Part shown: positions 1 through 64,000 of the stretch, one piece after another
Numbering within the stretch: position 1 is the stretch's first letter
Layout: every line of letters starts with the position of its first letter
NCBI RefSeq assembly: GCF_024449095.1
Contig: NZ_CP024628.1
Location: 806,001-870,000 of the forward strand
Origin: Vibrio coralliilyticus
GTDB taxonomy: Bacteria; Pseudomonadota; Gammaproteobacteria; Enterobacterales; Vibrionaceae
Direction of reading: 5' to 3'
Length of the DNA: 64,000 nt
Notes under the pieces: generated by a model
What the model was told of the DNA's origin: nothing
The model's database searches: none
The model's input: only the letters and a program-made list of their open reading frames with translations
Position numbers and translations under genes: made by a program

Positions 1-669
1 TACTCGGTGCTGACTCCCAATCTGAGAGGCTTCGAACAAGCCCTAAACACCAGTGCCGATGAAGTCGCGGTATTCACATCGGCTTCAGAAGGTTTCTGTC
101 AGAAGAACATCAACTGTTCTATTGAAGAAAGCCTGGAAAGATTTCGCCCAGTGGTGGCTCAAGCAAAAGACAAAGGCATTCCGGTTAGAGGTTACTTATC
201 CTGTATCGTCGATTGCCCTTATGACGGCCCAACCGAGCCCAGTCAGGTCGCCAAGGTTGCTCAAGCACTGCTTGATCTTGGTTGCTATGAAGTGTCTCTT
301 GGAGACACGATTGGTACGGGTACGCCAGTACGAATTGCGAACATGCTCAACGCGGTTTTTGAGCGAGTGCCTTCACAACAGGTCGCTGTTCATTTCCATG
401 ACACTTGGGGACAAGCGCTTGCCAATATATACCAAGCTCTTCAAATGGGCGTTCGTGTTGTAGATAGCAGCGTAGCAGGTTTAGGGGGATGCCCTTATGC
501 CGCAGGCGCTTCTGGTAACGTAGCGACAGAAGATGTGGTTTACCTTTGCCAAGGTTTAGGGATTGAAACAGGCGTAGATCTAAACCGTCTCGCTCAGGCT
601 GGATGGGAAATCAGCGACGCCTTAGCGCGCCAGCCGACTTCCAAAGTTTCACTGGCTTTGCGTAGCTAA
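1..669 (+). CDS. mvaB: Hydroxymethylglutaryl-CoA lyase, C-terminal part (5' end outside window)
   Basis: This is the last 222 codons of an HMG-CoA lyase, the TIM-barrel enzyme that cleaves HMG-CoA to acetyl-CoA and acetoacetate at the end of leucine degradation. The frame is open to base 1, so the apparent GTG at position 7 is an internal valine and the true start lies upstream. The family signature GLGGCPYAxGASGNVATED is present near residue 160, with the active-site cysteine in GGCPYA. The metal-binding His pair is seen in VHFHDTWGQ. Leucine or isovalerate catabolic genes are expected upstream by family habit but cannot be seen. Its 3' end overlaps the convergent EamA gene by 21 bases. Confidence 0.9.
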   Translation, partial: YSVLTPNLRGFEQALNTSADEVAVFTSASEGFCQKNINCSIEESLERFRPVVAQAKDKGIPVRGYLSCIVDCPYDGPTEPSQVAKVAQALLDLGCYEVSLGDTIGTGTPVRIANMLNAVFERVPSQQVAVHFHDTWGQALANIYQALQMGVRVVDSSVAGLGGCPYAAGASGNVATEDVVYLCQGLGIETGVDLNRLAQAGWEISDALARQPTSKVSLALRS

Positions 670-1590
670 CAAACTCTCTCTATTTTTGGGCTGATAGGAT
701 TGAAGTAACAAGCAAACCATTATCAGCCCAATTCCTCCCCACCCTGACACGCCAATATGCTCTCCGACTACGACTACGGCAAATACTGCTGCTACAGCAG
801 GCTCAAACAGCGTCAACAAACTCGCTTTGCTGGCAGACACCGTTTTTAACCCATAACCAAAGCAGACATAGCCAAGAAACATTGGAACAAACGCCATGTA
901 CAAAGCGACGGATGTATTTATTGGTGTCGCAAACAAATTACCACCAGTAAAAAACAATGAAGGTAACAACAATAGTGAACCCAGCCCGAAAATACTCCCC
1001 ATCGCAGATTTGGAATGTATGCCTTCAGTGATGAGCATTTTGGCTGCCCACGCGTAAGTGGCATAGGTGAAACCCGCAAGCAATCCGAGCGCTATTCCTA
1101 TGAATTTCATGTGTTGAATATCAGTTTGTGTGGAAGTTGATGTCTCTGATAGAGTCAGTAAAAGGATACCAGTTGCGCCCACGATGAGGCTTATCACCCA
1201 GCGGGTATCGATTGTTTTCTCTTTGCCAAACAGGCACTCCAGAAATGCAACGAAGAATGGCGCACTCGCGATAGAGACTACCGTCCCAATCGCCACACCG
1301 GCCATTCTCATAGAGCTATAAAACGCGAGAGGGTAAACGGCCAAAGCAAGTGCTCCGGTCAACAAAATAGCTTTATTGGATTTCAATATGCGCCGATCTT
1401 TTCTGATCGTGTTGCAAGCAAACAGAGCCAGGAGAAGTCCACCCACACCCATAGAAAAAGCACCAATAGCCAACGGGCTTATATCAGGCGCATACGTGGC
1501 TGCGGTACCAGTCGTCCCCCACAATAAAGAAGCAAACAGGATGACCAGAACTCCAAGATGTCCATTGTGTGTTTTTAGCGTCTGACTCAT
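649..1590 (-). CDS. EamA/DMT-family inner-membrane exporter
   Basis: A 313-residue polytopic protein with about ten hydrophobic segments and two related halves, as in EamA (drug/metabolite transporter) permeases. The family-typical opening WGTTGTAATYA lies near residue 24. The frame extends upstream to 1728, but the start at 1590 was chosen because the purine-rich AAAGAGACA lies just before that ATG and the extra 46 residues do not look like a transporter N-terminus. The substrate cannot be told from sequence; relatives export amino acids or metabolites. It lies downstream of two AraC regulator genes and a LysE exporter on the same strand, so it may belong to one efflux block. Confidence 0.8.
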   Translation of the reverse strand: MSQTLKTHNGHLGVLVILFASLLWGTTGTAATYAPDISPLAIGAFSMGVGGLLLALFACNTIRKDRRILKSNKAILLTGALALAVYPLAFYSSMRMAGVAIGTVVSIASAPFFVAFLECLFGKEKTIDTRWVISLIVGATGILLLTLSETSTSTQTDIQHMKFIGIALGLLAGFTYATYAWAAKMLITEGIHSKSAMGSIFGLGSLLLLPSLFFTGGNLFATPINTSVALYMAFVPMFLGYVCFGYGLKTVSASKASLLTLFEPAVAAVFAVVVVGEHIGVSGWGGIGLIMVCLLLQSYQPKNRESLLATQSQ

Positions 1591-1696
1591 AGCTGTCTCT
1601 TTGTATTTATCATTTTGATAAGCACAGCTTAAACAAGCAAAGAGCATAAGACTTTGCAGAAAAGACACTTTACTTGATTTTATAGACTCAATTTCA

Positions 1697-2407
1697 TCAA
1701 CCACGTAGCTCTCGGGGAGACAGCCCAAATGATAATGAAAAACGTCGGCTAAAGGCTGACAGGTCAGCGTACCCGACTCTCTCAGCTATTAACTGAACTG
1801 GGATATCCGTATGCGTGAGGAGTGCCTTGGCTTTTTCCATTCTTTGCTTGGTCACGTATTGCAGAACACTTAATCCAGTGGATTGTTTAAAGATCTTTTT
1901 AAACTGCGTCGGGCTCAAACAGGCGACCTTAGCTAAGTTATCTACCGTAATCTCTCTGGCTAGGTCTTCCTCGATATGATGCAGCACGGCTCTAACCCTA
2001 TGATCAAGTTGCTGCCCGGCCTGTTGTTCCGCCAATAGCTTCATAAACATGTCGACCATTGGCTCTTCGATGGTAGGGGTTACCCGATGCTGAAGCTGAG
2101 ATTCAACAAATGTTAGGTAGGACTGAAGTGGTGAAGAAATCGGAAAAACCAGAGTGTCCATATTCAACAAATTCTCTGGCATGGTGTTTAAATCAGCGAC
2201 AATGAAACGCGCAGCCTCTTTAGCGCGAAAATGGTGAAAAGTGTTGGCCTGTATCACCACGCACTCACCGACCGACACTTTTCCTTGATAGCCTTCCAGC
2301 TCAATAATGATGGTACCTAAAATAGGAAGCACAAGTTGATGATGTTCATGAGCATGGCCTCTACGTTGACGGGTATAGGCTCGAATGGTGAGATTGTTTT
2401 CCAACAT
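1697..2407 (-). CDS. AraC-family transcriptional regulator with cupin sensor domain
   Basis: A 236-residue regulator. Residues about 10-75 form a small cupin-like ligand domain (HEHHQLVLP, then GECVVIQANTFHHF). The last 100 residues are the double helix-turn-helix AraC domain, including VAERVGYAD-type second-helix sequence (IAERVGYADLSAFSRRF) and the terminal GLSPRELR. The frame can be read from a TTG at 2428, but the ATG at 2407 has a GGAG about 13 bases upstream, so 2407 is preferred. That start lies 10 bases past the stop of the preceding AraC gene, which suggests co-transcription. The likely targets are the adjacent EamA or LysE exporters, by position only. Confidence 0.8.
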   Translation of the reverse strand: MLENNLTIRAYTRQRRGHAHEHHQLVLPILGTIIIELEGYQGKVSVGECVVIQANTFHHFRAKEAARFIVADLNTMPENLLNMDTLVFPISSPLQSYLTFVESQLQHRVTPTIEEPMVDMFMKLLAEQQAGQQLDHRVRAVLHHIEEDLAREITVDNLAKVACLSPTQFKKIFKQSTGLSVLQYVTKQRMEKAKALLTHTDIPVQLIAERVGYADLSAFSRRFSLSFGLSPRELRG

Positions 2408-2417
2408 CGGACTGGGT

Positions 2418-3230
2418 TCACTCCACAAAGTGAGACTGATAAAACTTAGGTGTCACAGCAAGTTTCTTTTTAAAATGTCGCTGAAAATGCGCTTGATCTG
2501 AGAAGCCTAGATTGTTGGCAACATCAACAATATCTTCTCCAGACTTGAGCATCACTTTCGCACGCTTTATCTTTTCGTCCATAAGATAAGCGTATGGCGG
2601 TAACCCATACTGGTCCTTGAAAGCACGTAGAAGCTGATACCGGCTCATTCCCACTTCCTCTGCTAACGCTTCTAGGGAATGGGAGTTACTCAGTTCATCC
2701 ATTAACTTCTCGCGCACCACCGCAAGACTCGACAAGCCGGTCTTTGCCATCGGTTTAACTCTCTGTCGAGAACTAAGCTCAATAAAATCATATAAACAAG
2801 ATTGAGCTAACAACACATTTTCTTCGCTCTGAAGCGCGGAAAAAAGAGTCAAATATCGTTGCTGAAATTCCGGATGACGCTCTAAATCGTTTTCAAAAGC
2901 TAGGTAGTCATATCGTTGATTCGAACTCATTTCTCGCTGAATTTCACCCATTTCCAGCGCATCAACAAACAACATACTATAGGACCATGTACCTTGGTGT
3001 GGATTACACGAATGAATATCTGCAGGGTTAATAGTAACGATATCCCCCTGCCCAATTTGATGTGTATTGCGCCGATTTCGGTAATCTGCACGGCCCTGAT
3101 TGATAATGCCAAATGAAAATTCATCATGGGAGTGAGCGTCATAACATGCCGTCGACTGATTGGCGACACGTAGCTCGATCCATGGAAGAACCGTACTCTG
3201 TTTGAAGCTCGCACTTTTATCTTTCTTCAT
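2418..3230 (-). CDS. AraC-family transcriptional regulator
   Basis: A 270-residue AraC regulator. The N-terminal half is an AraC-type cupin (DAHSHDEFSFGIINQG, residues about 31-46, then GDIVTINPADIHSCNP). The C-terminal 100 residues carry two helix-turn-helix motifs (LAEEVGMSRYQLLRAFK and VANNLGFSDQAHFQRHFKK). This is the layout of regulators that commonly control adjacent LysE exporters. It starts 16 bases after the stop of the LysE gene, on the same strand, so regulator and exporter are probably one transcript. A second, unlike AraC gene follows directly. Confidence 0.85.
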   Translation of the reverse strand: MKKDKSASFKQSTVLPWIELRVANQSTACYDAHSHDEFSFGIINQGRADYRNRRNTHQIGQGDIVTINPADIHSCNPHQGTWSYSMLFVDALEMGEIQREMSSNQRYDYLAFENDLERHPEFQQRYLTLFSALQSEENVLLAQSCLYDFIELSSRQRVKPMAKTGLSSLAVVREKLMDELSNSHSLEALAEEVGMSRYQLLRAFKDQYGLPPYAYLMDEKIKRAKVMLKSGEDIVDVANNLGFSDQAHFQRHFKKKLAVTPKFYQSHFVE

Positions 3231-3246
3231 TCTCTCACCATCGCAT

Positions 3247-3840
3247 TCAGAGCCAAATCATCACGACAGACGCGCATAACATCATTGCCATGAATCTATT
3301 AAATTGGCGGTGAGCTCTTGGATTTGCAAGTCGATTCGCTAAAACACGGCCAATCATCGCCCATATGCCAACCCCGATCACACAGACTAATAATGAAACC
3401 AGAGTAAAGAGCCACAAGGAATATTGTTCATTTTCCTGCCCTATTACATAAAGACTTACGCCGGACATCGCTACCAACCATGCCTTAGGGTTGAGTATTT
3501 GAGTCAAACTTCCGGTCACCCAGCCGGAACTCTTCCCTTGTTGAACAGTGACACCTTGTACCGGCGCTGCAAAGATTTGGTAAGCAAGGTAAAACAAGAA
3601 GCTACTTCCAACTAACTGCATCCAAAACTCAAGCTTCGGTAACGTCGAAGCCAGTGTTTGCATCATCTGCCCGGTACCAAACACGACAGCAGCATACGCT
3701 ATCGATGCGCCCAGAACGTGCTTTGACGCAGCCCTTAGCCCATCATTTACCGCAGTAGTTGTCGCTAATAAATTCACAGGGCCAGGTGTCACGGCTCCAA
3801 CGAATGCAAACACCACCATCGCCAATATCAAATTTTCCAT
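3247..3840 (-). CDS. LysE/RhtB-family amino-acid exporter
   Basis: A 197-residue inner-membrane protein with about six hydrophobic segments. The LysE/RhtB signature GAVTPGPVNLLATT is near residue 15 and the conserved NPKAWL near residue 117 (QILNPKAWLVAMSG). The length matches the family (about 200-210). The start has an excellent ribosome binding site, AGGAG, 8 bases upstream. Family members export amino acids or homoserine lactone-type compounds; the substrate here is not decidable. It is first in a run of three same-strand genes with two AraC regulators. Confidence 0.88.
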   Translation of the reverse strand: MENLILAMVVFAFVGAVTPGPVNLLATTTAVNDGLRAASKHVLGASIAYAAVVFGTGQMMQTLASTLPKLEFWMQLVGSSFLFYLAYQIFAAPVQGVTVQQGKSSGWVTGSLTQILNPKAWLVAMSGVSLYVIGQENEQYSLWLFTLVSLLVCVIGVGIWAMIGRVLANRLANPRAHRQFNRFMAMMLCASVVMIWL

Positions 3841-4176
3841 CTCGTTATCTCCTCTTTTTTACCAAGATAACGACTAGGAGAAAGCCAGTATTGAACGATA
3901 TTGCAGAGCATCACTCATTGGAAACAGGCTAAATAGCAACAAGTCAGGCAGAACATCTAATACCTTTACCTTTGCGGTAGCCAATCCAATCTTGCCAAAG
4001 TTCCTAACATTTATAATCTCCCCTCTACCTAAATTTTCTTGTTCGAATAATTCGAACAAGTGCGTTAGTTTTATCCGATTTCTTCTCACCTCATCGGCAC
4101 TTAAACTTAGTTTTAACCACTGAGGGAAAGGTATAAACCCTCTACTACTAAATTTGAAAAATTTGAGGAAGATAGT
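3841..4176. other. Divergent intergenic region between LysE exporter and DoxX operon
   Basis: About 336 bases holding the promoters for both directions. The only conspicuous structure is the palindrome at 4038-4060. A 71-codon open frame on the minus strand (3874-4089) runs through it without an evident ribosome binding site or family resemblance, and is not accepted as a gene. Confidence 0.6.
4038..4060. promoter_or_regulatory. Inverted repeat, candidate operator upstream of DoxX-pirin
   Basis: Two perfect 10-base arms, CTTGTTCGAA and TTCGAACAAG, separated by TAA. It lies about 117 bases before the DoxX start and is long enough for a dimeric MarR-, LysR- or TetR-type repressor. No T-rich tail follows either arm, which argues against a terminator. 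The binding protein is unknown; no obvious regulator of that type sits beside it. Confidence 0.5.
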
Positions 4177-4620
4177 ATGAAAGCTCTATTAAAAACACTG
4201 ACAGAATCAAACGCAGGCTACAGTGCGTTGGCCTTACGTATTCCGGTCGGCATTATATTTATGGCGCATGGTGCACAAAAATTGTTTGGCTGGTTTGGTG
4301 GCTATGGCTTAGAAGGCACAGGTCAATGGATGGCATCTATCGGCCTTGGACCCGGTGTTCTGATGGCATTTTTAGCCGGTAGTGCTGAGTTCTTTGGTGG
4401 TTTGCTCATCTTACTTGGCATGCTTACTCGCCCAGCTTCTGTCGCTCTTGCCTTTACTATGCTTGTTGCCATTTTCTCAGTTCACTTTGAAAACGGTCTG
4501 TTCATGGCAAACAATGGCTATGAGTTTGGGTTAGCACTCATGGCAGCAAGCATTTCATTGGCATTATCGGGATCAGGTAAAGCCGGTCTCGATCAATATA
4601 TCGCAAAGACACTCGCTTAA
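4177..4620 (+). CDS. DoxX-family integral membrane protein
   Basis: A 147-residue protein with four hydrophobic segments. The opening ALRIPVGIIFMAHGAQKLFGWFGG is the standard DoxX first helix. The start has a strong site (GAGGAA) about 6 bases upstream. DoxX proteins are poorly understood; some contribute to redox or thiosulfate-quinone chemistry. Here it is followed after 23 bases by a pirin gene, a common pairing in proteobacteria, so the two are probably one operon responding to oxidative or electrophile stress. The stress role is inference. Confidence 0.88.
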   Translation: MKALLKTLTESNAGYSALALRIPVGIIFMAHGAQKLFGWFGGYGLEGTGQWMASIGLGPGVLMAFLAGSAEFFGGLLILLGMLTRPASVALAFTMLVAIFSVHFENGLFMANNGYEFGLALMAASISLALSGSGKAGLDQYIAKTLA

Positions 4621-4643
4621 TCCCAAACTAGGAGGGCATTATT

Positions 4644-5339
4644 ATGATTACCGTAAGACATTCAAATGACCGTGGTAGAGCAAGTTTTGGCTGGCTGGAC
4701 AGTAAACATACGTTCTCCTTTGGCAATTACTATGACTCACAGCACATGGGTTTCTCAGCGCTACGAGTCATTAATGACGATGTTGTTCAGCCAAGTGCCG
4801 GGTTTGCCACACATGGCCATCGAGATATGGAGATCGTTAGTTATGTTCTACAAGGTTCCATCGAACACAAAGACAGTCAAGGCAATATTCAAACCTTACC
4901 TGCCGGAGAGTTCCAGCTTATGTCCGCTGGGCGTGGTATCTATCATAGTGAATACAATGCGTCTGACTCCGAAACTCTGCGATTTCTACAGATTTGGATT
5001 CAACCAAATACGTTTGGTAAAGAGCCCAGCTATCAGCAAAAAGATTTTGGTCACACAGAAGGCTTAACACCTATCGCCACACCTGATGGTCGCGATGGCA
5101 CCTTACATATAAAACAGGATGCCTTTCTAAATCAATTGATTTTGTCGCCAGGCCAACACATTGACTATGAAGTTGTACAAGGAAGAAATGTTTATATCCA
5201 TCAAATTAAAGGGCAACTGACAGTCGATAGCACCATTCTTCATCAAGGTGACGGTGCAAAAGTGGAAGATACCACTTCTCTTTCTTTTGCAAACACAGGA
5301 GAAGAAATGGTGACTGCACTGGTATTTGACCTGCCGTAA
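4644..5339 (+). CDS. Pirin family protein
   Basis: A 231-residue bicupin of the usual pirin length. The family motif FATHGHRDMEIVSYVLQGSIEHKDS (about residues 53-77) carries the metal-binding residues His56, His58 and a later His/Glu in SAGRGIYHSEYN. Pirins of this size (YhhW type) bind a divalent metal, and some are quercetin dioxygenases; the actual substrate here is unknown. The start has a near-perfect AGGAGG 8-9 bases upstream. It is co-directional with the DoxX gene 23 bases before it. Confidence 0.9.
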   Translation: MITVRHSNDRGRASFGWLDSKHTFSFGNYYDSQHMGFSALRVINDDVVQPSAGFATHGHRDMEIVSYVLQGSIEHKDSQGNIQTLPAGEFQLMSAGRGIYHSEYNASDSETLRFLQIWIQPNTFGKEPSYQQKDFGHTEGLTPIATPDGRDGTLHIKQDAFLNQLILSPGQHIDYEVVQGRNVYIHQIKGQLTVDSTILHQGDGAKVEDTTSLSFANTGEEMVTALVFDLP

Positions 5340-5352
5340 ATTCCTCTAGATT

Positions 5353-5385
5353 ACCTCAGGGAAAAAGCGTACCTCCCTGAGGTTT
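5353..5385. terminator. Hairpin between convergent pirin and small-protein genes
   Basis: Perfect 10-base arms ACCTCAGGGA and TCCCTGAGGT with an 11-base loop, placed between two genes that end towards each other. The T tail is short in both directions, so efficiency as a terminator is uncertain. Confidence 0.55.
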
Positions 5386-5390
5386 CAACG

Positions 5391-5651
5391 CTAATTTTCC
5401 AAAACTTCAGCTGTTCGGCTAGCCAATTTTGTTATGAGAGCTTCTCTTCTAAGTTCGAGAATGTCATCTATAATTCTCTCTTTGCCACTTAAACCAAAAT
5501 GTTCAGAGTAGTTCTTGATTGTGTCCACTTCGTGCCTATCCAGCTTGTACACATTACGCTTCAGATACGCCTCAGCTTCACTTTTTATTAATCCATTATC
5601 TTGTAGCTTTTTGATGATAATATCGTCTAGCGTGTTCAACTTTCTTGTCAT
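5391..5651 (-). CDS. Small soluble protein of unknown function (86 aa)
   Basis: I do not recognise a family. The protein is charged and mostly helical in character, with no membrane segment or signal peptide and no cysteine. A run near the middle (NYSEHFGLSGKERIIDDILELRREA) resembles an amphipathic helix pair. The start is preceded by AGAAGAAA, an acceptable ribosome binding site. It stands alone between a pirin gene and a long AT-rich spacer. Coding is supported by the site and the sensible amino-acid composition only. Confidence 0.5.
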   Translation of the reverse strand: MTRKLNTLDDIIIKKLQDNGLIKSEAEAYLKRNVYKLDRHEVDTIKNYSEHFGLSGKERIIDDILELRREALITKLASRTAEVLEN

Positions 5652-6184
5652 TTTCTTCTGCTTCTAACCGTAAATTTCGTACATCATTCTAAAAAACGAA
5701 CTAAAAGTAATATCCGGACGGGAAAGTACCTTCTGTCTATGACAAGAAAGTGACAATTTTCCGCCATTGCTCCAATGCTCGTATTCAGTGCTGTACTCTC
5801 TCATTGACAACGCGAATTGATATTCACCAATAAAACATAAATCATCACAAATCACTTATTATGAGCCCTAACGCAAATTTGTCTGCTGTTCAAACTTTAA
5901 TCACACAGTTTTATATTTCAGCTACGAATACAGTATTAACAACTATATTAAAAACCGAATTATCATCAATAATTCCACTTTTCATGCAAAAAGCAGTGAA
6001 GAAGTTCAATTTATCCATCTAGAGTTAGCGAATATCAGAATTGTTTGTTGGATCAAGTTTTCCGCCAAAGATGTTGCGGACCTATTTATAAAATGAATAA
6101 TACCCATTTGTTACACACATGTAACAAACACAACATCTATATAAATAATATTCATATAAACCATAATGCATAGGCAGGAAAAGC
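5652..6184. other. AT-rich intergenic region upstream of the sodium:alanine symporter gene
   Basis: About 530 bases. A 63-codon minus-strand frame (5664-5855) could follow the same promoter as the 86-residue gene but has a weak start and no recognisable family. The final 150 bases are strongly AT-rich and must hold the symporter promoter; TGTTACACACATGTAACA-like symmetry around 6109-6126 is visible, with arms GTTACA and TGTAAC. Confidence 0.5.
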
Positions 6185-7738
6185 ATGACAAAGCGTATAT
6201 CGCTTGCCGTTTTGGCAAGTCTTTTTGCAGGTAGCGCTGCGGCATCCAACTTGGATGACAAAATCAACGAAGTCGTTGCACCTATCGTCAACCCATTTGT
6301 AGGAATGATCTTCTCAACCATTCCTTTCCCTTTTACAGACGTACAGGTGCCTTGGATCGTTCTTTGGTTGGTTGTTGCGGCAAGCTTCTTTACCTTTTAC
6401 CTTGGCTTCATCAACTTCCGTGGTTTCAAACACGCAGTTCAATTAGTCTCCGGTAAGTTTTCAGATCCAAAAGCCAAAGAAGATGGCGAGGTATCTCACT
6501 TCCAAGCACTGACTACAGCGCTATCTGGTACTGTTGGTCTTGGTAACATCGCTGGTGTTGCGGTCGCAGTTTCTATCGGTGGCGCAGGTGCAACATTCTG
6601 GATGATCCTTGCTGGCCTACTTGGTATGTCGAGTAAGTTTGTAGAATGTGCTCTTGGTGTGAAATATCGTAACACCAACCCAGACGGTTCTGTTTCTGGT
6701 GGTCCTATGTACTACCTAAGCAAAGGTCTAGCTAAACGCGGTAACGCTGCATTTGGCCGTACCCTAGCAGTCCTGTTCTCTGTGTTTGCGATTGGTGGTT
6801 CTCTTGGTGGTGGTAACATGTTCCAAGCTAACCAAGCGTTCAAGCAGGTAGTCGGTGTAACAGGTGGCGACGCTTCGTTCTTTGCTGATAAAGGCTGGTT
6901 GTTTGGTCTTATCCTAGCTGTCATCGTTGGTATTGTTATCATTGGTGGTATTAAGTCTATCGCTAAAGTGACAGAGAAAGTAGTTCCTTTCATGGCGACC
7001 ATTTATGTCGGTGCGGCACTTATCATCATCCTAATGAACTTCGACCGCATTGATGACGCATTTGGCGCTATCTTTAACGGAGCATTCACTGGTGAAGGTA
7101 TTGCTGGTGGCGTAATCGGTGTGCTTATCCAAGGTTTCAAACGTGCAGCATTCTCGAACGAAGCGGGTGTGGGTTCTGCGGCTATTGCTCACTCAGCAGT
7201 TAAAACAAAAGAACCAATGTCAGAAGGTTTCGTGTCTCTGCTAGAACCGTTCATCGATACCGTTGTAATTTGTACTATGACGGCTCTAGTTATCATCATC
7301 ACGGGTTACCTAGATACTGATACTGGTCTAGCAGGTGTTGAACTGACTTCAGCGGCATTCGGTAGTGCGATCAGCTGGTTCCCTTACATTCTTGCTATTG
7401 CCGTTGTTCTGTTTGCTTTCTCTACCATGATCTCTTGGTCTTACTACGGTCTGAAAGCGTGGACTTACCTATTCGGAGAGAGCAAAACAGCGGAGCTTAT
7501 CTTCAAAGTTAAATTCTGTATCTTCGTTGTGATTGGGGCAGCAATGAACTTAGGCCCTGTTATCGACTTCTCTGATGCGATGATCTTTGCAATGGCATTG
7601 GTGAACATCATCGGTCTTTATATCCTAGTTCCTGAAGTGAAGCGCGATCTTGCTGATTACCTTGAACGTTTCAATGCTGGTAAGGTCTACAAAGTACAGC
7701 AACAGAAACAAACGCAGACTGAAGCCGTAGAGCAATAA
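6185..7738 (+). CDS. Sodium:alanine symporter family (AGCS) transporter
   Basis: A 517-residue inner-membrane protein of the alanine-or-glycine:cation symporter family. The family signature [22 protein letters not shown] lies at about 117-138 and [16 protein letters not shown] at about 322-337. About ten membrane segments follow an N-terminal segment that itself resembles a signal peptide (ending SAAAS), as in several Vibrio AGCS proteins. It imports alanine or glycine with sodium. The start has AGGCAGGA upstream. It is monocistronic, closed by a 15-base-pair terminator. Codon use is visibly GGT/CGT-rich, which suggests high expression. Confidence 0.92.
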
Positions 7739-7752
7739 ACACCTCCCTCTCT

Positions 7753-7789
7753 AATAATAAACCCGGCATTTTCGCCGGGTTTATTATTT
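7753..7789. terminator. Bidirectional intrinsic terminator
   Basis: Perfect 15-base stem (7753-7767 with 7774-7788) around the loop ATTTTC, GC-rich at its core (ACCCGGC/GCCGGGT) with A/T-rich base. It separates the symporter gene from the convergent LysR gene, whose stop codon lies inside the right arm. Confidence 0.9.
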
Positions 7790-8674
7790 CCTCTTGATGT
7801 CGTCTTTCCAACATTCCACTAAAAAGTCTATAAATTGCCTAACCACTGGCTGCTGATAACTACGAGATAAATACACAGCCCAAAGGGCATAACTTGGACA
7901 GTGACAGTCACGGAGAATCGAGACTAATTCCCCCTTTTCTATCAATGGATTCGCCAAGTCACACGGCAAGCGAATAATGCCTTTGCCATTGAGAGCGACC
8001 TTAACCAAGGTTCCTAAGTCGTTCGCTCTAATGTTACCTGATACTGAAACATCGATCGTTTGATTATCTTTAACAAACGACCAGTTTTTCGTGTTTAAAT
8101 GTGTTAAGCAATTATGCTCGCTTAACTCTTCAGCTACTTTCGGCTCTCCGACGCTATCCAAATAAGTTTGCGAAGCACATACCGCCATATCAATAGCCAT
8201 CAATCGACGAGCAATAAGATTGTCTGCGGGTGTATCGGTAAATCTGAGTGCAACATCGACCCTTTCATCCACTAACTCTGAATATTGATCCGAAGCCAAT
8301 ATGTCAATAACGACCTGCGGATATCGCGAGACAAATTTCTCGACGATATCTATCAATAAGTTTTGTGCAAGCCCTATAGGGGAGGCAACTCTAATTGTCC
8401 CAATTAACGCGTCCTTACGATTATTCGCTTCCAGCTCTAATGCAGCAGCCTCGTCCAAAATGCGTTGGCATCGTACATACGCTTGCTCACCAGCATCCGT
8501 CAGGCTGACTTTTCTTGTTGTACGATGAAGCAAGCGCTGTTGAAGCCAACTTTCAATCTCCTGAACGTGACGCGACACCTGTAGACGGCTGATATCGAGT
8601 GCATCCGACGCTTTGGTAAAACTCTTAGTGTTCGCTACTTCTATAAAACTTCTGATTGCGGTTAGGCGATCCAT
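7784..8674 (-). CDS. LysR-family transcriptional regulator
   Basis: A 296-residue LysR regulator: winged helix-turn-helix at residues 1-60 (SFTKASDALDISRLQVSRHVQEIE) and a substrate-binding domain from about 90 on. The motif RLLHRTTRKVSLTDAG is typical of the CrgA/DsdC-like subgroup that regulates a divergent gene. It is divergent from the NAD(P)-binding reductase gene at 8800, and an inverted repeat lies between them, so that gene is the probable target. The inducer is unknown. Confidence 0.9.
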   Translation of the reverse strand: MDRLTAIRSFIEVANTKSFTKASDALDISRLQVSRHVQEIESWLQQRLLHRTTRKVSLTDAGEQAYVRCQRILDEAAALELEANNRKDALIGTIRVASPIGLAQNLLIDIVEKFVSRYPQVVIDILASDQYSELVDERVDVALRFTDTPADNLIARRLMAIDMAVCASQTYLDSVGEPKVAEELSEHNCLTHLNTKNWSFVKDNQTIDVSVSGNIRANDLGTLVKVALNGKGIIRLPCDLANPLIEKGELVSILRDCHCPSYALWAVYLSRSYQQPVVRQFIDFLVECWKDDIKRK

Positions 8675-8698
8675 ATATCACCATTAGTCACATAAAAG

Positions 8699-8713
8699 GA
8701 TACAATGTGTATC
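8699..8713. promoter_or_regulatory. Inverted repeat in LysR/reductase divergent promoter
   Basis: Arms GATACA and TGTATC around ATG, 25 bases from the LysR start and 87 bases from the reductase start. The size and position fit a dimer-binding operator, probably for the adjacent LysR protein or for an HxlR/MarR-type factor. This is an inference from symmetry and location. Confidence 0.45.
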
Positions 8714-8799
8714 ATTATGGCTAATTTATAACTCATTTAACACCTATTAGACTGCAATTGTTGTCAATAAATACAAAATAACTCATAGGAGAAACAAAG

Positions 8800-9438
8800 A
8801 TGAAAATTGCAGTATTAGGTGCATCAGGCTGGATCGGTAGCCACATCGTAAACGAAGCAAAAGCGCGCGGGCATGAGGTTATCGCTTTAGTAAGAAACCC
8901 TGCTAACTTTGAAATAAAAGGTGTTGAGACAAGACAGTTTGATTTACTGGATAGTAGTGCTGATATCATAGCCGCAGTTGATGATGCAGAAGTCGTGATC
9001 TCAGCCATTGGCGGACGCGCCGCCGGCAATCACGACATCGTCGCTAGAACAGCAGAAACTCTGCTGACTCAGCTGCCTAAATCTAGCGCATCTCGACTAA
9101 TTTGGGTCGGTGGCGCCGGTTCTCTGGAAGTTGCACCTGGCGTTCAGCTTATTTCTATTCCAGAATTTCCTGACGAGTATAAGCCAGAAGCTGTCGCTAT
9201 GGGAGAAGCTTTAGAGGTGTTTCGCTCGGCTGAAACTTCTGTCAACTGGACCTTCATCAGCCCTGCAGCAGAAATTTTCCCTGGGGAGAAGCAGTCCCCC
9301 TACCGAATTGGTGGTGACACACTGCTGACAGACAGTGATGGCAACAGTCGAATCTCAGTCGCTGATTATGCTGTTGCTATGATCGACGAACTTGAGTCAG
9401 CCAAGCACCTAAACCAACGTATTGGTGTTGCGTACTAA
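8800..9438 (+). CDS. NAD(P)-binding (NmrA/SDR-like) protein
   Basis: A 212-residue Rossmann protein. The dinucleotide-binding loop GASGWIGS is at residues 7-14, and the region VISAIGGRAAGNHD follows the fourth strand. The short length and lack of a Tyr-x-x-x-Lys active site place it with the atypical NAD(P)H-binding SDRs (YwnB/NmrA-like) that act as redox sensors or flavin/quinone reductases. The start has AGGAGA 8 bases upstream. It is divergent from a LysR gene, which likely controls it. Confidence 0.82.
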   Translation: MKIAVLGASGWIGSHIVNEAKARGHEVIALVRNPANFEIKGVETRQFDLLDSSADIIAAVDDAEVVISAIGGRAAGNHDIVARTAETLLTQLPKSSASRLIWVGGAGSLEVAPGVQLISIPEFPDEYKPEAVAMGEALEVFRSAETSVNWTFISPAAEIFPGEKQSPYRIGGDTLLTDSDGNSRISVADYAVAMIDELESAKHLNQRIGVAY

Positions 9439-9472
9439 GTAAAAAGGAGCCTTACATGGCTCCTTTTTACTT
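9437..9472 (+). terminator. Intrinsic terminator after the NAD(P)-binding protein gene
   Basis: Perfect 15-base stem (9437-9451 with 9458-9472), loop TTACAT, with GGAGCC/GGCTCC at the top and an A-run/T-run base. The stem begins at the stop codon, and the T-run gives plus-strand termination; it may also act on minus transcripts. Confidence 0.88.
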
Positions 9473-9529
9473 ATAAAAGTGATGATATATCGACAGCCCT
9501 AATACTGACTCATCACAAAGTTTTCACAA

Positions 9530-10225
9530 TCAACGAAAACGCCGGATGGCTGTGTTAAGCTTTTCCATGAACTCAGGGTGTTGTTCTAGAAAACGTTTTG
9601 AGATATAGAGGCCAAAAGCCTTTTCTTCTTCTAAAACCACACCATACCCTTCTAAGTCGATCACATCATGGAGAAATACCACCTCAGCAACAAGAAAGGC
9701 ATCAATCTCCTTATTATCCAGCTTTTCAACTAATCCTGAGGGATTGGTCGCTGGCGGACTAATTTGATACCCTTGGTTTTTGAGCCAATAAGAAGTGTTC
9801 GTATTGAGTAAACTCGCTACCTTGGCGTTTGCTTTGAAGGTATCACTATGGGGATCAAATCCGTTCATATCTTCGGTTCTAACCACCCAAACCCAACGAT
9901 TGATCATCACGGGTTCTGAAAAAACCGCATACTTATCCCGTTCTTCGTTTTTCGAGGCCATGAAGAAGCCATCAGAGCGCTCTTTTCTTAATTCAGACAA
10001 TGCTCTACCGTGGTTTGATGACACTGTTACCGTATAATTTACTCCGATAGACGACAAGATCGGTAAGACCTTTTCAAGACCAATTCCATCTGGCTGTCCT
10101 TGATCATTAACCATAGTGTAAGGCGGAAAATCTGGCAGGAAAAAATGCATATCGTATGCAGCATGCGTCTTCATACTCATAAAAATGAACACTAATGCTG
10201 TGATCAGTAAGGGTTTTGTCATCAT
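9530..10225 (-). CDS. Periplasmic substrate-binding-like protein (SBP family 3)
   Basis: A 231-residue exported protein: hydrophobic signal peptide at residues 5-21 (ending THAAYD), then a type-3 periplasmic binding fold with FLPDFPPYTMVNDQGQPDGIGLE, the usual ligand-entry opening. No permease or ATPase gene is adjacent. Orphan proteins of this kind in Vibrio often feed two-component or chemotaxis sensors or are scavengers with distant permeases; no choice can be made. The start codon pair ATG-ATG at 10225/10222 has only a weak upstream site. Confidence 0.75.
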   Translation of the reverse strand: MMTKPLLITALVFIFMSMKTHAAYDMHFFLPDFPPYTMVNDQGQPDGIGLEKVLPILSSIGVNYTVTVSSNHGRALSELRKERSDGFFMASKNEERDKYAVFSEPVMINRWVWVVRTEDMNGFDPHSDTFKANAKVASLLNTNTSYWLKNQGYQISPPATNPSGLVEKLDNKEIDAFLVAEVVFLHDVIDLEGYGVVLEEEKAFGLYISKRFLEQHPEFMEKLNTAIRRFR

Positions 10226-10977
10226 ATCAAACAGTTATCTCTTAATAATTAATATAAGTATAGATAGCAAATGTCTTTTTGTTATTTATATAGGTTACAT
10301 ACTGACACACCATGCAAAGTTAAACCAATATTGGACTTGTTGAGTATCAGCTTAAATTCCACACTATAGTCTAGCGAGATGGCAATGAACGGGTGAAAAA
10401 CTGCGCTCAGTTTTACTCCAATACACATTAAACGAATGCAAGATTAAATTATTTACGTGATATCCATTCAAATTCTTTTTTTATAAAAAACCACTTTCTT
10501 CCCTGAGATGGAAAATCAGAAATAAAACTTGAATAGGAATATGTAAATTTATATAAAATAACTGCCCAAAGTATTCGAGAGTTTAATTTTTGGATACAAA
10601 AACAACCTACGTTAATAACGTCAAAATATATAACAAGAACAAGTCCGTTTAGTTGAGCTTAACTCCATAGACTGAGACCTATGCCATAAAAACAATGTTC
10701 ACCAAGAGCATGGGCATACAAATAAGCTGAATATAATACTTGTAATGCATTAATCACGAAAATACCAAGTCAAAAATGAACACTTGAAATATTAATTATT
10801 GAAAATTTAAATAAATCACAATTACATTTTAAAATATCATCGATATATTTATACCGGTAATAAAAGTAATTCACATCGTTTAATTTTATAAATTTAACTA
10901 TCGAGCAATTAGATAAGTAACTTATTAAACCCGTACTATTTTCAGTTCTAGGTTATGACAACAAGAGGATACACCTA
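10226..10977. other. Long AT-rich regulatory region upstream of the GbpA-type gene
   Basis: About 750 bases without a credible gene. It holds the promoter and a long leader for the chitin-active protein. A short symmetric pair ATGCC ... GGCAT is seen near 10681-10713. I searched it for a GEMM-I cyclic-di-GMP aptamer, known upstream of V. cholerae gbpA, and did not find its conserved core. Confidence 0.5.
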
Positions 10978-12489
10978 ATGAAAATCAATAAGAAAAATAC
11001 AGTATTGCAGCTGAGTTTACTCACTGCGGCACTGAGCAGTGTTTATGTCACCCCTGTGTCAGCTCATGGCTATATGGTCTCACCACAAGATTATGCGAAT
11101 AGCTGTTACGAAAACACAACCACAGATCCGAGCTTGTGTAATAGCACTGTCAAAAATCAAAAAAATGAGATTAATAGCGGCAGTGCTGCTGGCGATCACC
11201 AAGCAGTCATCAAAGACGAAGAGCTATGTTCAGCTTCTAAAGGTGGCGATTACTCAGTACTTGATATCCCAAGTGCTAACCGATATGCCACTGAAATTGA
11301 GCTGGACGAAAATGGCGAATTTGAAATCACCTATATGCACACAGCAGTACACAAAACATGGTATTGGGATCTTTTCGTCACTCGTGACGGCTTTAATCCA
11401 GATACGGATAGGTTGACTTGGGCAGACTTGGAAAGGCTTACCGTTATTGACGGTAAAGGAGGTTTACCTGATCAGGTTATTAAGTACAAAGTAAAATGGC
11501 CAGAAGGCAAAACGGGCAAACACATTATCTACCAAGTTTGGCAACGCCCTAACCCAGATCATAAAGCTCATGAAGTTTTAGGAGTGCCGCCTCAAGATGT
11601 ATGGGACAGCCCAGAAGCCTTTTATAGCTGTGCCAACGTTATAGTCGGTGACCACGAACCGGGGCCAGACGAGTCACCATGGGTGAAAAGTGAAGAGTTT
11701 GCAACGGAAACAATCGACGTCGCTTCTGGAGACCAAGTCAAGGCTCGTTTGATGTATGAAGGTTATGAAGATTTCGAAGTCTTACAGGATATTACGCCTG
11801 AGAACGAAAAAAACGATCTTTGGAAGATTGACTTAGCAGAGTCCATCAACAGTAATCAGACTATTTCACAATATGTGCAAGTGGGTGTATTAAACGATGA
11901 AGATGAAGTGATCATCAGTGACGACCCATCAGAGAATAATATCTACTACACCAACGAGAATTGGTCACACTTGATTGAAAAAGTCGATCAGGATGCCAAT
12001 GACACCTCTATAGAGTGGTCAAACAAAGAAGCAGAGTATGAGTTAGCACCAGGCGAAACTCTTTCTATTCCTGTTGAGGTCACTGTTATCAATGGCAAAC
12101 AAGATGTTTACTCATATACAGCGACATTGAGAACCGTTGGCGGTGAGAAACCAGAACAAATCATCAAAGGAACAACAGAGCAGCCTGCATCTTTTGAAGT
12201 CAATGCATTAGGAAACTATAGCGTTCGAATTCTTAGTCAGGTTGATGGTTCCATTGAACAAGCCGCATACGAATTCTCCGTTGTTGAAGAACAAGGCGAG
12301 ATTGAGTATGACTACCTATACCCAGAAGGCTTTGGCAGCTACGTGGCCGGTGACGTGGTGAAGTTTGAAGGCGAAGGTATCTACGAATGTTTCGGCGACT
12401 GGGCTGCACACTGTAACGACGAAGCGTTCTTACCTGGTGTTGCCAGTGACCCTAACTGGGTCGATCAACAGTGGCGTAAGCTAGATTAA
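10978..12489 (+). CDS. gbpA: GbpA-type chitin-active lytic polysaccharide monooxygenase (AA10)
   Basis: A 503-residue secreted protein, similar in length to V. cholerae GbpA (485). The signal peptide ends VSA-H, so His30 becomes the N-terminal copper ligand. The second ligand is His125 in TAVHKTWYWD, matching the AA10 pattern TAxH, and Phe215 (AFYSC) fits the axial aromatic. Residues about 240-330 and 335-430 look like the GbpA middle domains, and the last 60 residues (YPEGFGSYVAGDVVKFEG..., W- and C-rich) a chitin-binding module. It oxidatively cleaves or binds chitin outside the cell. AGAGGA precedes the start. A redox gene follows. It could be a GbpA paralogue rather than the orthologue. 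Confidence 0.85.
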   Translation: MKINKKNTVLQLSLLTAALSSVYVTPVSAHGYMVSPQDYANSCYENTTTDPSLCNSTVKNQKNEINSGSAAGDHQAVIKDEELCSASKGGDYSVLDIPSANRYATEIELDENGEFEITYMHTAVHKTWYWDLFVTRDGFNPDTDRLTWADLERLTVIDGKGGLPDQVIKYKVKWPEGKTGKHIIYQVWQRPNPDHKAHEVLGVPPQDVWDSPEAFYSCANVIVGDHEPGPDESPWVKSEEFATETIDVASGDQVKARLMYEGYEDFEVLQDITPENEKNDLWKIDLAESINSNQTISQYVQVGVLNDEDEVIISDDPSENNIYYTNENWSHLIEKVDQDANDTSIEWSNKEAEYELAPGETLSIPVEVTVINGKQDVYSYTATLRTVGGEKPEQIIKGTTEQPASFEVNALGNYSVRILSQVDGSIEQAAYEFSVVEEQGEIEYDYLYPEGFGSYVAGDVVKFEGEGIYECFGDWAAHCNDEAFLPGVASDPNWVDQQWRKLD

Positions 12490-12499
12490 AGTCAATCAA

Positions 12500-12523
12500 A
12501 GGCCACCTATATTTAGGTGGCCT
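12500..12523 (+). terminator. Hairpin between LPMO and peroxidase genes
   Basis: Perfect 10-base arms AGGCCACCTA and TAGGTGGCCT with a TATT loop, 11 bases after the LPMO stop. The tail is only partly T-rich, so it may attenuate rather than fully stop transcription into the peroxidase gene. Confidence 0.6.
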
Positions 12524-12540
12524 AGTTCTGTAAGTTTTCT

Positions 12541-13659
12541 ATGTCGTATTACTTCAACGTCTTATTGGCTCTACTTTTGCTTTTACCTAGTGTCACCTTC
12601 GCAGAGGAGCCGATTAGTGCAATACAAGAGCTAGGCCGTCATCTGTTTTTTGATACTCGGTTATCCGTCAAAGAGAACAGAAGCTGCGCACTTTGTCACT
12701 CACCCACACATGGCTGGAGTAACACATTTACGAAAACCATCGACATTAATGGCAACCACAGCACGCTAAATACTCCTTCACTGCTCAATGTATCTCTCTT
12801 TACTCACTTTTCTCAGGCCGATCCCACTCGCAAGATGATCGACACTGCGATCACCAACCCAATGTTTTCGACTCACCCCATCGAAATGGGTATAACACCG
12901 AAAAAGTTGATCTCACGGATAGCTCAAGACAGTTGTTATCCATCGATGTTTGAACGTTCATTTGGTGATAAAAACATCAGCGTAGAGCGCATAGTACGGG
13001 CTCTAAAGCAGTACTTAACGCTGATCACTAGCCAAGAGTCACGCTACCTACGGTATAGGGATGGAGATATCACAGCCCTAACAAAACAGGAGCAACATGG
13101 CCTGCAGCTCTTCTATAGTGACAAACTCAACTGCTCAGCCTGTCATGGCGGCCCCTTGCTGAATCAACCTGTAAATACCCTAAGCCATTATCAAAATACG
13201 GGTCTCTACGGGGTACCTAACAAAAATGGGATGCTCTCCTACCCTATTGGTGAGCCTGGGGTAAGGCAATATACAAAACGATGGGAGGACGATGGGAAGT
13301 TTCGCATTCCTTCTTTAATCAATGTATCAAACACTGGGCCTTGGGGACATGACGGTAGCTTCCAATCATTGGAGTCCGTCATAGAGAGTTATGCCAGAGG
13401 CGGAAGAAAACTTAGCTATGGGCCGAATAAGGGCGATGGTTACCATCACCCGGCCAAAAGTACTCTAATTAATGGATTTAATATAACGACCAATGAGAAA
13501 AAAGCGCTCATTGCTTTTCTTCGCTCGTTATCTATCGACCAAGACTGGACACGCTATCCATTTAATTCACCATTCGGTTCCTCTGTTAGGACCAAGAATG
13601 AGCACAATTCAACACCATCATGCCTACATCAACAACAATCGGAAACAATATTAAGATGA
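12541..13659 (+). CDS. Di-heme cytochrome c peroxidase / MauG-family protein
   Basis: A 372-residue periplasmic protein: signal peptide at 1-21 (TFA-EE), first heme motif CALCH at 49-53 and second CSACH at 198-202. The order LGRHLFFDTRLS...CxLCH and NxGPWGHDGSFQSLESVI is standard for the bacterial di-heme peroxidase/MauG superfamily, which reduces peroxide or oxidises a partner protein. Hemes would be attached in the periplasm. It lies 51 bases after the LPMO gene in the same direction and overlaps the next gene by ATGA. A role in handling LPMO electrons or peroxide is inference. The start has a weak ribosome binding site. Confidence 0.85.
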   Translation: MSYYFNVLLALLLLLPSVTFAEEPISAIQELGRHLFFDTRLSVKENRSCALCHSPTHGWSNTFTKTIDINGNHSTLNTPSLLNVSLFTHFSQADPTRKMIDTAITNPMFSTHPIEMGITPKKLISRIAQDSCYPSMFERSFGDKNISVERIVRALKQYLTLITSQESRYLRYRDGDITALTKQEQHGLQLFYSDKLNCSACHGGPLLNQPVNTLSHYQNTGLYGVPNKNGMLSYPIGEPGVRQYTKRWEDDGKFRIPSLINVSNTGPWGHDGSFQSLESVIESYARGGRKLSYGPNKGDGYHHPAKSTLINGFNITTNEKKALIAFLRSLSIDQDWTRYPFNSPFGSSVRTKNEHNSTPSCLHQQQSETILR

Positions 13660-14141
13660 TACTAACACGCCCAATATTCATCAGCCTGACAACCGCTATC
13701 GCGCTTATTAGCCCTCAAGCCCTTGCCGATATGGATTCAGCACGCAACCAATATTTTGCTAAAGAATATCGTGCCCTATGTGAGCTACCAACCAACACAT
13801 TTGAAACCGCACAGTCACCCGATGAAGCTGCTCAACAAAGCTTGAGTGTTTCCACTCCCTTAGCGATCACACTTAAACTCAATAATGGTGGACAAGCTTA
13901 CCTAAATCTATCTGTTGAGAATTGGGATGAAAAGCTCATTGTCTTCCACAGCACGGGAATAAATATAGAAATGAAAGACGCGGATACAACAGGGCAAAAC
14001 ATTACTAACCAGCAATGCGATCAACCAGATATGACCATCACTCACATAAACACTCATGAATGGGGTAGCTACCCAGTCAAAGTTGTAGGCACACCTAATG
14101 AAACGATCACATTAAAGATTCACCAAGAACAAGATCGCTGA
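13656..14141 (+). CDS. Small periplasmic protein coupled to the di-heme peroxidase
   Basis: A 161-residue protein with a clear signal peptide (MILTRPIFISLTTAIALISP, cleavage after ALA). The frame opens at 13620, but the ATG at 13656 overlaps the peroxidase stop in an ATGA arrangement and directly begins the signal peptide. I recognise no family. The mature part has three cysteines and a beta-rich character (SVSTPLAITLKLNNGGQAYL; PVKVVGTPNETITLKI), compatible with a small beta-sandwich or a peroxidase partner. Translational coupling suggests it works with the peroxidase. Confidence 0.6.
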   Translation: MILTRPIFISLTTAIALISPQALADMDSARNQYFAKEYRALCELPTNTFETAQSPDEAAQQSLSVSTPLAITLKLNNGGQAYLNLSVENWDEKLIVFHSTGINIEMKDADTTGQNITNQQCDQPDMTITHINTHEWGSYPVKVVGTPNETITLKIHQEQDR

Positions 14142-14307
14142 TAACACAGTACGCTTTGAGCGCATTATTGCGAATAAGACAACCACTAAAACTGATAGCT
14201 GGGTAATAACAAAATCCAATCATTTTAAATAGTTGCTGAAGATAGAAAAGAATCAGAATTTGTACTTTACTGAAGAGAGACTAATTTCATAACGGCAGGG
14301 AACATCA

Positions 14308-17300
14308 ATGGCGACTAATGACAAAAAAGACAGAAAATCGAATGCTAACGTTAACAAGGAGGAAGCCCCCTCAAAGAACAAAACAGCGGCTAGTAAAGTT
14401 CGATTGTTCTCACGCCTAAACATTAAGGTTCCACTTCCTCGTGAGATCGCCATGATTCTGCCTTCTCTCATGCTAAGTAAAGAAACAGATAATGTTTCGA
14501 ATGAATCTCATACTGGTGAACAGCCATACGATTCAAGCTCTGTGGTAAAAAATGAAACAGTTCAAACAAGCCATGACACTCCAAATACTCCGGCGCCAAA
14601 AGCGAGTCTAAAGAGCGAAGAAGCCGTTGCTGAAATGGAAGAAAAGGGGCATCTCCAAGACTCTTTGTCTGTAACGCCATCTCATCATCTATCAACTAAA
14701 CAACATCCGCTTGTGCATCAGATTACCAACCATGTCCCCCACACTGACACACCAAACACCGTTACTACAAAACCGTCAACACCACTGCAAACGCCAGCGC
14801 TAACTTCGCAATCTCAAATAACCTATATAGATGAGACAATGAAAGGTAAATACGGGTCTTTACATATCAATAGCGACGGTAGTTACACATTCACACTGGA
14901 TCCAAAATCTCCAGCTTACATTGCTCTACAGAAACAGGAGCCAGGAACTGATACATTCACTGTTCACTTGTCGAATGGAACAGATGTTGTCATTCAAGTT
15001 CCGGTTCAGGGGCACCAAGATTCACCAAGCATATCAGGTGATCTTAGAGGTAGTGTTATTGAAGATCGTAATGTCGACTCACATGGCTTGATCACTACCT
15101 CGGGCAAAATCGATGTGATTGACCCTGACCATGATGAGAGCGCCGTTCAAGCTGAAACTCTCAAAGGGAAATTTGGTACATTAACAATCGACGCCCAAGG
15201 TCACTGGCAGTATCAGGTCAACAATTCGCAAAGCAACATTCAAGCACTAACCAGTCAAACTGAATTGCATGAATCGTTTACCATCCACACTAAAGATGGC
15301 ACATCTCAAGTCGTCAACATGTCGATTGGTGGCACCGACGATCACGCATCGATTAGCGGTGGATTTGGCTCCATTACTGAAGATAAACAAACCTTTGTGA
15401 GTGGTCAGCTATCAATACAAGACCCAGATGCCAATCAAGATTACTTTATTGCTGGTCAACAAGCGGGGGTATATGGTGCTTTAGAGTTCAACAAAGACGG
15501 TTCATGGCGCTACATTCTCGATAATAATAAAGCGGCAGTTCAATATCTCAATCAATCTGAACACCACCAAGAAGTATTTACCATTCAGTCTGCGGCCGGA
15601 ACAAGACATTCAATCACCATCAAAGTTGAAGGAAGCAATGACGTTCCCACCCTCTCCGCTCAATCTCATGCCGTAACCGAAGATGGAAAGCGGTTAACGG
15701 GACAAATGCAAGGTCATGATATCGACCATGGTGCAACATTAACCTATTCAATAGCTCAACCGATTGATGGCTTAACCTTCAATCCAGATGGTAGTTATAG
15801 CTTTGACCCAACCAATGCGGCTTATCAACACCTTACAAGTGGGCAAAAAGATACGCTCACTATTCCTGTTACAGTCACTGATGAACACGGCGCGAGTGCC
15901 ACGCAAAACCTTGAGATAGTGATTACTGGTGCTAACGATGCTGCCAAAGTGACGGGTGTTGATACAGGTAACGTTCATGAAAATCAGGCGGGTCAGGATA
16001 TGTCACCGGACTATGCCCAACCTGGCATGTCGAAAATTAGTCATGATGCTCTATATGCAAGTGGCCAACTGTCCATTGCCGACCTAGATGCAGGTGAAGC
16101 CAAGTTCGATACTAAAGGCGGCATCTATTCCTATCACGGCCAGTATGGCCACCTCCTACTTCGAGAGGATGGCCATTGGGACTACAAGGTTGCAGCAGGC
16201 CAGACTGATTGGCTAAGGCAAGGTGCGACTACCACTGTGGGAACAACCATAGATAAGTTAGGCGCAGGTGAAACACTAACCGATACCATCACCATTCAAA
16301 CCAAAGATGGAACGACTCACGACATTGTCATTACCATCCATGGCGACAACGATGCGCCTTATGTTTCGAGTGAAGTGCAACTCAACTCGGGCAAAGAGGA
16401 TATCGCTCAAACTATTACAGCAGCAGATTTGTTGGCTAATACCATCGATGTTGACCATAACGACCAAGGCCAACTGAGTATCGCCAATCTCATCGCCGAC
16501 CATGGCTCAATTAAAGATAACCAAGACGGTACTTATACTTTCACTCCCGATAAAGACTATAACGGACAAGTACACTTCACCTACGATGTGAAAGACGCAC
16601 ATTCTGGTGTGACGCATACTGGGGCAAACATGACCTTAGCTCCAGTAGGTGACGCTGCAACAATTACGGGTACCGATACCGGTTCAATAACCGAAGATAA
16701 GCACGTTCTCCCCGATTCAATGCATCGTATTCAAGTGGTTGGCAGTCTTTCCGTATCCGACCCTGATGCTGGCGAAGACCACTTTAAAGCATCGGGAGCT
16801 TTTGGACATGAAAGGGCCATCAGTGACCCCTTCCAAGGAGAAATGCATATCGACCGTCATGGCAATTGGGATTACGTTTTGGCAAATGGTAACCCGGCGG
16901 TCCAAGCCCTTAAGCAAGGTGAAACCAAAGATGTCATCTACGAGGTTCACTCTGCGGATGGCACACCGCACCGTATTACGATTACCGTTACAGGCACCGA
17001 TGATGCTCCAACGGTGTCGTCATCAGTCACATTGACTGCGGGAAAAGAAGACACAGTCGTGACCTTGCAAGCCTCTGACTTACTTGCTCATGCCAGTGAT
17101 ATTGACCATGACGCACAACTCAGCATACACAATCTCTCTGTCGACCACGGACAAGTTATAGACAACCATGATGGCACTTTCCGTTTTACACCTGATAAGG
17201 ATTACACTGGTCCAGTCCAGTTTAGCTACCAAATACAAGATGAACATGGTGCATCTGTACAGCAAACCGCCTCGATGAACTTAGCGCCGCAAGATGATGC

Positions 17301-20300
17301 TGCGGTGTTTAGTGGGCAAGATACAGGGAACGTGACCGAGGACTATAAACCATACTCAGCGGTCAACGGTAATTATGCATTCACAATTCAAGCTCAAGGT
17401 TCGTTAACAGCGACTGATCCTGACCTAAACGAATCAGGTTTTGAGTTTAAAACGTTAGTTACTTCGTCATTACACCCTGAGTGGGCGCCGTATACCTCAT
17501 CATTAGGTGGCAAACTTGAAATAACTCCTGATGGCAGTTGGTCTTACTATATCGATAATCGGAAACCTGAAGTTCAACAGTTGGGAAAAGATGAAACCTT
17601 AACGGACACCGTTACCGTTCATTCTAAAGATGGTACCACCCACGATATCGTCATCACCATTCATGGAACCAACGATGCACCAACTATATCGAGTGAGGTA
17701 CAACTTAATTCGGGCAAAGAGGACATCGCTCAAACCATTACCGCTACGGAGTTATTAGCAAATGCAATCGATGTTGATCACAACGACCAAGGTCAACTGA
17801 GTATCGCCAATCTCGTTGCCGACCATGGTTCAATCAAAGATAACCACGACGGTACTTATACCTTTACCCCCGATAAAGACTACAACGGGCAAGTACATTT
17901 CACCTACGATGTCAAAGACGCGCATTCAGGTGTGACGCATACGGGGGCGACCATGACCTTGGCTCCAGTAGGTGACGCTGCAACAATTACGGGTACCGAT
18001 ACCGGTTCAATAACCGAAGATAAGCACGTTCTCCCCGATTCAATGCATCGTATTCAAGTGGTTGGCAGTCTTTCCGTATCCGACCCTGATGCTGGCGAAG
18101 ACCACTTTAGAACATCGGGAGCTTTTGGACATGAAAGGGCCATCAGTGACCCCTTCCAAGGAGAAATGCACATCGACCGTCATGGCAATTGGGATTACGT
18201 TTTGGCAAATGGTAACCCGGCGGTCCAAGCCCTTAAGCAAGGTGAAACCAAAGATGTTATCTACGAGGTTCACTCTGCGGATGGTACTCCGCACCGTATT
18301 ACGATTACTGTTACAGGCACCAATGATGCCCCGACGGTGTCGTCATCAGTCACATTGGCTGCGGGAAAAGAAGACACAGCGGTGACCTTGCAAGCCTCTG
18401 ACTTACTTGCTCATGCCAGTGATATTGACCATGACGCACAACTGAGCATACACAGCCTCTCTGCCGACCACGGACAAGTTACAGACAACCATGATGGTAC
18501 TTTCCGTTTTACACCTGATAAGGATTACACTGGTCCAGTCCAGTTTAGTTACCAAGTACAAGATGAGCATGGTGCGTCTGTACAGCAAACCGCCTCCATG
18601 AACTTAGCGGCGGTGAATGATGCTGCAACGATCGGAGGAAAAGATACGGGCGATGTCACCGAAGACCGTAATTTGGCTTCGAGCGTGTCAGGATTAGCCG
18701 GACAGTTGGACACATATGGCACTCTAACAGTCACGGACCCAGATGCGGGCCAATCGGAGTTTGATGCCAAGCTGCTAGCTAACTCGTATCATACCCAGCT
18801 TGGTGGACGTTTGTACATCAATGACAGAGGCGATTGGGGGTACTCAATTGACAACAGCAAACCAGCTATCCAACAACTTGGGCAAGGGGAAACGCTCACT
18901 GATACCGTTACCGTTCACTCCAAAGATGGCACCACTCACGACATTGTCATCACCATCCATGGCGACAACGATGCGCCTTATGTTTCGAGTGAAGTGCAAC
19001 TCAACTCGGGCAAAGAGGACATCGCTCAAACCATTACAGTTAGGGAGTTATTAGCAAATGCAGTCGATGTTGATCACAACGACCAAGGTCAACTGAGTAT
19101 CGCCAATCTCGTTGCCGACCATGGCTCAGTCAAAGATAACCACGACGGTACTTATACATTTACCCCCGATAAAGACTACAACGGTCAAGTTCACTTTACC
19201 TACGATGTGAAGGATACAAACGGGGGTGAAGTCCGCACAGGGGCTAGTACTACCCTCTTACCAACTAACGATGCTGCAGTATTTAGTGGTCAAGATACAG
19301 GCGATGTAACGGAAGATTACAAACCCAATGCTTCTGTTGTCGGAAACTATTCATACACAATCCAAGCTCATGGTATGCTCACAGCGACAGATTCAGATCT
19401 TGGCGAATCAGGATTTGAATTTAACACATTAATATCTGTACCTATGCACCCTGAATGGGCACCTTACACATCATCGTTAGGCGGTAAACTCGAAATAGGT
19501 CCAAAAGGCGATTGGGGTTATTACATTGATAATCGTAAGCCTGAAATACAACAACTAGGTGAGAATGAAACCTTGACCGATACCGTGACCGTACACTCAA
19601 AGGATGGTACTACCCATGACATTGTGATCACAATTCATGGCACTAATGACGCCCCTGCTGTATCAAGTGAGGTTCAGTTAAACTCTGGCAAAGAAGGCAC
19701 CGTTCAAACCATCACCGCGTCTGATTTGTTAGCAAACGCTAGTGATATTGATAGTAACGACAAGGGACAATTATCGGTTGACAACTTAGTTGCTGACCAT
19801 GGCTCCATTCGAGATAACCAAGACGGGACTTATACGTTCACCCCCAATAAAGGTTACAACGGTCAAGTACACTTTACCTACAATGTCCAAGATGCACACT
19901 CTGGTGCAACACACGCCAGTGCAAGTATGACGCTAACATCACTAGCTCCCACGCCAGTTAGCCAATCTGATGAGACGGTAGATCAACAAGTACCAACCGT
20001 TGATGTCATACTTTCTCCTGATGAAGTTACCGATGAACAAACCGCTCCGCCAACAGGTGAAGGCAATTCACACCACGGCGCAGCTGCATATCTCTCTGCT
20101 CTCGGCTTAAACTCCGAACAAGCTTCTACAGAAACATCAACACCAACACCATCTGAGTTGCCAAATGATATTGATATTGTATTGACTGAAGGAGAACATA
20201 CTGAGCTCCAAGAGCAAGCCGTGGATACAGACATGTTAGAACCAAAACATGACCAAACTGATGACAGCGATAACAAGCATCAGGATCTAATAAACCCTGA

Positions 20301-20349
20301 CGAACACCATGATCATACTGACCCTAGCCACTTAATTGATCCTTATTAA
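14308..20349 (+). CDS. Giant VCBS-repeat adhesin, probable type I secretion substrate
   Basis: A 2,013-residue acidic repeat protein without an N-terminal signal peptide. Residues 1-170 are a low-complexity head with a short hydrophobic patch (EIAMILPSLML). From about 180 to 1,880 there are roughly eight VCBS domains, each opening ITGTDTGSITEDK or similar and ending GTNDAP, alternating with about six cadherin-like/tandem-95 domains (LNSGKEDIAQTI ... FTPDKDYNGQVHFTYDV). Such Asp-rich repeats bind calcium and rigidify surface adhesins. The last 130 residues are acidic with AAAYLSALGLNSEQ and probably hold the secretion signal; no RTX nonapeptides are visible. AGGGAA precedes the start. Export genes converge from the other side. 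A biofilm or attachment role is inferred. Confidence 0.85.
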   Translation: MATNDKKDRKSNANVNKEEAPSKNKTAASKVRLFSRLNIKVPLPREIAMILPSLMLSKETDNVSNESHTGEQPYDSSSVVKNETVQTSHDTPNTPAPKASLKSEEAVAEMEEKGHLQDSLSVTPSHHLSTKQHPLVHQITNHVPHTDTPNTVTTKPSTPLQTPALTSQSQITYIDETMKGKYGSLHINSDGSYTFTLDPKSPAYIALQKQEPGTDTFTVHLSNGTDVVIQVPVQGHQDSPSISGDLRGSVIEDRNVDSHGLITTSGKIDVIDPDHDESAVQAETLKGKFGTLTIDAQGHWQYQVNNSQSNIQALTSQTELHESFTIHTKDGTSQVVNMSIGGTDDHASISGGFGSITEDKQTFVSGQLSIQDPDANQDYFIAGQQAGVYGALEFNKDGSWRYILDNNKAAVQYLNQSEHHQEVFTIQSAAGTRHSITIKVEGSNDVPTLSAQSHAVTEDGKRLTGQMQGHDIDHGATLTYSIAQPIDGLTFNPDGSYSFDPTNAAYQHLTSGQKDTLTIPVTVTDEHGASATQNLEIVITGANDAAKVTGVDTGNVHENQAGQDMSPDYAQPGMSKISHDALYASGQLSIADLDAGEAKFDTKGGIYSYHGQYGHLLLREDGHWDYKVAAGQTDWLRQGATTTVGTTIDKLGAGETLTDTITIQTKDGTTHDIVITIHGDNDAPYVSSEVQLNSGKEDIAQTITAADLLANTIDVDHNDQGQLSIANLIADHGSIKDNQDGTYTFTPDKDYNGQVHFTYDVKDAHSGVTHTGANMTLAPVGDAATITGTDTGSITEDKHVLPDSMHRIQVVGSLSVSDPDAGEDHFKASGAFGHERAISDPFQGEMHIDRHGNWDYVLANGNPAVQALKQGETKDVIYEVHSADGTPHRITITVTGTDDAPTVSSSVTLTAGKEDTVVTLQASDLLAHASDIDHDAQLSIHNLSVDHGQVIDNHDGTFRFTPDKDYTGPVQFSYQIQDEHGASVQQTASMNLAPQDDAAVFSGQDTGNVTEDYKPYSAVNGNYAFTIQAQGSLTATDPDLNESGFEFKTLVTSSLHPEWAPYTSSLGGKLEITPDGSWSYYIDNRKPEVQQLGKDETLTDTVTVHSKDGTTHDIVITIHGTNDAPTISSEVQLNSGKEDIAQTITATELLANAIDVDHNDQGQLSIANLVADHGSIKDNHDGTYTFTPDKDYNGQVHFTYDVKDAHSGVTHTGATMTLAPVGDAATITGTDTGSITEDKHVLPDSMHRIQVVGSLSVSDPDAGEDHFRTSGAFGHERAISDPFQGEMHIDRHGNWDYVLANGNPAVQALKQGETKDVIYEVHSADGTPHRITITVTGTNDAPTVSSSVTLAAGKEDTAVTLQASDLLAHASDIDHDAQLSIHSLSADHGQVTDNHDGTFRFTPDKDYTGPVQFSYQVQDEHGASVQQTASMNLAAVNDAATIGGKDTGDVTEDRNLASSVSGLAGQLDTYGTLTVTDPDAGQSEFDAKLLANSYHTQLGGRLYINDRGDWGYSIDNSKPAIQQLGQGETLTDTVTVHSKDGTTHDIVITIHGDNDAPYVSSEVQLNSGKEDIAQTITVRELLANAVDVDHNDQGQLSIANLVADHGSVKDNHDGTYTFTPDKDYNGQVHFTYDVKDTNGGEVRTGASTTLLPTNDAAVFSGQDTGDVTEDYKPNASVVGNYSYTIQAHGMLTATDSDLGESGFEFNTLISVPMHPEWAPYTSSLGGKLEIGPKGDWGYYIDNRKPEIQQLGENETLTDTVTVHSKDGTTHDIVITIHGTNDAPAVSSEVQLNSGKEGTVQTITASDLLANASDIDSNDKGQLSVDNLVADHGSIRDNQDGTYTFTPNKGYNGQVHFTYNVQDAHSGATHASASMTLTSLAPTPVSQSDETVDQQVPTVDVILSPDEVTDEQTAPPTGEGNSHHGAAAYLSALGLNSEQASTETSTPTPSELPNDIDIVLTEGEHTELQEQAVDTDMLEPKHDQTDDSDNKHQDLINPDEHHDHTDPSHLIDPY
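16300..17285 (+). repeat. Long internal repeat of the adhesin gene, copy 1
   Basis: This segment is repeated in frame 1,323 bases (441 codons) downstream. The stretch from about 16630 to 17270 is nearly identical at the DNA level to 17953-18593, with only scattered substitutions, while flanking domains are more diverged. This indicates recent duplication or gene conversion. Confidence 0.85.
17623..18608 (+). repeat. Long internal repeat of the adhesin gene, copy 2
   Basis: Second copy of the 441-codon unit. Changes from copy 1 include Lys-Ala to Arg-Thr in the DHFKASGAF/DHFRTSGAF segment and a few synonymous changes. A third, more diverged half-unit begins near 18920. Confidence 0.85.
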
Positions 20350-20369
20350 AAATAATAACATTCAAAAGA

Positions 20370-20395
20370 GAGAGGCAGCGATTATGCTGCCTCTC
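20370..20395. terminator. Hairpin between adhesin and export operon
   Basis: Perfect 10-base arms GAGAGGCAGC and GCTGCCTCTC with loop GATTAT, placed between the convergent adhesin and HlyD genes. The T tail is poor on both strands, so it relies on stem strength. Confidence 0.65.
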
Positions 20396-20422
20396 ACTAT
20401 TCATTTAACCTAAAGGATAGAG

Positions 20423-21718
20423 TTAACGCTCACCAAAGGCGACACTAACATTGGTATAGATCGGTTTCCAAAGATACTGAAATACGGACTTTTCGCCTGT
20501 CGTAATATCTGCTTCTCCTGTCATACCCGGTAGAATTGAAAACCTTTCAGGATCATTGTGAAAATAGGGTTCGTCAACTGAGATAAAGACTTCATAGAAG
20601 ATTTCACCTCGCTCATTCTGACTGGTTGTCGGTGAAATTTTTTCTACTTCTCCAATTAAAGCTCCGAAGCGACTGTAATCGAACGCATCAACTTTAACTC
20701 GGGCTGGTTGTCCTTCATGAACAAAGCCAATATCCCTAGGTGATAGCTTAGCTTTAAAGTCCGCTTTCCCCGTTAAAGGGACGATTTCTACCACTACGCC
20801 ACCAGGTTGAATTACACCACCAACTTGAGTACTGGGAACGCTTTGTACCAGCCCTTTCAATGGTGAGGTCACAACTGTGTTTGTCACTTTCGCCTCACTC
20901 GAACGCACTCTCGCATTTAAAGCAGACAAATCTGAAACAGCTTTTGAGCGTTCATCACTCAGTTTTGAACGAGACTCTGCCAGCAGCTGTTCTATTTTTT
21001 GCTCGTTGGTCGAAGCTTGCTTCTCAAGGACGGAGCGCTTACCTATTGCCTCTGCTATTTGCTGCTCAATACTTGCCATTTTTTGTCTCATCTCTAGCAC
21101 TCTTAATCGAGAGATGTTCCCTGCCTTGAAGCCCTTTTCGAGTATATCGAGTTCTTGCTTGGTCGCCTGTAATTGCTTCTCGTAAGAGGGTAAGGCTTTT
21201 TTCACCGAACGAAGCTGCTCTGCAATTTGTTCACTATCCTTTTCTAATACCACCCGCTGTTGATAAAACAAGGCTTTTTGTGCACTCAACTGAGCCAGCT
21301 GCTCACTCACTAAAGCCGGATATTCTGCGGAATACAAAGAAAAATCAGGCTCTCTTTGATCAAGCAAAGCGTTCATTCTTTCTACACTAAGCGACAGTGT
21401 AACTTGTTGGGATTTAAGCTCATCCAAAGTTGTCTGTTGAAACGTTGCATCAAACTCCACTAGCGGTTGTCCCGCTTCTACTAAATCTCCTTTCTTCACC
21501 AGCACACGTTTGAGTTTTCCTCCAATTTCGCTTTGTAACACCTGCCGCTCCCCCTCAGGAATGACTGTCCCTTTCGCTTTGGCAATTTCATCCACTTGAG
21601 TTACCAGTGACCAAACAACGAAAGTGACCACGCAAATGGCTACCGCCCACGTCGCAATCAATAATGATTTTGACGTTACACTCGACTCCACTAGTTCACC
21701 GTATTTATGTTCAGCCAT
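20423..21718 (-). CDS. HlyD-family type I secretion periplasmic adaptor
   Basis: A 431-residue membrane fusion protein: short cytoplasmic N-terminus, one membrane helix at about 20-42, a lipoyl half-motif (GKLKRVLVKKGDLVEAGQPLVEFD, about 66-89), a long coiled coil (about 90-270) and the C-terminal beta barrel ending in a conserved R. It links the inner-membrane ABC unit to a TolC-type outer-membrane channel. The start at 21718 was chosen because GAGG lies 7 bases upstream; a start at 21730 lacks one. It overlaps the upstream ABC gene by 8 bases, so the three export genes are one operon. TolC is not encoded here. Confidence 0.9.
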   Translation of the reverse strand: MAEHKYGELVESSVTSKSLLIATWAVAICVVTFVVWSLVTQVDEIAKAKGTVIPEGERQVLQSEIGGKLKRVLVKKGDLVEAGQPLVEFDATFQQTTLDELKSQQVTLSLSVERMNALLDQREPDFSLYSAEYPALVSEQLAQLSAQKALFYQQRVVLEKDSEQIAEQLRSVKKALPSYEKQLQATKQELDILEKGFKAGNISRLRVLEMRQKMASIEQQIAEAIGKRSVLEKQASTNEQKIEQLLAESRSKLSDERSKAVSDLSALNARVRSSEAKVTNTVVTSPLKGLVQSVPSTQVGGVIQPGGVVVEIVPLTGKADFKAKLSPRDIGFVHEGQPARVKVDAFDYSRFGALIGEVEKISPTTSQNERGEIFYEVFISVDEPYFHNDPERFSILPGMTGEADITTGEKSVFQYLWKPIYTNVSVAFGER

Positions 21719-23744
21719 TGGATACCTCATTGATAAATTGTTGTTGCTCTGTTTCTTCTTGTTTTATTGGACCTGCATACGCTACGGAGCCATCATTTAA
21801 TACGACCACCTTATCCGCTAGTTTAATTAAATCAGGATCATGAGAAGTGAAGATGATGGTTGATTGTCCTCTTTTACGGTGAACAAAATCTGTGAATACC
21901 TGTTTCGCCTTAGGGTGATAATCTGGAACAGGGTTATCCATTAACATGAGTTTGTAATCATAAACTAGTGCCTTAGCATCAATAAGGACTTGAGCAATCG
22001 TACCAGATAGAATATCGAACAAGCTGTCCGGTATGAGTGAGCTAATCACCGTATCTAAACCTTTAGGCAGCGAGTCATACCATGCGCTCCCCCCCACAAG
22101 AGCGAGTGCATCAACCATCTTCTGATCGGTCACCTGCTTCCCATCAGCTAGCCATTCCCTTACCGACAGAGAGAGTAAGTCTGGATAGGCTGCGCGGATG
22201 AAACACCAATGACGGAATAGTTGTGGGTCATATTGAGACAAATTCACCCCTTCAAGCTCAATCGCACCATTCTGTGCAACTTGAAGCCCCGCTAGAGATT
22301 CTAGCAACGTAGATTTACCACTACTGGATGGTCCTGTAATAGCAACAACTTCTCCTCTGCCTATCTCAAAGCTCACCGCGGAGAGAGCAGGACGTATCTG
22401 TTTTGGATATCGAAGCGTCAGTTGGTCTATTTTAATGGAAGGGGCATGATCAGGTAATGCGTGATGCTGATAGCTGAAATCACGCTCTGAAGGTTGGGCA
22501 AGTAAGCGATTAATTTGCAATTTAGACTGATTAAAGCTGGCAAACCTTGACGCACTGTTGGCTAGCATTTGAGCTGGCCCAGTAATACGAGAAATCAACA
22601 TCATCGCGGCGATTAACCCACCTGGACTCAATACCTCTTCGAAAATCAAACCAATTCCAAGCCCCATAACAGCGATTGTTGAGCATAAGGAGATAGCGTA
22701 ATAAATAGAGGTGTACCTGTGCTGTCTAATCGCTTGATTAAACCCAACTTTTGAAGCAAGGAAGTTTGCCTTATCAAAACGTTTCAACCAATACGGCGCA
22801 AAACCAGAGGTGCGTAAATAAACCAGTTTTAAGGAGAGCTCATTAATAAGATTCTGTCGATTGGTACCTGCTATAGTCGACTGCATTGAGCTCTTACTAG
22901 AATTAGCCAACGCGTGCTTGGAAAATATGGCATACAATATAAGCGAAACAATGGGTACTAAGACAAGCCAACCGCCCAAAATCCCGATAGCAAGAATAAA
23001 AATAACAACGAACGGGATATCAAACAGCGCTCCTCCCAACGGCCCCGACAAAAGGCTCGATACCCTTTCCGATAAGAGAATCTGATTCTGTTGGTTGAAC
23101 GCGATCGATTGCTGATTCTGAGTGTACGAATTTTTAAGAGTTTTTTTGACTAATGCTTGAGAAACCTCTCGGCTTAAACGATTAGCTAAGCTGACCAATA
23201 CTTTTCCGCGTAAGGTTCTAAGCAGCCCCATCATGACAAAAAGAAGCGCTGCACCAATGGTAATTCCCAATAACTCATGCGCTGCATCTCCTCCAATCAC
23301 ATGGTCATAAATTGCCATAGTGATAAATGGAAGACCTAAGGCAAAAACATTCGTGAAGAAGCTTACAATAAGTAATTTCGGTAGCATTGGCTTAAATGCA
23401 TCGAGCCTTTCACCAGTCCAATCCGAAGGGTGCTTTTCTAATGGCAACCCCAACACAACCACGTAAAAGTCGGCAGGCTGGCTTTCCACTTCCAAATTTA
23501 CGCCATCACACACTTCGATACGCCCATCTTTGTAAACAGCAAGATAATACTTCGAGCTCTGATCCCGGTTAAGCTTAGGAACAATTTCATAGGGAAGATA
23601 AATCCGGTCAAACAACGATAACAATTCATCGATATTCTCAAGCCCATTTTCATCAATCCACTGTTTAGAAAATAATTGTATATTGGTACTGACTTCCAAG
23701 CCTTTTAGCAAAGCGATTCCGGCTTGTTCGTAACTGTTCATCAT
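21711..23744 (-). CDS. Type I secretion ABC subunit A with intact Walker A but altered signature and Walker B
   Basis: A 677-residue ABC exporter of type I secretion layout: N-terminal 130 residues like a degenerate C39 peptidase domain, six membrane segments at about 135-410, then the ATPase. Walker A is intact (GPSSSGKST, 471-479). The signature is LSGTIAQ near 579 instead of LSGGQ, and Walker B ends MLMDNP, so the catalytic Glu is Asn. The switch His is kept (FTSHDPD). The start overlaps the preceding ABC gene by ATGA. It presumably forms a heterodimer with that subunit. Its cargo is probably the convergent adhesin. Confidence 0.85.
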   Translation of the reverse strand: MMNSYEQAGIALLKGLEVSTNIQLFSKQWIDENGLENIDELLSLFDRIYLPYEIVPKLNRDQSSKYYLAVYKDGRIEVCDGVNLEVESQPADFYVVVLGLPLEKHPSDWTGERLDAFKPMLPKLLIVSFFTNVFALGLPFITMAIYDHVIGGDAAHELLGITIGAALLFVMMGLLRTLRGKVLVSLANRLSREVSQALVKKTLKNSYTQNQQSIAFNQQNQILLSERVSSLLSGPLGGALFDIPFVVIFILAIGILGGWLVLVPIVSLILYAIFSKHALANSSKSSMQSTIAGTNRQNLINELSLKLVYLRTSGFAPYWLKRFDKANFLASKVGFNQAIRQHRYTSIYYAISLCSTIAVMGLGIGLIFEEVLSPGGLIAAMMLISRITGPAQMLANSASRFASFNQSKLQINRLLAQPSERDFSYQHHALPDHAPSIKIDQLTLRYPKQIRPALSAVSFEIGRGEVVAITGPSSSGKSTLLESLAGLQVAQNGAIELEGVNLSQYDPQLFRHWCFIRAAYPDLLSLSVREWLADGKQVTDQKMVDALALVGGSAWYDSLPKGLDTVISSLIPDSLFDILSGTIAQVLIDAKALVYDYKLMLMDNPVPDYHPKAKQVFTDFVHRKRGQSTIIFTSHDPDLIKLADKVVVLNDGSVAYAGPIKQEETEQQQFINEVSNG

Positions 23745-25345
23745 GCTGCCGCCCCTTGCTTCTCTTCCACAATCATAGTTCTATCCGTAAGTTCAATGAT
23801 TGCCGGATGATGAGAAACCAACACAATCATCCGCCCTTGAGTTTTTTCCTCTCGTAACACTCGATTAAGGGCTTCTAACCCATCAAGGTCGAGAGAGGCA
23901 TCAGGCCTATCAAGAACCACTAATGGTGAGGTTGCAGCGAGCTGAGCAGCTAGGTTTAGGAGCTTGATATCGCCCATACTTAGTGGGCTCGAAAAAGCGT
24001 GGCCAACTTTCGTTTCTAGCCCGTCACTTAATTGAGCTAGTTTGCTACTTACCCCAAGCTTTTGGGCATATTGTTGTGCCCTTTCGGTACGCTCTGGATC
24101 AAAACCACACAAATTGTCGAGTAAAGATCCGCTGACTAACTGCCCTTTAACGCCAGCGTATGAACTAATAGATGACAGAGATTCTATTGAAGCACTGTCA
24201 TGATTTATGAGAAAATCTCCGCTTTGAGCCCCGTCAACTCCAGGAATCACTCCAGCAAAGAAACTGTCGATGTGCCTTTCATCACTACTCAAATGAATGA
24301 TCTCCCCTCTAGCCATTTCAAAAGAGACACTGTATGTGTGGCTATAACGTTGGGCGGTTAGGTTACATACGGCAATTGCATTCACTGATTTAATATCGCC
24401 TACTTCAAATGAATGTTGAGGCAAGTTACGAATTCGACCAATAGCCTGATTAGCGGAATGAATGGAATTCAGTTTCACACGCATGCCAATGAGGGCACTT
24501 AAAGGGGCAATCGCACGCCCCGACAAAATCGAGCATGCAGCTAAACCGCCTGTTGTAAGATCTCCATCAAGAACCCATATGCTACCGGTGATCACTATCA
24601 CTACCGATGTCATTAAGGACGCTAATTGAATAAATTCTAGTGCAAAGGCGTTTTGTTGCTCTTCACTAGATTTGGATAAGAACCTTTCATCGTTAGTGCG
24701 TTTAAACTGACGATAAAGCCTCGACTCCACAGCTTGTCGTTTGATGCCTTGCAGAGTTTGTCCGAGTAGCAGCATAAATCCCTTTCGGTCTTGCTCTTTC
24801 TCTAACGCGTCTTCACCTAAACGCTTAGATTTTATCGAGGCCAGCCAAACGACTGCACTGGCTAAGACCCACACAGCAATAGGAACAAGAACTAAGCTGC
24901 TACCAATGTAATAAACTAAGCCGAGAAATAGGAGAGCAAAGGGAAAATCGATAAAACCGGAAACCATACCCCCTGAATACCACTCTTTCACTCTCGATAT
25001 AGACGATAAGCCATTATCAACACTTGACGCTCCTAGCATGCGTAGTTCATTAGGCTTGGCATTAGTCACGGCTGAAACAAGTTGATCAAAGGTCTCTTTT
25101 TCCGTATTGCTTGCTGCAGCGGATAGTAACCAACTTCGCACATAACGAATGAATGATTCCAATAAAACGGCAGTACATGCTCCAACGATTAGTAATGTTG
25201 CCGTACCGTAGCTCTGGTTCGGCAGGATGCGATCGTAAATTTGCAACACCGTCAATGGAACGGCAAGTGATAGAAGATTAATTAGAATAGAGGGTACCAT
25301 CACCCTCCCAATGACATCTTTATTGATCGTCTGCGTCAGCTGCAT
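23741..25345 (-). CDS. Type I secretion ABC subunit B lacking Walker A
   Basis: A 534-residue ABC exporter subunit without a C39-like domain. Six membrane segments occupy about 15-300. In the ATPase part the P-loop position reads LSSDERHID (near 350), with no Gly-Lys-Ser/Thr, and Walker B reads VVLDRPD, with Arg for the catalytic Glu. The signature-like LSMGD (near 455) and the switch His (LVSHHPA) remain. The start at 25345 has GGGGAG 6 bases upstream; longer frames from TTG 25375 or ATG 25366 lack this. First gene of the export operon. It resembles the non-equivalent partner seen in two-ABC systems such as RtxB/RtxE, but more degraded. Confidence 0.82.
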   Translation of the reverse strand: MQLTQTINKDVIGRVMVPSILINLLSLAVPLTVLQIYDRILPNQSYGTATLLIVGACTAVLLESFIRYVRSWLLSAAASNTEKETFDQLVSAVTNAKPNELRMLGASSVDNGLSSISRVKEWYSGGMVSGFIDFPFALLFLGLVYYIGSSLVLVPIAVWVLASAVVWLASIKSKRLGEDALEKEQDRKGFMLLLGQTLQGIKRQAVESRLYRQFKRTNDERFLSKSSEEQQNAFALEFIQLASLMTSVVIVITGSIWVLDGDLTTGGLAACSILSGRAIAPLSALIGMRVKLNSIHSANQAIGRIRNLPQHSFEVGDIKSVNAIAVCNLTAQRYSHTYSVSFEMARGEIIHLSSDERHIDSFFAGVIPGVDGAQSGDFLINHDSASIESLSSISSYAGVKGQLVSGSLLDNLCGFDPERTERAQQYAQKLGVSSKLAQLSDGLETKVGHAFSSPLSMGDIKLLNLAAQLAATSPLVVLDRPDASLDLDGLEALNRVLREEKTQGRMIVLVSHHPAIIELTDRTMIVEEKQGAAA

Positions 25346-25375
25346 ACCTAGCTCCCCTGTATTCATATGAGACAA

Positions 25376-25703
25376 GGTTGGTATACAGTAGGGGGTTATT
25401 CAAGTTAAGGTTCTGAATTTTAGATTAAATTTGATACATGACGACAAATTACATTGGCCATCAGCAATTGACCACTTACGCCTGAGAAAAAGAACTAGTG
25501 TGTTCTGGTCAAAAAAACACTCAAGGTTCTTTCAGTTTTTGCTTCCCTAACATACATTTCTAAACAACTTGATGGAACTATTTCCAATTAGCCTATCAAT
25601 GTCCGAAAATAGCCATAGGATTTCCGCCTTTATCAGTTAAATCTCTACTATGCCCTCCCCTGATAATGATAAAATCTCCATATTAGTACTATCGAGAAAT
25701 TCT
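25376..25703. other. Divergent intergenic region upstream of export operon
   Basis: About 330 AT-rich bases between the export operon and a small plus-strand gene. It must hold promoters for both. I see no clear operator symmetry. Confidence 0.5.
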
Positions 25704-26042
25704 ATGTTTATCCATCGCGTTAACGACATTGACTGGCTGGTGATTACCGCTTTTGAAGAACTGAAAACCATATTCATCGAAGAAGCCGGGGAAATCCCCT
25801 CTTGCTTCTCTACTGCGAGTGAATTGAACCTGATTGACCAAGCCAAGCGTACTTATGGATATTTGCCCAAACTCAGCGGCGTAGTCACAGATACCGGTAC
25901 GTTTCAAAGCCAAGATAACGAAGAAGATTTGAACCCACAACTTGCCTGCCTAGTTGAAGGGCGTGGACGAGTGTTTATCTATCACGGCGGCTTTGTCGCT
26001 TTTGTGGATGACGAACAAACCTTTATTACCCGACTTGACTAA
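25704..26042 (+). CDS. Conserved-looking small protein of unknown function (112 aa)
   Basis: I do not recognise the family. The protein is acidic and soluble with no signal peptide; it starts MFIHRVNDIDW and has a beta-rich end (GRGRVFIYHGGFVAFVDDEQTF). The frame extends to 25650, but the ATG at 25704 is preceded by GAGAA and gives a more natural N-terminus. It is divergent from the secretion operon and may be a cytoplasmic accessory protein, or unrelated. Confidence 0.5.
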   Translation: MFIHRVNDIDWLVITAFEELKTIFIEEAGEIPSCFSTASELNLIDQAKRTYGYLPKLSGVVTDTGTFQSQDNEEDLNPQLACLVEGRGRVFIYHGGFVAFVDDEQTFITRLD

Positions 26043-26109
26043 CAACCATTCGGAAAGTTGAAAGCTGCGGTTAAGTGAGGATCTGTTCCCCTAGCATGGT
26101 ATATAAGAG

Positions 26110-26169
26110 GGATTAGAACAATCTGTCAGATTTGATTACATCGTCATTTTGGACTGACAGATTGAATCC
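26110..26169. repeat. Imperfect long inverted repeat downstream of the EndoU gene
   Basis: Arms CAATCTGTCAG (26119-26129) and CTGACAGATTG (26154-26164) pair perfectly, with a further GGATT/AATCC pairing outside a 4-base bulge and a 24-base loop. It lies 36 bases after the EndoU stop. No T-run follows on the minus strand, so a normal terminator is doubtful; a structured RNA end or element remnant is possible. Confidence 0.5.
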
Positions 26170-26204
26170 TTACTAGCCCACAATAAGAGTGATTCTATAC
26201 GGTC

Positions 26205-26966
26205 TTATTTTTCACAGTAACCAGTACCGTAACGTTGAGAATTTGCCTTTCGACCATTTGGGCCTACTGAGTAAAAAGTAGTGATCTCATCGCCTTTTAC
26301 ACTCACAATCACTGCGTAGTGTTCAGGATGGTCATTGGTTTGTGGGATTTTATGGAAACAACTCCTTCTATCCGCTAGGTCAAAGTAACCTTTGGTGGCT
26401 TGATAAAGAATTTCATCTGCATTCATTTCCATGTTGTAACCGTTGACAGGCTTCAACTTCCATTTGCTTTCATTGTTGAGATAGCTCGTAGGAATTGAGT
26501 AAATCCCCTTTTCCGGCACAACCTCATTGCCCGAACCAAAACATTTATCATTGTTTGGTGGACACATAGAAATGACGCCCATTTCGTATAGTTCTTTATA
26601 TCTTGGGGCATAATGTAACCCGCCTAGACTACCGTCACTTTCTCTCTCTCCACAGAATATATGGTCAAACCCATCATTCTTGGTCCACAATGTTACGAGC
26701 TTTTCTATGTTTAAAGATTCATCAATAGATAGCAGTTTCTTTGTGATATCTGGATAATTTTCAAATAAAGATTGTAGGTCCTGTTCAGATACACCACTTC
26801 CCCATTCTCCACATATTCTAAGTACGTCTTTATCAATGGATTTGTTTTTAAATGTATATTCAGGAGCGAAAGCCGTATTAGGGTCATCATCAAAAAATGG
26901 GACTTGCTGGGCATGAACATTGATGGCTGTGAAAAGAAGTGCCAATGATGATATTGCTAATTTCAT
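26205..26966 (-). CDS. Secreted EndoU/XendoU-family nuclease-like protein
   Basis: A 253-residue protein with a signal peptide (residues 1-19, VHA-QQ). The core FDHIFCGE ... GGLHYAPRY places His102 and His118 16 residues apart, the spacing of the catalytic pair in eukaryotic XendoU; the third residue could be Lys168 or Lys170. EndoU enzymes cleave RNA at uridines. Seven or eight cysteines in the mature part suggest disulfides in the periplasm or outside. AGGGAA precedes the start. It could be a secreted effector, or a scavenging nuclease. No immunity gene is recognised beside it, although the 112-residue gene is near. The family call is by motif only. Confidence 0.65.
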   Translation of the reverse strand: MKLAISSLALLFTAINVHAQQVPFFDDDPNTAFAPEYTFKNKSIDKDVLRICGEWGSGVSEQDLQSLFENYPDITKKLLSIDESLNIEKLVTLWTKNDGFDHIFCGERESDGSLGGLHYAPRYKELYEMGVISMCPPNNDKCFGSGNEVVPEKGIYSIPTSYLNNESKWKLKPVNGYNMEMNADEILYQATKGYFDLADRRSCFHKIPQTNDHPEHYAVIVSVKGDEITTFYSVGPNGRKANSQRYGTGYCEK

Positions 26967-27352
26967 GTTTATTTCCCTTTTTGATTATCTATTAGAGGTC
27001 ATACTGTATTTTTGGGCCACTACATATCTCCTACCCACACTTGATTTGGAGCAGATTATCACATAGATCTTCATAAGACCCTTGTTCGCCACTCAAAAGA
27101 AAGGCCCCAAAGGAGCCTTATTCGTGCACGATTGCTTGTGTGCAATTCTTAAGCTTAGGAATTCAATAGGGTTTGTAATTTTCGGTGTTCCAACTTAGCC
27201 CACTAGACAATGGTCACTTATCTCTCGACAACAATCGAGCTGAACGCGCCATTAAACCGCTAATGAGAGCGCAATGCTTTACAGTCAGTGAAATTCCCTA
27301 TGACTACACGGTCAAGTGCATTGTAGCCTAGTGACTTCATGGAGTGTTTACT
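26967..27352. other. Intergenic region with transposase remnant
   Basis: About 386 bases upstream of the EndoU gene. It holds that gene's promoter, then an IS66 transposase fragment at 27206-27331 and the end of the ADP-ribosyltransferase-like gene. No intact inverted repeats of an insertion sequence are visible. Confidence 0.55.
27206..27331 (+). pseudogene. IS66-family transposase C-terminal remnant
   Basis: Reading from 27206, the frame gives LSLDNNRAERAIKPLMRAQ, the hallmark C-terminal motif of IS66 transposases (LxxDNNxAERAIKP), and then IPYDYTVKC before a stop. In intact proteins about 20 residues lie between these motifs, so the fragment carries an internal deletion. A stop codon lies directly upstream, and no start is present. 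It is a scar of an insertion element. Confidence 0.8.
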
Positions 27353-27979
27353 TTAACGACGTCCCATCCAAAAATACTCAGACTCACCATCCTGATAGAA
27401 ATGTTCAACAGCCGCCCTCAAAGTCCCCGCTTGAATATGGCCTAATTCAACTAACCGGTCACCATGAGCATAAATAATATCCGCAGCTGACATAAAAATA
27501 CCATCTGAAGCGTCAACCGTATGAACAGTTCCCCCTCTACTTTGTGCAAACCTATGAGCGACATACACATTAGAAGTAAAGGATTGAACTTCTCCAGCAC
27601 TCCCGCTAGTTCTTGAAGTGTGCTTAATGATCGAACTCATACGCTCATCAAGATTTGGGTAAGAGTCTGGTAAACTCAAGGCAAACACATCACCTCGATA
27701 ATATTTACTATTAGGCCCCTTAGGGATAGAGGACTTGAAATCGTTGCGTGTTTTCCCCAGCAGATTAAGTATTTGATCAAGGCAAGATTTACGACTTTCT
27801 TTTTGCTGTGCTGCTTTCTCACGCTTAGCGATAACCCGCCTTCTATTATCAGCCCATCGTTTCTCATCAGTTTCATCAGACGTTAATTCAGCCCTGCGTT
27901 CTAGGCGTTGGTGTGCAGCACGTTCTCTTGCGGTTTTTTGTCTTACTTCTGGTTCTAAACGTTTGGATTTATATCTCAT
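27353..27979 (-). CDS. Putative ADP-ribosyltransferase-fold protein (R-S-E class)
   Basis: A 208-residue protein. Residues 1-65 are a very basic/acidic helical head with no signal peptide. Residues 90-208 contain the three marks of arginine-directed ADP-ribosyltransferases in order: Arg95 in YYRGD, the S-x-T-S core at 133-136 (SFTSNVYVAHRFAQ, compare cholera toxin STSISLRSAH), and Glu199-x-Glu201 (GESEYF). Such enzymes transfer ADP-ribose from NAD to a target. The start lacks a good ribosome binding site, so the head may be a cut-down fragment of a larger toxin. It lies beside an IS66 scar. Delivery route and target are unknown. Confidence 0.55.
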   Translation of the reverse strand: MRYKSKRLEPEVRQKTARERAAHQRLERRAELTSDETDEKRWADNRRRVIAKREKAAQQKESRKSCLDQILNLLGKTRNDFKSSIPKGPNSKYYRGDVFALSLPDSYPNLDERMSSIIKHTSRTSGSAGEVQSFTSNVYVAHRFAQSRGGTVHTVDASDGIFMSAADIIYAHGDRLVELGHIQAGTLRAAVEHFYQDGESEYFWMGRR

Positions 27980-28078
27980 AGGAGTAGGCTTTAATGATAA
28001 ATAACAAGGATGATAACCATATTTTCAGTAGCTTATAATTCCCAGTAAGACAATCTGACGATTTCACTAACAAAAAAG

Positions 28079-28231
28079 TCACTTTGACAAATCAAGCACT
28101 GCCGAAGTTAGTTTTTCAGAGATCTTTTCTAAACCGGAAACTGCCACAATACATGCTTTGACGTTGCTGCTGTCGTGGTAACGAGAATAAGCACATCCCC
28201 ATTCTTTATCAATTTTGTCCAAATACTTCAC
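28079..28231 (-). CDS. Possible 50-residue gene or gene remnant
   Basis: A GTG-started frame of 50 codons lying about 100 bases upstream of the ART-like gene on the same strand. The product has a natural composition (KEWGCAYSRYHDSSN ... KISEKLTSAVLDLSK), with two cysteines and a helical tail. No clear ribosome binding site precedes it. It could be the truncated end of a lost gene or an upstream partner of the ART-like gene. Confidence 0.25.
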   Translation of the reverse strand: MKYLDKIDKEWGCAYSRYHDSSNVKACIVAVSGLEKISEKLTSAVLDLSK

Positions 28232-28564
28232 CTGACCAATCTATATGAAAGATTGCTTCAAAATTGAAGCTACAAACGTTAAGGGTACCTGTTATATGTA
28301 CAGTAGAATTAGTTAATTTTTATAAACTCGATATATTAATGATTTAAAAATTGCTAAATAGCTTTAAGCAAAAAAATGGCAAGAGTCAGGTTTGGTCTTT
28401 TGTCCTCCATTCGCTCTGATGCTTATTGCAACTCATTTAGGGGCAAAAACAAGTCAATATGAACCTTGCTGACCTAAGGGCACAAAGTGAATTTCAGAAA
28501 TCAATAGAGCAGTAACTAGTGTGGCGTCAAGCGCTGCTTAGCTTATATCTAACCATATAAGATC

Positions 28565-28592
28565 AAAAAAGCGAGCACGAGGCTCGCTTTTT
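28565..28592 (-). terminator. Intrinsic terminator of ackA
   Basis: Stem of 11 pairs (28566-28576 with 28582-28592) with GCGAGC/GCTCGC core and five-base loop. On the minus strand it ends in six T residues, 22 bases after the ackA stop. Confidence 0.9.
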
Positions 28593-28613
28593 AACTATCT
28601 GTTTTGTTATATA

Positions 28614-29807
28614 TTACAGCAATTCTACCGATTGTTGGGCAATCACAAATTCTTCATTGGTTGGAATAACCATAGCAACCGCATTAAGCATGTCTGATTT
28701 TGCAATGATACCTGCGCGTCCAAATCGGGCATCTTCGTTGCCCTGCTCGTCTTCAACAAAGCCAAGTAACTTTAGGTTGTTCAGTATTTCACGGCGAATA
28801 GGTAGCGAGTTTTCACCAATACCGCCGGTGAAAATAATCGCATCTAACGCATTCAGCGGAATCAAATATGAGCCGATGTACTTGGCAACACGATAAGTGA
28901 AGACTTCAAAAGCAAGTTTAGCCCCCTCGTGTCCCTTTTCCATAGCTTCTAAAATACCGCGCGCATCAGACGTCAAACCAGAAACCCCCAAGAAACCAGA
29001 CTTCTTATTCAGAGTCTCAAACACCTTCTCTTGGCTCCAGCCTTTTTTCATTAGAAACTCAATTATCCCTGGGTCAAGATCCCCAGAGCGAGTTCCCATC
29101 ATCAAACCGGCTAATGGTGTAAAGCCCATTGATGTATCAACAGACTGACCGTTGCTGATCGCACAGACCGAGGCTCCGTTACCCAAGTGAACAGAGATAA
29201 AACTCGACTCTTCCACACGTTTATTGAGCATTTTGGCTGCTTCACGGCTTACATAATAGTGACTAGTGCCGTGGAAACCGTATCGGCGGATGCCATATTC
29301 TTTATACAGTTCGTTAGAAATCGCACCAGTAAATGCCTTCTGAGGCATAGTTTGGTGGAATGCCGTGTCAAAAACAGCAAATTGAGGAAGGCTTGGGAAT
29401 GCTTGCATGGCTGCTTGAATCCCTTTTGCGCCTGCTGGGTTGTGGAGCGGTGCCAGATCAGACAAGCTTTCAATTTCTGCTAGAACTTCGTCATTAATAC
29501 GAACTGTGGAGGTGAATTTCTCGCCACCATGCACAATACGGTGTCCCACACCAACTAGATCGTTTGTCAAACCTAATGACTCCATTAGGCTAACAATTCG
29601 GTTAATTGCGTGTTGATGATGATTGTCTGGAGCAGTGATGGCCTCTTCTGTCTTCTCACCTTTATACTTCCAGCCAATGACTGCTTCAGAGAGCCCAAAA
29701 CACTCTCCTAAGCCTGTGATAACAGCGTCACCTGTAATGGAGTCGATCACCGCAAATTTAAGAGAAGAGCTACCAGAGTTAATAACCAGCACAAACGAGT
29801 TAGACAT
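28614..29807 (-). CDS. ackA: Acetate kinase
   Basis: A 397-residue acetate kinase, the expected length. It interconverts acetyl phosphate and acetate with ATP. Visible motifs are the N-terminal NSGSSSLKFAV, VGHRIVHGGEKF, the HLGNGAS phosphate loop and TGGIGENS near the end. The frame extends upstream to 29879, but the start at 29807 matches the family N-terminus (MSNSFVLVINSGSSS) and has AGGA 10 bases upstream. No pta gene follows; a terminator closes the gene directly. Vibrios often have a second lone ackA, so this may be that copy. Confidence 0.95.
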   Translation of the reverse strand: MSNSFVLVINSGSSSLKFAVIDSITGDAVITGLGECFGLSEAVIGWKYKGEKTEEAITAPDNHHQHAINRIVSLMESLGLTNDLVGVGHRIVHGGEKFTSTVRINDEVLAEIESLSDLAPLHNPAGAKGIQAAMQAFPSLPQFAVFDTAFHQTMPQKAFTGAISNELYKEYGIRRYGFHGTSHYYVSREAAKMLNKRVEESSFISVHLGNGASVCAISNGQSVDTSMGFTPLAGLMMGTRSGDLDPGIIEFLMKKGWSQEKVFETLNKKSGFLGVSGLTSDARGILEAMEKGHEGAKLAFEVFTYRVAKYIGSYLIPLNALDAIIFTGGIGENSLPIRREILNNLKLLGFVEDEQGNEDARFGRAGIIAKSDMLNAVAMVIPTNEEFVIAQQSVELL

Positions 29808-30076
29808 GGAGTATGTATCCTGTTTCAGACTGAATTTTGGAAGCAAAGTGCTTCTTTTTGTGTGCCTTACATTATTCAATATTTTTTTAATGATTCAACT
29901 TTATTTTAAAAAAGGACCTGTAGGAAACGATTTTTTGTTGATCTAACGCAACTTACACTTTATTTCTAGCCATAAATTTAATGTTAGTTTTATAAATATG
30001 AAATCCAAGCCTAAACTCTATTAACAGAGTGACACTTTTGCGAGTTTACCCAAACCTGTTCCTTATGGTCTAACTA

Positions 30077-31684
30077 GTGACGACTTTATCTATTGTTCTG
30101 GTCATTTCAGGCATCATCATTCTATTAGCGGGGTACGTTCCCGCTAATAAAGTTTGTCGGAAGACAAAGCACTTAGGGTGGCAGGTTTTAAGCTACTTAA
30201 TTCTTGGTTTCGTCGCCGGCTATACCTTTGTTTTAGTAGCTATTTTTTATGATCCTATTGTTACTCCTGTATTATTTGGCCTCTGCATCATTCTTTTTTG
30301 CGGTAGTATTTTCGTGTATATGGTGACCACCTACAGTTTACAAAGCATCAACCAACTCCATGTTCTAGCCGACGAAGAAAAGCACAATGCGCTTCACGAC
30401 TCACTCACCACACTCCCCAACCGAAAACACTGTATAGAAACAATTGAGTTCTTAATTGAGTCCGATACCCCCTTTGATTTGATGCTGCTTGATATCGTGA
30501 ATTTCAAGCAAGTTAATGATGGAATGGGTCACTTCTGTGGTGATCAGTTATTGATTCAAATCGGCCAACGAATTTCATCTCTGCTGCGTAAAGAAGATTT
30601 CATTGCCAGAATTGGTGGTGATGAATTTGTTCTTATTTGTCCAAATAGCAGTGAATCCGCATCAAAAGTATTGGCTAAGCGTATTGATACAGAACTGCGC
30701 AAACCCTTTTGTATCGACGGTTTTGAGTTGAGCACCGGTGCAATTATTGGCTTAAGCGAATTTCCAAGACACGGAGAAGACGCAGAACAAATCATTAATA
30801 CCGCTGATGTTGCTATGTATTGGGCCAAAAAGTCTGGTCGCTTGTTTGCGTGCTATGACGATAAAATGAGCCAAGGAGCCAAGAAAAAACTGCGCATCAC
30901 TCGCGAAATTGATGCTGCACTTCTTAATGACGAGTTTTGTATCTATTACCAGCCGATCCTGTGCGGGAAAAGCGCGATTGTCTCTGGCTATGAAGCACTA
31001 ATCCGCTGGCAAAAAGAAGATGGTACCGTGATGAGTCCGGTCGAATTCATTCCTATTGCAGAACAAAGTAACAAAATCACCTCCATTACTAGTTGGGTCC
31101 TTAATCAGGTGTCTACCGATATCGAAAAGCTAAAATCTGAGAACATTCGATGTCCTGTACATATCAACTTATCTGCGAAAGATCTCATGGGAAATAACCT
31201 CAAAAGGCATCTTGAAAAGTTGATTCAGATATACCCCGATATCACAGAAAACCTCATTCTGGAAATAACAGAAAGCACAGCGATTAATCGTTTAAGAAGC
31301 CCTGAAGAATTACTAGAAAGCCTCAAAATTCTCGGCTTCAAGATCAGCTTAGACGATTTCGGAACGGGCTATTCTTCCCTCTCGCTACTCAGAGACTTAC
31401 CCGTTGACCAGATCAAAATTGATCGATCTTTTTTGTATCAACTAGAAACCAATCAGCGTAACAGCTCGATTGTCTCAAATGCCATCGCATTGGCCCATGG
31501 CCTCGGCTATACCGTCGTCGCTGAAGGGGTTGAAGATAACAGCGTTCTCGAACTATTAAGGCATTACGGCTGCGACTATATTCAGGGCTTTCTGTATAGC
31601 CCAGCGTTAAAAATCGATGAGGTAATCCGTTGGACTCACAATCATAACCCCCCTCATATCATTGAATTAGCGGAGGAAACGTAA
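30077..31684 (+). CDS. Membrane-anchored GGDEF-EAL cyclic-di-GMP protein
   Basis: A 535-residue protein with three hydrophobic segments in the first 95 residues, then GGDEF (about 110-265) and EAL (about 275-525) domains. The cyclase motif GGDEF (180-184) and an upstream RxxD inhibitory site (RKED) are intact. The EAL motif is intact at 306-308 (YEALIRW), as are DDFGTGYSSL and the terminal QGFLYSPA. It could therefore make and break cyclic-di-GMP. No sensory domain beyond the membrane part is seen. The start is GTG with a weak site; no other in-frame start is near. It is divergent from ackA. Confidence 0.9.
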   Translation: MTTLSIVLVISGIIILLAGYVPANKVCRKTKHLGWQVLSYLILGFVAGYTFVLVAIFYDPIVTPVLFGLCIILFCGSIFVYMVTTYSLQSINQLHVLADEEKHNALHDSLTTLPNRKHCIETIEFLIESDTPFDLMLLDIVNFKQVNDGMGHFCGDQLLIQIGQRISSLLRKEDFIARIGGDEFVLICPNSSESASKVLAKRIDTELRKPFCIDGFELSTGAIIGLSEFPRHGEDAEQIINTADVAMYWAKKSGRLFACYDDKMSQGAKKKLRITREIDAALLNDEFCIYYQPILCGKSAIVSGYEALIRWQKEDGTVMSPVEFIPIAEQSNKITSITSWVLNQVSTDIEKLKSENIRCPVHINLSAKDLMGNNLKRHLEKLIQIYPDITENLILEITESTAINRLRSPEELLESLKILGFKISLDDFGTGYSSLSLLRDLPVDQIKIDRSFLYQLETNQRNSSIVSNAIALAHGLGYTVVAEGVEDNSVLELLRHYGCDYIQGFLYSPALKIDEVIRWTHNHNPPHIIELAEET

Positions 31685-31848
31685 GGGAGAACCCAGAAAT
31701 TTTACCCACCATTTCTACCCACCTTTCATTTTCCACGGTAAGCTTTTCCTTTTGACTGCCATAAAACGATTGGCCTAAAAGCCTGAAAGTAGTAAAACTG
31801 ATCATGAAATTTCGATGCGAACAACTTACCCATTGGCAGAGGTTCCCC

Positions 31849-32235
31849 ATGAATATAGGCTCAGTAGCGAAACTTACCGGATTATCCAGTAAGTCCATTC
31901 GCCTGTACGAGGAAAAAGGCGTCATTTCTTCCCCTAGCCGCAGTGAAGCAGGTTATCGAGAATATAATGAACAGCATGTTCAAGAGCTTAACCTGGTTTC
32001 AAGAGCCAAAAATGCCGGCTTTTCACTGGCGGAGTGTAAAGAATTTGTCGAACTCGCCCACAACCCAAAACGGAAAAGCAGTGAAGTAAAAGCGAAAGCT
32101 CAGGAAAAGCTAAAAGAGGTGGAAATCAAAATTCGGGAATTGAAAGAAATTGAAAAGCAATTGAAAGGCTGGGTGAATGCCTGTCCTGGTAATGAAAGCA
32201 GTGAATGTCCTATTATTGAAGAACTGACCAAGTAG
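31849..32235 (+). CDS. cueR: MerR-family copper-responsive regulator CueR
   Basis: A 128-residue MerR protein. The helix-turn-helix (MNIGSVAKLTGLSSKSIRLYEEKG) is followed by a long dimer helix and the metal loop CPGNESSECPI, whose two cysteines (about 112 and 120 by CueR numbering) bind Cu(I). CueR activates copper efflux genes such as copA by unwinding a long-spacer promoter. The frame runs from 31804, but the ATG at 31849 has GAGG 6 bases upstream and matches CueR N-termini. No copA is adjacent, so its target lies elsewhere. Confidence 0.88.
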   Translation: MNIGSVAKLTGLSSKSIRLYEEKGVISSPSRSEAGYREYNEQHVQELNLVSRAKNAGFSLAECKEFVELAHNPKRKSSEVKAKAQEKLKEVEIKIRELKEIEKQLKGWVNACPGNESSECPIIEELTK

Positions 32236-32332
32236 ACTTGGTTATTTTCCTAATCTTTTCAACCCTTCACCATGAAGTACATCCGCAGATCATGTAACAT
32301 TGAAAGACCACACTGATAGATCGGATGTCTTC

Positions 32333-34222
32333 ATGGAAGCAGAATTACTGGAAATAAAAAATTTCCTCTCTCAGCACCCTCCCTTTGATGAACTAGAAGA
32401 GGAAGTCCTTAACTTCATCACCAAACATGTCGAAATTTCTTATTTTCGCGAGGATACGCCCGTCATCCATTTTGGTGATGAAATCCACGATTTATACATG
32501 GTTCGGAGTGGCGTCGTTGAAGTCTATCGACGTAAAGGTGAGCTCTATAATCGCCTCGATGAAGGAGCCCTATTTGGTCAAATGGGCCTGTTGACCAACA
32601 ATAAAGTTCGCTTTCCGGTCAAAGCTATAAAAGACACCTTGGTATACTGCATCCCTGAGCCCGTATTTCAGGAGCTCTACGACAACCACGAAGCTTTCGC
32701 TGACTTTGTAGAGGTCGAAGATACCGCCCGCTTACGCCAAGCCGTTTCAAGCACCAATGAACAAAACGATCTAACGACGTCCAAAGTGCGCACTTTGCTG
32801 ACAGGCGAAGCCCCCTTCCTAGAGAAAACAGAAACTATTCAGAATGCCGCGATAAAAATGGCTGAAGAAAACGTTTCATCACTGTTAATCATTGATCCAG
32901 ATATCCTCGAAGATAACGAAGAAGATAACTCACCGCTTGTCGGAATCATTACAGACCGAGACCTATGTACCCGAGTACTCGCCGAGGGACTCGATGCCAG
33001 TGATGAAGTATCCAGTGTGATGACCACTGAGGTTATTTCGTTAGACCACAATGCCTACGTCTATGAAGCTATGCTCACGATGCTACGCTACAATGTACAC
33101 CACCTTCCAGTTTTGAAAGACAAAAAGCCCATTGGTATTATTGAAGCCACTGACATTGTTCGTTATGAATCCCAAAACTCTCTACTGCTAGTGAGTAGCA
33201 TCTTCCAACAGCAATCCATTGAAGAACTCGCTTCCCTATCCGAGCAAGTCAAGGATAGTTTCGTGCGTTTGGTGAACGAAGATGCCAATTCACACATGGT
33301 CGGGAGTGCGATGTCAGTGATAGGCAGAAGCTTTAAACAACGCATTATTGAACTCGCAGAAGAAGAGCTGGGCGAGCCTCCTATTCCCTATTGTTTTCTC
33401 GCTTTAGGTTCAATGGGGAGAGATGAACAGATCTTGGTAACCGACCAAGATAACGCCATTATTCTAGATAATTCATACGTTGAAGAAAAGCACAATGAAT
33501 ACTTCGATGCGCTGGCAAAGAAAATCTGTGATGGATTAAACGAATGCGGCTACACCTACTGCACTGGCGATATTATGGCAACCAACCCTGACTGGCGCAT
33601 GACACGGACAGAATGGGAAGAATGTTTTGCTGACTGGATTGATGATCCAAATCCAAAAGCACTTTTAAATGCCTCTATCTTCTTTGACTTGGTCGGTGTT
33701 TACGGTCGTCTGAAGTGGGCTGAGCAGCTCAATGGTTTCATCGTCAGGCGCGCACGTAGAAACAACCGTTTCTTAGCCTGTTTAGCTCGAAACGCGATGA
33801 ATCGCACCCCACCACTCGGATTCTTTAAAGATTTTGTCATGGAGAAAGACGGCCAGCATAAGAATTCCATCAACCTCAAACGTCGTGGCACTGCCCCTCT
33901 TGCAGATCTGATCCGTGTACATGCTTTGGCGGTTGGCTCGCGTTCAACCAACTCATTTGAGCGTCTTGATGACATTCACGAAGCCGGCATTCTCCCCAAA
34001 GGGAAAGCACGAGATTTACGAGATGCCTTAGAGTTCATCTCCATGGTGCGTATTCGCCACCAAGCTTTTGATGTCGAAAATCAAATCGAGCCAGATAACA
34101 ACATTGAACCAGAGAACTTGTCCGACTTTGAGCGTCGCAACTTAAAAGATGCGTTCCAAATTCTCAGTAATGCACAAAATTTTCTTAAGTTCCGCTACCA
34201 AGCCAGCAATAACTTTAAGTAG
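32333..34222 (+). CDS. cNMP-binding / CBS / DUF294 nucleotidyltransferase-like protein
   Basis: A 629-residue cytoplasmic protein with four parts: a cyclic-nucleotide-binding fold at about 20-130 (VIHFGDEIHDLYMVRSG, LDEGALFGQMGLL), a CBS pair at about 155-290 (VGIITDRDL, GIIEATDIVRY), a DUF294 nucleotidyltransferase-like domain with GSMGRDEQ and TDQDNAIIL (about 370-390), and the C-terminal DUF294 partner. Relatives adjoin acetate permease genes and may sense nucleotides to control carbon metabolism; the reaction is unproven. The frame opens at TTG 32300, but ATG 32333 is the better start. The exonuclease gene follows after 4 bases. Confidence 0.85.
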   Translation: MEAELLEIKNFLSQHPPFDELEEEVLNFITKHVEISYFREDTPVIHFGDEIHDLYMVRSGVVEVYRRKGELYNRLDEGALFGQMGLLTNNKVRFPVKAIKDTLVYCIPEPVFQELYDNHEAFADFVEVEDTARLRQAVSSTNEQNDLTTSKVRTLLTGEAPFLEKTETIQNAAIKMAEENVSSLLIIDPDILEDNEEDNSPLVGIITDRDLCTRVLAEGLDASDEVSSVMTTEVISLDHNAYVYEAMLTMLRYNVHHLPVLKDKKPIGIIEATDIVRYESQNSLLLVSSIFQQQSIEELASLSEQVKDSFVRLVNEDANSHMVGSAMSVIGRSFKQRIIELAEEELGEPPIPYCFLALGSMGRDEQILVTDQDNAIILDNSYVEEKHNEYFDALAKKICDGLNECGYTYCTGDIMATNPDWRMTRTEWEECFADWIDDPNPKALLNASIFFDLVGVYGRLKWAEQLNGFIVRRARRNNRFLACLARNAMNRTPPLGFFKDFVMEKDGQHKNSINLKRRGTAPLADLIRVHALAVGSRSTNSFERLDDIHEAGILPKGKARDLRDALEFISMVRIRHQAFDVENQIEPDNNIEPENLSDFERRNLKDAFQILSNAQNFLKFRYQASNNFK

Positions 34223-34226
34223 GTAA

Positions 34227-34949
34227 ATGATGATCAGAAAAATGATGCACACACCTGCCATTGACTGGGAAAACAAGTTTGCAGCAAAGCAACAAACAAG
34301 TCGAGATGCTTCACTCAAGGACTATTACAATGCTGGTATCCCTAGTGCTGAAACCAACCTCGAAGATGTAACCTTTTTGGCGATGGATTTTGAAACAACA
34401 GGTTTGGATTCCGACAAAGACGACATTATCACGATTGGTACGGTGCCGTTTAATCTCAATAGAATCTTCATTAACCAAGCCCATCACTGGACAGTACGAC
34501 CGCGCCAGCAATTGGCTGAGGAATCTGTCATTATTCACGGCATCACACACAGTGATATTCTTGACGCCCCTGATTTATCAAATATTTACGATCAGGTGTT
34601 GCAGCAGATGTCAGGTAGAATCATGGTGGTGCATTATCAAAGAATAGAGCGAGAGTTTCTTGATCAAGCACTGAAAGACCGCATCAATGAAGGTATCGAG
34701 TTTCCTGTTGTCGATACGATGCACCTTGAAACACTCCATCAACAGCGCCTACGTGGTGGGATTCTCAATAAAGTTCTGGGCAAGAAACCTGCCTCGGTCA
34801 GATTAGGCGCAAGCCGTGAACGTTACGGCCTTCCACCTTACACACCACACCACGCTTTAACTGATGCAGTCGCTACTGCCGAATTACTGCAGGCACAAAT
34901 CGCTCATCATTACGAACGGACGACAAAACTCAATCAAGTGTGGATTTAA
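34227..34949 (+). CDS. DEDDh 3'-5' exonuclease (DnaQ-like)
   Basis: A 240-residue exonuclease-fold protein. Exo I is MDFETTGLDSDKDDIITIG (about 51-69), with the acidic pair D and E. Exo II lies around YDQVLQQMSGRIMVVHYQ, and Exo IIIe is HHALTDAVATAELL, with the catalytic His and Asp. It removes nucleotides from DNA or RNA 3' ends. It starts 4 bases after the DUF294 gene and is probably translationally coupled; that DUF294-exonuclease pairing recurs in gammaproteobacteria, but the joint function is not established. Confidence 0.85.
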   Translation: MMIRKMMHTPAIDWENKFAAKQQTSRDASLKDYYNAGIPSAETNLEDVTFLAMDFETTGLDSDKDDIITIGTVPFNLNRIFINQAHHWTVRPRQQLAEESVIIHGITHSDILDAPDLSNIYDQVLQQMSGRIMVVHYQRIEREFLDQALKDRINEGIEFPVVDTMHLETLHQQRLRGGILNKVLGKKPASVRLGASRERYGLPPYTPHHALTDAVATAELLQAQIAHHYERTTKLNQVWI

Positions 34950-35033
34950 AAATAATATAGAGCCGGTGCAGAAACCACCTTATAAGAAGGTGGTTCTACC
35001 AACAAACTTTACAAACGATGAATGGGGTTAAAA

Positions 35034-35062
35034 AACAAAAAAGCCCCCGAATCTGGGAGCTT
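35034..35062 (-). terminator. Intrinsic terminator downstream of a short membrane-peptide ORF
   Basis: On the minus strand AAGCTCCC and GGGGGCTT pair around a six-base loop and run into a T-tract. The fifth pair is G-U only in the minus-strand RNA; on the plus strand it is a C-A mismatch, so the structure is strand-specific. Confidence 0.75.
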
Positions 35063-35112
35063 CCATCGTTCATTCAAAAAGGAAAACAAAAATGTTATGA
35101 ATGAAACAGCAA

Positions 35113-35190
35113 TTATTTTGAGCTTGTCATCTCTTTCTTAACCATTACAGCTGACGTGACGATGAAAGCGATGATGAGACCTAGCTCCAT
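35113..35190 (-). CDS. Short hydrophobic peptide gene (25 aa)
   Basis: The ATG at 35190 is preceded by AGGGG at 6 bases, and the frame gives a single hydrophobic helix (MELGLIIAFIVTSAVMV) followed by the charged tail KKEMTSSK. This looks like a one-span small membrane protein. A minus-strand terminator lies about 50 bases downstream, so the ORF sits on its own short transcript or at the end of the sgrR-type operon. It does not resemble SgrT. Coding is inferred from the ribosome site, composition and terminator. Confidence 0.6.
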   Translation of the reverse strand: MELGLIIAFIVTSAVMVKKEMTSSK

Positions 35191-35400
35191 TGATAACCCC
35201 TATTGTTTGCAAAGTTGATAGACTGGACTGATTTTTAAACAGCGCCATTCTAACACTTTTAAAGATCAATGATAGTTATTAACGAGATTTTTACGATTTT
35301 TGTCGACTCAGATCAAAATCGGTGCGCCTAGCCTCATTTTCAACAAATTTGTTCATCAAAATTACTGTTATTTTTGTTAAAAGATTATGCTAAATACATC

Positions 35401-35652
35401 CTACTTCATGGTAACTTTTCCGCCAATAATTTTATAAGCTGGCGTTCCTCTTATTAAAGTTTCTCTCGCAAACTCTCTATCGCACTCAGGGCAATAGCAT
35501 GTCTTTTTTGTATAGTCCTCAACGATCCGCTCTTTAAAGCACTTCACTAAAGCCCCTTTACCACCTTTACGATACTTGAACAGTTTGGATTGACACTTAG
35601 AGCAATAAATATCGACCGTTTTGTTCGGTTGCTTCTTATTCGGTTTGGCCAT
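35401..35652 (-). CDS. Small zinc-ribbon protein (83 aa)
   Basis: A basic 83-residue protein with two CxxC pairs, CSKC at about 17-20 and CPEC at about 54-57, plus further cysteines (KCFK, CYCPEC), as in a zinc ribbon. No family is recognised beyond that. The start codon lies inside the 3' end of the SgrR-type gene, overlapping it by 17 bases, so it is co-transcribed and probably coupled to it. A nucleic-acid or protein-binding role is possible. Confidence 0.65.
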   Translation of the reverse strand: MAKPNKKQPNKTVDIYCSKCQSKLFKYRKGGKGALVKCFKERIVEDYTKKTCYCPECDREFARETLIRGTPAYKIIGGKVTMK

Positions 35653-37363
35653 TTAACATCTCTGAACTTTGAATAAGCTTCTCTGGTTTTAACCAGACCT
35701 GACTGAAATCAAACCAACCCAACGCGTTACATTTAGCATTCTGTAATGAGCCACATTGGTCTTTGCTGATACCCAACCAACAATGAAACATAGGGATAAT
35801 CTGCATTCGTTCAACTAGAGATTTACCTAAGTCTTTTGCTGGGAATGCACTATTTTCTTCTGCCTGCCACACCTCAACCAAGCCAGACCAATATTTGAAA
35901 TCTTCGGGTTTGCTTAATTGTTCAATATCGCTGTAGTTAAGCAACCATCCCGCTAGTCCATCTTCTCGGTTGTTGGCGATCCCCATAGGCTTAACCCAGA
36001 TATCAACATCATCAGCATCCGGTAAAGAAATGTCATACTTAATTAGCTCAACTTCAAGGTTGTCTTGCTTCAACAATGATTCGATGCATTTCACTAAGGT
36101 TGGAAACATAGGGTGCTGACCATGGTAAGCAATGGTCACCTTTCGATAAGAAGGTGGTGACGTGTAATGCCCTTGCCTAGTGTGGTGATACCAGCCCGGC
36201 TTTAGGCCATGTGCAGGCAATACACCAAGCTCCACAATCTTTTCTTGAGGAAGCTCCTGATAGAGATTTAGCGAACCAAGCCTATGACTAAAGTAATTGG
36301 CCCAATCGTCAGATTTCGCAAGGCCACTGCGCCTATTCAACAGCAAATAGGTGCACCCCGGGTCCAATTCAACCTCATCACTGTAGGTCCCTGTTTCTGG
36401 CTTAATCGGATTAGTCATACTTGGGAACACCATTGACGAGTGAATATCATCAATAACCCAAACTTCTACACGATCCATTAAAGGTCTGAAGCCAAAATAA
36501 CCATCAAAAGCCTGTAAAACAAGGCGTTTATCATCATTTTGAATTACCTTATAAGGGCCTGTCCCAATTGGGTTTAAATCATAATCTTCAGCCCTAGACT
36601 TTTTAGGTAACAAGACTTTTGCATCCGATTCGGACAATAATAGCGGTAAATGATAGTTATCTTTACTTAATAACACGTCAATCACAAAACGGCCTGGGCT
36701 TACCACGTCATGGATATGTGAATACAGATTTTTCTCTTTAAGCTCCAACAATGAGTCCACCACAATATTGGTGGTAAGCAAATCGCCATTGTGAAAACGG
36801 ACATTCGGCCTCAGATAAAAGCGCCAATGCCTTGGTGACAGCATTTCCCATGTGTGGGCAAGGTCTGGACAAAGTTTTTCGCTTTCATCTAAGCGTGTCA
36901 GGCCACTAAATATCTGACGTGCAATGTGCTGTTCTGAACGACGGACAGGTTTGGTAGGATTGAGCATTGACAGTGGACGATAATACGGTAAACGAAGAAC
37001 TTGCTGCCCTTCAAGTTGCTGGACACCTAAATAGCTCTCAACCACCTGCGCAAGTTTAGCTGAGTCTTGGTCAAGCACTTTCAGCGCCTGACCGATCTTA
37101 CCTTCCTCTAAATATCGACGAGCAAGATTTTCACTGACATCGGTTCGGCTTCGCTTGAAGTTGAGCTGAGAAAGTTTTCCGCGGCCTGGTGAGGGGTGCC
37201 ATTCTATCCAGCCCTCTTCTTCCATTTTATTTAGCACGATACGTGCATTACGGCGGGTACAAAAAAGGATCTCGGTAATTTCTTCAAGTTGAACACCACA
37301 ATCTTTGCCATTGTAATGCTCAAACAAGGTCTCGAACTGAACACGCAGTCTAGGGCTACTCAT
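35636..37363 (-). CDS. SgrR-family transcriptional regulator
   Basis: A 575-residue regulator. Residues 1-115 are the SgrR-type winged-helix DNA-binding domain (TEILFCTRRNARIVLNKMEEEGWIEWHPSPGRG), and residues about 165-500 a family-5 solute-binding domain (VRFHNGDLLTTNIVVDSL). In E. coli SgrR senses sugar-phosphate stress and activates the small RNA SgrS; whether this paralogue does so is unknown. No SgrS-like RNA was recognised nearby. The start has a poor ribosome binding site. A zinc-ribbon gene overlaps its end. Confidence 0.82.
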   Translation of the reverse strand: MSSPRLRVQFETLFEHYNGKDCGVQLEEITEILFCTRRNARIVLNKMEEEGWIEWHPSPGRGKLSQLNFKRSRTDVSENLARRYLEEGKIGQALKVLDQDSAKLAQVVESYLGVQQLEGQQVLRLPYYRPLSMLNPTKPVRRSEQHIARQIFSGLTRLDESEKLCPDLAHTWEMLSPRHWRFYLRPNVRFHNGDLLTTNIVVDSLLELKEKNLYSHIHDVVSPGRFVIDVLLSKDNYHLPLLLSESDAKVLLPKKSRAEDYDLNPIGTGPYKVIQNDDKRLVLQAFDGYFGFRPLMDRVEVWVIDDIHSSMVFPSMTNPIKPETGTYSDEVELDPGCTYLLLNRRSGLAKSDDWANYFSHRLGSLNLYQELPQEKIVELGVLPAHGLKPGWYHHTRQGHYTSPPSYRKVTIAYHGQHPMFPTLVKCIESLLKQDNLEVELIKYDISLPDADDVDIWVKPMGIANNREDGLAGWLLNYSDIEQLSKPEDFKYWSGLVEVWQAEENSAFPAKDLGKSLVERMQIIPMFHCWLGISKDQCGSLQNAKCNALGWFDFSQVWLKPEKLIQSSEMLNGQTE

Positions 37364-37438
37364 AAAGAGGAAATCTCATAGATTTATAACTGGGTTAAGT
37401 TTCCTTATTTAATTTAAAGAAGCAAGTGAGTTTTAGTG

Positions 37439-37672
37439 TTATTGAATGTCGATCCCGATTTCACTCGCGATTTCGGACAGTTGTTGTGCGTTATCCAATT
37501 TAATAGACCACTTTGTCTCCGAGCCATTTGCAGCAATAACATTGACACCTCGGCCTATGAGTTGAATCGCGTCGATTTGGGCAGAAAGAGTGATCATATG
37601 TTCCGAAGCGACCTTCACAACAATTTCATGCACCGTCACGATGATTTTTCCGCTTTTAAACTTAATGACCAT
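37439..37672 (-). CDS. DUF3389 family protein
   Basis: A 77-residue protein resembling the small DUF3389 family common in vibrios: VIKFKSGKIIVTVHEIVVKV at the start, then IQLIGRGVNVIAANG and WSIKLDNAQQL. Soluble, with no signal peptide; function unknown. Its ATG shares one base with the stop of the thioesterase gene (TAATG), so the two are translated as a coupled pair. Confidence 0.7.
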   Translation of the reverse strand: MVIKFKSGKIIVTVHEIVVKVASEHMITLSAQIDAIQLIGRGVNVIAANGSETKWSIKLDNAQQLSEIASEIGIDIQ

Positions 37673-38124
37673 TACTGGTTTACCTTAAGAGATTGCTTAG
37701 CGTTGCGTTTTTTCTTAACCGCAATAGTCAATCGGCTAGTACATACAAGCCTTTGGCGGTCATCAGTAATGTTAATTTGCCAAACTTGCGTCGATACACC
37801 GAGGTGAATCGGCTCTGCCCGGCCAATCACATAGCCTTCACGCATCGATCGAATATGGTTGGCATTAATATCCAAACCAACACAATACGCATCCTCATCA
37901 ACACAGAAATTGGCAGCAACAGAACCCAGAGTTTCCGCCAAAACCACTGAAGCCCCACCGTGAAGCATACCTAAAGGCTGGTGAGTGAAGTGACAGACAG
38001 GCATTGTCGCTTCAATGAAATCTTTTCCAACGTTGCTATAAATAATCTTGAGGTGATCTATCAAAGTGTTTTCAGACGTCGCATTGAGACGCTCAAGATC
38101 AATGGGTCGTTTCCAGATAGTCAT
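37672..38124 (-). CDS. Hotdog-fold thioesterase (PaaI/MenI-like)
   Basis: A 150-residue hotdog protein. The motif GMLHGGASVVLAETLGSVAANF (about 52-73) contains the catalytic Glu of the PaaI/YdiI group, and GLDINANHIRSMREGYVIGRAEPIHLG follows. Such enzymes hydrolyse acyl-CoA thioesters; YdiI-type members act on dihydroxynaphthoyl-CoA in menaquinone synthesis and on enterobactin intermediates. The exact substrate cannot be fixed. It is coupled to a DUF3389 gene. Confidence 0.85.
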   Translation of the reverse strand: MTIWKRPIDLERLNATSENTLIDHLKIIYSNVGKDFIEATMPVCHFTHQPLGMLHGGASVVLAETLGSVAANFCVDEDAYCVGLDINANHIRSMREGYVIGRAEPIHLGVSTQVWQINITDDRQRLVCTSRLTIAVKKKRNAKQSLKVNQ

Positions 38125-38208
38125 ATAGATTCTCGTAATGATTCGTTACAACGCATTGTAACCTAATGGTATGATTAGCAAAATAATAAGAGTGAAACGG
38201 AGTAATCC

Positions 38209-38997
38209 ATGCAAACATGGTTGAAACACACAACCCTAGCCGCCATCATAGGATTGGCCGCTTGTACCTCTTCACCCACAGGGCGCAATCAGTTACTGCT
38301 CTTCTCTGATAATGACATGAGTACGTTGGGCACCCAGTCTTTCGAGCAAATGAAGCAGCAACAGAAGATAAGTCAAGACTCAAAAATAAATGCCTACGTG
38401 CAATGTGTGGCTAAAGCCGTCACGAAGCAAGTACCGCAACAACCTGAGTTTAAGGAGTGGGAAGTGGTCGTATTTGACAGTGACCAAGTCAATGCTTTCG
38501 CTCTTCCTGGTGGCAAAATTGGCGTCTACACTGGCTTACTCAAAGTGGCAAAAAATGAAGACCAACTTGCCACTGTGATTGGTCACGAAATCGCTCATGT
38601 TCTCGCGGATCATAGTAATGAGCGTTTGTCCCAATCTCAGTTAGCAAATGCAGGATTACAAATCACCAGTATAGCTTTGGGCTCATCCGAATATGCCCAA
38701 TACCAAAGTGCAACAATGGCAGCGTTAGGGCTCGGTCTGCAATACGGAGTGTTACTCCCTTACGGTCGAACGCAAGAATCAGAAGCAGACTTGGTAGGGT
38801 TGGAAATCATGGCTAAAGCAGGTTTTGACCCTAACCAAAGCATCAGTTTGTGGCAGAACATGGCGAAAGCTTCCGGTGGAAGTCAGCCACCTGAGTTATT
38901 GTCTACTCACCCTTCACATGGAACTCGGATCCACGACTTGTCAGAAAAAATAAAAACACTACCAAACTACAACGTGAAAAAACCGAATTGTTCTTAA
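38209..38997 (+). CDS. M48-family zinc metallopeptidase lipoprotein
   Basis: A 262-residue protein with a lipobox (GLAAC, acylated at Cys19) and the M48 zinc motif HEIAH at about 125-129, with the third ligand in ESEADLVG. The layout matches small periplasmic LoiP/YcaL-type proteases anchored in the outer membrane that degrade misfolded membrane proteins. It is monocistronic, ending at a hairpin, and convergent with a site-2 protease gene. Confidence 0.9.
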   Translation: MQTWLKHTTLAAIIGLAACTSSPTGRNQLLLFSDNDMSTLGTQSFEQMKQQQKISQDSKINAYVQCVAKAVTKQVPQQPEFKEWEVVVFDSDQVNAFALPGGKIGVYTGLLKVAKNEDQLATVIGHEIAHVLADHSNERLSQSQLANAGLQITSIALGSSEYAQYQSATMAALGLGLQYGVLLPYGRTQESEADLVGLEIMAKAGFDPNQSISLWQNMAKASGGSQPPELLSTHPSHGTRIHDLSEKIKTLPNYNVKKPNCS

Positions 38998-39000
38998 AGT

Positions 39001-39024
39001 AATGGGGAGCTCGTACTCCCCATT
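39001..39024. terminator. Hairpin between two convergent protease genes
   Basis: Perfect 9-base arms AATGGGGAG and CTCCCCATT around CTCGTA, filling the 28-base gap between the M48 and M50 genes. The T tail is short on both sides. Confidence 0.75.
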
Positions 39025-39025
39025 C

Positions 39026-40108
39026 TTATGTTCCAAGAATCATCAGTGGTAAGCGCAGTAATTGGTCACCAGTACTCGCGAAATACCAAATGATCCCAAT
39101 CAATCCAGTCACTAACGCCAAGTACCATACCGCAGCGACGACTTGACCATAACGATCGAGCGGCAGCAAGTGACTGTGATGTCGACTACGCCACTCAATC
39201 ACGATTTCAAAAGTCCCTAAGGCAAGCAATAAGCCGAACAATGTCAGCCCTAGTGAATAACTCAGTGCAACCCCACCCAGTGCTGCAGCGGTACAGAGGA
39301 GAATCCCCATTAAGCTATTCATAGAAAAGCTAATGCTTTTTAAAATATGCCCACCATCAAGAGGTAATATTGGCAATAGGTTAAACAGGTTTAGAAATGC
39401 GTTAAATACAGCTAAACCGGCAAAGAACATCTCTCCCGTCACCCAATATAGTACTACCAGAATCAACGAGAGAACAAAGCCAAACATAGGCCCCATTATT
39501 GAAATGACTACATCTTGCCAACGTGTGTTGATCTTCTCATCACTGAGCGCCAAACCTCCTAGAAAAGGAACTAAATAGATACCTTTAGTCCTCATTCCAA
39601 AGTATTTCATCGCTTTAACGTGCCCATATTCATGGAAAATCAAGCAAGCAATTAACGCCAGTGCAAACTGGAAAGAAAACAGCCATGAGTATGCCGCGAG
39701 ACTGGCTGATGCAAGCGCTACCTTAATGAGTTTTGCGCTCTTAAAAGCTTTTACACCAAGTGACAATAGACCCAACAGGCTCCATTTTTTCTCTGGTTGT
39801 AGCGGAGTGAATGGTGTCTGCTTTTCAATATCCTTCGTATCTCGGCTTCCTTGAACGACAAGCTGGTCATTCAATATCGCTTTATATTCGATCAGGAACG
39901 GTTGCCATTCCAAAGAGGTTTCAAGTCGACAAATCAGTTCTTCTTCACCATTAAGCAATTTAAACTCGTGTGCAGACTTTTTACCACGCTCTGAATCTGC
40001 GTCCAGTTGAGAGACCAATTGATTGTCCCAAAAAAGTTGTTGCCAGCCAGCGAGGGAACCTTCTAAGCGCAAAGGCTTTCCCAAAAAATCAATAGAAAGC
40101 AGTTCCAA
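39026..40108 (-). CDS. Site-2 protease family (M50) intramembrane metalloprotease
   Basis: A 360-residue polytopic protein with a cytoplasmic N-terminal part, the membrane zinc motif HEYGH and the partner motif NLLPILPLDGGH, both needed for intramembrane cleavage. The frame extends to an ATG at 40213 without a ribosome site. The TTG at 40108 has AGGA 6 bases upstream and gives ELLSIDFLGKPLRLEGS, so this start is preferred. Site-2 proteases cut membrane-bound regulators; the substrate is unknown. It is convergent with the M48 gene. Confidence 0.75.
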   Translation of the reverse strand: MELLSIDFLGKPLRLEGSLAGWQQLFWDNQLVSQLDADSERGKKSAHEFKLLNGEEELICRLETSLEWQPFLIEYKAILNDQLVVQGSRDTKDIEKQTPFTPLQPEKKWSLLGLLSLGVKAFKSAKLIKVALASASLAAYSWLFSFQFALALIACLIFHEYGHVKAMKYFGMRTKGIYLVPFLGGLALSDEKINTRWQDVVISIMGPMFGFVLSLILVVLYWVTGEMFFAGLAVFNAFLNLFNLLPILPLDGGHILKSISFSMNSLMGILLCTAAALGGVALSYSLGLTLFGLLLALGTFEIVIEWRSRHHSHLLPLDRYGQVVAAVWYLALVTGLIGIIWYFASTGDQLLRLPLMILGT

Positions 40109-40342
40109 TGTTTGTCCTAGTAATTTGTTATATAAGCGGCGCCAATTATGCCAATTGTTAGACAAATGGCAAAGAAAACTCACAGATAATAGTGACACCG
40201 TCACACCTGCCATTCAGTTAAGATTAAAAAGTAACTCAATGACACCTTCTCTATACTCCTCTGTTCAATATCCCTTTATTTTCGATGGATAAAGTGGATA
40301 ATAGCGACCTTAATTAAGTCCTTATTAATATGTGAGTTCAAT

Positions 40343-40900
40343 ATGTCTTCTGAAGCGACCATGCTAGAGCGTTGTCAATCCAAATGTGAATTGTGCAGCG
40401 GTGATTCTCCACTGACAGCCTACGCTGTACCACCACATAGCCATGTTACTGTGGATCACGCCATTATGGTTTGCGAGAAATGTCTTGGCGAAATCGATGA
40501 CCCGAAAGACATCAACCACTGGCGCTGTTTGAATGACAGTATGTGGAGTCAAGTTCTAGGTGTACAAGTCACTGCATGGCGTCAGTTGACGCGCTTGAAC
40601 AGTGAAAGCTGGGCACAAGATGCGCTAGATATGATGTACATGGAAGAAGAGCAAATGAACTGGGCCATGATTGGTATGTCTGCCGATGACAAGCCTCTTG
40701 ACTGTAACGGCGTTGAGCTTAAAAAAGGTGACGACGTAACGGTTATCAAAGACCTACCTGTTAAAGGCACTAATCAAGTCATCAAGCAAGGTACCGTTAT
40801 TCGAGGTATCAGCATCGGCGACGATCCTAAGCTAGTTTCTGGTAAGGCAAACGGCGGCCAATCCATGTACGTTATCGCTGAATACTGCCGTAAAAAGTAA
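40343..40900 (+). CDS. PhnA-domain (YjdM-like) zinc protein
   Basis: A 185-residue protein. The N-terminal half is cysteine-rich (CQSKCELC, then VCEKCLGE), and the C-terminal 70 residues form the PhnA/YjdM domain (DCNGVELKKGDDVTVIKDLPVKG ... KQGTVIRGISI). E. coli YjdM is shorter (about 111), so this is a longer form with an added N-terminal zinc section. Despite its name the family has no proven phosphonate role. A strong terminator follows. Confidence 0.85.
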   Translation: MSSEATMLERCQSKCELCSGDSPLTAYAVPPHSHVTVDHAIMVCEKCLGEIDDPKDINHWRCLNDSMWSQVLGVQVTAWRQLTRLNSESWAQDALDMMYMEEEQMNWAMIGMSADDKPLDCNGVELKKGDDVTVIKDLPVKGTNQVIKQGTVIRGISIGDDPKLVSGKANGGQSMYVIAEYCRKK

Positions 40901-40922
40901 TTGTTACTTCATGATTACTCGG

Positions 40923-40945
40923 GGGCGCTATTCAGCGCCCTTTTT
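40923..40945 (+). terminator. Intrinsic terminator of the PhnA-domain gene
   Basis: Stem GGGCGC/GCGCCC with loop TATTCA followed by five T residues. Confidence 0.9.
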
Positions 40946-40993
40946 AGTCCATCTCAGTTTGAGATGCTCTCTCTGCATCACTAAGGACACCGC

Positions 40994-41779
40994 TTAGTTT
41001 GGTATCGCATAGTTTAACTTGCCTTCACGCTTTAACATCTCGTGATACTTTCCGGAATCTATCATTTTCTGGAACCCTGATTCACATTGTGCAAGGATTT
41101 CTTTGGCATTAGGAAAAGAGCGGGAAACCATCAAATGGAGTGAAGTTCCAGGGAAAGGTTCCGGTAGGACATCGAAGAGGTGCTGCGAATCAGGGAAAAG
41201 TTTCGCGATCCACTTCCATCCAGATTCAGGATCAGCAGGCAAATAGTCTATGCGACCTTTTTGAAGCAATCTAAACGCCCTCTCTTCCGTTTGAGCTAAA
41301 ACGTATTTCTGCCCCTGTTCATCAAACTGTTCTTTTATGTAATAACCAAGATAAGTACCTATGCGATAGGTCATTAACTTCTCAAGGCTAATAGGTTCAG
41401 TCTGAGGTACAGAAGGCCGGTAATAAAATATTCGTGGTGGGTTTGCAGATTGAGTTAAAGCAATCGAAAAATCTGCAAATTGTTTTCTCGCTTGAGTGAC
41501 TGCATAAGGGAATGCCGCAAAGGCTGACCCATGTTTGACCATAGTCTCTGCCCTTAGCCAAGGGACATAAGTTATGTTTATTTTCGTTCCTTCACTTTCA
41601 CACATCTCGATCACTAGATCGACAAAAAAGCCTTTTCCCTGGTTCTTTGATGCGTCAAGTACATAAGGGGGCCAAATATCAGTAACAAATGTAACTGTTT
41701 TTGCGTAAACTTCTTGGAGAGAAGAGACCAGCAGTAACAATAAAAGTGGCAGTTTTGCTAAACGGCTAAAATCGCCCAT
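40994..41779 (-). CDS. Periplasmic substrate-binding-like protein (SBP family 3)
   Basis: A 261-residue exported protein: signal peptide through YAKT, then TDIWPPYVLD and GKGFFVDLVIEMCE, the standard opening of family-3 binding proteins. As at 9530, no ABC permease is adjacent, so it is an orphan that may serve a sensor or a distant transporter. Ligand unknown. Confidence 0.78.
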   Translation of the reverse strand: MGDFSRLAKLPLLLLLLVSSLQEVYAKTVTFVTDIWPPYVLDASKNQGKGFFVDLVIEMCESEGTKINITYVPWLRAETMVKHGSAFAAFPYAVTQARKQFADFSIALTQSANPPRIFYYRPSVPQTEPISLEKLMTYRIGTYLGYYIKEQFDEQGQKYVLAQTEERAFRLLQKGRIDYLPADPESGWKWIAKLFPDSQHLFDVLPEPFPGTSLHLMVSRSFPNAKEILAQCESGFQKMIDSGKYHEMLKREGKLNYAIPN

Positions 41780-41869
41780 ATTAATGTCCTACTAATAAGC
41801 TCAACCTTTATACTTCTAGTACAAAAGTAGCAATACCTCAATCATGACACTGTAACATATAAATACGCG

Positions 41870-42568
41870 CTACTTTATTTCTCCCCCAACAGTCTGGATT
41901 CTCTCGAAGCTGCCTGGTTTTGTGACCCATGCAACAACAGCATCAATATCACGTAATTCATTAGTCAACTCAAAGCGCCATATTCCTGTATTTGAACGAC
42001 TCTGCTGACGCTCTTTAGCGATGAAGTCATGCTCGAGTGATTTACCCTTATTCTCACCGGCTTTCACAAGCGTTGTTCTGTTATTCGCTAAAAAGATGAT
42101 GGTCGCATCAAGGTAACCGGACTTATCGAAGCTTAGAGTAAACTGACTGCCCTTTCGGCTAAGTGTTAGCCTTTCAGCATTTCTTGGCTCTAGTGCTGGT
42201 AATTCTCGATTCAACCAGTTGAAAAAACCACGCCATTCTTTACCATCAACGATGAAGCCTGGCGTGTAAACACTGCCAACCACATCGTACGCTCGATACA
42301 ACCTTTGCAATTGCGAATATTCAGGCTTAGCAAAATCATCTTGCCAACCTAAGTAATCCCAATAATCAACGTGATAAGCAACGGGAATAATGTCTTTCCA
42401 AAGACGGTCGTCTTCTTCAAATTCCGACAAGTATTTGTCCGCAGGTGGGCAGCTGGAGCAGCCCTCAGATGTAAATAACTCTATTACTTGCGCAGGTTGA
42501 CCTTCGTGTGACCAGATTTGTCCACTAGATAGACTCGATACAAAAGATATTGCTAGTAATGGGTTCAT
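41870..42568 (-). CDS. DUF1223 secreted thioredoxin-like protein
   Basis: A 232-residue protein with a short signal peptide and the DUF1223 mark VIELFTSEGCSSCPPADKYL, in which the CxxC pair resembles a thioredoxin-like redox site. VAYHVDYWDYLGWQDDFA and TPGFIVDG follow, as in the family. Function is unproven; an oxidoreductase or metallo-chaperone role is possible. The frame opens at 42616, but the ATG at 42568 has GAGG 8 bases upstream and starts the signal peptide. Confidence 0.82.
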   Translation of the reverse strand: MNPLLAISFVSSLSSGQIWSHEGQPAQVIELFTSEGCSSCPPADKYLSEFEEDDRLWKDIIPVAYHVDYWDYLGWQDDFAKPEYSQLQRLYRAYDVVGSVYTPGFIVDGKEWRGFFNWLNRELPALEPRNAERLTLSRKGSQFTLSFDKSGYLDATIIFLANNRTTLVKAGENKGKSLEHDFIAKERQQSRSNTGIWRFELTNELRDIDAVVAWVTKPGSFERIQTVGGEIK

Positions 42569-42636
42569 AGACAGATCCTCTATTGTTCTACTGACTATGA
42601 CCGATGTTTCGGACACTCTATTTCATGAGGGAAAAC

Positions 42637-42672
42637 AAAAAAAGCGCTAGCATTTCTGCTAGCGCTTTTTTT
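42637..42672 (-). terminator. Strong intrinsic terminator of the 62-residue gene
   Basis: 16-base stem (42637-42652 with 42657-42672), GCGCTAGCA/TGCTAGCGC at its core and a TTTC loop, with A- and T-runs at the base giving symmetry on both strands. Confidence 0.92.
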
Positions 42673-42690
42673 GTTTTACGACTTGGTCAA

Positions 42691-42879
42691 TTAACGAGTT
42701 AGACCAATATCCTTTTGCATGTGGCCAGACATATCGCTCGCGTAGTAAGCGCGTGGCGTATCGTCTGTGAAAAGAATATCTAATAGGTGTGCAATCAATC
42801 CTTTGAAAGTAACCGAGTAGGTTTTTTTGTCCATAGAGATTGGAGCTTCGATAGTTCCGATGTGCATTGCCTGTGCCAT
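42691..42879 (-). CDS. Small protein (62 aa) with DUF1127-like C-terminal tail
   Basis: A 62-residue soluble protein. The end (MSGHMQKDIGLTR) resembles the conserved tail of DUF1127/YjiS-type small proteins, which bind RNA or affect motility and metabolism, but the N-terminal part differs. The start has AGAGAGG 5 bases upstream, and the gene is closed by a very strong terminator, suggesting robust expression. Function not known. Confidence 0.7.
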   Translation of the reverse strand: MAQAMHIGTIEAPISMDKKTYSVTFKGLIAHLLDILFTDDTPRAYYASDMSGHMQKDIGLTR

Positions 42880-43164
42880 GATTGCCTCTCTATAAATCGT
42901 GTAATTCGTTTCGATGGGGGAATATTAAGCAATTATTTATTGTTCAAAAAATGACAAATTTTATTATTTGAGATTAGTTTTTCTAATAAAACAACCTCTT
43001 AACATAAAAATTCAAATAAAATGCAAAACAACATCTAAATAGTGCATTTATATCCGAAAAATCTGCATTTTTTATTTTTAAAGCAATCATAAACATGCTT
43101 TAAGTCACAAATAATTTACAAGAAATACGTATAAAAAGGAGCAATTCGTCTCCGTTGAATTAGT

Positions 43165-44124
43165 TTATTTATCAATACTTATTTCGAGGGGGGTAGCCGT
43201 TTTTCTTTGTTTATGTACAGAAGCAACTATCGCCACCAGCATGGTGATCAATAATACAGCTAAGGATAATGGTGTCGGAATTTCCCACGGAGAACCCACC
43301 AACATCATCTTGACCCCGATGAAGATCATGATGAATGACAGAGCAGGTTTTAGGTAGATAAACTTATCCATCATCCCTTGCAGTACAAAATACAGCGAAC
43401 GCAACCCCAACAAAGCAAACACATTGGCCGCTAGCACTAAGAAAGGCTCCTGAGTAACTGCAAAAATGGCTGGTATCGAATCAAGTGCAAACATCACATC
43501 CATAAACGCAATCACGCCGATAACAATCGCCATTGGCGTCAATACACGTTTACCCTGCTCCACAACACTCAATGCATTACCACGAAAATCCGGCGTCACA
43601 CTTGCCCACTTTCTAATTAGCTTCTCAGGCAGGGGATTAATGCCCTCTTCAGCTTTATCCCTAGCAAGCTGAATACCAGTCCAAATCAGAAATAACGCAA
43701 ATATGTACAAGACCCAATGGTACTGTGCGAGCAATTGTGCACCAACTGCAATCATAATGGCACGTAATACAAGCGCCCCGATCACCCCCCATAGCAGTGC
43801 TCTTGGACGTAAATGTTCCGGAACCATGTACTGATGAAAAATAATGGCAAAAACGAACAGGTTATCAACACTCAAAGACTTCTCTAATAAATAACCAGTG
43901 ATAAATGATATGGTGGCTTTCTCTGCGCTATATTGGCTTCCCGGGGCGTATATATCCCAGAAGAAATAAATACTAACGGCAAAGGCAAACGCAAGCAGAA
44001 ACCAAAATACGCTCCATACAGCCGCTTTTTTAATACTGATATTACCGCCACGAGTCTGCCAAATATCCAATGCCACCATCGACAGTGTCAGCAAACCAAA
44101 ACCAAGATAAATTGATAGGGTCAT
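43165..44124 (-). CDS. TerC/Alx-family membrane protein, probable manganese exporter
   Basis: A 319-residue TerC-family protein with about nine membrane segments. Family motifs include LLEKSLSVDNLFVFAIIF (about 85-102) and FMDVMFALDSIPAIFAVT (about 205-222), whose acidic residues probably bind Mn(II). E. coli Alx exports manganese and responds to alkaline pH. The translation start has GGAGG 4 bases upstream, and this is buried in a hairpin (44129-44143), downstream of a probable yybP-ykoY aptamer. It is monocistronic, after the terminator of the 5'-nucleotidase transcript. Confidence 0.92.
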   Translation of the reverse strand: MTLSIYLGFGLLTLSMVALDIWQTRGGNISIKKAAVWSVFWFLLAFAFAVSIYFFWDIYAPGSQYSAEKATISFITGYLLEKSLSVDNLFVFAIIFHQYMVPEHLRPRALLWGVIGALVLRAIMIAVGAQLLAQYHWVLYIFALFLIWTGIQLARDKAEEGINPLPEKLIRKWASVTPDFRGNALSVVEQGKRVLTPMAIVIGVIAFMDVMFALDSIPAIFAVTQEPFLVLAANVFALLGLRSLYFVLQGMMDKFIYLKPALSFIMIFIGVKMMLVGSPWEIPTPLSLAVLLITMLVAIVASVHKQRKTATPLEISIDK

Positions 44125-44128
44125 TATA

Positions 44129-44330
44129 CCTCCAGAGCGGAGGGTTCAGAATTGTGCATGACTCTCCCACCGCAAACAAAACCAATCCAATGTATGGCTA
44201 CATTGGATACTTGATTGCGTTGGTCTCGTCGAAAAGCGCACTAAATGAATAGAGCGGCATTTATACTTACCGGATAGAACGACGTCTAACGAGATGACGA
44301 TAAGTAAACCAGAGGCGACTACTCCCCAAA
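44129..44330 (-). promoter_or_regulatory. Probable yybP-ykoY manganese riboswitch in the TerC leader
   Basis: On the minus strand the leader contains GGGGAGTAG (44319-44327) and, about 90 bases later, GACGAGACC (44222-44230), the two conserved segments of the yybP-ykoY aptamer as I know it. A 10-base hairpin (44185-44194 with 44199-44208) follows. A CCTCC-GCTCT-GGAGG hairpin (44129-44143) then pairs away the TerC ribosome binding site. This fits translational control as in E. coli alx. Confidence 0.8.
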
Positions 44331-44379
44331 CAGTGCGGATTGTATTCTGACGTTTAGGCTCCGTCTATAGCTAGAAACG

Positions 44380-44406
44380 AAAAAGGAGCCGATTTGACTC
44401 CTTTTT
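44380..44406 (-). terminator. Intrinsic terminator after the 5'-nucleotidase/small ORF transcript
   Basis: On the minus strand GGAG and CTCC plus flanking A/T pairs form a 9-base stem with a 9-base loop, then five T residues. It separates the small ORF from the riboswitch region. Confidence 0.75.
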
Positions 44407-44432
44407 TACATTACGCAGTAACTCTTGCTAAG

Positions 44433-44528
44433 TTATACTCCCCCAATAGGGAGAAAGTATACCAATGCAGACCAAACGCCTATCCAGCTAACCACGACAG
44501 CTACGTCGATCCAGTCTCTACTCCACAT
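44433..44528 (-). CDS. Short membrane protein gene (31 aa)
   Basis: The ATG at 44528 is preceded by GGAGGA at 5 bases, a near-ideal ribosome site. The 31-residue product begins MWSRDWID and continues as one hydrophobic helix rich in Val and Trp (VAVVVSWIGVWSALVYFLP). It starts 48 bases after the 5'-nucleotidase stop and precedes the transcript terminator, so it is probably the second gene of that operon. No family is recognised. Confidence 0.7.
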   Translation of the reverse strand: MWSRDWIDVAVVVSWIGVWSALVYFLPIGGV

Positions 44529-44576
44529 AGATTCCTCCGAGTAACATTTACTTACTCAATTAACTCAAAGGATTAA

Positions 44577-46322
44577 TTAGCAACCTTTATGCCACCATAT
44601 TTGCACTTTCTCTTGCGGTCTATTCAGTGTTTCAGGAAAGTCTGTTAACAACTCAATAAAACAGTCCGCCATCGAGCTTGTCGTCACCACACCGTCATCA
44701 AGCATATTTAACAAAGCTTCATAACCTTCTTTACCTTTCATCGTATAGGCTGAAGAGGTTCCGGTGTAGTACCGCTCTTCTTCAATCTTTTGCCAGCCTA
44801 GCTGATCACTATAGATTTCTAGACCAACGATCCGGTTTCCTTTTTCCGCTTCCGGAAGGTATTGAAAGTTCAGGTTGTAGGTATATGGATAGGATCCGTC
44901 GCCAGTACCTTCTACACCATTATTTGTGGCATTATTGATTGCCCCTTCAAGTGCTGCGGCAATGTCCTTCCCTTTAAGTCGATAGACACCAATTGGTACG
45001 GCAAACGGTAGTAACTTGCCAGCAATATCGGCGACTGACACATTACCAACATTCAACGAATTACGAACACCACCTGCATTGTGAATAGCAAATTCTGCAT
45101 TATGTCCAAGTTTGTTCATAGAATGAACAAAAGACTCAGCGACCAAAGGTGCCAACTCGCTCGCACCTACTTCATCAGGAATTCTGATATGACGTAGTGG
45201 TTTATCTGCATGAGCAATAACATTGCGCTGTAGCGCTCTAACCCGAGTCACATACTTTTCATTCAACAACCCCTGCAATTGTTGATCTTTTTTGCACACC
45301 AATACATTGGGGTGCTCATCAATAAATCGTCGTGCAAGGTTATAAGGCAATTCTTCGGTGCACTCATTCATACTGGCATCAAGGAATAATCGACGCCCTA
45401 GTAACAGCTCATTTTGCCCTTTAAACCTGATGATCTCGCCGTGTTCATTAAAATCAATATCACAGTGCCCCATGCTGAGGGCGTGGTAGCCAGCTTGAAC
45501 AACATGAGTACCGTTAATTTTAATACCGTATTCATCATCTTTTTGCAGGCCGAGTGAACTGAAATCACCTTGTAAGCGATGACTATGCCCCCCCACAATA
45601 ATGCTAATTCCTTCCACCTGCTCTGCCATATCTTGATCAGCTTCATAACCCATATGGCTTAAGAGGATGATCTTATTAATGCCATGATTTCGAATGTCCT
45701 CAACAGTGCGCTTTGCGGTTTCAATCGAGCTCACAAATGGGGTATCTGGATCAGGGTTAGAAATGTCTGCCATTTTTTCGAGAGCTAGGGAGAAAATAGC
45801 AATAGGCTCTCCATTTACCTCTTTCACAATCCATTGAGCTGATTGGCTTTCCGGTAAGAACGAATATACCCATGCTTTGTCTCTCAGCGTCGACTCTTTA
45901 TGTGAGTGTTCATTCGACAGATCCCAATTGCCAGCAAGTAGGGGAAACTCAATTTGCTCAGCAAATTTGGCAACCGGTAAATTCCCCATATCCAGCTCAT
46001 GATTACCTAACGCCATTGCATCAATATTTAGAGCATTGAGCATGGTCGCATTCGCTTCCCCTTTAAATAGCGAGAAATATAATGTCCCTTGAAAGCAGTC
46101 TCCTGCGTGTAGGAATAGCATTTCACGCTGATCTGACAAAGACTCTTCAAGTTGCTTTTTACGTGTTGCAATACGAGCAAAGCCCCCTGCGCTAACGTAA
46201 GGTGTCAGGGTTTCCCCTTCAACATTGATCGTTAACTGCAACGACGTTGGTTCGAAGTACGAGTGGGTATCATTGATGTGCGCAAGCCTTATCTTGGTTG
46301 CTTTATTGTTTTTATATTTCAT
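44577..46322 (-). CDS. 5'-nucleotidase/UshA-like metallophosphatase without signal peptide
   Basis: A 581-residue two-domain enzyme. The N-terminal metallophosphatase has the metal motifs RLAHINDTHSYF, GDCFQGT, GNHELDMG and GGHSHRLQGD. The C-terminal 5'-nucleotidase domain has HNAGGVRNSL and a dinuclear substrate region. UshA is normally periplasmic, but this protein starts with a charged lysine- and asparagine-rich stretch and no hydrophobic signal, so it should be cytoplasmic unless exported otherwise. The start at 46322 has GAGAAGA upstream, better than 46337. A short membrane-protein ORF follows. Confidence 0.88.
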   Translation of the reverse strand: MKYKNNKATKIRLAHINDTHSYFEPTSLQLTINVEGETLTPYVSAGGFARIATRKKQLEESLSDQREMLFLHAGDCFQGTLYFSLFKGEANATMLNALNIDAMALGNHELDMGNLPVAKFAEQIEFPLLAGNWDLSNEHSHKESTLRDKAWVYSFLPESQSAQWIVKEVNGEPIAIFSLALEKMADISNPDPDTPFVSSIETAKRTVEDIRNHGINKIILLSHMGYEADQDMAEQVEGISIIVGGHSHRLQGDFSSLGLQKDDEYGIKINGTHVVQAGYHALSMGHCDIDFNEHGEIIRFKGQNELLLGRRLFLDASMNECTEELPYNLARRFIDEHPNVLVCKKDQQLQGLLNEKYVTRVRALQRNVIAHADKPLRHIRIPDEVGASELAPLVAESFVHSMNKLGHNAEFAIHNAGGVRNSLNVGNVSVADIAGKLLPFAVPIGVYRLKGKDIAAALEGAINNATNNGVEGTGDGSYPYTYNLNFQYLPEAEKGNRIVGLEIYSDQLGWQKIEEERYYTGTSSAYTMKGKEGYEALLNMLDDGVVTTSSMADCFIELLTDFPETLNRPQEKVQIWWHKGC

Positions 46323-46555
46323 ATTTTCTTCTCTCATAATCCACTACATCGTATCCCATCCTCTATGACAAATTCATTAACTTTCACATTTTTCTTGTAT
46401 GCCTGATTCTCTATACATAAATAAAAGTGAGTTTAATCGCCTAACTCTATTCATCTTTTACACCAAGAAAGCACAAACTTTGTGAGTTAAGCTTCTGCTT
46501 ATACGAGGTTTTTCTATTATGCTTTAAGTAACAGTAGCTCAAACGGAGTCAGTAC

Positions 46556-48187
46556 ATGCTGCTAGAGCGGATTGAAATTTCTGGCTTTCGTGGGATCAAA
46601 CGACTATCTATTGCGTTTGATGAACTCACGACCCTTATTGGCGAAAATACTTGGGGTAAGTCTTCATTACTTGATGCCCTGTCTGTCGCGTTGCCACCTG
46701 AAGGCGTGCCATACCAATTCGAAATGACGGATTTTCACGTCGACTATTCGATTGCTCACCCACAAACTCAACATCTACAAATTGTTATTAGCCTAATATC
46801 CAACGATAAAAATGAAATCAACTCAGGCCGTTATCGAAAAATCAAGCCCGTTTGGATTCAAGATGCACAAGGCGCGAATAAAATCATCTATCGGTTAAGC
46901 GCTAGCCGTGATGGGTATGATGTTACTACTCGCTATGCCTTTCTTGATCGTGAGGGGAACCCTCTCCCACTTCACCACTCTGAAAAGCTAGCTCAGGAGT
47001 TAATGACACTACATCCCGTCATTCGTTTAAAAGACTCCCGACGCTTTGAACGCCCAATAGGTAACTTGGGTGATACCAATGATCGAATAGAAAAACGCAT
47101 TAACAACACATGCCGCCGTCTTATGGCAATACCCGGGCATGTAAATAAAGGAGAAATGAAAAGCAGCCTAAGCTCAATGAGCCTTCTCGTTGATCATTAC
47201 TTTTCCTTTAAATCCAGTACACGTAAGAACCTACGTAAGCAAAGAGACGGTATTTTCTTTAGTGGTTCATCCAACAATAAAAGTATTTCACAAGTTGTTG
47301 AAGAAACAAAAAGTAAACAGACCAGACTTCTATTTATGGGCTTACTCAATGCCTACCTACAAGCCAAAGGGCCGAACAAGCTTCGGCGCTGTGCAAGGCC
47401 ATTGTTAATTCTTGAAGATCCTGAAGGTCGGTTGCACCCTACCCACTTAGCCAGAGCCTGGAGTCTGTTACAACTTCTTCCCATGCAAAAAATTCTCACT
47501 ACAAACAGTGGGGATCTGTTAGGGCAAGTTCCACTTTACAGTATCCGGCGTTTGGTTCGACAGTCAGACCGCACTATTACCACCTATCTACCATCTCAAG
47601 GCTTTAGCAAAGATGAGCTCAGACGCATCGGCTTCCATATTCGTTTTCATCGCTCAGGCGCATTGTTTGCGAGGTGTTGGCTTTTGGTTGAAGGGGAAAC
47701 TGAAGTCTGGTTGTTCAATGAATTAGCCAACCAATGCGGTTATAATTTGGCGGCTGAAGGTGTGCAAATCATAGAATTCGCTCAATCAGGTCTAAAATCC
47801 TTAGTCAAGATCGCCAAAGCTTTCGGTATTGATTGGCATGTTGTCACCGACGGCGATGCAGCTGGTAAAAAGTATGCTGCCGCAGTGCGGGCTCAATTAG
47901 GCAACGATCAAGAACGTCATCGTCTGACAGAGTTACCAGATAGAGATATTGAGCACTATCTCTATAACAATGGCTTCGAACCCTTCTTTAAAGGTATGGT
48001 CCGAATTCCCCTTGATCATCCAATTCCGGCCAAGAAAGTAGTCACTAGAGTACTCAAGAAATTTGCGAAGCCTGACCTTGCTCTTGCGATTGTTTCTCAC
48101 TGTGAGAGTCAAGGCATGGAATGCATCCCACTGCTGCTTAGGTGGACGTTAAAACGCGTTGTTACCATGGCAAACGGCAACACATAA
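46556..48187 (+). CDS. ybjD: YbjD/DUF2813 OLD-family ATP-dependent endonuclease
   Basis: A 543-residue protein with an SMC-like ATPase head (GFRGIKRLSIAFDELTTLIGENTWGKSSLLDAL, Walker A at about 29-37), LILEDPEGRLHP near residue 280 as the ABC-type Walker B, and a TOPRIM domain (LLVEGETEVWLF near 380, DGDAAGKKY near 440). This is the OLD-family nuclease layout found in E. coli YbjD and in defence systems. As a lone conserved gene it is more likely chromosomal DNA metabolism. No partner (such as GajB or a reverse transcriptase) is present. Confidence 0.88.
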   Translation: MLLERIEISGFRGIKRLSIAFDELTTLIGENTWGKSSLLDALSVALPPEGVPYQFEMTDFHVDYSIAHPQTQHLQIVISLISNDKNEINSGRYRKIKPVWIQDAQGANKIIYRLSASRDGYDVTTRYAFLDREGNPLPLHHSEKLAQELMTLHPVIRLKDSRRFERPIGNLGDTNDRIEKRINNTCRRLMAIPGHVNKGEMKSSLSSMSLLVDHYFSFKSSTRKNLRKQRDGIFFSGSSNNKSISQVVEETKSKQTRLLFMGLLNAYLQAKGPNKLRRCARPLLILEDPEGRLHPTHLARAWSLLQLLPMQKILTTNSGDLLGQVPLYSIRRLVRQSDRTITTYLPSQGFSKDELRRIGFHIRFHRSGALFARCWLLVEGETEVWLFNELANQCGYNLAAEGVQIIEFAQSGLKSLVKIAKAFGIDWHVVTDGDAAGKKYAAAVRAQLGNDQERHRLTELPDRDIEHYLYNNGFEPFFKGMVRIPLDHPIPAKKVVTRVLKKFAKPDLALAIVSHCESQGMECIPLLLRWTLKRVVTMANGNT

Positions 48188-48190
48188 AAA

Positions 48191-48224
48191 AGCGGCCCTG
48201 ATTGCTTTCAGCAACCAAGGCCGC
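48191..48224 (-). terminator. Intrinsic terminator of the DUF1097 gene
   Basis: GCGGCC (48192-48197) and GGCCGC (48219-48224) pair, with an inner TTGCT/AGCAA stem, and on the minus strand the hairpin runs into six T residues. It lies between the convergent ybjD and DUF1097 genes. Confidence 0.82.
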
Positions 48225-48265
48225 GTATCAAATATCAGCGATACGAATCAATCGGGGGTTCACAA

Positions 48266-48751
48266 TCATGAGCGAGTTGGCAACTCGCTGGCAGATTGTG
48301 TTTGAGAAGACTTCTGATGCAGCCATAAGCCACTTGCTTTCATTAAGTAACCAAACACTCCACCTAAGATCAACGAAGGAATAACAAGCTGCCAGTTACC
48401 ATCTGCTGCGAAAGTTGCGCAAGAACCGATAAAAGTACCTGGTATATACCCAAGCCAATTTTGCTTTGCTTGAATACACATCATGAATGCCACGATAGCA
48501 GTGATCACATAACCAAGAATTTCTAGCGAAGCATACTGGGAAGCATGGATAATCACCATTGCCCAAAATACACCTGTCATGTTGGTCACCAAGCTCTCAG
48601 CCAGGCCCTTAAGCCCACTGGTTGGAGAAGCAAAGTAACTGGTACAACCTAAGAAACCAGCCCATGACAATAGGCCAAGTGAGATAGCAATCCACCCCCA
48701 AAGCCCAGAAAGAATACCTGTAGTTAATGAAATCGCGACAAGTGTGCTCAT
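48266..48751 (-). CDS. DUF1097 integral membrane protein
   Basis: A 161-residue inner-membrane protein with about five hydrophobic segments of the DUF1097 (YcdZ-like) type: GLWGWIAISLGLLSWAGFLGCTSYFASPTSG at the start and GYIPGTFIGSCATFA later. The length is normal. Function unknown; in related genomes such genes sit near fermentation and formate genes, which fits the FNT gene nearby, but that is only suggestive. Confidence 0.8.
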   Translation of the reverse strand: MSTLVAISLTTGILSGLWGWIAISLGLLSWAGFLGCTSYFASPTSGLKGLAESLVTNMTGVFWAMVIIHASQYASLEILGYVITAIVAFMMCIQAKQNWLGYIPGTFIGSCATFAADGNWQLVIPSLILGGVFGYLMKASGLWLHQKSSQTQSASELPTRS

Positions 48752-48914
48752 ACCGCCTCGCTAAGTGTGCTTTCCACACATCAAAAGTACAAGACGGCAT
48801 GTTAAGGGTTAAATAAGCGAAACAAAACGATCCAAATCACAATAAAAAGGCAATAAAATGAAATATTAAAAATATTTTGTGACGCAAACGCTATTTCAAC
48901 AGATAGTGAAAATA

Positions 48915-49820
48915 TCAAAGGACTGACGGTTTACCTTTCATCATCCGTAAGCCTTCTCGCTTAATACACTCGACAAGTGGGTTTTCCAACATATCTGCAC
49001 GCCATATAAAAGACAATGTCCTCTCCATATTCAGTTCCGGCACATTCAACGCCACCAGTTGACCATTTTCAATAAAGCGCTCAACATCCAAATAAGGTAA
49101 GCAAGTGAGGTATTGTCCATTTTCAACCATGCTACGTAGGACAGGTACATGCTCATACTCACGCCAAACGTCTAAATCTTCAATTAAATGATGAATGGAG
49201 CTATCAAATATTTTGCGAGTACCACTACCATGCTCCCTCAATACCCACCTAGCTTGCTCTAACTGCGCCAAGCTAACCGTGTTATGTTTCGCAAATGGGT
49301 GATGAGCAGCTGCGACCACGGTCAAATGATCACGACACCATACCTCTTGGTGGAGACGGTTATCATCACAACGCCCTTCAATGATACCCAGATCGTACTT
49401 ATAGTCTAAAACGCCCTGCATGACGCTATCCGTACTTTTTACTTTCAGTGAGATTCGCATCTCTGGGAATGAGTTATCAATAATACTGATAAGGTCCGGA
49501 ACCAAGTGTTCCGCAGGTGTTTGACTCGCACCTAATTTGATGTGACCACTGAGCAAATGTTGCTCGTAAAAGCCCATTTCAATCTGCTGCGCATCTTGTA
49601 ATAAGCGCTTCGCTTTCGGTCTGAGCCACATCCCCCAATGGGTCAGTGCCATTTGTTTACCTTGTCGTTCAAACAATGGTCGGCCAAGCATTTTTTCGAG
49701 TTGAGCGAGCGACATGCTGGTTGCAGACTGAGTTAACGCTAGCTTATCAGCCGCCATGCTGACACTCCCCATATCTGCGACTGCGTCAAATACGGCGAGT
49801 TGTTTAAGAGAGTATCTCAT
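48915..49820 (-). CDS. LysR-family transcriptional regulator
   Basis: A 301-residue LysR regulator: helix-turn-helix at 1-60 (VAVFDAVADMGSVSMAADKLALTQSATSMSLAQLE region) and an effector domain of the CysB/YeiE-like branch (GHIKLGASQTPAEHLVPDLI). It is divergent from the FNT-CBS gene with a 220-base spacer and is the likely regulator of it. YeiE-type regulators respond to sulfite or formate-linked signals in other bacteria; ligand here unknown. Confidence 0.88.
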   Translation of the reverse strand: MRYSLKQLAVFDAVADMGSVSMAADKLALTQSATSMSLAQLEKMLGRPLFERQGKQMALTHWGMWLRPKAKRLLQDAQQIEMGFYEQHLLSGHIKLGASQTPAEHLVPDLISIIDNSFPEMRISLKVKSTDSVMQGVLDYKYDLGIIEGRCDDNRLHQEVWCRDHLTVVAAAHHPFAKHNTVSLAQLEQARWVLREHGSGTRKIFDSSIHHLIEDLDVWREYEHVPVLRSMVENGQYLTCLPYLDVERFIENGQLVALNVPELNMERTLSFIWRADMLENPLVECIKREGLRMMKGKPSVL

Positions 49821-50018
49821 TAAGCTTTGATCCTTTGCTTAGAGAGTGTGAGTACACAACTGCTTATAAATAAGCAAGTTGTTTCATTCTATCCTTCTCA
49901 CTTTCTATATCAACATTTTTGATGAGGTTTTTAAATATTATCAATTTTACGTGTATTGCCGAACACCATAACCTGAATTGGCAGTGAGATGCTTTTACTG
50001 CATTAACAGGAGGTAATC

Positions 50019-50066
50019 ATGACTAATCAATTCGGGAGCCGATATGACACAAGCTCAAGCGAATAA
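50019..50066 (+). CDS. Short upstream ORF overlapping the FNT-CBS start
   Basis: A 15-codon frame (MTNQFGSRYDTSSSE) with an ideal AGGAGG 5 bases before its ATG. It ends inside the FNT-CBS gene in another frame, overlapping its first 23 bases. The FNT ATG has its own GGGAG at 6 bases. Ribosomes on the short frame would cross the FNT start, so it may couple, mask or tune FNT translation. It may also be a chance frame. Confidence 0.4.
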   Translation: MTNQFGSRYDTSSSE

Positions 50067-51495
50067 TCTCTACTTTTCTCCTAGTGAGATGATGGCTGAG
50101 GCGGAAAAATTTGCCCTTAGTAAGGCCAAAAAAACCAGCAGTATGACGTTAGGGCTCGCTGTAATGGCAGGAGCTTTTATTGGGCTCGCTTTTCTGTTCT
50201 ACATAACCGTCACTACTGGCAACACAGAATCAGGTTGGGGGATCAGCCGACTCGCTGGAGGTCTAGCGTTCAGTATGGGGCTGATTCTGATTGTTATTTG
50301 CGGCGGAGAGCTATTTACCAGCTCCGTTCTATCCAGCATTTCGTGGGCCAATAAACAAATTAGCCTTGGAAAAATGTTGTCTATATGGGGAAAAGTTTAT
50401 GTGGGTAACTTTTTAGGAGCCATGTTGCTGCTAATTATTGTTACTGCTGCTGGCCTCTATCAAATGGATAACGGTCAATGGGGCCTCAATGCACTCAATA
50501 TTGCACAGCATAAACTCCATCACTCTACAATAGAAGCATTCGCATTAGGGGTACTGTGTAACCTATTGGTGTGTCTTGCTATTTGGCTAACATTTAGCAG
50601 TGCAAATGCCATGACAAAAGCAGCAATGACCATCATGCCTGTAGCCATGTTTGTTTCAAGTGGCTTCGAGCACTGCGTTGCCAATATGTTTATGGTGCCG
50701 CTTGGTATCGTAATCCAAAGTTTTGCACCAGAAACCTTTTGGACCCAAGTGAGCGCAAACCCTGCTCAATACAGCGACCTTAATATTTATCAATTTATTA
50801 CCGCTAACCTCATCCCTGTCACTTTAGGGAATATTCTTGGCGGAGCGGTGTTAGTGGGTCTTGCCAATTGGAGTATATATCGCAGACCTCAACTTAAAGC
50901 CGCATCTATTTCAAGTATTACAACAACCACTAACATTACGTCAGTCAAGGAAAACACCATGAACAACACACTCATCGTAAAAGACTTTATGAACCCAAAT
51001 CCCATTACTCTGAGCCCTGAGATGCCTACTGCTAGCGCAATAGATACGTTACTAAAGCACCATTTGGTCAGCTCTCCTGTTGTTGACTCTCAAGGTCGAT
51101 TAATTGGTTTCTACTCTGTGCATGATGTGATGGTGGATTTATGGTGTCAGGATTACATCCCAGTTGAAGGACAGAAAGTGGTGGATTTGATGTCTAGGGA
51201 TATCATTGCCATCAGCTCTCAAGATACGTTAGTTGATGTCGCTGAGTTTCTCTGCATCGATAAAGAACAGCTTTATCCGACAACCAGTATGGGGATAGCA
51301 ACACAGCTTAGTTCTCTTTCTCTTGAAGAACGAGCGAAGAGTATCAAGGTACATAAACCACACGTATTGCCTGTTCTGGAAAAAGGTGAGTTTGTGGGCG
51401 TGGTAACCAGAGAAGATGTACTGCGGGCTATGCGTTCAATTTATAGTGATACCGTCACATTAGTCACAGAAGCAAATCAACGAGAGACTGCATAA
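50044..51495 (+). CDS. Formate/nitrite transporter (FNT) fused to a CBS-domain pair
   Basis: A 483-residue fusion. Residues 1-285 are a FocA/NirC-type FNT channel with six membrane segments, including the conserved GFEHCVANM near 218. After a Thr/Ser/Asn-rich linker (about 285-305), residues 310-475 form a CBS pair (VKDFMNPNPITLS, VVDSQGRLIGFYSVHDV, VLEKGEFVGVVTREDV). CBS pairs bind adenine nucleotides and could gate the channel. An in-frame ATG at 50959 with AAGGA upstream could yield the CBS part alone. A LysR gene is divergent. Whether formate, nitrite or hydrosulfide passes is not decidable. Confidence 0.88.
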   Translation: MTQAQANNLYFSPSEMMAEAEKFALSKAKKTSSMTLGLAVMAGAFIGLAFLFYITVTTGNTESGWGISRLAGGLAFSMGLILIVICGGELFTSSVLSSISWANKQISLGKMLSIWGKVYVGNFLGAMLLLIIVTAAGLYQMDNGQWGLNALNIAQHKLHHSTIEAFALGVLCNLLVCLAIWLTFSSANAMTKAAMTIMPVAMFVSSGFEHCVANMFMVPLGIVIQSFAPETFWTQVSANPAQYSDLNIYQFITANLIPVTLGNILGGAVLVGLANWSIYRRPQLKAASISSITTTTNITSVKENTMNNTLIVKDFMNPNPITLSPEMPTASAIDTLLKHHLVSSPVVDSQGRLIGFYSVHDVMVDLWCQDYIPVEGQKVVDLMSRDIIAISSQDTLVDVAEFLCIDKEQLYPTTSMGIATQLSSLSLEERAKSIKVHKPHVLPVLEKGEFVGVVTREDVLRAMRSIYSDTVTLVTEANQRETA

Positions 51496-51533
51496 CCAAT
51501 TTTGGTCAGGAAATAAGTCGCTTGATCAAAAAA

Positions 51534-51555
51534 GTCCCCAACATTAGTTGGGGAC
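51534..51555 (-). terminator. Intrinsic terminator of the yceI operon
   Basis: Perfect 9-base arms GTCCCCAAC and GTTGGGGAC with loop ATTA. On the minus strand it runs into six T residues. It lies between the convergent FNT-CBS and YceI genes. Confidence 0.88.
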
Positions 51556-51573
51556 GCTTTACTTTGACTGTAT

Positions 51574-52143
51574 TTACTTCTTGATACCTTCGACATGCAA
51601 CTCCATGTCGACGTAGCTTGAAGCTCCCATCACAGGAATGTCGAAATCCTCCAGTTCGAGACGTGTAGTGCCATAAAAGCCCGCACGTTCACCACCCCAC
51701 GGATCTTTACCCGCACCAACAAATTCAGCATCGATGGTAATCTCTTTGGTGACGCCATGAAGGTTAAGGTTGCCCGTCACTTCAAGTTTGCCGTTACCTT
51801 TGTCCTTTACACTCGTACTTTCAAATGTTGCGGTGGAGTACTTAGAGGCATCAATGAAGTCTGAGCTGCGAATGTGCTTGTCACGTTCTGCATGGTTCGA
51901 GTCTAAACTTGTTGTATCAACGATGACCGATACTTTTGAGGCATCAATATTTGCAGGGTCGTAAGAAAAGTCACCTTCAAATGTGTTAAAACGCCCCTTG
52001 ATAAAGCTGTAGCCTAAGTGGCTAACTTTAAAGTTAACCGATGCGTGAGCACCTTTATTGTCAATTACGTAGTCCGCTGCGCTTGCACCAAATGGCAATG
52101 CCATGGTCATAGCCAATCCAGTTGCAAATAACATCTTTTTCAT
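51574..52143 (-). CDS. YceI-family periplasmic protein
   Basis: A 189-residue protein with a signal peptide (ending GASA-AD) and the YceI lipocalin-like barrel: HASVNFKVSHLGYSFIKGRFNTFEGDF, SLDSNHAERDKHIRSSDFID and TGNLNLHGVTKEI. YceI proteins bind polyprenyl or quinone-like lipids and respond to osmotic or alkaline conditions. It overlaps the upstream cytochrome b561 gene by ATGA, the usual pairing. Confidence 0.93.
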   Translation of the reverse strand: MKKMLFATGLAMTMALPFGASAADYVIDNKGAHASVNFKVSHLGYSFIKGRFNTFEGDFSYDPANIDASKVSVIVDTTSLDSNHAERDKHIRSSDFIDASKYSTATFESTSVKDKGNGKLEVTGNLNLHGVTKEITIDAEFVGAGKDPWGGERAGFYGTTRLELEDFDIPVMGASSYVDMELHVEGIKK

Positions 52144-52688
52144 TTCGAAGCTCCTATCATCTTGCGTAGCGTGTTGTCTTTGTTAATCACGTGGTGTTTT
52201 ATAGCAGCGAGTGCATGAGCCGCTGCCATTAGAATGAGTGCCCAGGCTGCATAGAAATGTATTTCGCCTGAAAGATCGGCTTGATTTTCAAACAGTGCGC
52301 CTAGCCCAGGGACTGTAAACCAGTTGAAGACGTCAATACCTCTGCCATCTTCTGTTGAAATAAGGTATCCGGAAGCAAAAAGCACAAGCAGCACAAAGTA
52401 CATTGCAGCATGAATCAATTTAGCGCCCAATCTTTCATAGGCTTTACCTTCCACTTCAGGAGAAGGTGTTGCGTGTTTCCAAACAAAACGAAATAGTGTT
52501 AGACCGGCAAGCAAAATACCTATCGATTTATGCCAGTGAGGTGCCGTTTTATACCATTCGCTGTAATACGTTAGGTCAACCATCCATAGGCCTACAGCAA
52601 ACATACCAATGATGACTATCGCTGATACCCAGTGAATACCCCGAGCGATAGGGTTATAGTTTTTAACTTGTGACTTCATTGCACTCAA
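52140..52688 (-). CDS. Cytochrome b561-type membrane protein
   Basis: A 182-residue protein with four membrane helices. Conserved histidines occur in ARGIHWVSA, PHWHKSIG, LIHAAMYF and the last helix (HALAAIKHHV), as in di-heme cytochrome b561. It moves electrons between the quinone pool and a periplasmic partner or oxygen species. Coupled to YceI by ATGA overlap; the pair probably handles lipid-soluble quinone chemistry. Confidence 0.9.
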   Translation of the reverse strand: MSAMKSQVKNYNPIARGIHWVSAIVIIGMFAVGLWMVDLTYYSEWYKTAPHWHKSIGILLAGLTLFRFVWKHATPSPEVEGKAYERLGAKLIHAAMYFVLLVLFASGYLISTEDGRGIDVFNWFTVPGLGALFENQADLSGEIHFYAAWALILMAAAHALAAIKHHVINKDNTLRKMIGASK

Positions 52689-52839
52689 TCCAAATATTGA
52701 ATAGTTCTCTTTTTCATTGAGACTATCGCCTCCTTTGTTTCTATAACAGATTATTTACTATTATTTACATTCGGGAAACGGAGTGAATTTGATTAAGTCT
52801 TTCAAAAAATTTGAAGGAACTTTTTACTTCATAGGTTAA

Positions 52840-53088
52840 TCAAAAATCGCTAACCTGCTCTATCTCATAAAGTGCATCAGCAATGTCTAGCATTTTCTTC
52901 TGCATGACCGCCTGTGCATCGGCTAAACCTTTATTATAAAAAGCGGGCCCAAACGTCTCTGTTATAAAGTCGATAAAAAAGTCAGCATCAAACTGACCAA
53001 TCTCTATATCTAGCTCATCTTCCAGATATCGCAATAAAGCAGATGACATTGCTTGTTTTTGTTGTGACGTGAATTCAATCTTAGACAT
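52840..53088 (-). CDS. DUF2164 family small protein
   Basis: An 82-residue soluble helical protein matching the small DUF2164 family: LEDELDIEIGQFDADFFIDFITETFGPAFYNKGLADAQAVMQ. The YNKGLxDA motif is the family mark. Function unknown. It stands alone, divergent from an unrecognised gene at 53191. Confidence 0.82.
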   Translation of the reverse strand: MSKIEFTSQQKQAMSSALLRYLEDELDIEIGQFDADFFIDFITETFGPAFYNKGLADAQAVMQKKMLDIADALYEIEQVSDF

Positions 53089-53190
53089 AAACCCTTAACT
53101 CTGCTCAATATTTTTCTTGGTAAGTGTAACTAAATAAAACCATCACATGCTAATCTTGTTTGGGTAAATATCGACTCATGGAGAGAAGTC

Positions 53191-53826
53191 TTGTTACTTG
53201 ATGTGCTAATTCAAAGTGTCAATGAATTTCAGGCAGATTGTATGAAGCTGTGTGAAAAACATTATCCGACGATCCATAATAAGGGAATGAGTGAGCACCA
53301 CTTGAGCTTGGCCTTTTCTCGCCGTTTATCAAGGACATTAATTGAGTTCGGCCATCACTGTGAATATGTCGCTTTAGAAGCGTATGCAAATAATGAACAA
53401 CCTCATCACTATCGAGTCACTTCGGATGTGGGGACTGTTTGGATTCTCTCATCGCATTTATTCAGCGCAGGAAGCAACTGTCGGCAAAAGTTGTTTAAAG
53501 CGATTACTCAATGGCAAGAAGAATACGCCTTTGCGATTCAACCCAACGATTTATTACTTCTACTCAGCGATCACTGGATTTCTCGAAATAAACAAAGCAG
53601 GGAGTTACTCCATTGGTGGACAGGTCAACTGCCAGATGAAATCGACCAATACAAGCTACAAGGTATTAGTCTGTTTGAAAGTGACTCTCAATTAGCCAAT
53701 TCGCTGGAGCAACACTTCGGCCTGAGCCCCTACTTTGTTAAATGCACTCATCCACTCAGACGCTCGACGGATAAGCAATTAGTTCGCAAATACATTCAGC
53801 TTTACTCCGTCGTTCAACTTAGTTAG
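53191..53826 (+). CDS. Uncharacterised protein (211 aa), TTG start
   Basis: I recognise no family. The protein is soluble, rich in His, Trp and Leu, with no signal peptide (LSRTLIEFGHHCEYVALEAY; LLLSDHWISRNKQSRELLHWW). The frame begins with TTG, preceded by GGAG at 7 bases; no better start is near. It is divergent from the DUF2164 gene and followed by a lipase gene in the same direction after about 80 bases. Confidence 0.6.
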   Translation: MLLDVLIQSVNEFQADCMKLCEKHYPTIHNKGMSEHHLSLAFSRRLSRTLIEFGHHCEYVALEAYANNEQPHHYRVTSDVGTVWILSSHLFSAGSNCRQKLFKAITQWQEEYAFAIQPNDLLLLLSDHWISRNKQSRELLHWWTGQLPDEIDQYKLQGISLFESDSQLANSLEQHFGLSPYFVKCTHPLRRSTDKQLVRKYIQLYSVVQLS

Positions 53827-53908
53827 TGAGACACTCACTTTATCCTTGTCATCGCACTTTCACGTTATTCAGCCATACTCACAAAGTTAACCCTTTGATG
53901 AGTTCAGC

Positions 53909-54697
53909 GTGAAAAAACTAAAACGTTACCAATATGAGCGTTATGCTGTCCTATGTAACTTAGCGTATTCCAGAGTCCTCAAACAAACTCGATATGGATT
54001 CGCGCCTAATGGCCAAAGAGTGATAGCGAATCGGTTTGGAAAGCCCATGATTCGTGTGCTCTGGGCCAATGACAATGAAGAAGTGATTGTCGTTATCAAG
54101 GGATCCCATAACCCTTGGGACTGGCTACTCAATCTGGCTCTGTGGAAACGACATTGTAAAGCGCTTGGCCTTAACTACGCTATTCACGCGGGCTACTACT
54201 ACCTGATTTTTCAAGAAAGCCTCCCTTTGCATAAAAATGACAGACTCGGCGCCTCTGTCTATGAACAGCTAACTTCAATCATCGTCCCCTTAATAGAACA
54301 AGGAAAAAAGATCACTTTCACAGGACACTCTTCAGGAGGTGCTATTGGCTGTGTACTCGCGGATGCACTCGAAAAGCAATTTCCTAAATCAATCAAACGT
54401 GTTGTCACATTTGGGCAACCTTCAATCGGAGGGTATGGGTTCAAGAATCGTTATACACTCGGACATAAAACCTATCGTATTTGCTGCGATCTCGACATAG
54501 TGACTTTCCTCCCCCCTTTACCACTTTTTTACTGGCATGTGGGTAAAATGCTGTGGTTGTATAATGGGAGAATATACGAAAATACCCCAACTTTAATGCG
54601 CTTAGGTCGCTCCATAGGATCTTGGCTAATTCGGCCTTTTTCCTATCATCTAATGACCAAATATATTCGTAACAAAGACTTCTTTGATGAACGTTAG
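53909..54697 (+). CDS. Class 3 lipase family protein
   Basis: A 262-residue alpha/beta hydrolase of the lipase class 3 type. The nucleophile elbow GHSSGGAIG (about 142-150) has Ser144, and FGQPSIGG follows, as in the family. The catalytic Asp is likely in CDLDIVTFLPP and the His in the last third. No signal peptide is present, so it is probably intracellular. The start is GTG with only a weak site. Substrate unknown. Confidence 0.8.
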   Translation: MKKLKRYQYERYAVLCNLAYSRVLKQTRYGFAPNGQRVIANRFGKPMIRVLWANDNEEVIVVIKGSHNPWDWLLNLALWKRHCKALGLNYAIHAGYYYLIFQESLPLHKNDRLGASVYEQLTSIIVPLIEQGKKITFTGHSSGGAIGCVLADALEKQFPKSIKRVVTFGQPSIGGYGFKNRYTLGHKTYRICCDLDIVTFLPPLPLFYWHVGKMLWLYNGRIYENTPTLMRLGRSIGSWLIRPFSYHLMTKYIRNKDFFDER

Positions 54698-55091
54698 ACC
54701 GAGTAGATCTTGAAATCACACCGATAAACTTTCAAGACAGAACTTAAGTTTCTAAATAACTGCCAAACATCATGGTAAACATGTTTAAAGTCACCGCTTA
54801 TAAAGGCTCAAGCCTGAAGTGTTCCTTAAACCGATGTGCCGACTAAGTCAAACGCCATATGTAACATTTTTATCATTTACAAACATCTTCATCTGTCTTC
54901 CAAACTATTAATAACATCTACAACACTCTGACATTACAACATCATTTGCCACTTTTAATAAGTTAATCAATTTATTGTTCTAGATCATCAGATGCTTAAC
55001 TAGCACTCGTGCTACAACCTCATTTTATGTACATTCTTTGTCATAGTTTGAAACAGTTTTTATATAATTTTCATATCTTAAGGTGATATCT
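54698..55091. other. Promoter region of dcuC
   Basis: About 390 AT-rich bases. A candidate FNR half-symmetric site lies at 54975-54988. I see no gene or terminator in the first half, so the lipase transcript end is not obvious. Confidence 0.5.
54975..54988 (+). promoter_or_regulatory. Candidate FNR site upstream of dcuC
   Basis: TTGTTCTAGATCAT matches the FNR consensus TTGATNNNNATCAA at 8 of 10 defined bases, about 105 bases before the dcuC start. dcuC is FNR-activated in E. coli, so the placement is sensible, but the match is moderate. Confidence 0.4.
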
Positions 55092-56459
55092 ATGCTGGAA
55101 CTCTTAATAGGGTTAGTCGTCACTGTTGCTGTCGGCTACTTCATTGTTAAAGGATATAAGCCTGCAGGCGTTCTTTTAACTGCAGGTATTTTGTTACTCA
55201 TTCTAACTGGCCTCATTGGCCACACGGTACTACCATCAAAAATTGCCTCTACGGGTAATATGTTTACAGACTCTCTTGAGTACGTAAAATACATGCTCCA
55301 ATACCGTGGTGGTGGCTTAGGCATGCAAATCATGCTGCTTTGTGGCTTTGCTTCCTACATGACCCATATCGGTGCTAACAATGTCGTCGTTAAGCAGTTT
55401 TCCAAACCCCTTTCCGTTATAAAGTCACCTTATGTGTTACTCGTGGCCGCCTACATCGTGGCATGTTTGATGTCACTTGCCGTTAGCTCTGCAACCGGTT
55501 TAGGCGTACTACTAATGGCAACGCTTTTCCCTATGATGACTGCAATGGGGATCTCCAGACCCGCAGCGGTAGCCGTGTGTGCCTCACCAGCAGCAATCAT
55601 TCTCTCTCCAACATCAGGTGACGTTGTTATCGCGGCTGAAAAATCTGGGTTAGATTTGGATGTTTTCGCCGTCCAAACAGTTTTACCTGTCTCTATTTGC
55701 GCCATTATTGTTATGGCTGCGGCTGCGTTTTTCTGGAACAAGTATTTAGATAAGAAAGATAACTCACCAATGGAACGCGTCGACGTATCTGAAATAGAGG
55801 TGAAAGCTCCAGCATATTATGCAGTGCTTCCATTTCTACCTATCATTGGTGTGTTTCTTTTCAATGGACGAACGCTTCCGGGTTTAAAACTGGATATCTA
55901 CACCATTGTGGTTTTATCAATTTTCATTGGTGCTCTTATCGACTTTGTGACTAAAAGGTTCAAAGGTAAAGAAACACTGGAAGACTTAGAATCCTGTTAT
56001 GAGGGCATGGCCGATGCGTTTAAAGGCGTAGTAATGCTATTGGTCGCGGCCGGTGTTTTTGCTCAAGGTCTGATGTCAATTGGCGCGATTGATAATCTAC
56101 TGCATCTTGCAGAAACAGCAGGTGCAGGTGGTATCGCATTGATGTTGATTCTTACTGGTCTTACAGTTGCAGCCGCAATTGCAACGGGTTCAGGAAATGC
56201 TCCTTTCTATGCTTTTGTTGAATTAGCGCCTGCATTAGCGGCAAAAATGGGATTAAACCCAGCATTCTTAATTATCCCGATGTTACAAGCATCTAACTTA
56301 GGTCGCACGGTTTCACCTGTATCCGGTGTAGTTGTTGCGACGTCTGGTATGGGTAAAATAAGCCCGTTTGAAGTAGTGAAGCGTACATCCGTACCCGTTC
56401 TGTGTGGGCTTATTACGGTGATCCTCGGTACCCTTGTATTGGTTCCGATGAACGCATAA
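55092..56459 (+). CDS. dcuC: Anaerobic C4-dicarboxylate transporter DcuC
   Basis: A 455-residue inner-membrane protein of the Dcu/DcuC family with about 12 hydrophobic segments. The N-terminal MLELLIGLVVTVAVGYFIVKGYKPAGVLL and the region GTGSGNAPFYAFVELAPALAAKMG (about 365-388) are typical. It exchanges or exports succinate and fumarate in anaerobic growth. The frame opens at GTG 55083; ATG 55092 was chosen because AAGGTG lies 7 bases upstream. It neighbours narP-narQ and nap, as expected for an anaerobic respiration block. Confidence 0.9.
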   Translation: MLELLIGLVVTVAVGYFIVKGYKPAGVLLTAGILLLILTGLIGHTVLPSKIASTGNMFTDSLEYVKYMLQYRGGGLGMQIMLLCGFASYMTHIGANNVVVKQFSKPLSVIKSPYVLLVAAYIVACLMSLAVSSATGLGVLLMATLFPMMTAMGISRPAAVAVCASPAAIILSPTSGDVVIAAEKSGLDLDVFAVQTVLPVSICAIIVMAAAAFFWNKYLDKKDNSPMERVDVSEIEVKAPAYYAVLPFLPIIGVFLFNGRTLPGLKLDIYTIVVLSIFIGALIDFVTKRFKGKETLEDLESCYEGMADAFKGVVMLLVAAGVFAQGLMSIGAIDNLLHLAETAGAGGIALMLILTGLTVAAAIATGSGNAPFYAFVELAPALAAKMGLNPAFLIIPMLQASNLGRTVSPVSGVVVATSGMGKISPFEVVKRTSVPVLCGLITVILGTLVLVPMNA

Positions 56460-56474
56460 TATATACCCAAAAGT

Positions 56475-56500
56475 AAGGGCGCTCGATGAGCGCCCTTTTT
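56475..56500. terminator. Terminator between dcuC and narP
   Basis: Stem GGGCGCTC/GAGCGCCC with a three-base loop, preceded by AA and followed by five T residues on the plus strand. It sits between convergent genes and closes dcuC. Confidence 0.92.
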
Positions 56501-56517
56501 ATTTGAATTCGAACTAA

Positions 56518-57150
56518 CTATTTAATCTCGCCATAACGTTCTAGATACAATACTGTTGCCGCTGTACGGGACGGTACTTTTAACTTTTTGAGTAAACTCT
56601 TCATATGTACCTTTACAGTCGACTCAGAGATAAATAGGTTATCAGCGATTTGTTTATTCCTATATCCCTTGGCTACTTCTCTTAAGATTTGCATTTCTCG
56701 GTCGGTCAATTCATCAAAAACATTCGTCATGTTTTCTCTATCAACAAGGTACTTCGCTACTTCTTTGCTGTAGGCCTTGTTACCCTGTAATGAATATTTA
56801 AGTAACTCCACCAATTCATCCGGCTCTGTATCTTTCAATAAATAGCCATCAGCCCCTGCCTTTACAATCGCTTCAATATCTGCAGGACTATCCGAGACCG
56901 TAAGAATCACGACTGTGGCATCACAGTCATCCGCACGCAGAGCATTAAGAGTATCAAGTCCAGACATACCTTTCATGTTGAGATCCAATAGGATCAGGTC
57001 CGGCTTGTGCTCATGGTTTTGCGCAACTGCGTCAGTACCGTTACTTGCTTCAGCAACAACAGTGAACTCATCTTCAAAGCTTAATAGCTGATGAATACCT
57101 CGTCTCATTAGTGGGTGGTCATCCACCAGCAATACTCTACACTCTGTCAA
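56518..57150 (-). CDS. narP: Nitrate/nitrite response regulator NarP
   Basis: A 210-residue NarL/FixJ-type regulator: receiver at 1-120 with phosphorylated Asp56 (LLDLNMKG), acid pair Asp10/Asp11 and Lys105 region (LLKDTEP), then the LuxR-type helix-turn-helix (LTDREMQILREVAKGYRNKQIADNLFISESTVKVHMKSL). The match to NarP is close throughout. It regulates nap and other anaerobic genes. It overlaps narQ by 14 bases, so sensor and regulator are one operon. Confidence 0.93.
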   Translation of the reverse strand: MTECRVLLVDDHPLMRRGIHQLLSFEDEFTVVAEASNGTDAVAQNHEHKPDLILLDLNMKGMSGLDTLNALRADDCDATVVILTVSDSPADIEAIVKAGADGYLLKDTEPDELVELLKYSLQGNKAYSKEVAKYLVDRENMTNVFDELTDREMQILREVAKGYRNKQIADNLFISESTVKVHMKSLLKKLKVPSRTAATVLYLERYGEIK

Positions 57151-58870
57151 TGTTTTGTTCCTTAGTCTTTGGATATTCTAATAAAATTTCACAGCCAGCG
57201 TTATTTTCTGTAATAATTTCAAGCTGGCCATTCAAGCGTGAAGCACGCTCTTGCATAATGCTCAAACCATAATGGTTGACCTTCTCTACCGATTTATCAA
57301 ACCCAACGCCATCATCTTTGATCGACACAATCACCGTAGTCGCACTTTCACAGCATCGGATTACAATTTCGGAAGCTTTAGCATGTTTAATAGCATTAAT
57401 TGTTGCTTCACGTATCAACTGTAATAAATGCACTTGTTGGTTGGCATCCATCTCAATCGAAGACAGCTCGTTACTCAACACAATAGCCGATTCTGTCTGT
57501 TCACCAAGTTGCTCGGTCATTTCTTGCAAAGCTACACCAAAGCTACCCTCTTTAATCGTCAGCCTGAAAGTTGTTAAGAGTTCTCTCAACTGAGTATAAG
57601 CCGAAGAAAGCCCTGTATCGAGTTCCAGTAAAATTGGCTGTGTTTTTTCCAGCTGTGGTGACTCTGGCAATTTACCCATACTTCGCTTGAGCAATGAGAC
57701 CTGAATCTTCAGATACGAAAGCGCTTGAGCCAGTGAATCATGAAGCTCACGTGCGATTGTTGCCCGTTCTTCCATTAATAGAAGTTGCTCGGCCTGGCGC
57801 TGAGCTTGGTTATAGTAAATCGCTCGGGAAATGATCTGGACAAAGTTATCAATCAAAGCTGGGTCTGGGCAAGGTAGTGCCACTTTCCAATACAGGGTCC
57901 CTAGTTCTTGCCCATCAAGAGACAGCGTCTTTTGCTGGCATTCCGAGTCACACCCAGAACACTCTTCACCTTCATTCAAAATCAACGCTTTCTCACCCGC
58001 TTCTCGGATTTCTAAGCGCACAGCTCGAATACCTTCAAGGCTTGTTAGGTGCTTCAATATAGCTTCAAAGTTCTCTTGAGTAATTCGTGAAGCTGTCAGC
58101 TCCTGTGATGAGCTATAAAGTACTTCAAGTGAGTCATTAGCATGCTGAAGCTTTTGAGTCTTTTCATTAACAGCATGCTCCAAGCCCCGATATAACTTAC
58201 CCAGATCGGCCGCCATGTTATTAAAGGTTCGGGTGAGGATACCCATTTCATTATCACTCGAAACATTCAGAGAGACATCAAATGAACGGGACTGAATTTG
58301 TTCACTCGCAGTCACTAAAGCGTTAAGTGGCTTCACGATCTGCTTACGAATGTAATGGACAACAAAAATACTGACGATCAGGATCCCGCCTAAGCCCATT
58401 CCCCCAGCCCAAGCCAGTTTAATCAACTTTTGCTCAGAGAAGTTCTGCAACTTAAAAACAAACTCATCAATTTGATTTACGAATCCAGCAACCAAAATGA
58501 GATAACGTTCTCTATCGTGACTACTCAGTACTTCTTTTAACTCATGCCAGCGTATGATTAACCTGTAGTAATCGTGAGTAATATCTTCCGGCACTGTCCA
58601 GCTTTGGAGTGCTTTCATAGAGGGGGAATAAATCGAGCGCTCAAACATGTCAATGTGCGCGGCATAATCCACTGACATGATCTGAATGTCGTGTGCCAGA
58701 CGATAACTCTGCATGCGCATCGAACCCGCAACATTCACGGCCTCTGCATCATTTAGGCTCGATGCTAGAGTGATGATAGCGAAGCTTGTTGTTGCTATCG
58801 ACAACGACAGAATGAGCACCATCGCTTTTGCAATCGTACTCGTTACTGATTTCTTCACACTTTTAAACAC
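57137..58870 (-). CDS. narQ: Nitrate/nitrite sensor kinase NarQ
   Basis: A 577-residue HPK7-type sensor kinase: first membrane helix at about 10-35, periplasmic nitrate-binding region with the conserved NVAGSMRMQSYRLA, second helix at about 148-170, HAMP, a cysteine-bearing central module (CSGCDSECQQ, near 305) and a HisKA_3/HATPase end with phosphorylated His377 in ARELHDSLAQ. It phosphorylates NarP when nitrate or nitrite is present. Divergent from napF. The cysteine cluster is a known NarQ feature. Confidence 0.93.
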   Translation of the reverse strand: MFKSVKKSVTSTIAKAMVLILSLSIATTSFAIITLASSLNDAEAVNVAGSMRMQSYRLAHDIQIMSVDYAAHIDMFERSIYSPSMKALQSWTVPEDITHDYYRLIIRWHELKEVLSSHDRERYLILVAGFVNQIDEFVFKLQNFSEQKLIKLAWAGGMGLGGILIVSIFVVHYIRKQIVKPLNALVTASEQIQSRSFDVSLNVSSDNEMGILTRTFNNMAADLGKLYRGLEHAVNEKTQKLQHANDSLEVLYSSSQELTASRITQENFEAILKHLTSLEGIRAVRLEIREAGEKALILNEGEECSGCDSECQQKTLSLDGQELGTLYWKVALPCPDPALIDNFVQIISRAIYYNQAQRQAEQLLLMEERATIARELHDSLAQALSYLKIQVSLLKRSMGKLPESPQLEKTQPILLELDTGLSSAYTQLRELLTTFRLTIKEGSFGVALQEMTEQLGEQTESAIVLSNELSSIEMDANQQVHLLQLIREATINAIKHAKASEIVIRCCESATTVIVSIKDDGVGFDKSVEKVNHYGLSIMQERASRLNGQLEIITENNAGCEILLEYPKTKEQNIDRV

Positions 58871-58965
58871 TCACTCTCCTACACTCAAAGTCAACAGTGC
58901 GACATCACTATTTATAGATTTGTATGTTGACGCAGACAATATCTGATCAAATGTGGTGGAATTTA

Positions 58966-58979
58966 TTGATCTAAAACAA
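58966..58979 (+). promoter_or_regulatory. Candidate FNR site in the napF promoter
   Basis: TTGATCTAAAACAA matches FNR consensus at 9 of 10 defined bases (A for T in the second half). It lies 138 bases before napF, in the narQ-napF spacer, upstream of a candidate NarP site. Confidence 0.6.
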
Positions 58980-58993
58980 GAACCCCCTCCATT

Positions 58994-59009
58994 TACCACC
59001 TAAGGGTTA
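58994..59009 (+). promoter_or_regulatory. Candidate NarP 7-2-7 site in the napF promoter
   Basis: Inverted heptamers TACCACC and AGGGTTA separated by TA, each one base from the NarL/NarP consensus TACYYMT in 7-2-7 layout. A -10-like TACAAT lies at 59032-59037, which would put the site about -43 from a start near 59044, the usual activating position. Confidence 0.6.
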
Positions 59010-59117
59010 TTTATACAAATATGTCAAAAACTACAATCTGTGTGAGGATAAATGACAATTTATTAAAAGAAATGTGAACTATGATTAGTTTAGATTTCAT
59101 CAACTTTAGGTAGCGCA

Positions 59118-59597
59118 GTGGTCGACCTTTCAAAACGACGTTTCTTCTCAAGGAAGAAGCTAGAAAATAATGAGTTGCACCTACCATGGTTATCACAGCC
59201 AGGCTTTTTCACCGACCAGTGCACACGATGTGGCAAATGCAGTGACGCTTGTGAAACCCAAATTATTGTCAAAGGGGATGGCGGTTTTCCTCAAGTTGAT
59301 TTTTCCGTGGATGAATGCACCTTCTGTTATCAATGTGCAGAAGTCTGCCCTGAACCTTTATTCAGCTCAAAAAATGAGCAGCCATGGAACGTAAAAGCTA
59401 CTATTAATGAAAGCTGTTTAGCGAAACAAAATGTTGATTGCCGTAGCTGCAGCGATATGTGTGAACCTATGGCAATCACATTCAAATTAGAAGTTGGCAA
59501 AGTAGCACAACCCAATATAAATCTTGATGAATGTAACGGCTGTGGCGCCTGTGTTTCTGTGTGTCCTACTTCATCCATCAATGTGAGCAATTTGTAA
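59118..59597 (+). CDS. napF: Ferredoxin-type protein NapF
   Basis: A 159-residue cytoplasmic iron-sulfur protein with four cysteine groups: CTRCGKCSDAC, CTFCYQCAEVCPE, CRSCSDMCEP and CNGCGACVSVCP. It helps mature or supply electrons to NapA. The N-terminus (MVDLSKRRFFSRKK) resembles NapF. The start is GTG with AGG 7 bases upstream. First gene of the nap operon; napD follows after 18 bases. Confidence 0.9.
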   Translation: MVDLSKRRFFSRKKLENNELHLPWLSQPGFFTDQCTRCGKCSDACETQIIVKGDGGFPQVDFSVDECTFCYQCAEVCPEPLFSSKNEQPWNVKATINESCLAKQNVDCRSCSDMCEPMAITFKLEVGKVAQPNINLDECNGCGACVSVCPTSSINVSNL

Positions 59598-59615
59598 TAA
59601 AAACGGAAGATATCT

Positions 59616-59930
59616 ATGTCACTTAACGAAGTGCATATTTCTAGCTTAGTGGTTCATGTTTCTCCTGAACACCTGACCGAGATTAAGTCTCAGATCGAAG
59701 CATACGACAATGCAGAGATCTATGGTGACAGTCCAGAAGGCAAAATTGTTGTTGTTTTGGAAACCGAAAATCAGGGATTCATTACTGACACTATCGAAGC
59801 TATTAACAACTTACCGAACGTTTTAAGCACAGTACTGGTCTACCACCAAATTGAAACTGAGCTAGAAGAAGACGAATCAAAAAATAAAAACACTGGAACT
59901 CAATATTCCCAAACCGAGGGTGAAGTATGA
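59616..59930 (+). CDS. napD: NapA chaperone NapD
   Basis: A 104-residue cytoplasmic protein with the NapD fold ([31 protein letters not shown] ... [11 protein letters not shown]). NapD binds the NapA twin-arginine leader and delays export until the cofactor is inserted. Its acidic C-terminal tail is longer than in E. coli (87). It overlaps napA by ATGA. Confidence 0.92.
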
Positions 59931-62416
59931 AGATGACAAGACGTGCGTTTGTGAAAGCAAACGCAGCAGCATCAGCAGCAGCGGTCGCAGGTATCACTCT
60001 ACCAGCGTCAGCGACTAACCTGATTGCTAGCTCAGACCAAACAAAAATCACATGGGACAAAGCGCCTTGTCGTTTCTGTGGTACTGGTTGTTCTGTCCTT
60101 GTAGGTACACAAAATGGCAAAGTCGTAGCTACGCAAGGTGACCCAGAAGCACCTGTAAACAAAGGCCTGAACTGTATCAAGGGCTACTTCCTCTCTAAGA
60201 TCATGTATGGACAAGACCGTCTAACGCAGCCACTACTGCGTATGAAAGATGGTAAGTATCATAAAGATGGTGACTTCACTCCTGTTTCTTGGGACGTCGC
60301 ATTTGACACCATGGCAGAGAAATGGAAACAAGCCCTTAAAGACAAAGGTCCTACTAGCGTAGGTATGTTCGGTTCTGGCCAGTGGACTGTCATGGAAGGA
60401 TATGCGGCAGCCAAAATGATGAAAGCTGGCTTTCGTTCGAACAACATTGATCCAAATGCACGTCACTGTATGGCTTCTGCTGTTGGCGCTTTCATGCGTA
60501 CTTTCGGTATTGATGAGCCTATGGGCTGTTACGATGACTTCGAAAACGCTGACTCTTTCGTGCTTTGGGGCTCAAACATGGCCGAAATGCACCCTGTTTT
60601 GTGGACTCGTATTACTGACCGCCGTCTAAGCCACCCACACGTTAGGGTGAATGTACTGTCTACGTACTACCACCGTTCTTTTGAGCTTGCAGACAAAGGT
60701 TATATTTTCGAACCTCAGTCAGACTTAGCTATCGCTAACTTCATTGCCAACTACATCATTGAAAATGATGCAGTGAATTGGGATTTCGTTAACAAGCACA
60801 CTAACTTCAAGCAAGCAACTACAGATATCGGTTACGGTCTTCGCGACGACGATCCAATCCAAATGGCAGCGGCGAATCCTAACTCTGGCGCTATGTCTTC
60901 TATCTCTTTTGAGGAATACAAAAAATCGGTTGCGCCATACACGCTAGAGAAAACAGCCGAACTTTCTGGTGTTTCTGAAGAGAAACTCGTTGAGCTTGCC
61001 AAGCAATACGCAGATCCAGATACGAAGGTAATGTCTCTTTGGACTATGGGTATGAACCAACATACTCGTGGTGTGTGGATGAATAGCTTGATTTACAACA
61101 TCCACCTTCTTACAGGTAAGATTGCAACTCCGGGTAACAGCCCATTCTCACTCACTGGTCAGCCATCTGCATGTGGTACAGCACGTGAGGTTGGTACCTT
61201 TGCACACCGCCTACCAGCGGACATGGTCGTTGCTAACCCTAAACACCGTAAGATTGCAGAAGGCATCTGGAATATTCCTGATGGCGTCATCCCTCCAAAA
61301 CCTGGCTTCCACGCTGTACTTCAAGATCGCATGCTTCGCGACGGTAAGCTGAATGCATATTGGGTAATGTGTAACAACAATATGCAAGCCGGTCCAAACA
61401 TTAACGGCGAGCGTTTGCCAGGTTATCGTAACCCAGAAAACTTCATCGTATGTTCTGATCCTTACCCAACTGCAACAGCCCAAGCTGCTGACTTAGTCCT
61501 TCCAACTGCAATGTGGATTGAAAAAGAAGGCGCCTATGGTAACGCTGAACGTCGTACTCAGGCTTGGTACCAGCAGGTAGATACCGTTGGCGAAGCAAAA
61601 TCTGACTTATGGCAAGTGATGGAGTTCTCTAAACGCTTCAAGATGGAAGAAGTGTGGACAGAAGAACAACTGGCTAAAGCACCTCAGTACCGTGGTAAAA
61701 CCATGTACGACATGCTATTTGCAAATGGTGTCGTAAACAAATTCCCTATCGAAGAAGCACGTGAACTTAATGATGATGCTCATCACTTTGGTTACTACGT
61801 ACAAAAAGGCTTATTCGAAGAGTATGCAGCCTTTGGTCGTGGGCATGGTCATGATTTGGCACCTTACGATGTTTACCACCAAGTTCGCGGTCTACGCTGG
61901 CCTGTTGTGGATGGTAAAGAAACCCTATGGCGTTACAAAGAAGGTTCTGATCCTTATGCAAAAGCAGGCAGTGGTTGGGACTTTTATGGCAAACCAGATG
62001 GCAAAGCACTGATTATCTCTGCGCCATATGAAGCGCCACCGGAAGTGCCTGATTCAGAGTTTGATCTCTGGCTATGTACAGGTCGAGTATTAGAGCACTG
62101 GCATACTGGCACAATGACGCGCCGTGTACCTGAACTTTACAAAGCAGTACCTGATGCCGTGTGTTACATGCATCCAGAAGATGCTAAAGCTCGTGGTGTT
62201 CGCCGTGGAGAAGAAGTACTGATTGCCAACAAACGTGGTGAAGTGCGTGTTCGTGTTGAAACACGTGGCCGTAACCGCCCACCTAAAGGCTTGGTATTCG
62301 TACCATTCTTTGATGCACGCATCCTGATCAACAAACTGATCCTTGACGCGACTGACCCTCTGTCCAAGCAGACAGACTTTAAGAAGTGTCCAGTCAAGAT
62401 CACTAAAGTTGCATAA
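59927..62416 (+). CDS. napA: Periplasmic nitrate reductase catalytic subunit NapA
   Basis: An 829-residue Mo-bis-MGD enzyme, the expected length. The twin-arginine leader is [15 protein letters not shown], cleaved after ASA. The 4Fe-4S cysteines are Cys48, Cys51, Cys55 and Cys83; the molybdenum ligand is Cys181 (ARHCMAS). The conserved [21 protein letters not shown] follows. It reduces nitrate to nitrite in the periplasm, receiving electrons from NapC through NapB. Start overlaps napD. Codon use is GGT/CGT-rich, suggesting high expression. Confidence 0.96.
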
Positions 62417-62485
62417 ACCAGAATGTGTTGGTCGCCCATAGGGCGACCACAGATAAGAATTAAGCCATAAGGCGGAGAATGTAAG

Positions 62486-62941
62486 ATGAAAAAATTACTT
62501 ATTGCACTGTTATCTGTTGGTGCTTTAATCAGTGGAGCTGCCGTTGCCGAGTTAGAAAACCCGGGTGGTATTGGCGGCTTGGAATCACTACGTGGTGCCA
62601 GTGAGCTAGAAACCACTCGCCCTGCTGACGATTTCAAAAAATACCCTCGTGAACAGGCACTAGATAGCAGCTATGTTTATCAGCCACCGCTGATCCCACA
62701 TAACATCCGTGGTTACGAAGTCTCTTTGAATGCAAACAAATGTCTTTCTTGCCACAGTTGGAAAAATGCAAAAGAGATGGGCGCAACTAAGATCAGTGTC
62801 ACGCACTACATAAACCGCGAAGACGCTGTGTTAGCAGATATGTCTCCTCGCCGTTATTTCTGTCTTCAGTGTCACGTTCCGCAAGCAAACGCTCAGCCGC
62901 TTGTTGAAAATGAGTTCAAGAGTGTCGATTCACTTAAATAA
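62486..62941 (+). CDS. napB: Di-heme nitrate reductase electron-transfer subunit NapB
   Basis: A 151-residue periplasmic cytochrome: signal peptide ending AVAE, then two heme sites CLSCH and CLQCH, with HNIRGYEVSLNANKCLSCH and PRRYFCLQCHVPQANA as in NapB. It passes electrons from NapC to NapA. Fourth gene of the operon, 69 bases after napA. Confidence 0.95.
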   Translation: MKKLLIALLSVGALISGAAVAELENPGGIGGLESLRGASELETTRPADDFKKYPREQALDSSYVYQPPLIPHNIRGYEVSLNANKCLSCHSWKNAKEMGATKISVTHYINREDAVLADMSPRRYFCLQCHVPQANAQPLVENEFKSVDSLK

Positions 62942-62970
62942 GTGATACGCGAGTAAGTAAGAGGCTATCT

Positions 62971-63549
62971 ATGAAATTATTGAAAGCGTTTTGGAAGAGA
63001 TTAGCATCCCCTAGTAAAACTGCCGTCGGTGTAGTTTTATTCATGGGCTTTGCTGGTGGTCTTCTATTTTGGGGCGCATTTAACACAGGTATGGAAGCAA
63101 CCAATACAGAAGAATTCTGTTCCGGTTGTCACGCGCCTATCGTCGCTGAAATTCAAGAGACTATTCACTACTCCAACCGTTCTGGAGTAAGGGCTATCTG
63201 TTCAGACTGTCACGTGCCACACGAATGGACGGATAAAATCGTACGAAAAGTTCAAGCTTCAAAAGAGCTATTCGCTCACTTTGTGACAAAGACTATCGAT
63301 ACACCTGAAAAATTCCAAGAGCGGCGCGCTCACCTAGCCGAACGTGAGTGGGCTAGATTTAAGAAAAATGACTCCTTGGAGTGTCGAAACTGTCACGAAT
63401 TTGAGTACATGGATTTTTCAGAGCAAGGCGAACGTAGTGCGAAGCAACACTCAACCGCGCTAGCATCAGGAGAGAAAACATGTGTCGATTGCCACAAAGG
63501 TATCGCACATAAACTTCCTGACATGCACGGCGTTGAAGGCTGGCAATAG
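62971..63549 (+). CDS. napC: Tetraheme quinol dehydrogenase NapC
   Basis: A 192-residue membrane-anchored cytochrome: one N-terminal helix (KTAVGVVLFMGFAGGLLFWGAF), then four heme motifs CSGCH, CSDCH, CRNCH and CVDCH. It oxidises menaquinol or ubiquinol and reduces NapB. The conserved SNRSGVRAICSDCHVPHEW is present. napG and napH are absent from the operon, the layout usual in vibrios. Confidence 0.95.
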   Translation: MKLLKAFWKRLASPSKTAVGVVLFMGFAGGLLFWGAFNTGMEATNTEEFCSGCHAPIVAEIQETIHYSNRSGVRAICSDCHVPHEWTDKIVRKVQASKELFAHFVTKTIDTPEKFQERRAHLAEREWARFKKNDSLECRNCHEFEYMDFSEQGERSAKQHSTALASGEKTCVDCHKGIAHKLPDMHGVEGWQ

Positions 63550-63561
63550 GAGCACTGAGAT

Positions 63562-63699
63562 ATGAGTACTTTAGAATCCGTTATCTGGCATATTCTTGGC
63601 TATGGCGCTATGCCATTCATTATTTTGTCTGGATTTGCTGTCGTCGCTGCCATCTCGATTTGGCTACTATCGCTTGGTAAAGACAAAGAGGTCGATTAA
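63562..63699 (+). CDS. Short nap-linked membrane protein (45 aa)
   Basis: A 45-residue one-span protein with AGGAG 9 bases before its ATG, starting 12 bases after napC. It begins MSTLESVIWHILGYGAMPF, continues as a hydrophobic helix and ends LGKDKEVD. I recall a short gammaproteobacterial family (TIGR02808) of this size at nap loci and believe it belongs there. It is followed by the operon terminator. A role in NapC assembly or membrane electron flow is unproven. Confidence 0.8.
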   Translation: MSTLESVIWHILGYGAMPFIILSGFAVVAAISIWLLSLGKDKEVD

Positions 63700-63744
63700 C
63701 TTCACTCGCATTTTCAATTTTGCCTATTTTGTATCATGCGTAAA

Positions 63745-63776
63745 AAAGCCACCGGAAACGGTGGCTTTGTTTTTTT
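63745..63776. terminator. Terminator of the nap operon and galE
   Basis: Perfect 10-base stem AAAGCCACCG/CGGTGGCTTT with a GAAA tetraloop and a T-run on the plus side; symmetric A-run for the convergent minus-strand gene. Confidence 0.94.
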
Positions 63777-63790
63777 AGCGAGCGATAAGA

Positions 63791-64000
63791 CTAAAAGTCT
63801 GGGTAGCCCTGTGGGTTATTGGACTGCCAACGCCAAGTATCCGTTGTCATTTCTTCCAATGTTCTCTCTGCTTTCCAATCCAACTCTTTCATTGCTTTTG
63901 CAGGATCAGCCCAGCACTCTGCAATATCCCCGGGACGGCGTGCAACGATTTGGTAAGGCACTTGCTTACCTGATGCGATTTCGAACGCTTTGACCATTTC
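63791..64000 (-). CDS. galE: UDP-glucose 4-epimerase GalE, C-terminal part (5' end outside window)
   Basis: The final 69 codons of galE, open to the end of the window. The ending EIASGKQVPYQIVARRPGD, AECWADPAKAMKELDWKAERTLEEM and NPQGYPDF are the usual GalE C-terminus, which shapes the UDP-sugar pocket. It interconverts UDP-glucose and UDP-galactose for the Leloir pathway and surface sugars. Convergent with the nap operon. Confidence 0.93.
   Translation of the reverse strand, partial: EMVKAFEIASGKQVPYQIVARRPGDIAECWADPAKAMKELDWKAERTLEEMTTDTWRWQSNNPQGYPDF

What the first reader, a model, noticed from the sequence alone, without database searches (positions are those of the whole stretch)
20423..25345. 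Two-ABC type I secretion unit with both nucleotide sites degraded
Subunit A keeps Walker A (GPSSSGKST) but has LSGTIAQ for the signature and Asn for the catalytic Glu (MLMDNP). Subunit B has no P-loop lysine (LSSDERHID) and Arg for the Glu (LDRPD), while keeping an LSMGD signature. In a heterodimer the only composite site with a P-loop is A's Walker A with B's signature, and it still lacks the Glu. Known two-ABC systems (RtxB/RtxE) retain at least one consensus site. The reading frames are intact, with ATGA coupling and good ribosome sites, so the genes look selected rather than decayed. The unit may export slowly, use ATP binding only, or need another ATPase.
Basis: partly seen in the sequence, partly recalled or inferred. 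Interest (0 to 1): 0.75.

Follow-up and report, generated by a model that had tools for sequence, protein, structure and literature searches.

The report
Adhesin exporter missing its ATP-cutting residue
Many marine vibrios carry a two-part protein pump, nearly always found beside a giant adhesin gene, whose single remaining ATP pocket has lost the acidic residue that normally cuts ATP and has stayed that way across its relatives; this makes it a natural test of whether such pumps need to cut ATP at all.

Summary
Subunit A (21711-23744) keeps Walker A and the H-loop His but has Asn604 for the catalytic Glu. Subunit B (23741-25345) has no Walker A Lys and Arg480 for its Glu, but keeps LSMG and the D-loop. 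A lies in 74 of 227 genus genomes. Position 604 is never acidic: 0 of 120 aligned database rows, 0 of 47 locus rows. Residues of composite site 1 (A Walker A/H-loop with B signature/D-loop) are more conserved than their domains; residues of site 2 are not. Median dN/dS is low. A sister clade (Shewanella, Agarivorans, a few Vibrio) has an equally dead site 2 but keeps an acid at A604 in 76 of 76. So the acid was most likely lost once, on the stem of this clade, while the rest of the pocket was kept. Best reading: a type I adhesin exporter run by ATP binding, with very slow or no hydrolysis. Whether it hydrolyses cannot be tested here; a strictly non-hydrolytic mode, ordinary hydrolysis and a helper ATPase remain rivals. 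No description was found in the open-access papers searched.

The parts
23741..25345 (-). Subunit B: 534 aa ABC exporter half (TMD + NBD, no N-terminal extension); no Walker A Lys, Arg480 for catalytic Glu
   Evidence: Foldseek best matches HlyB/PrtD (low-confidence model)
24260..24286 (-). B residues 354-362, in place of Walker A (Lys replaced by Asp360); site 2, dead
   Evidence: alignment to HlyB and LapB; Lys at 360 in 0 of 121 database rows and 0 of 45 locus rows
23969..23983 (-). B signature LSMGD 455-459, faces A Walker A (site 1), kept
   Evidence: S456 45 of 45, G458 39 of 45 locus rows; entropy test
23906..23908 (-). B Arg480 at the catalytic-Glu position of site 2
23888..23896 (-). 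B D-loop S484-L485-D486, lines site 1, kept
   Evidence: L485 and D486 45 of 45 locus rows
21711..23744 (-). Subunit A: 677 aa ABC exporter half (N-terminal extension of about 105 aa, CLD-like by position, + TMD + NBD); ATGA overlap with B
   Evidence: Foldseek best match HlyB (weak model)
22308..22334 (-). A Walker A GPSSSGKST 471-479 (site 1), kept
   Evidence: K477 121 of 121 database rows, 47 of 47 locus rows
22191..22193 (-). A Ala518 in place of the Q-loop Gln
21996..22010 (-). A degraded signature LSGTI 579-583 (site 2)
   Evidence: Gly at 582 in 0 of 47 locus rows
21933..21935 (-). A Asn604 replacing the catalytic Glu of site 1
   Evidence: N in 113 of 121 database rows, never E or D; N in 44 of 47 locus rows; E or D in 76 of 76 sister rows
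21840..21842 (-). A His635 of the H-loop (site 1), kept
   Evidence: 42 of 47 locus rows
20423..21718 (-). HlyD-type membrane fusion (adaptor) protein, 431 aa from the likely start
   Evidence: TIGR01843 376.6 bits, cut-off 208.65
14308..20349 (+). Probable substrate: 2013 aa VCBS/cadherin-repeat adhesin, convergent with the exporter genes; no RTX nonapeptide match
   Evidence: adhesin-like ORF in 47 of 49 relative loci
20017..20346 (+). Conserved adhesin C-terminal 110 residues: GAAAYLxALG[IL], DIDIVL and an Asp/Glu/His-rich tail; likely export signal (inferred)
   Evidence: alignment of 47 adhesin ends, window included

Best explanation
The three genes form a type I secretion inner-membrane complex (A/B heterodimer plus HlyD-type adaptor, using a TolC-type outer-membrane channel encoded elsewhere) that exports the neighbouring giant VCBS adhesin. 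The heterodimer has one working nucleotide pocket, site 1: Walker A, Walker B Asp and H-loop of A with the signature and D-loop of B. This pocket binds ATP, and ATP binding closes the NBDs and gives the power stroke. Because the catalytic Glu is Asn, hydrolysis is expected to be very slow, perhaps supported only by His635, so the complex cycles slowly and stays long in the ATP-closed state. Shown: gene order, motif loss, asymmetric conservation of site 1, purifying selection, and a sister clade that keeps the acid. Inferred: heterodimer formation, export of this adhesin, ATP binding, slow hydrolysis, and the use of a long-lived closed state for a surface-held adhesin.
For: B-A-adaptor order in 48 of 49 relative loci and an adhesin-like ORF in 47 of 49. 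Site-1 residues are more conserved than random NBD columns in both chains (A cis set 0.0038, B trans set 0.0014 of random sets as conserved); site-2 residues are not (0.74, 0.73). Low median dN/dS. Catalytic acid absent in all 120 aligned rows of the window's clade but present in 76 of 76 sister rows and 37 of 38 outer rows; each clade is one side of a well-supported branch. Adaptor over its curated cut-off; three TolC-type proteins over cut-off in the genome. Literature: Pdr5 has Asn at the same place in its deviant site, where its authors say hydrolysis cannot be accelerated (PMC8421411, passages). In TmrAB, ATP binding is reported to drive one round of translocation, with hydrolysis needed for reset (PMC7205462 and PMC13040083, abstracts).
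Against: I found no biochemical data for this pair. If hydrolysis is needed for reset, Asn should be costly, yet it is fixed; so either the cost is small or reset works another way. The Q-loop Gln of A is also lost, and its role in coupling (recalled) makes even a slow normal cycle less certain. H635 is Gln in 5 of 47 locus rows, and B G458 is Ser in 6 of 45, so site 1 is not perfect everywhere. The single-stroke TmrAB results concern peptides, not a 2013-residue protein that presumably needs many steps.
Confidence: 0.52

Rival explanations
1. Strictly non-hydrolytic exporter: ATP binding at site 1 only assembles or gates the conduit, and the adhesin is moved by proton motive force and by folding outside the cell.
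For: No catalytic acid at either site in this window. Position 604 of A is never acidic in 120 aligned rows, and the Q-loop Gln of A is lost too. HlyA secretion is reported to depend on proton motive force as well as on ATP hydrolysis (PMC3034196, passage).
Against: The H-loop His, whose known role is in hydrolysis, is kept in 42 of 47 locus rows. No driving force is shown. Flanking ORFs of the relative loci were compared only with the window's own proteins, so other energised components were neither found nor excluded.
Confidence: 0.2
2. A helper ATPase supplies the hydrolysis, for example the LapB-type ABC of the same genome (L002), by sharing a complex or by handing over the substrate.
For: A LapB-type ABC with consensus motifs is in the genome, and its orthologue is in 74 of 74 genus carriers against 134 of 153 non-carriers (Fisher 3.8e-4, not corrected for kinship).
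Against: The Ferrimonas carrier gives only a 27% match to LapB, though it has another consensus exporter (L090). The related acid-keeping pair is absent from 70 of 74 genus carriers. The unit has its own adaptor.
Confidence: 0.08
3. Asn604, or a neighbouring residue or water, supports ordinary hydrolysis rates, so the unit is a normal one-site exporter.
For: Apart from the Glu and the Q-loop Gln, the listed site-1 motifs are kept. A review reports evidence for substrate-assisted catalysis in HlyB-type ATPases, with a Glu-His dyad (PMC8277102, passage).
Against: Glu to Gln at this place is a usual way to block hydrolysis, and Pdr5 N334 is described as not accelerating it (PMC8421411, passage). 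Position 608 of A is Asp in 40 of 47 rows, but it lies in the D-loop, which faces the other site.
Confidence: 0.12
4. The pair is no longer an exporter but a regulatory or anchoring scaffold for the adhesin.
For: Loss of both catalytic acids; the B NBD evolves faster than the B TMD (median dN/dS 0.072 against 0.033).
Against: The TMD is the most conserved part of each chain, the adaptor is orthodox, and an adhesin-like ORF is in 47 of 49 loci.
Confidence: 0.07
5. Decaying pseudogenes.
For: Degraded motifs; 3 of 49 loci have broken A frames and one lacks a recognisable B; one genus genome has stops in its only A match (G086).
Against: Median dN/dS is at most 0.097 in every part tested (one pair reaches 1.20 in the A N-terminal part); 73 of 74 genus carriers have an A match without stops; one site only is conserved, residue by residue.
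Confidence: 0.01

Closest known systems
Sister B-A-adaptor systems in Shewanella, Agarivorans, Psychromonas and a few Vibrio (found here)
   Same: Same gene order and 31-36% identical A in 14 of 14 loci read, B without Walker A Lys, degraded A signature; adhesin-like ORF nearby in 5 of 5 wider loci (L138-L142)
   Different: A keeps the catalytic acid in 76 of 76 database rows. In L138-L142 the adhesin-like ORF runs in the same direction as the exporter genes; its N-terminus, readable in L138, L140 and L141, differs
MARTX four-component type I system RtxB/RtxD/RtxE
   Same: Two ABC proteins plus adaptor, both ABCs reported to appear necessary (PMC3034196, passages)
   Different: Neighbour is a VCBS adhesin, not a MARTX protein. 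RtxB/RtxE motifs were not examined here
LapB/LssB-type type I ABC (TIGR03375), own-genome LapB at L002
   Same: Best NCBIfam model for both A and B
   Different: Far below the curated cut-off; L002 has consensus motifs
Heterodimeric exporters with one degenerate site (TmrAB; also TM287/288 and TAP, recalled)
   Same: One composite site degraded, the other built from both chains
   Different: TmrAB keeps a catalytic Glu, E523 (PMC8277102, passage); here it is Asn
Pdr5 deviant site NBS1
   Same: Asn in place of the catalytic Glu
   Different: Pdr5 keeps a canonical NBS2 (PMC8421411 passages, PMC7756269 section 23)

Membership tests
Type I secretion system (ABC + adaptor + TolC) | HlyD-type adaptor encoded with the ABC | tested here: met
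   TIGR01843 376.6 bits over cut-off 208.65
Type I secretion system (ABC + adaptor + TolC) | ABC halves with type I exporter fold nearest HlyB/PrtD | tested here: met
   phmmer; Foldseek (models of low overall confidence)
Type I secretion system (ABC + adaptor + TolC) | TolC-type channel available | tested here: met
   three proteins over the TIGR01844 cut-off in the genome, none of them in the window
Type I secretion system (ABC + adaptor + TolC) | Demonstrated export of the substrate | not testable with these tools
   needs an experiment
LssB/LapB subfamily TIGR03375 | Score over curated cut-off 693.1 | tested here: not met
   A 294.2, B 232.6 bits
One-site degenerate heterodimeric ABC exporter | One composite site degraded | tested here: met
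   in this window site 2 lacks the Walker A Lys, the catalytic Glu and the second Gly of the signature
One-site degenerate heterodimeric ABC exporter | The other site keeps the catalytic Glu | tested here: not met
   Asn604; no acid in 120 aligned rows
MARTX RtxBDE system | Two ABC proteins with one adaptor | tested here: met
MARTX RtxBDE system | MARTX substrate | tested here: not met
   neighbour is a VCBS/cadherin adhesin
LapA-type RTX adhesin (substrate) | RTX nonapeptides and LapG-type cleavage motif | tested here: not met
   window adhesin: 0 matches to the nonapeptide pattern used and no [TPA]AA[GT] in its first 200 residues; eight relatives had one nonapeptide match each

The most novel reading that the evidence does not exclude
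A protein-secretion ABC exporter that works without ATP hydrolysis. It descends from a one-site heterodimer by loss of the last catalytic acid. ATP binding at a single preserved pocket gates or latches the conduit, and the giant adhesin is moved by proton motive force and outside folding, perhaps one molecule per complex.
Probability: 0.25. Interest if true: 0.88.

Novelty: new variant of a known kind. Interest (0 to 1): 0.7.

Why it matters
Type I secretion is generally held to use ATP hydrolysis, and the degenerate heterodimeric exporters described in the passages I read keep one hydrolytic site. Here about a third of sampled genomes of the genus (74 of 227) keep a subunit whose preserved pocket looks fit for ATP binding only, next to a large adhesin. 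A sister clade that keeps the acid gives a natural control. That makes an open question testable: which parts of protein export by ABC machines need ATP binding and which need hydrolysis.

Tried and rejected
mfpABC of V. parahaemolyticus was considered as the same locus. One paper calls its locus homologous to brpT-cabABC, where cabABC serves the matrix protein CabA (PMC8268162; also PMC5552913; passages), so it was set aside without a sequence comparison.

A class-wide search with the most distant family member found only the own genome at E <= 1e-70 (1 of 369). The order-wide search found the sister clade.

AlphaFold models were of low mean confidence (B 59.1, A 68.1). They were used only for the overall fold. 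No heterodimer was modelled.

A first tree of A, B, LapB and other exporters put A and B on long stems and does not settle how A and B arose.

The first entropy test used hand-picked residues and a Walker A register for B that was off. It was redone with whole motifs and the right register, which is the one reported. The label 'WA K-position 359' is likewise wrong; the Lys position is 360.

Rows dropped. Locus counts: A of L043, L068 and L069 (broken frames); B of L043 and L069 (broken), L042 (no recognisable B), and L036 and L044 (full length, but missed by a position filter). This leaves 47 A rows and 45 B rows, the window included. L070-L081 were left out as general ABC matches. One search left out P0317-P0319 (376-419 aa, no ABC-domain match listed) and P0352 (over 1000 aa). 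The database rows and the loci overlap and are not independent. Protein searches listed 120 hits of 335 (B), 935 (A) and 573 (sister A). Searches for prior description: (open-access papers only).
Full report
On the minus strand, B (23741-25345, 534 aa from the ATG at 25345), A (21711-23744, 677 aa) and a HlyD-type adaptor (20423-21718) follow one another with short overlaps; a 2013-residue VCBS-repeat adhesin (14308-20349, plus strand) faces them. Both ABC proteins match the LssB/LapB model best but far below its cut-off (A 294.2 and B 232.6 bits, cut-off 693.1), while the adaptor is well over its own (376.6 bits, cut-off 208.65). Alignments to solved PrtD (A) and HlyB (B) place A Asn604 and B Arg480 at the catalytic Glu, and B 354-362 under the P-loop. 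Foldseek puts both models nearest HlyB and PrtD, though the models are weak overall.

The degenerate state is a family trait. In the 120 listed relatives of A plus the query, position 477 is Lys in 121 of 121. Position 604 is N in 113, S 3, G 2, T 1, I 1 and one gap, never E or D. In the 120 listed relatives of B plus the query, the P-loop Lys position is never Lys (0 of 121), position 480 is R 104, K 15, M 1 and one gap, S456 is kept in 119 and G458 in 120 of 121. The loci from genome contigs, which are more diverse, agree: A K477 47 of 47, D603 47 of 47, N604 44 of 47 (others C, T, S), H635 42 of 47 (others Q); B Lys 0 of 45, position 480 R 23, K 12 and ten others (Q 3, L 2, C 2, T 1, H 1, E 1), S456 45 of 45, G458 39 of 45 (others S), L485 and D486 45 of 45. 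The single B with Glu at 480 (L054) has no P-loop Lys.

Which residues are kept is not random. The NBD dimer has two composite sites (established for ABC proteins; that A pairs with B is inferred). Site 1 takes Walker A, Walker B and the H-loop from A, and the signature and D-loop from B. Site 2 is the reverse. Against random columns of the same NBD, the A part of site 1 (12 columns) is matched or beaten in conservation by only 0.0038 of 50,000 draws, and the B part of site 1 (8 columns) by 0.0014. The A part of site 2 gives 0.74 and the B part 0.73. So selection holds one ATP pocket built from both chains, including the odd Asn, and has let the other go. This is what a heterodimer with one ATP-binding site predicts. 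dN/dS from pairs of loci with dS between 0.1 and 1 has medians of 0.025 (A TMD), 0.034 (A NBD), 0.033 (B TMD), 0.072 (B NBD) and 0.097 (A N-terminal part, where one pair reaches 1.20) (pairs share species and are not independent).

Context is nearly constant. Of 61 loci (L021-L069) are true relatives. The B-A-adaptor order is seen in 48, in broken pieces in L043, L068 and L069; L042 has no recognisable B. An adhesin-like ORF is present in 47; L023 and L049 end at a contig edge soon after the adaptor. In 46 of the 47 it lies on the adaptor side; in L059 it lies only upstream of B. Other flanking ORFs were compared only with the window's own proteins. The adhesin end is conserved: a GAAAYLxALG[IL] stretch, a DxDIV-like motif (46 of 47 ends) and a tail in which Asp, Glu and His make up 44% of the last 50 residues on average, against 20% in the whole window adhesin. 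The window adhesin has no match to the RTX nonapeptide pattern used and no LapG-like motif in its first 200 residues; eight relatives have one nonapeptide match each. I infer that this end is the export signal.

A natural control exists. A search of 394 genomes of the order found 33 with a relative of A at E <= 1e-70: 16 of the window's kind (48% identity or more) and 17 at 32-36%. Of these 17, 14 were read: all keep the B-A-adaptor order, A Walker A and a Glu at 604, and all have B without the P-loop Lys. In the protein database this sister clade (Agarivorans, Shewanella, Colwelliaceae, Corallincola, Psychromonas, a few Vibrio) has E in 70 and D in 6 of 76 at that place; more distant relatives have E 34, D 3, A 1 of 38. 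Six wider loci were fetched: five sister loci (L138-L142) and one of the window's own kind, Psychromonas-like (L143); all six have an adhesin-like ORF near the adaptor, with another ORF between the two in L142. In a tree of 44 rows chosen by hand (16 of the window's kind, 20 sister, 8 outer) each group is one side of a branch (window kind 100/100, sister 100/99; the tool warns of long branches to the outer rows). The simplest history is a one-site exporter that lost its last catalytic acid once and then kept the rest of the site. The two clades also differ at 41 further positions by the same 90% rule, so the swap did not come alone.

Distribution and possible helpers. In the genus, 74 of 227 genomes carry A at E <= 1e-100; in 73 the match has no stop inside. 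The sister-type A is in 8 of 227 at E <= 1e-110 and shares a genome with the window's kind in 4 (G047, G063, G098, G155); the own genome has none. A LapB orthologue is in 208 of 227 at E <= 1e-150, among them all 74 carriers (Fisher 3.8e-4; 2.8e-3 after removing five reduced or incomplete genomes without LapB; kinship not corrected). Eleven further carrier handles were tested, two of which (G229, G804) look like the same genome. Ten of the eleven, from Aliivibrio, Vibrio and a Psychromonas-like genome, have LapB-like proteins at 46-78%. The Ferrimonas carrier reaches only 27%, though it has a consensus PrtD-like exporter (L090). So LapB is not a universal partner, and I give the helper model a low weight.

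Mechanism. Pdr5, which has Asn at this place in its deviant site, is described as unable to accelerate hydrolysis there (PMC8421411, passages), but it has a second, canonical site; this pair does not. In TmrAB, ATP binding is reported to drive one round of translocation while hydrolysis resets the transporter (PMC7205462 and PMC13040083, abstracts). A pocket kept for binding but not for fast hydrolysis fits a slow machine, or one that fires rarely, serving a long adhesin of which few copies may be needed. The step from binding to repeated or processive export of a 2013-residue chain is not explained by sequence, and a strictly non-hydrolytic mode is possible. The review of degenerate exporters says that in full-length human ABC proteins the degenerate site is always NBS1 (PMC7756269, section 7). 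I found no description of an exporter with both sites lacking the acid, nor of this locus, which cover open-access papers only.

Verdict: a real, conserved, selected and unusual variant of a type I secretion exporter. The sequence case for one preserved ATP-binding site without its catalytic acid is strong. The functional reading is an inference that bench tests could settle.

Noticed in passing
window 26205-26966 (-): Protein with an EndoU nuclease domain (PF14436) near the exporter genes; no ORF in the 49 relative loci had it as best match.
   Followed up: partly
window 12541-14141 (+): MbnH-like di-haem enzyme (TIGR04039, 273.1 bits, below its cut-off) overlapping a small protein with a signal-like N-terminus (by eye), upstream of the adhesin.
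   Followed up: no
window 10978-12489 (+): GbpA-like lytic polysaccharide monooxygenase.
   Followed up: no
L059 and L060: In V. superstes and V. breoganii a large adhesin-like ORF lies upstream of B; L060 has one on each side.
   Followed up: no
L042: V. lentus locus with A but no recognisable B upstream; a 393 aa ORF without match to the window's proteins sits there.
   Followed up: no
L043:6305: A 530 aa ORF weakly like A (21%) lies upstream of the broken exporter genes in V. aestivus.
   Followed up: no
G158 (unnamed genus genome): Two A copies, the second 60% identical and with one TGA inside.
   Followed up: no
sister-clade A, P0308-P0312 and P0315: Some sister-clade proteins have Asp instead of Glu at the catalytic place (6 of 76), a possible intermediate state.
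   Followed up: partly
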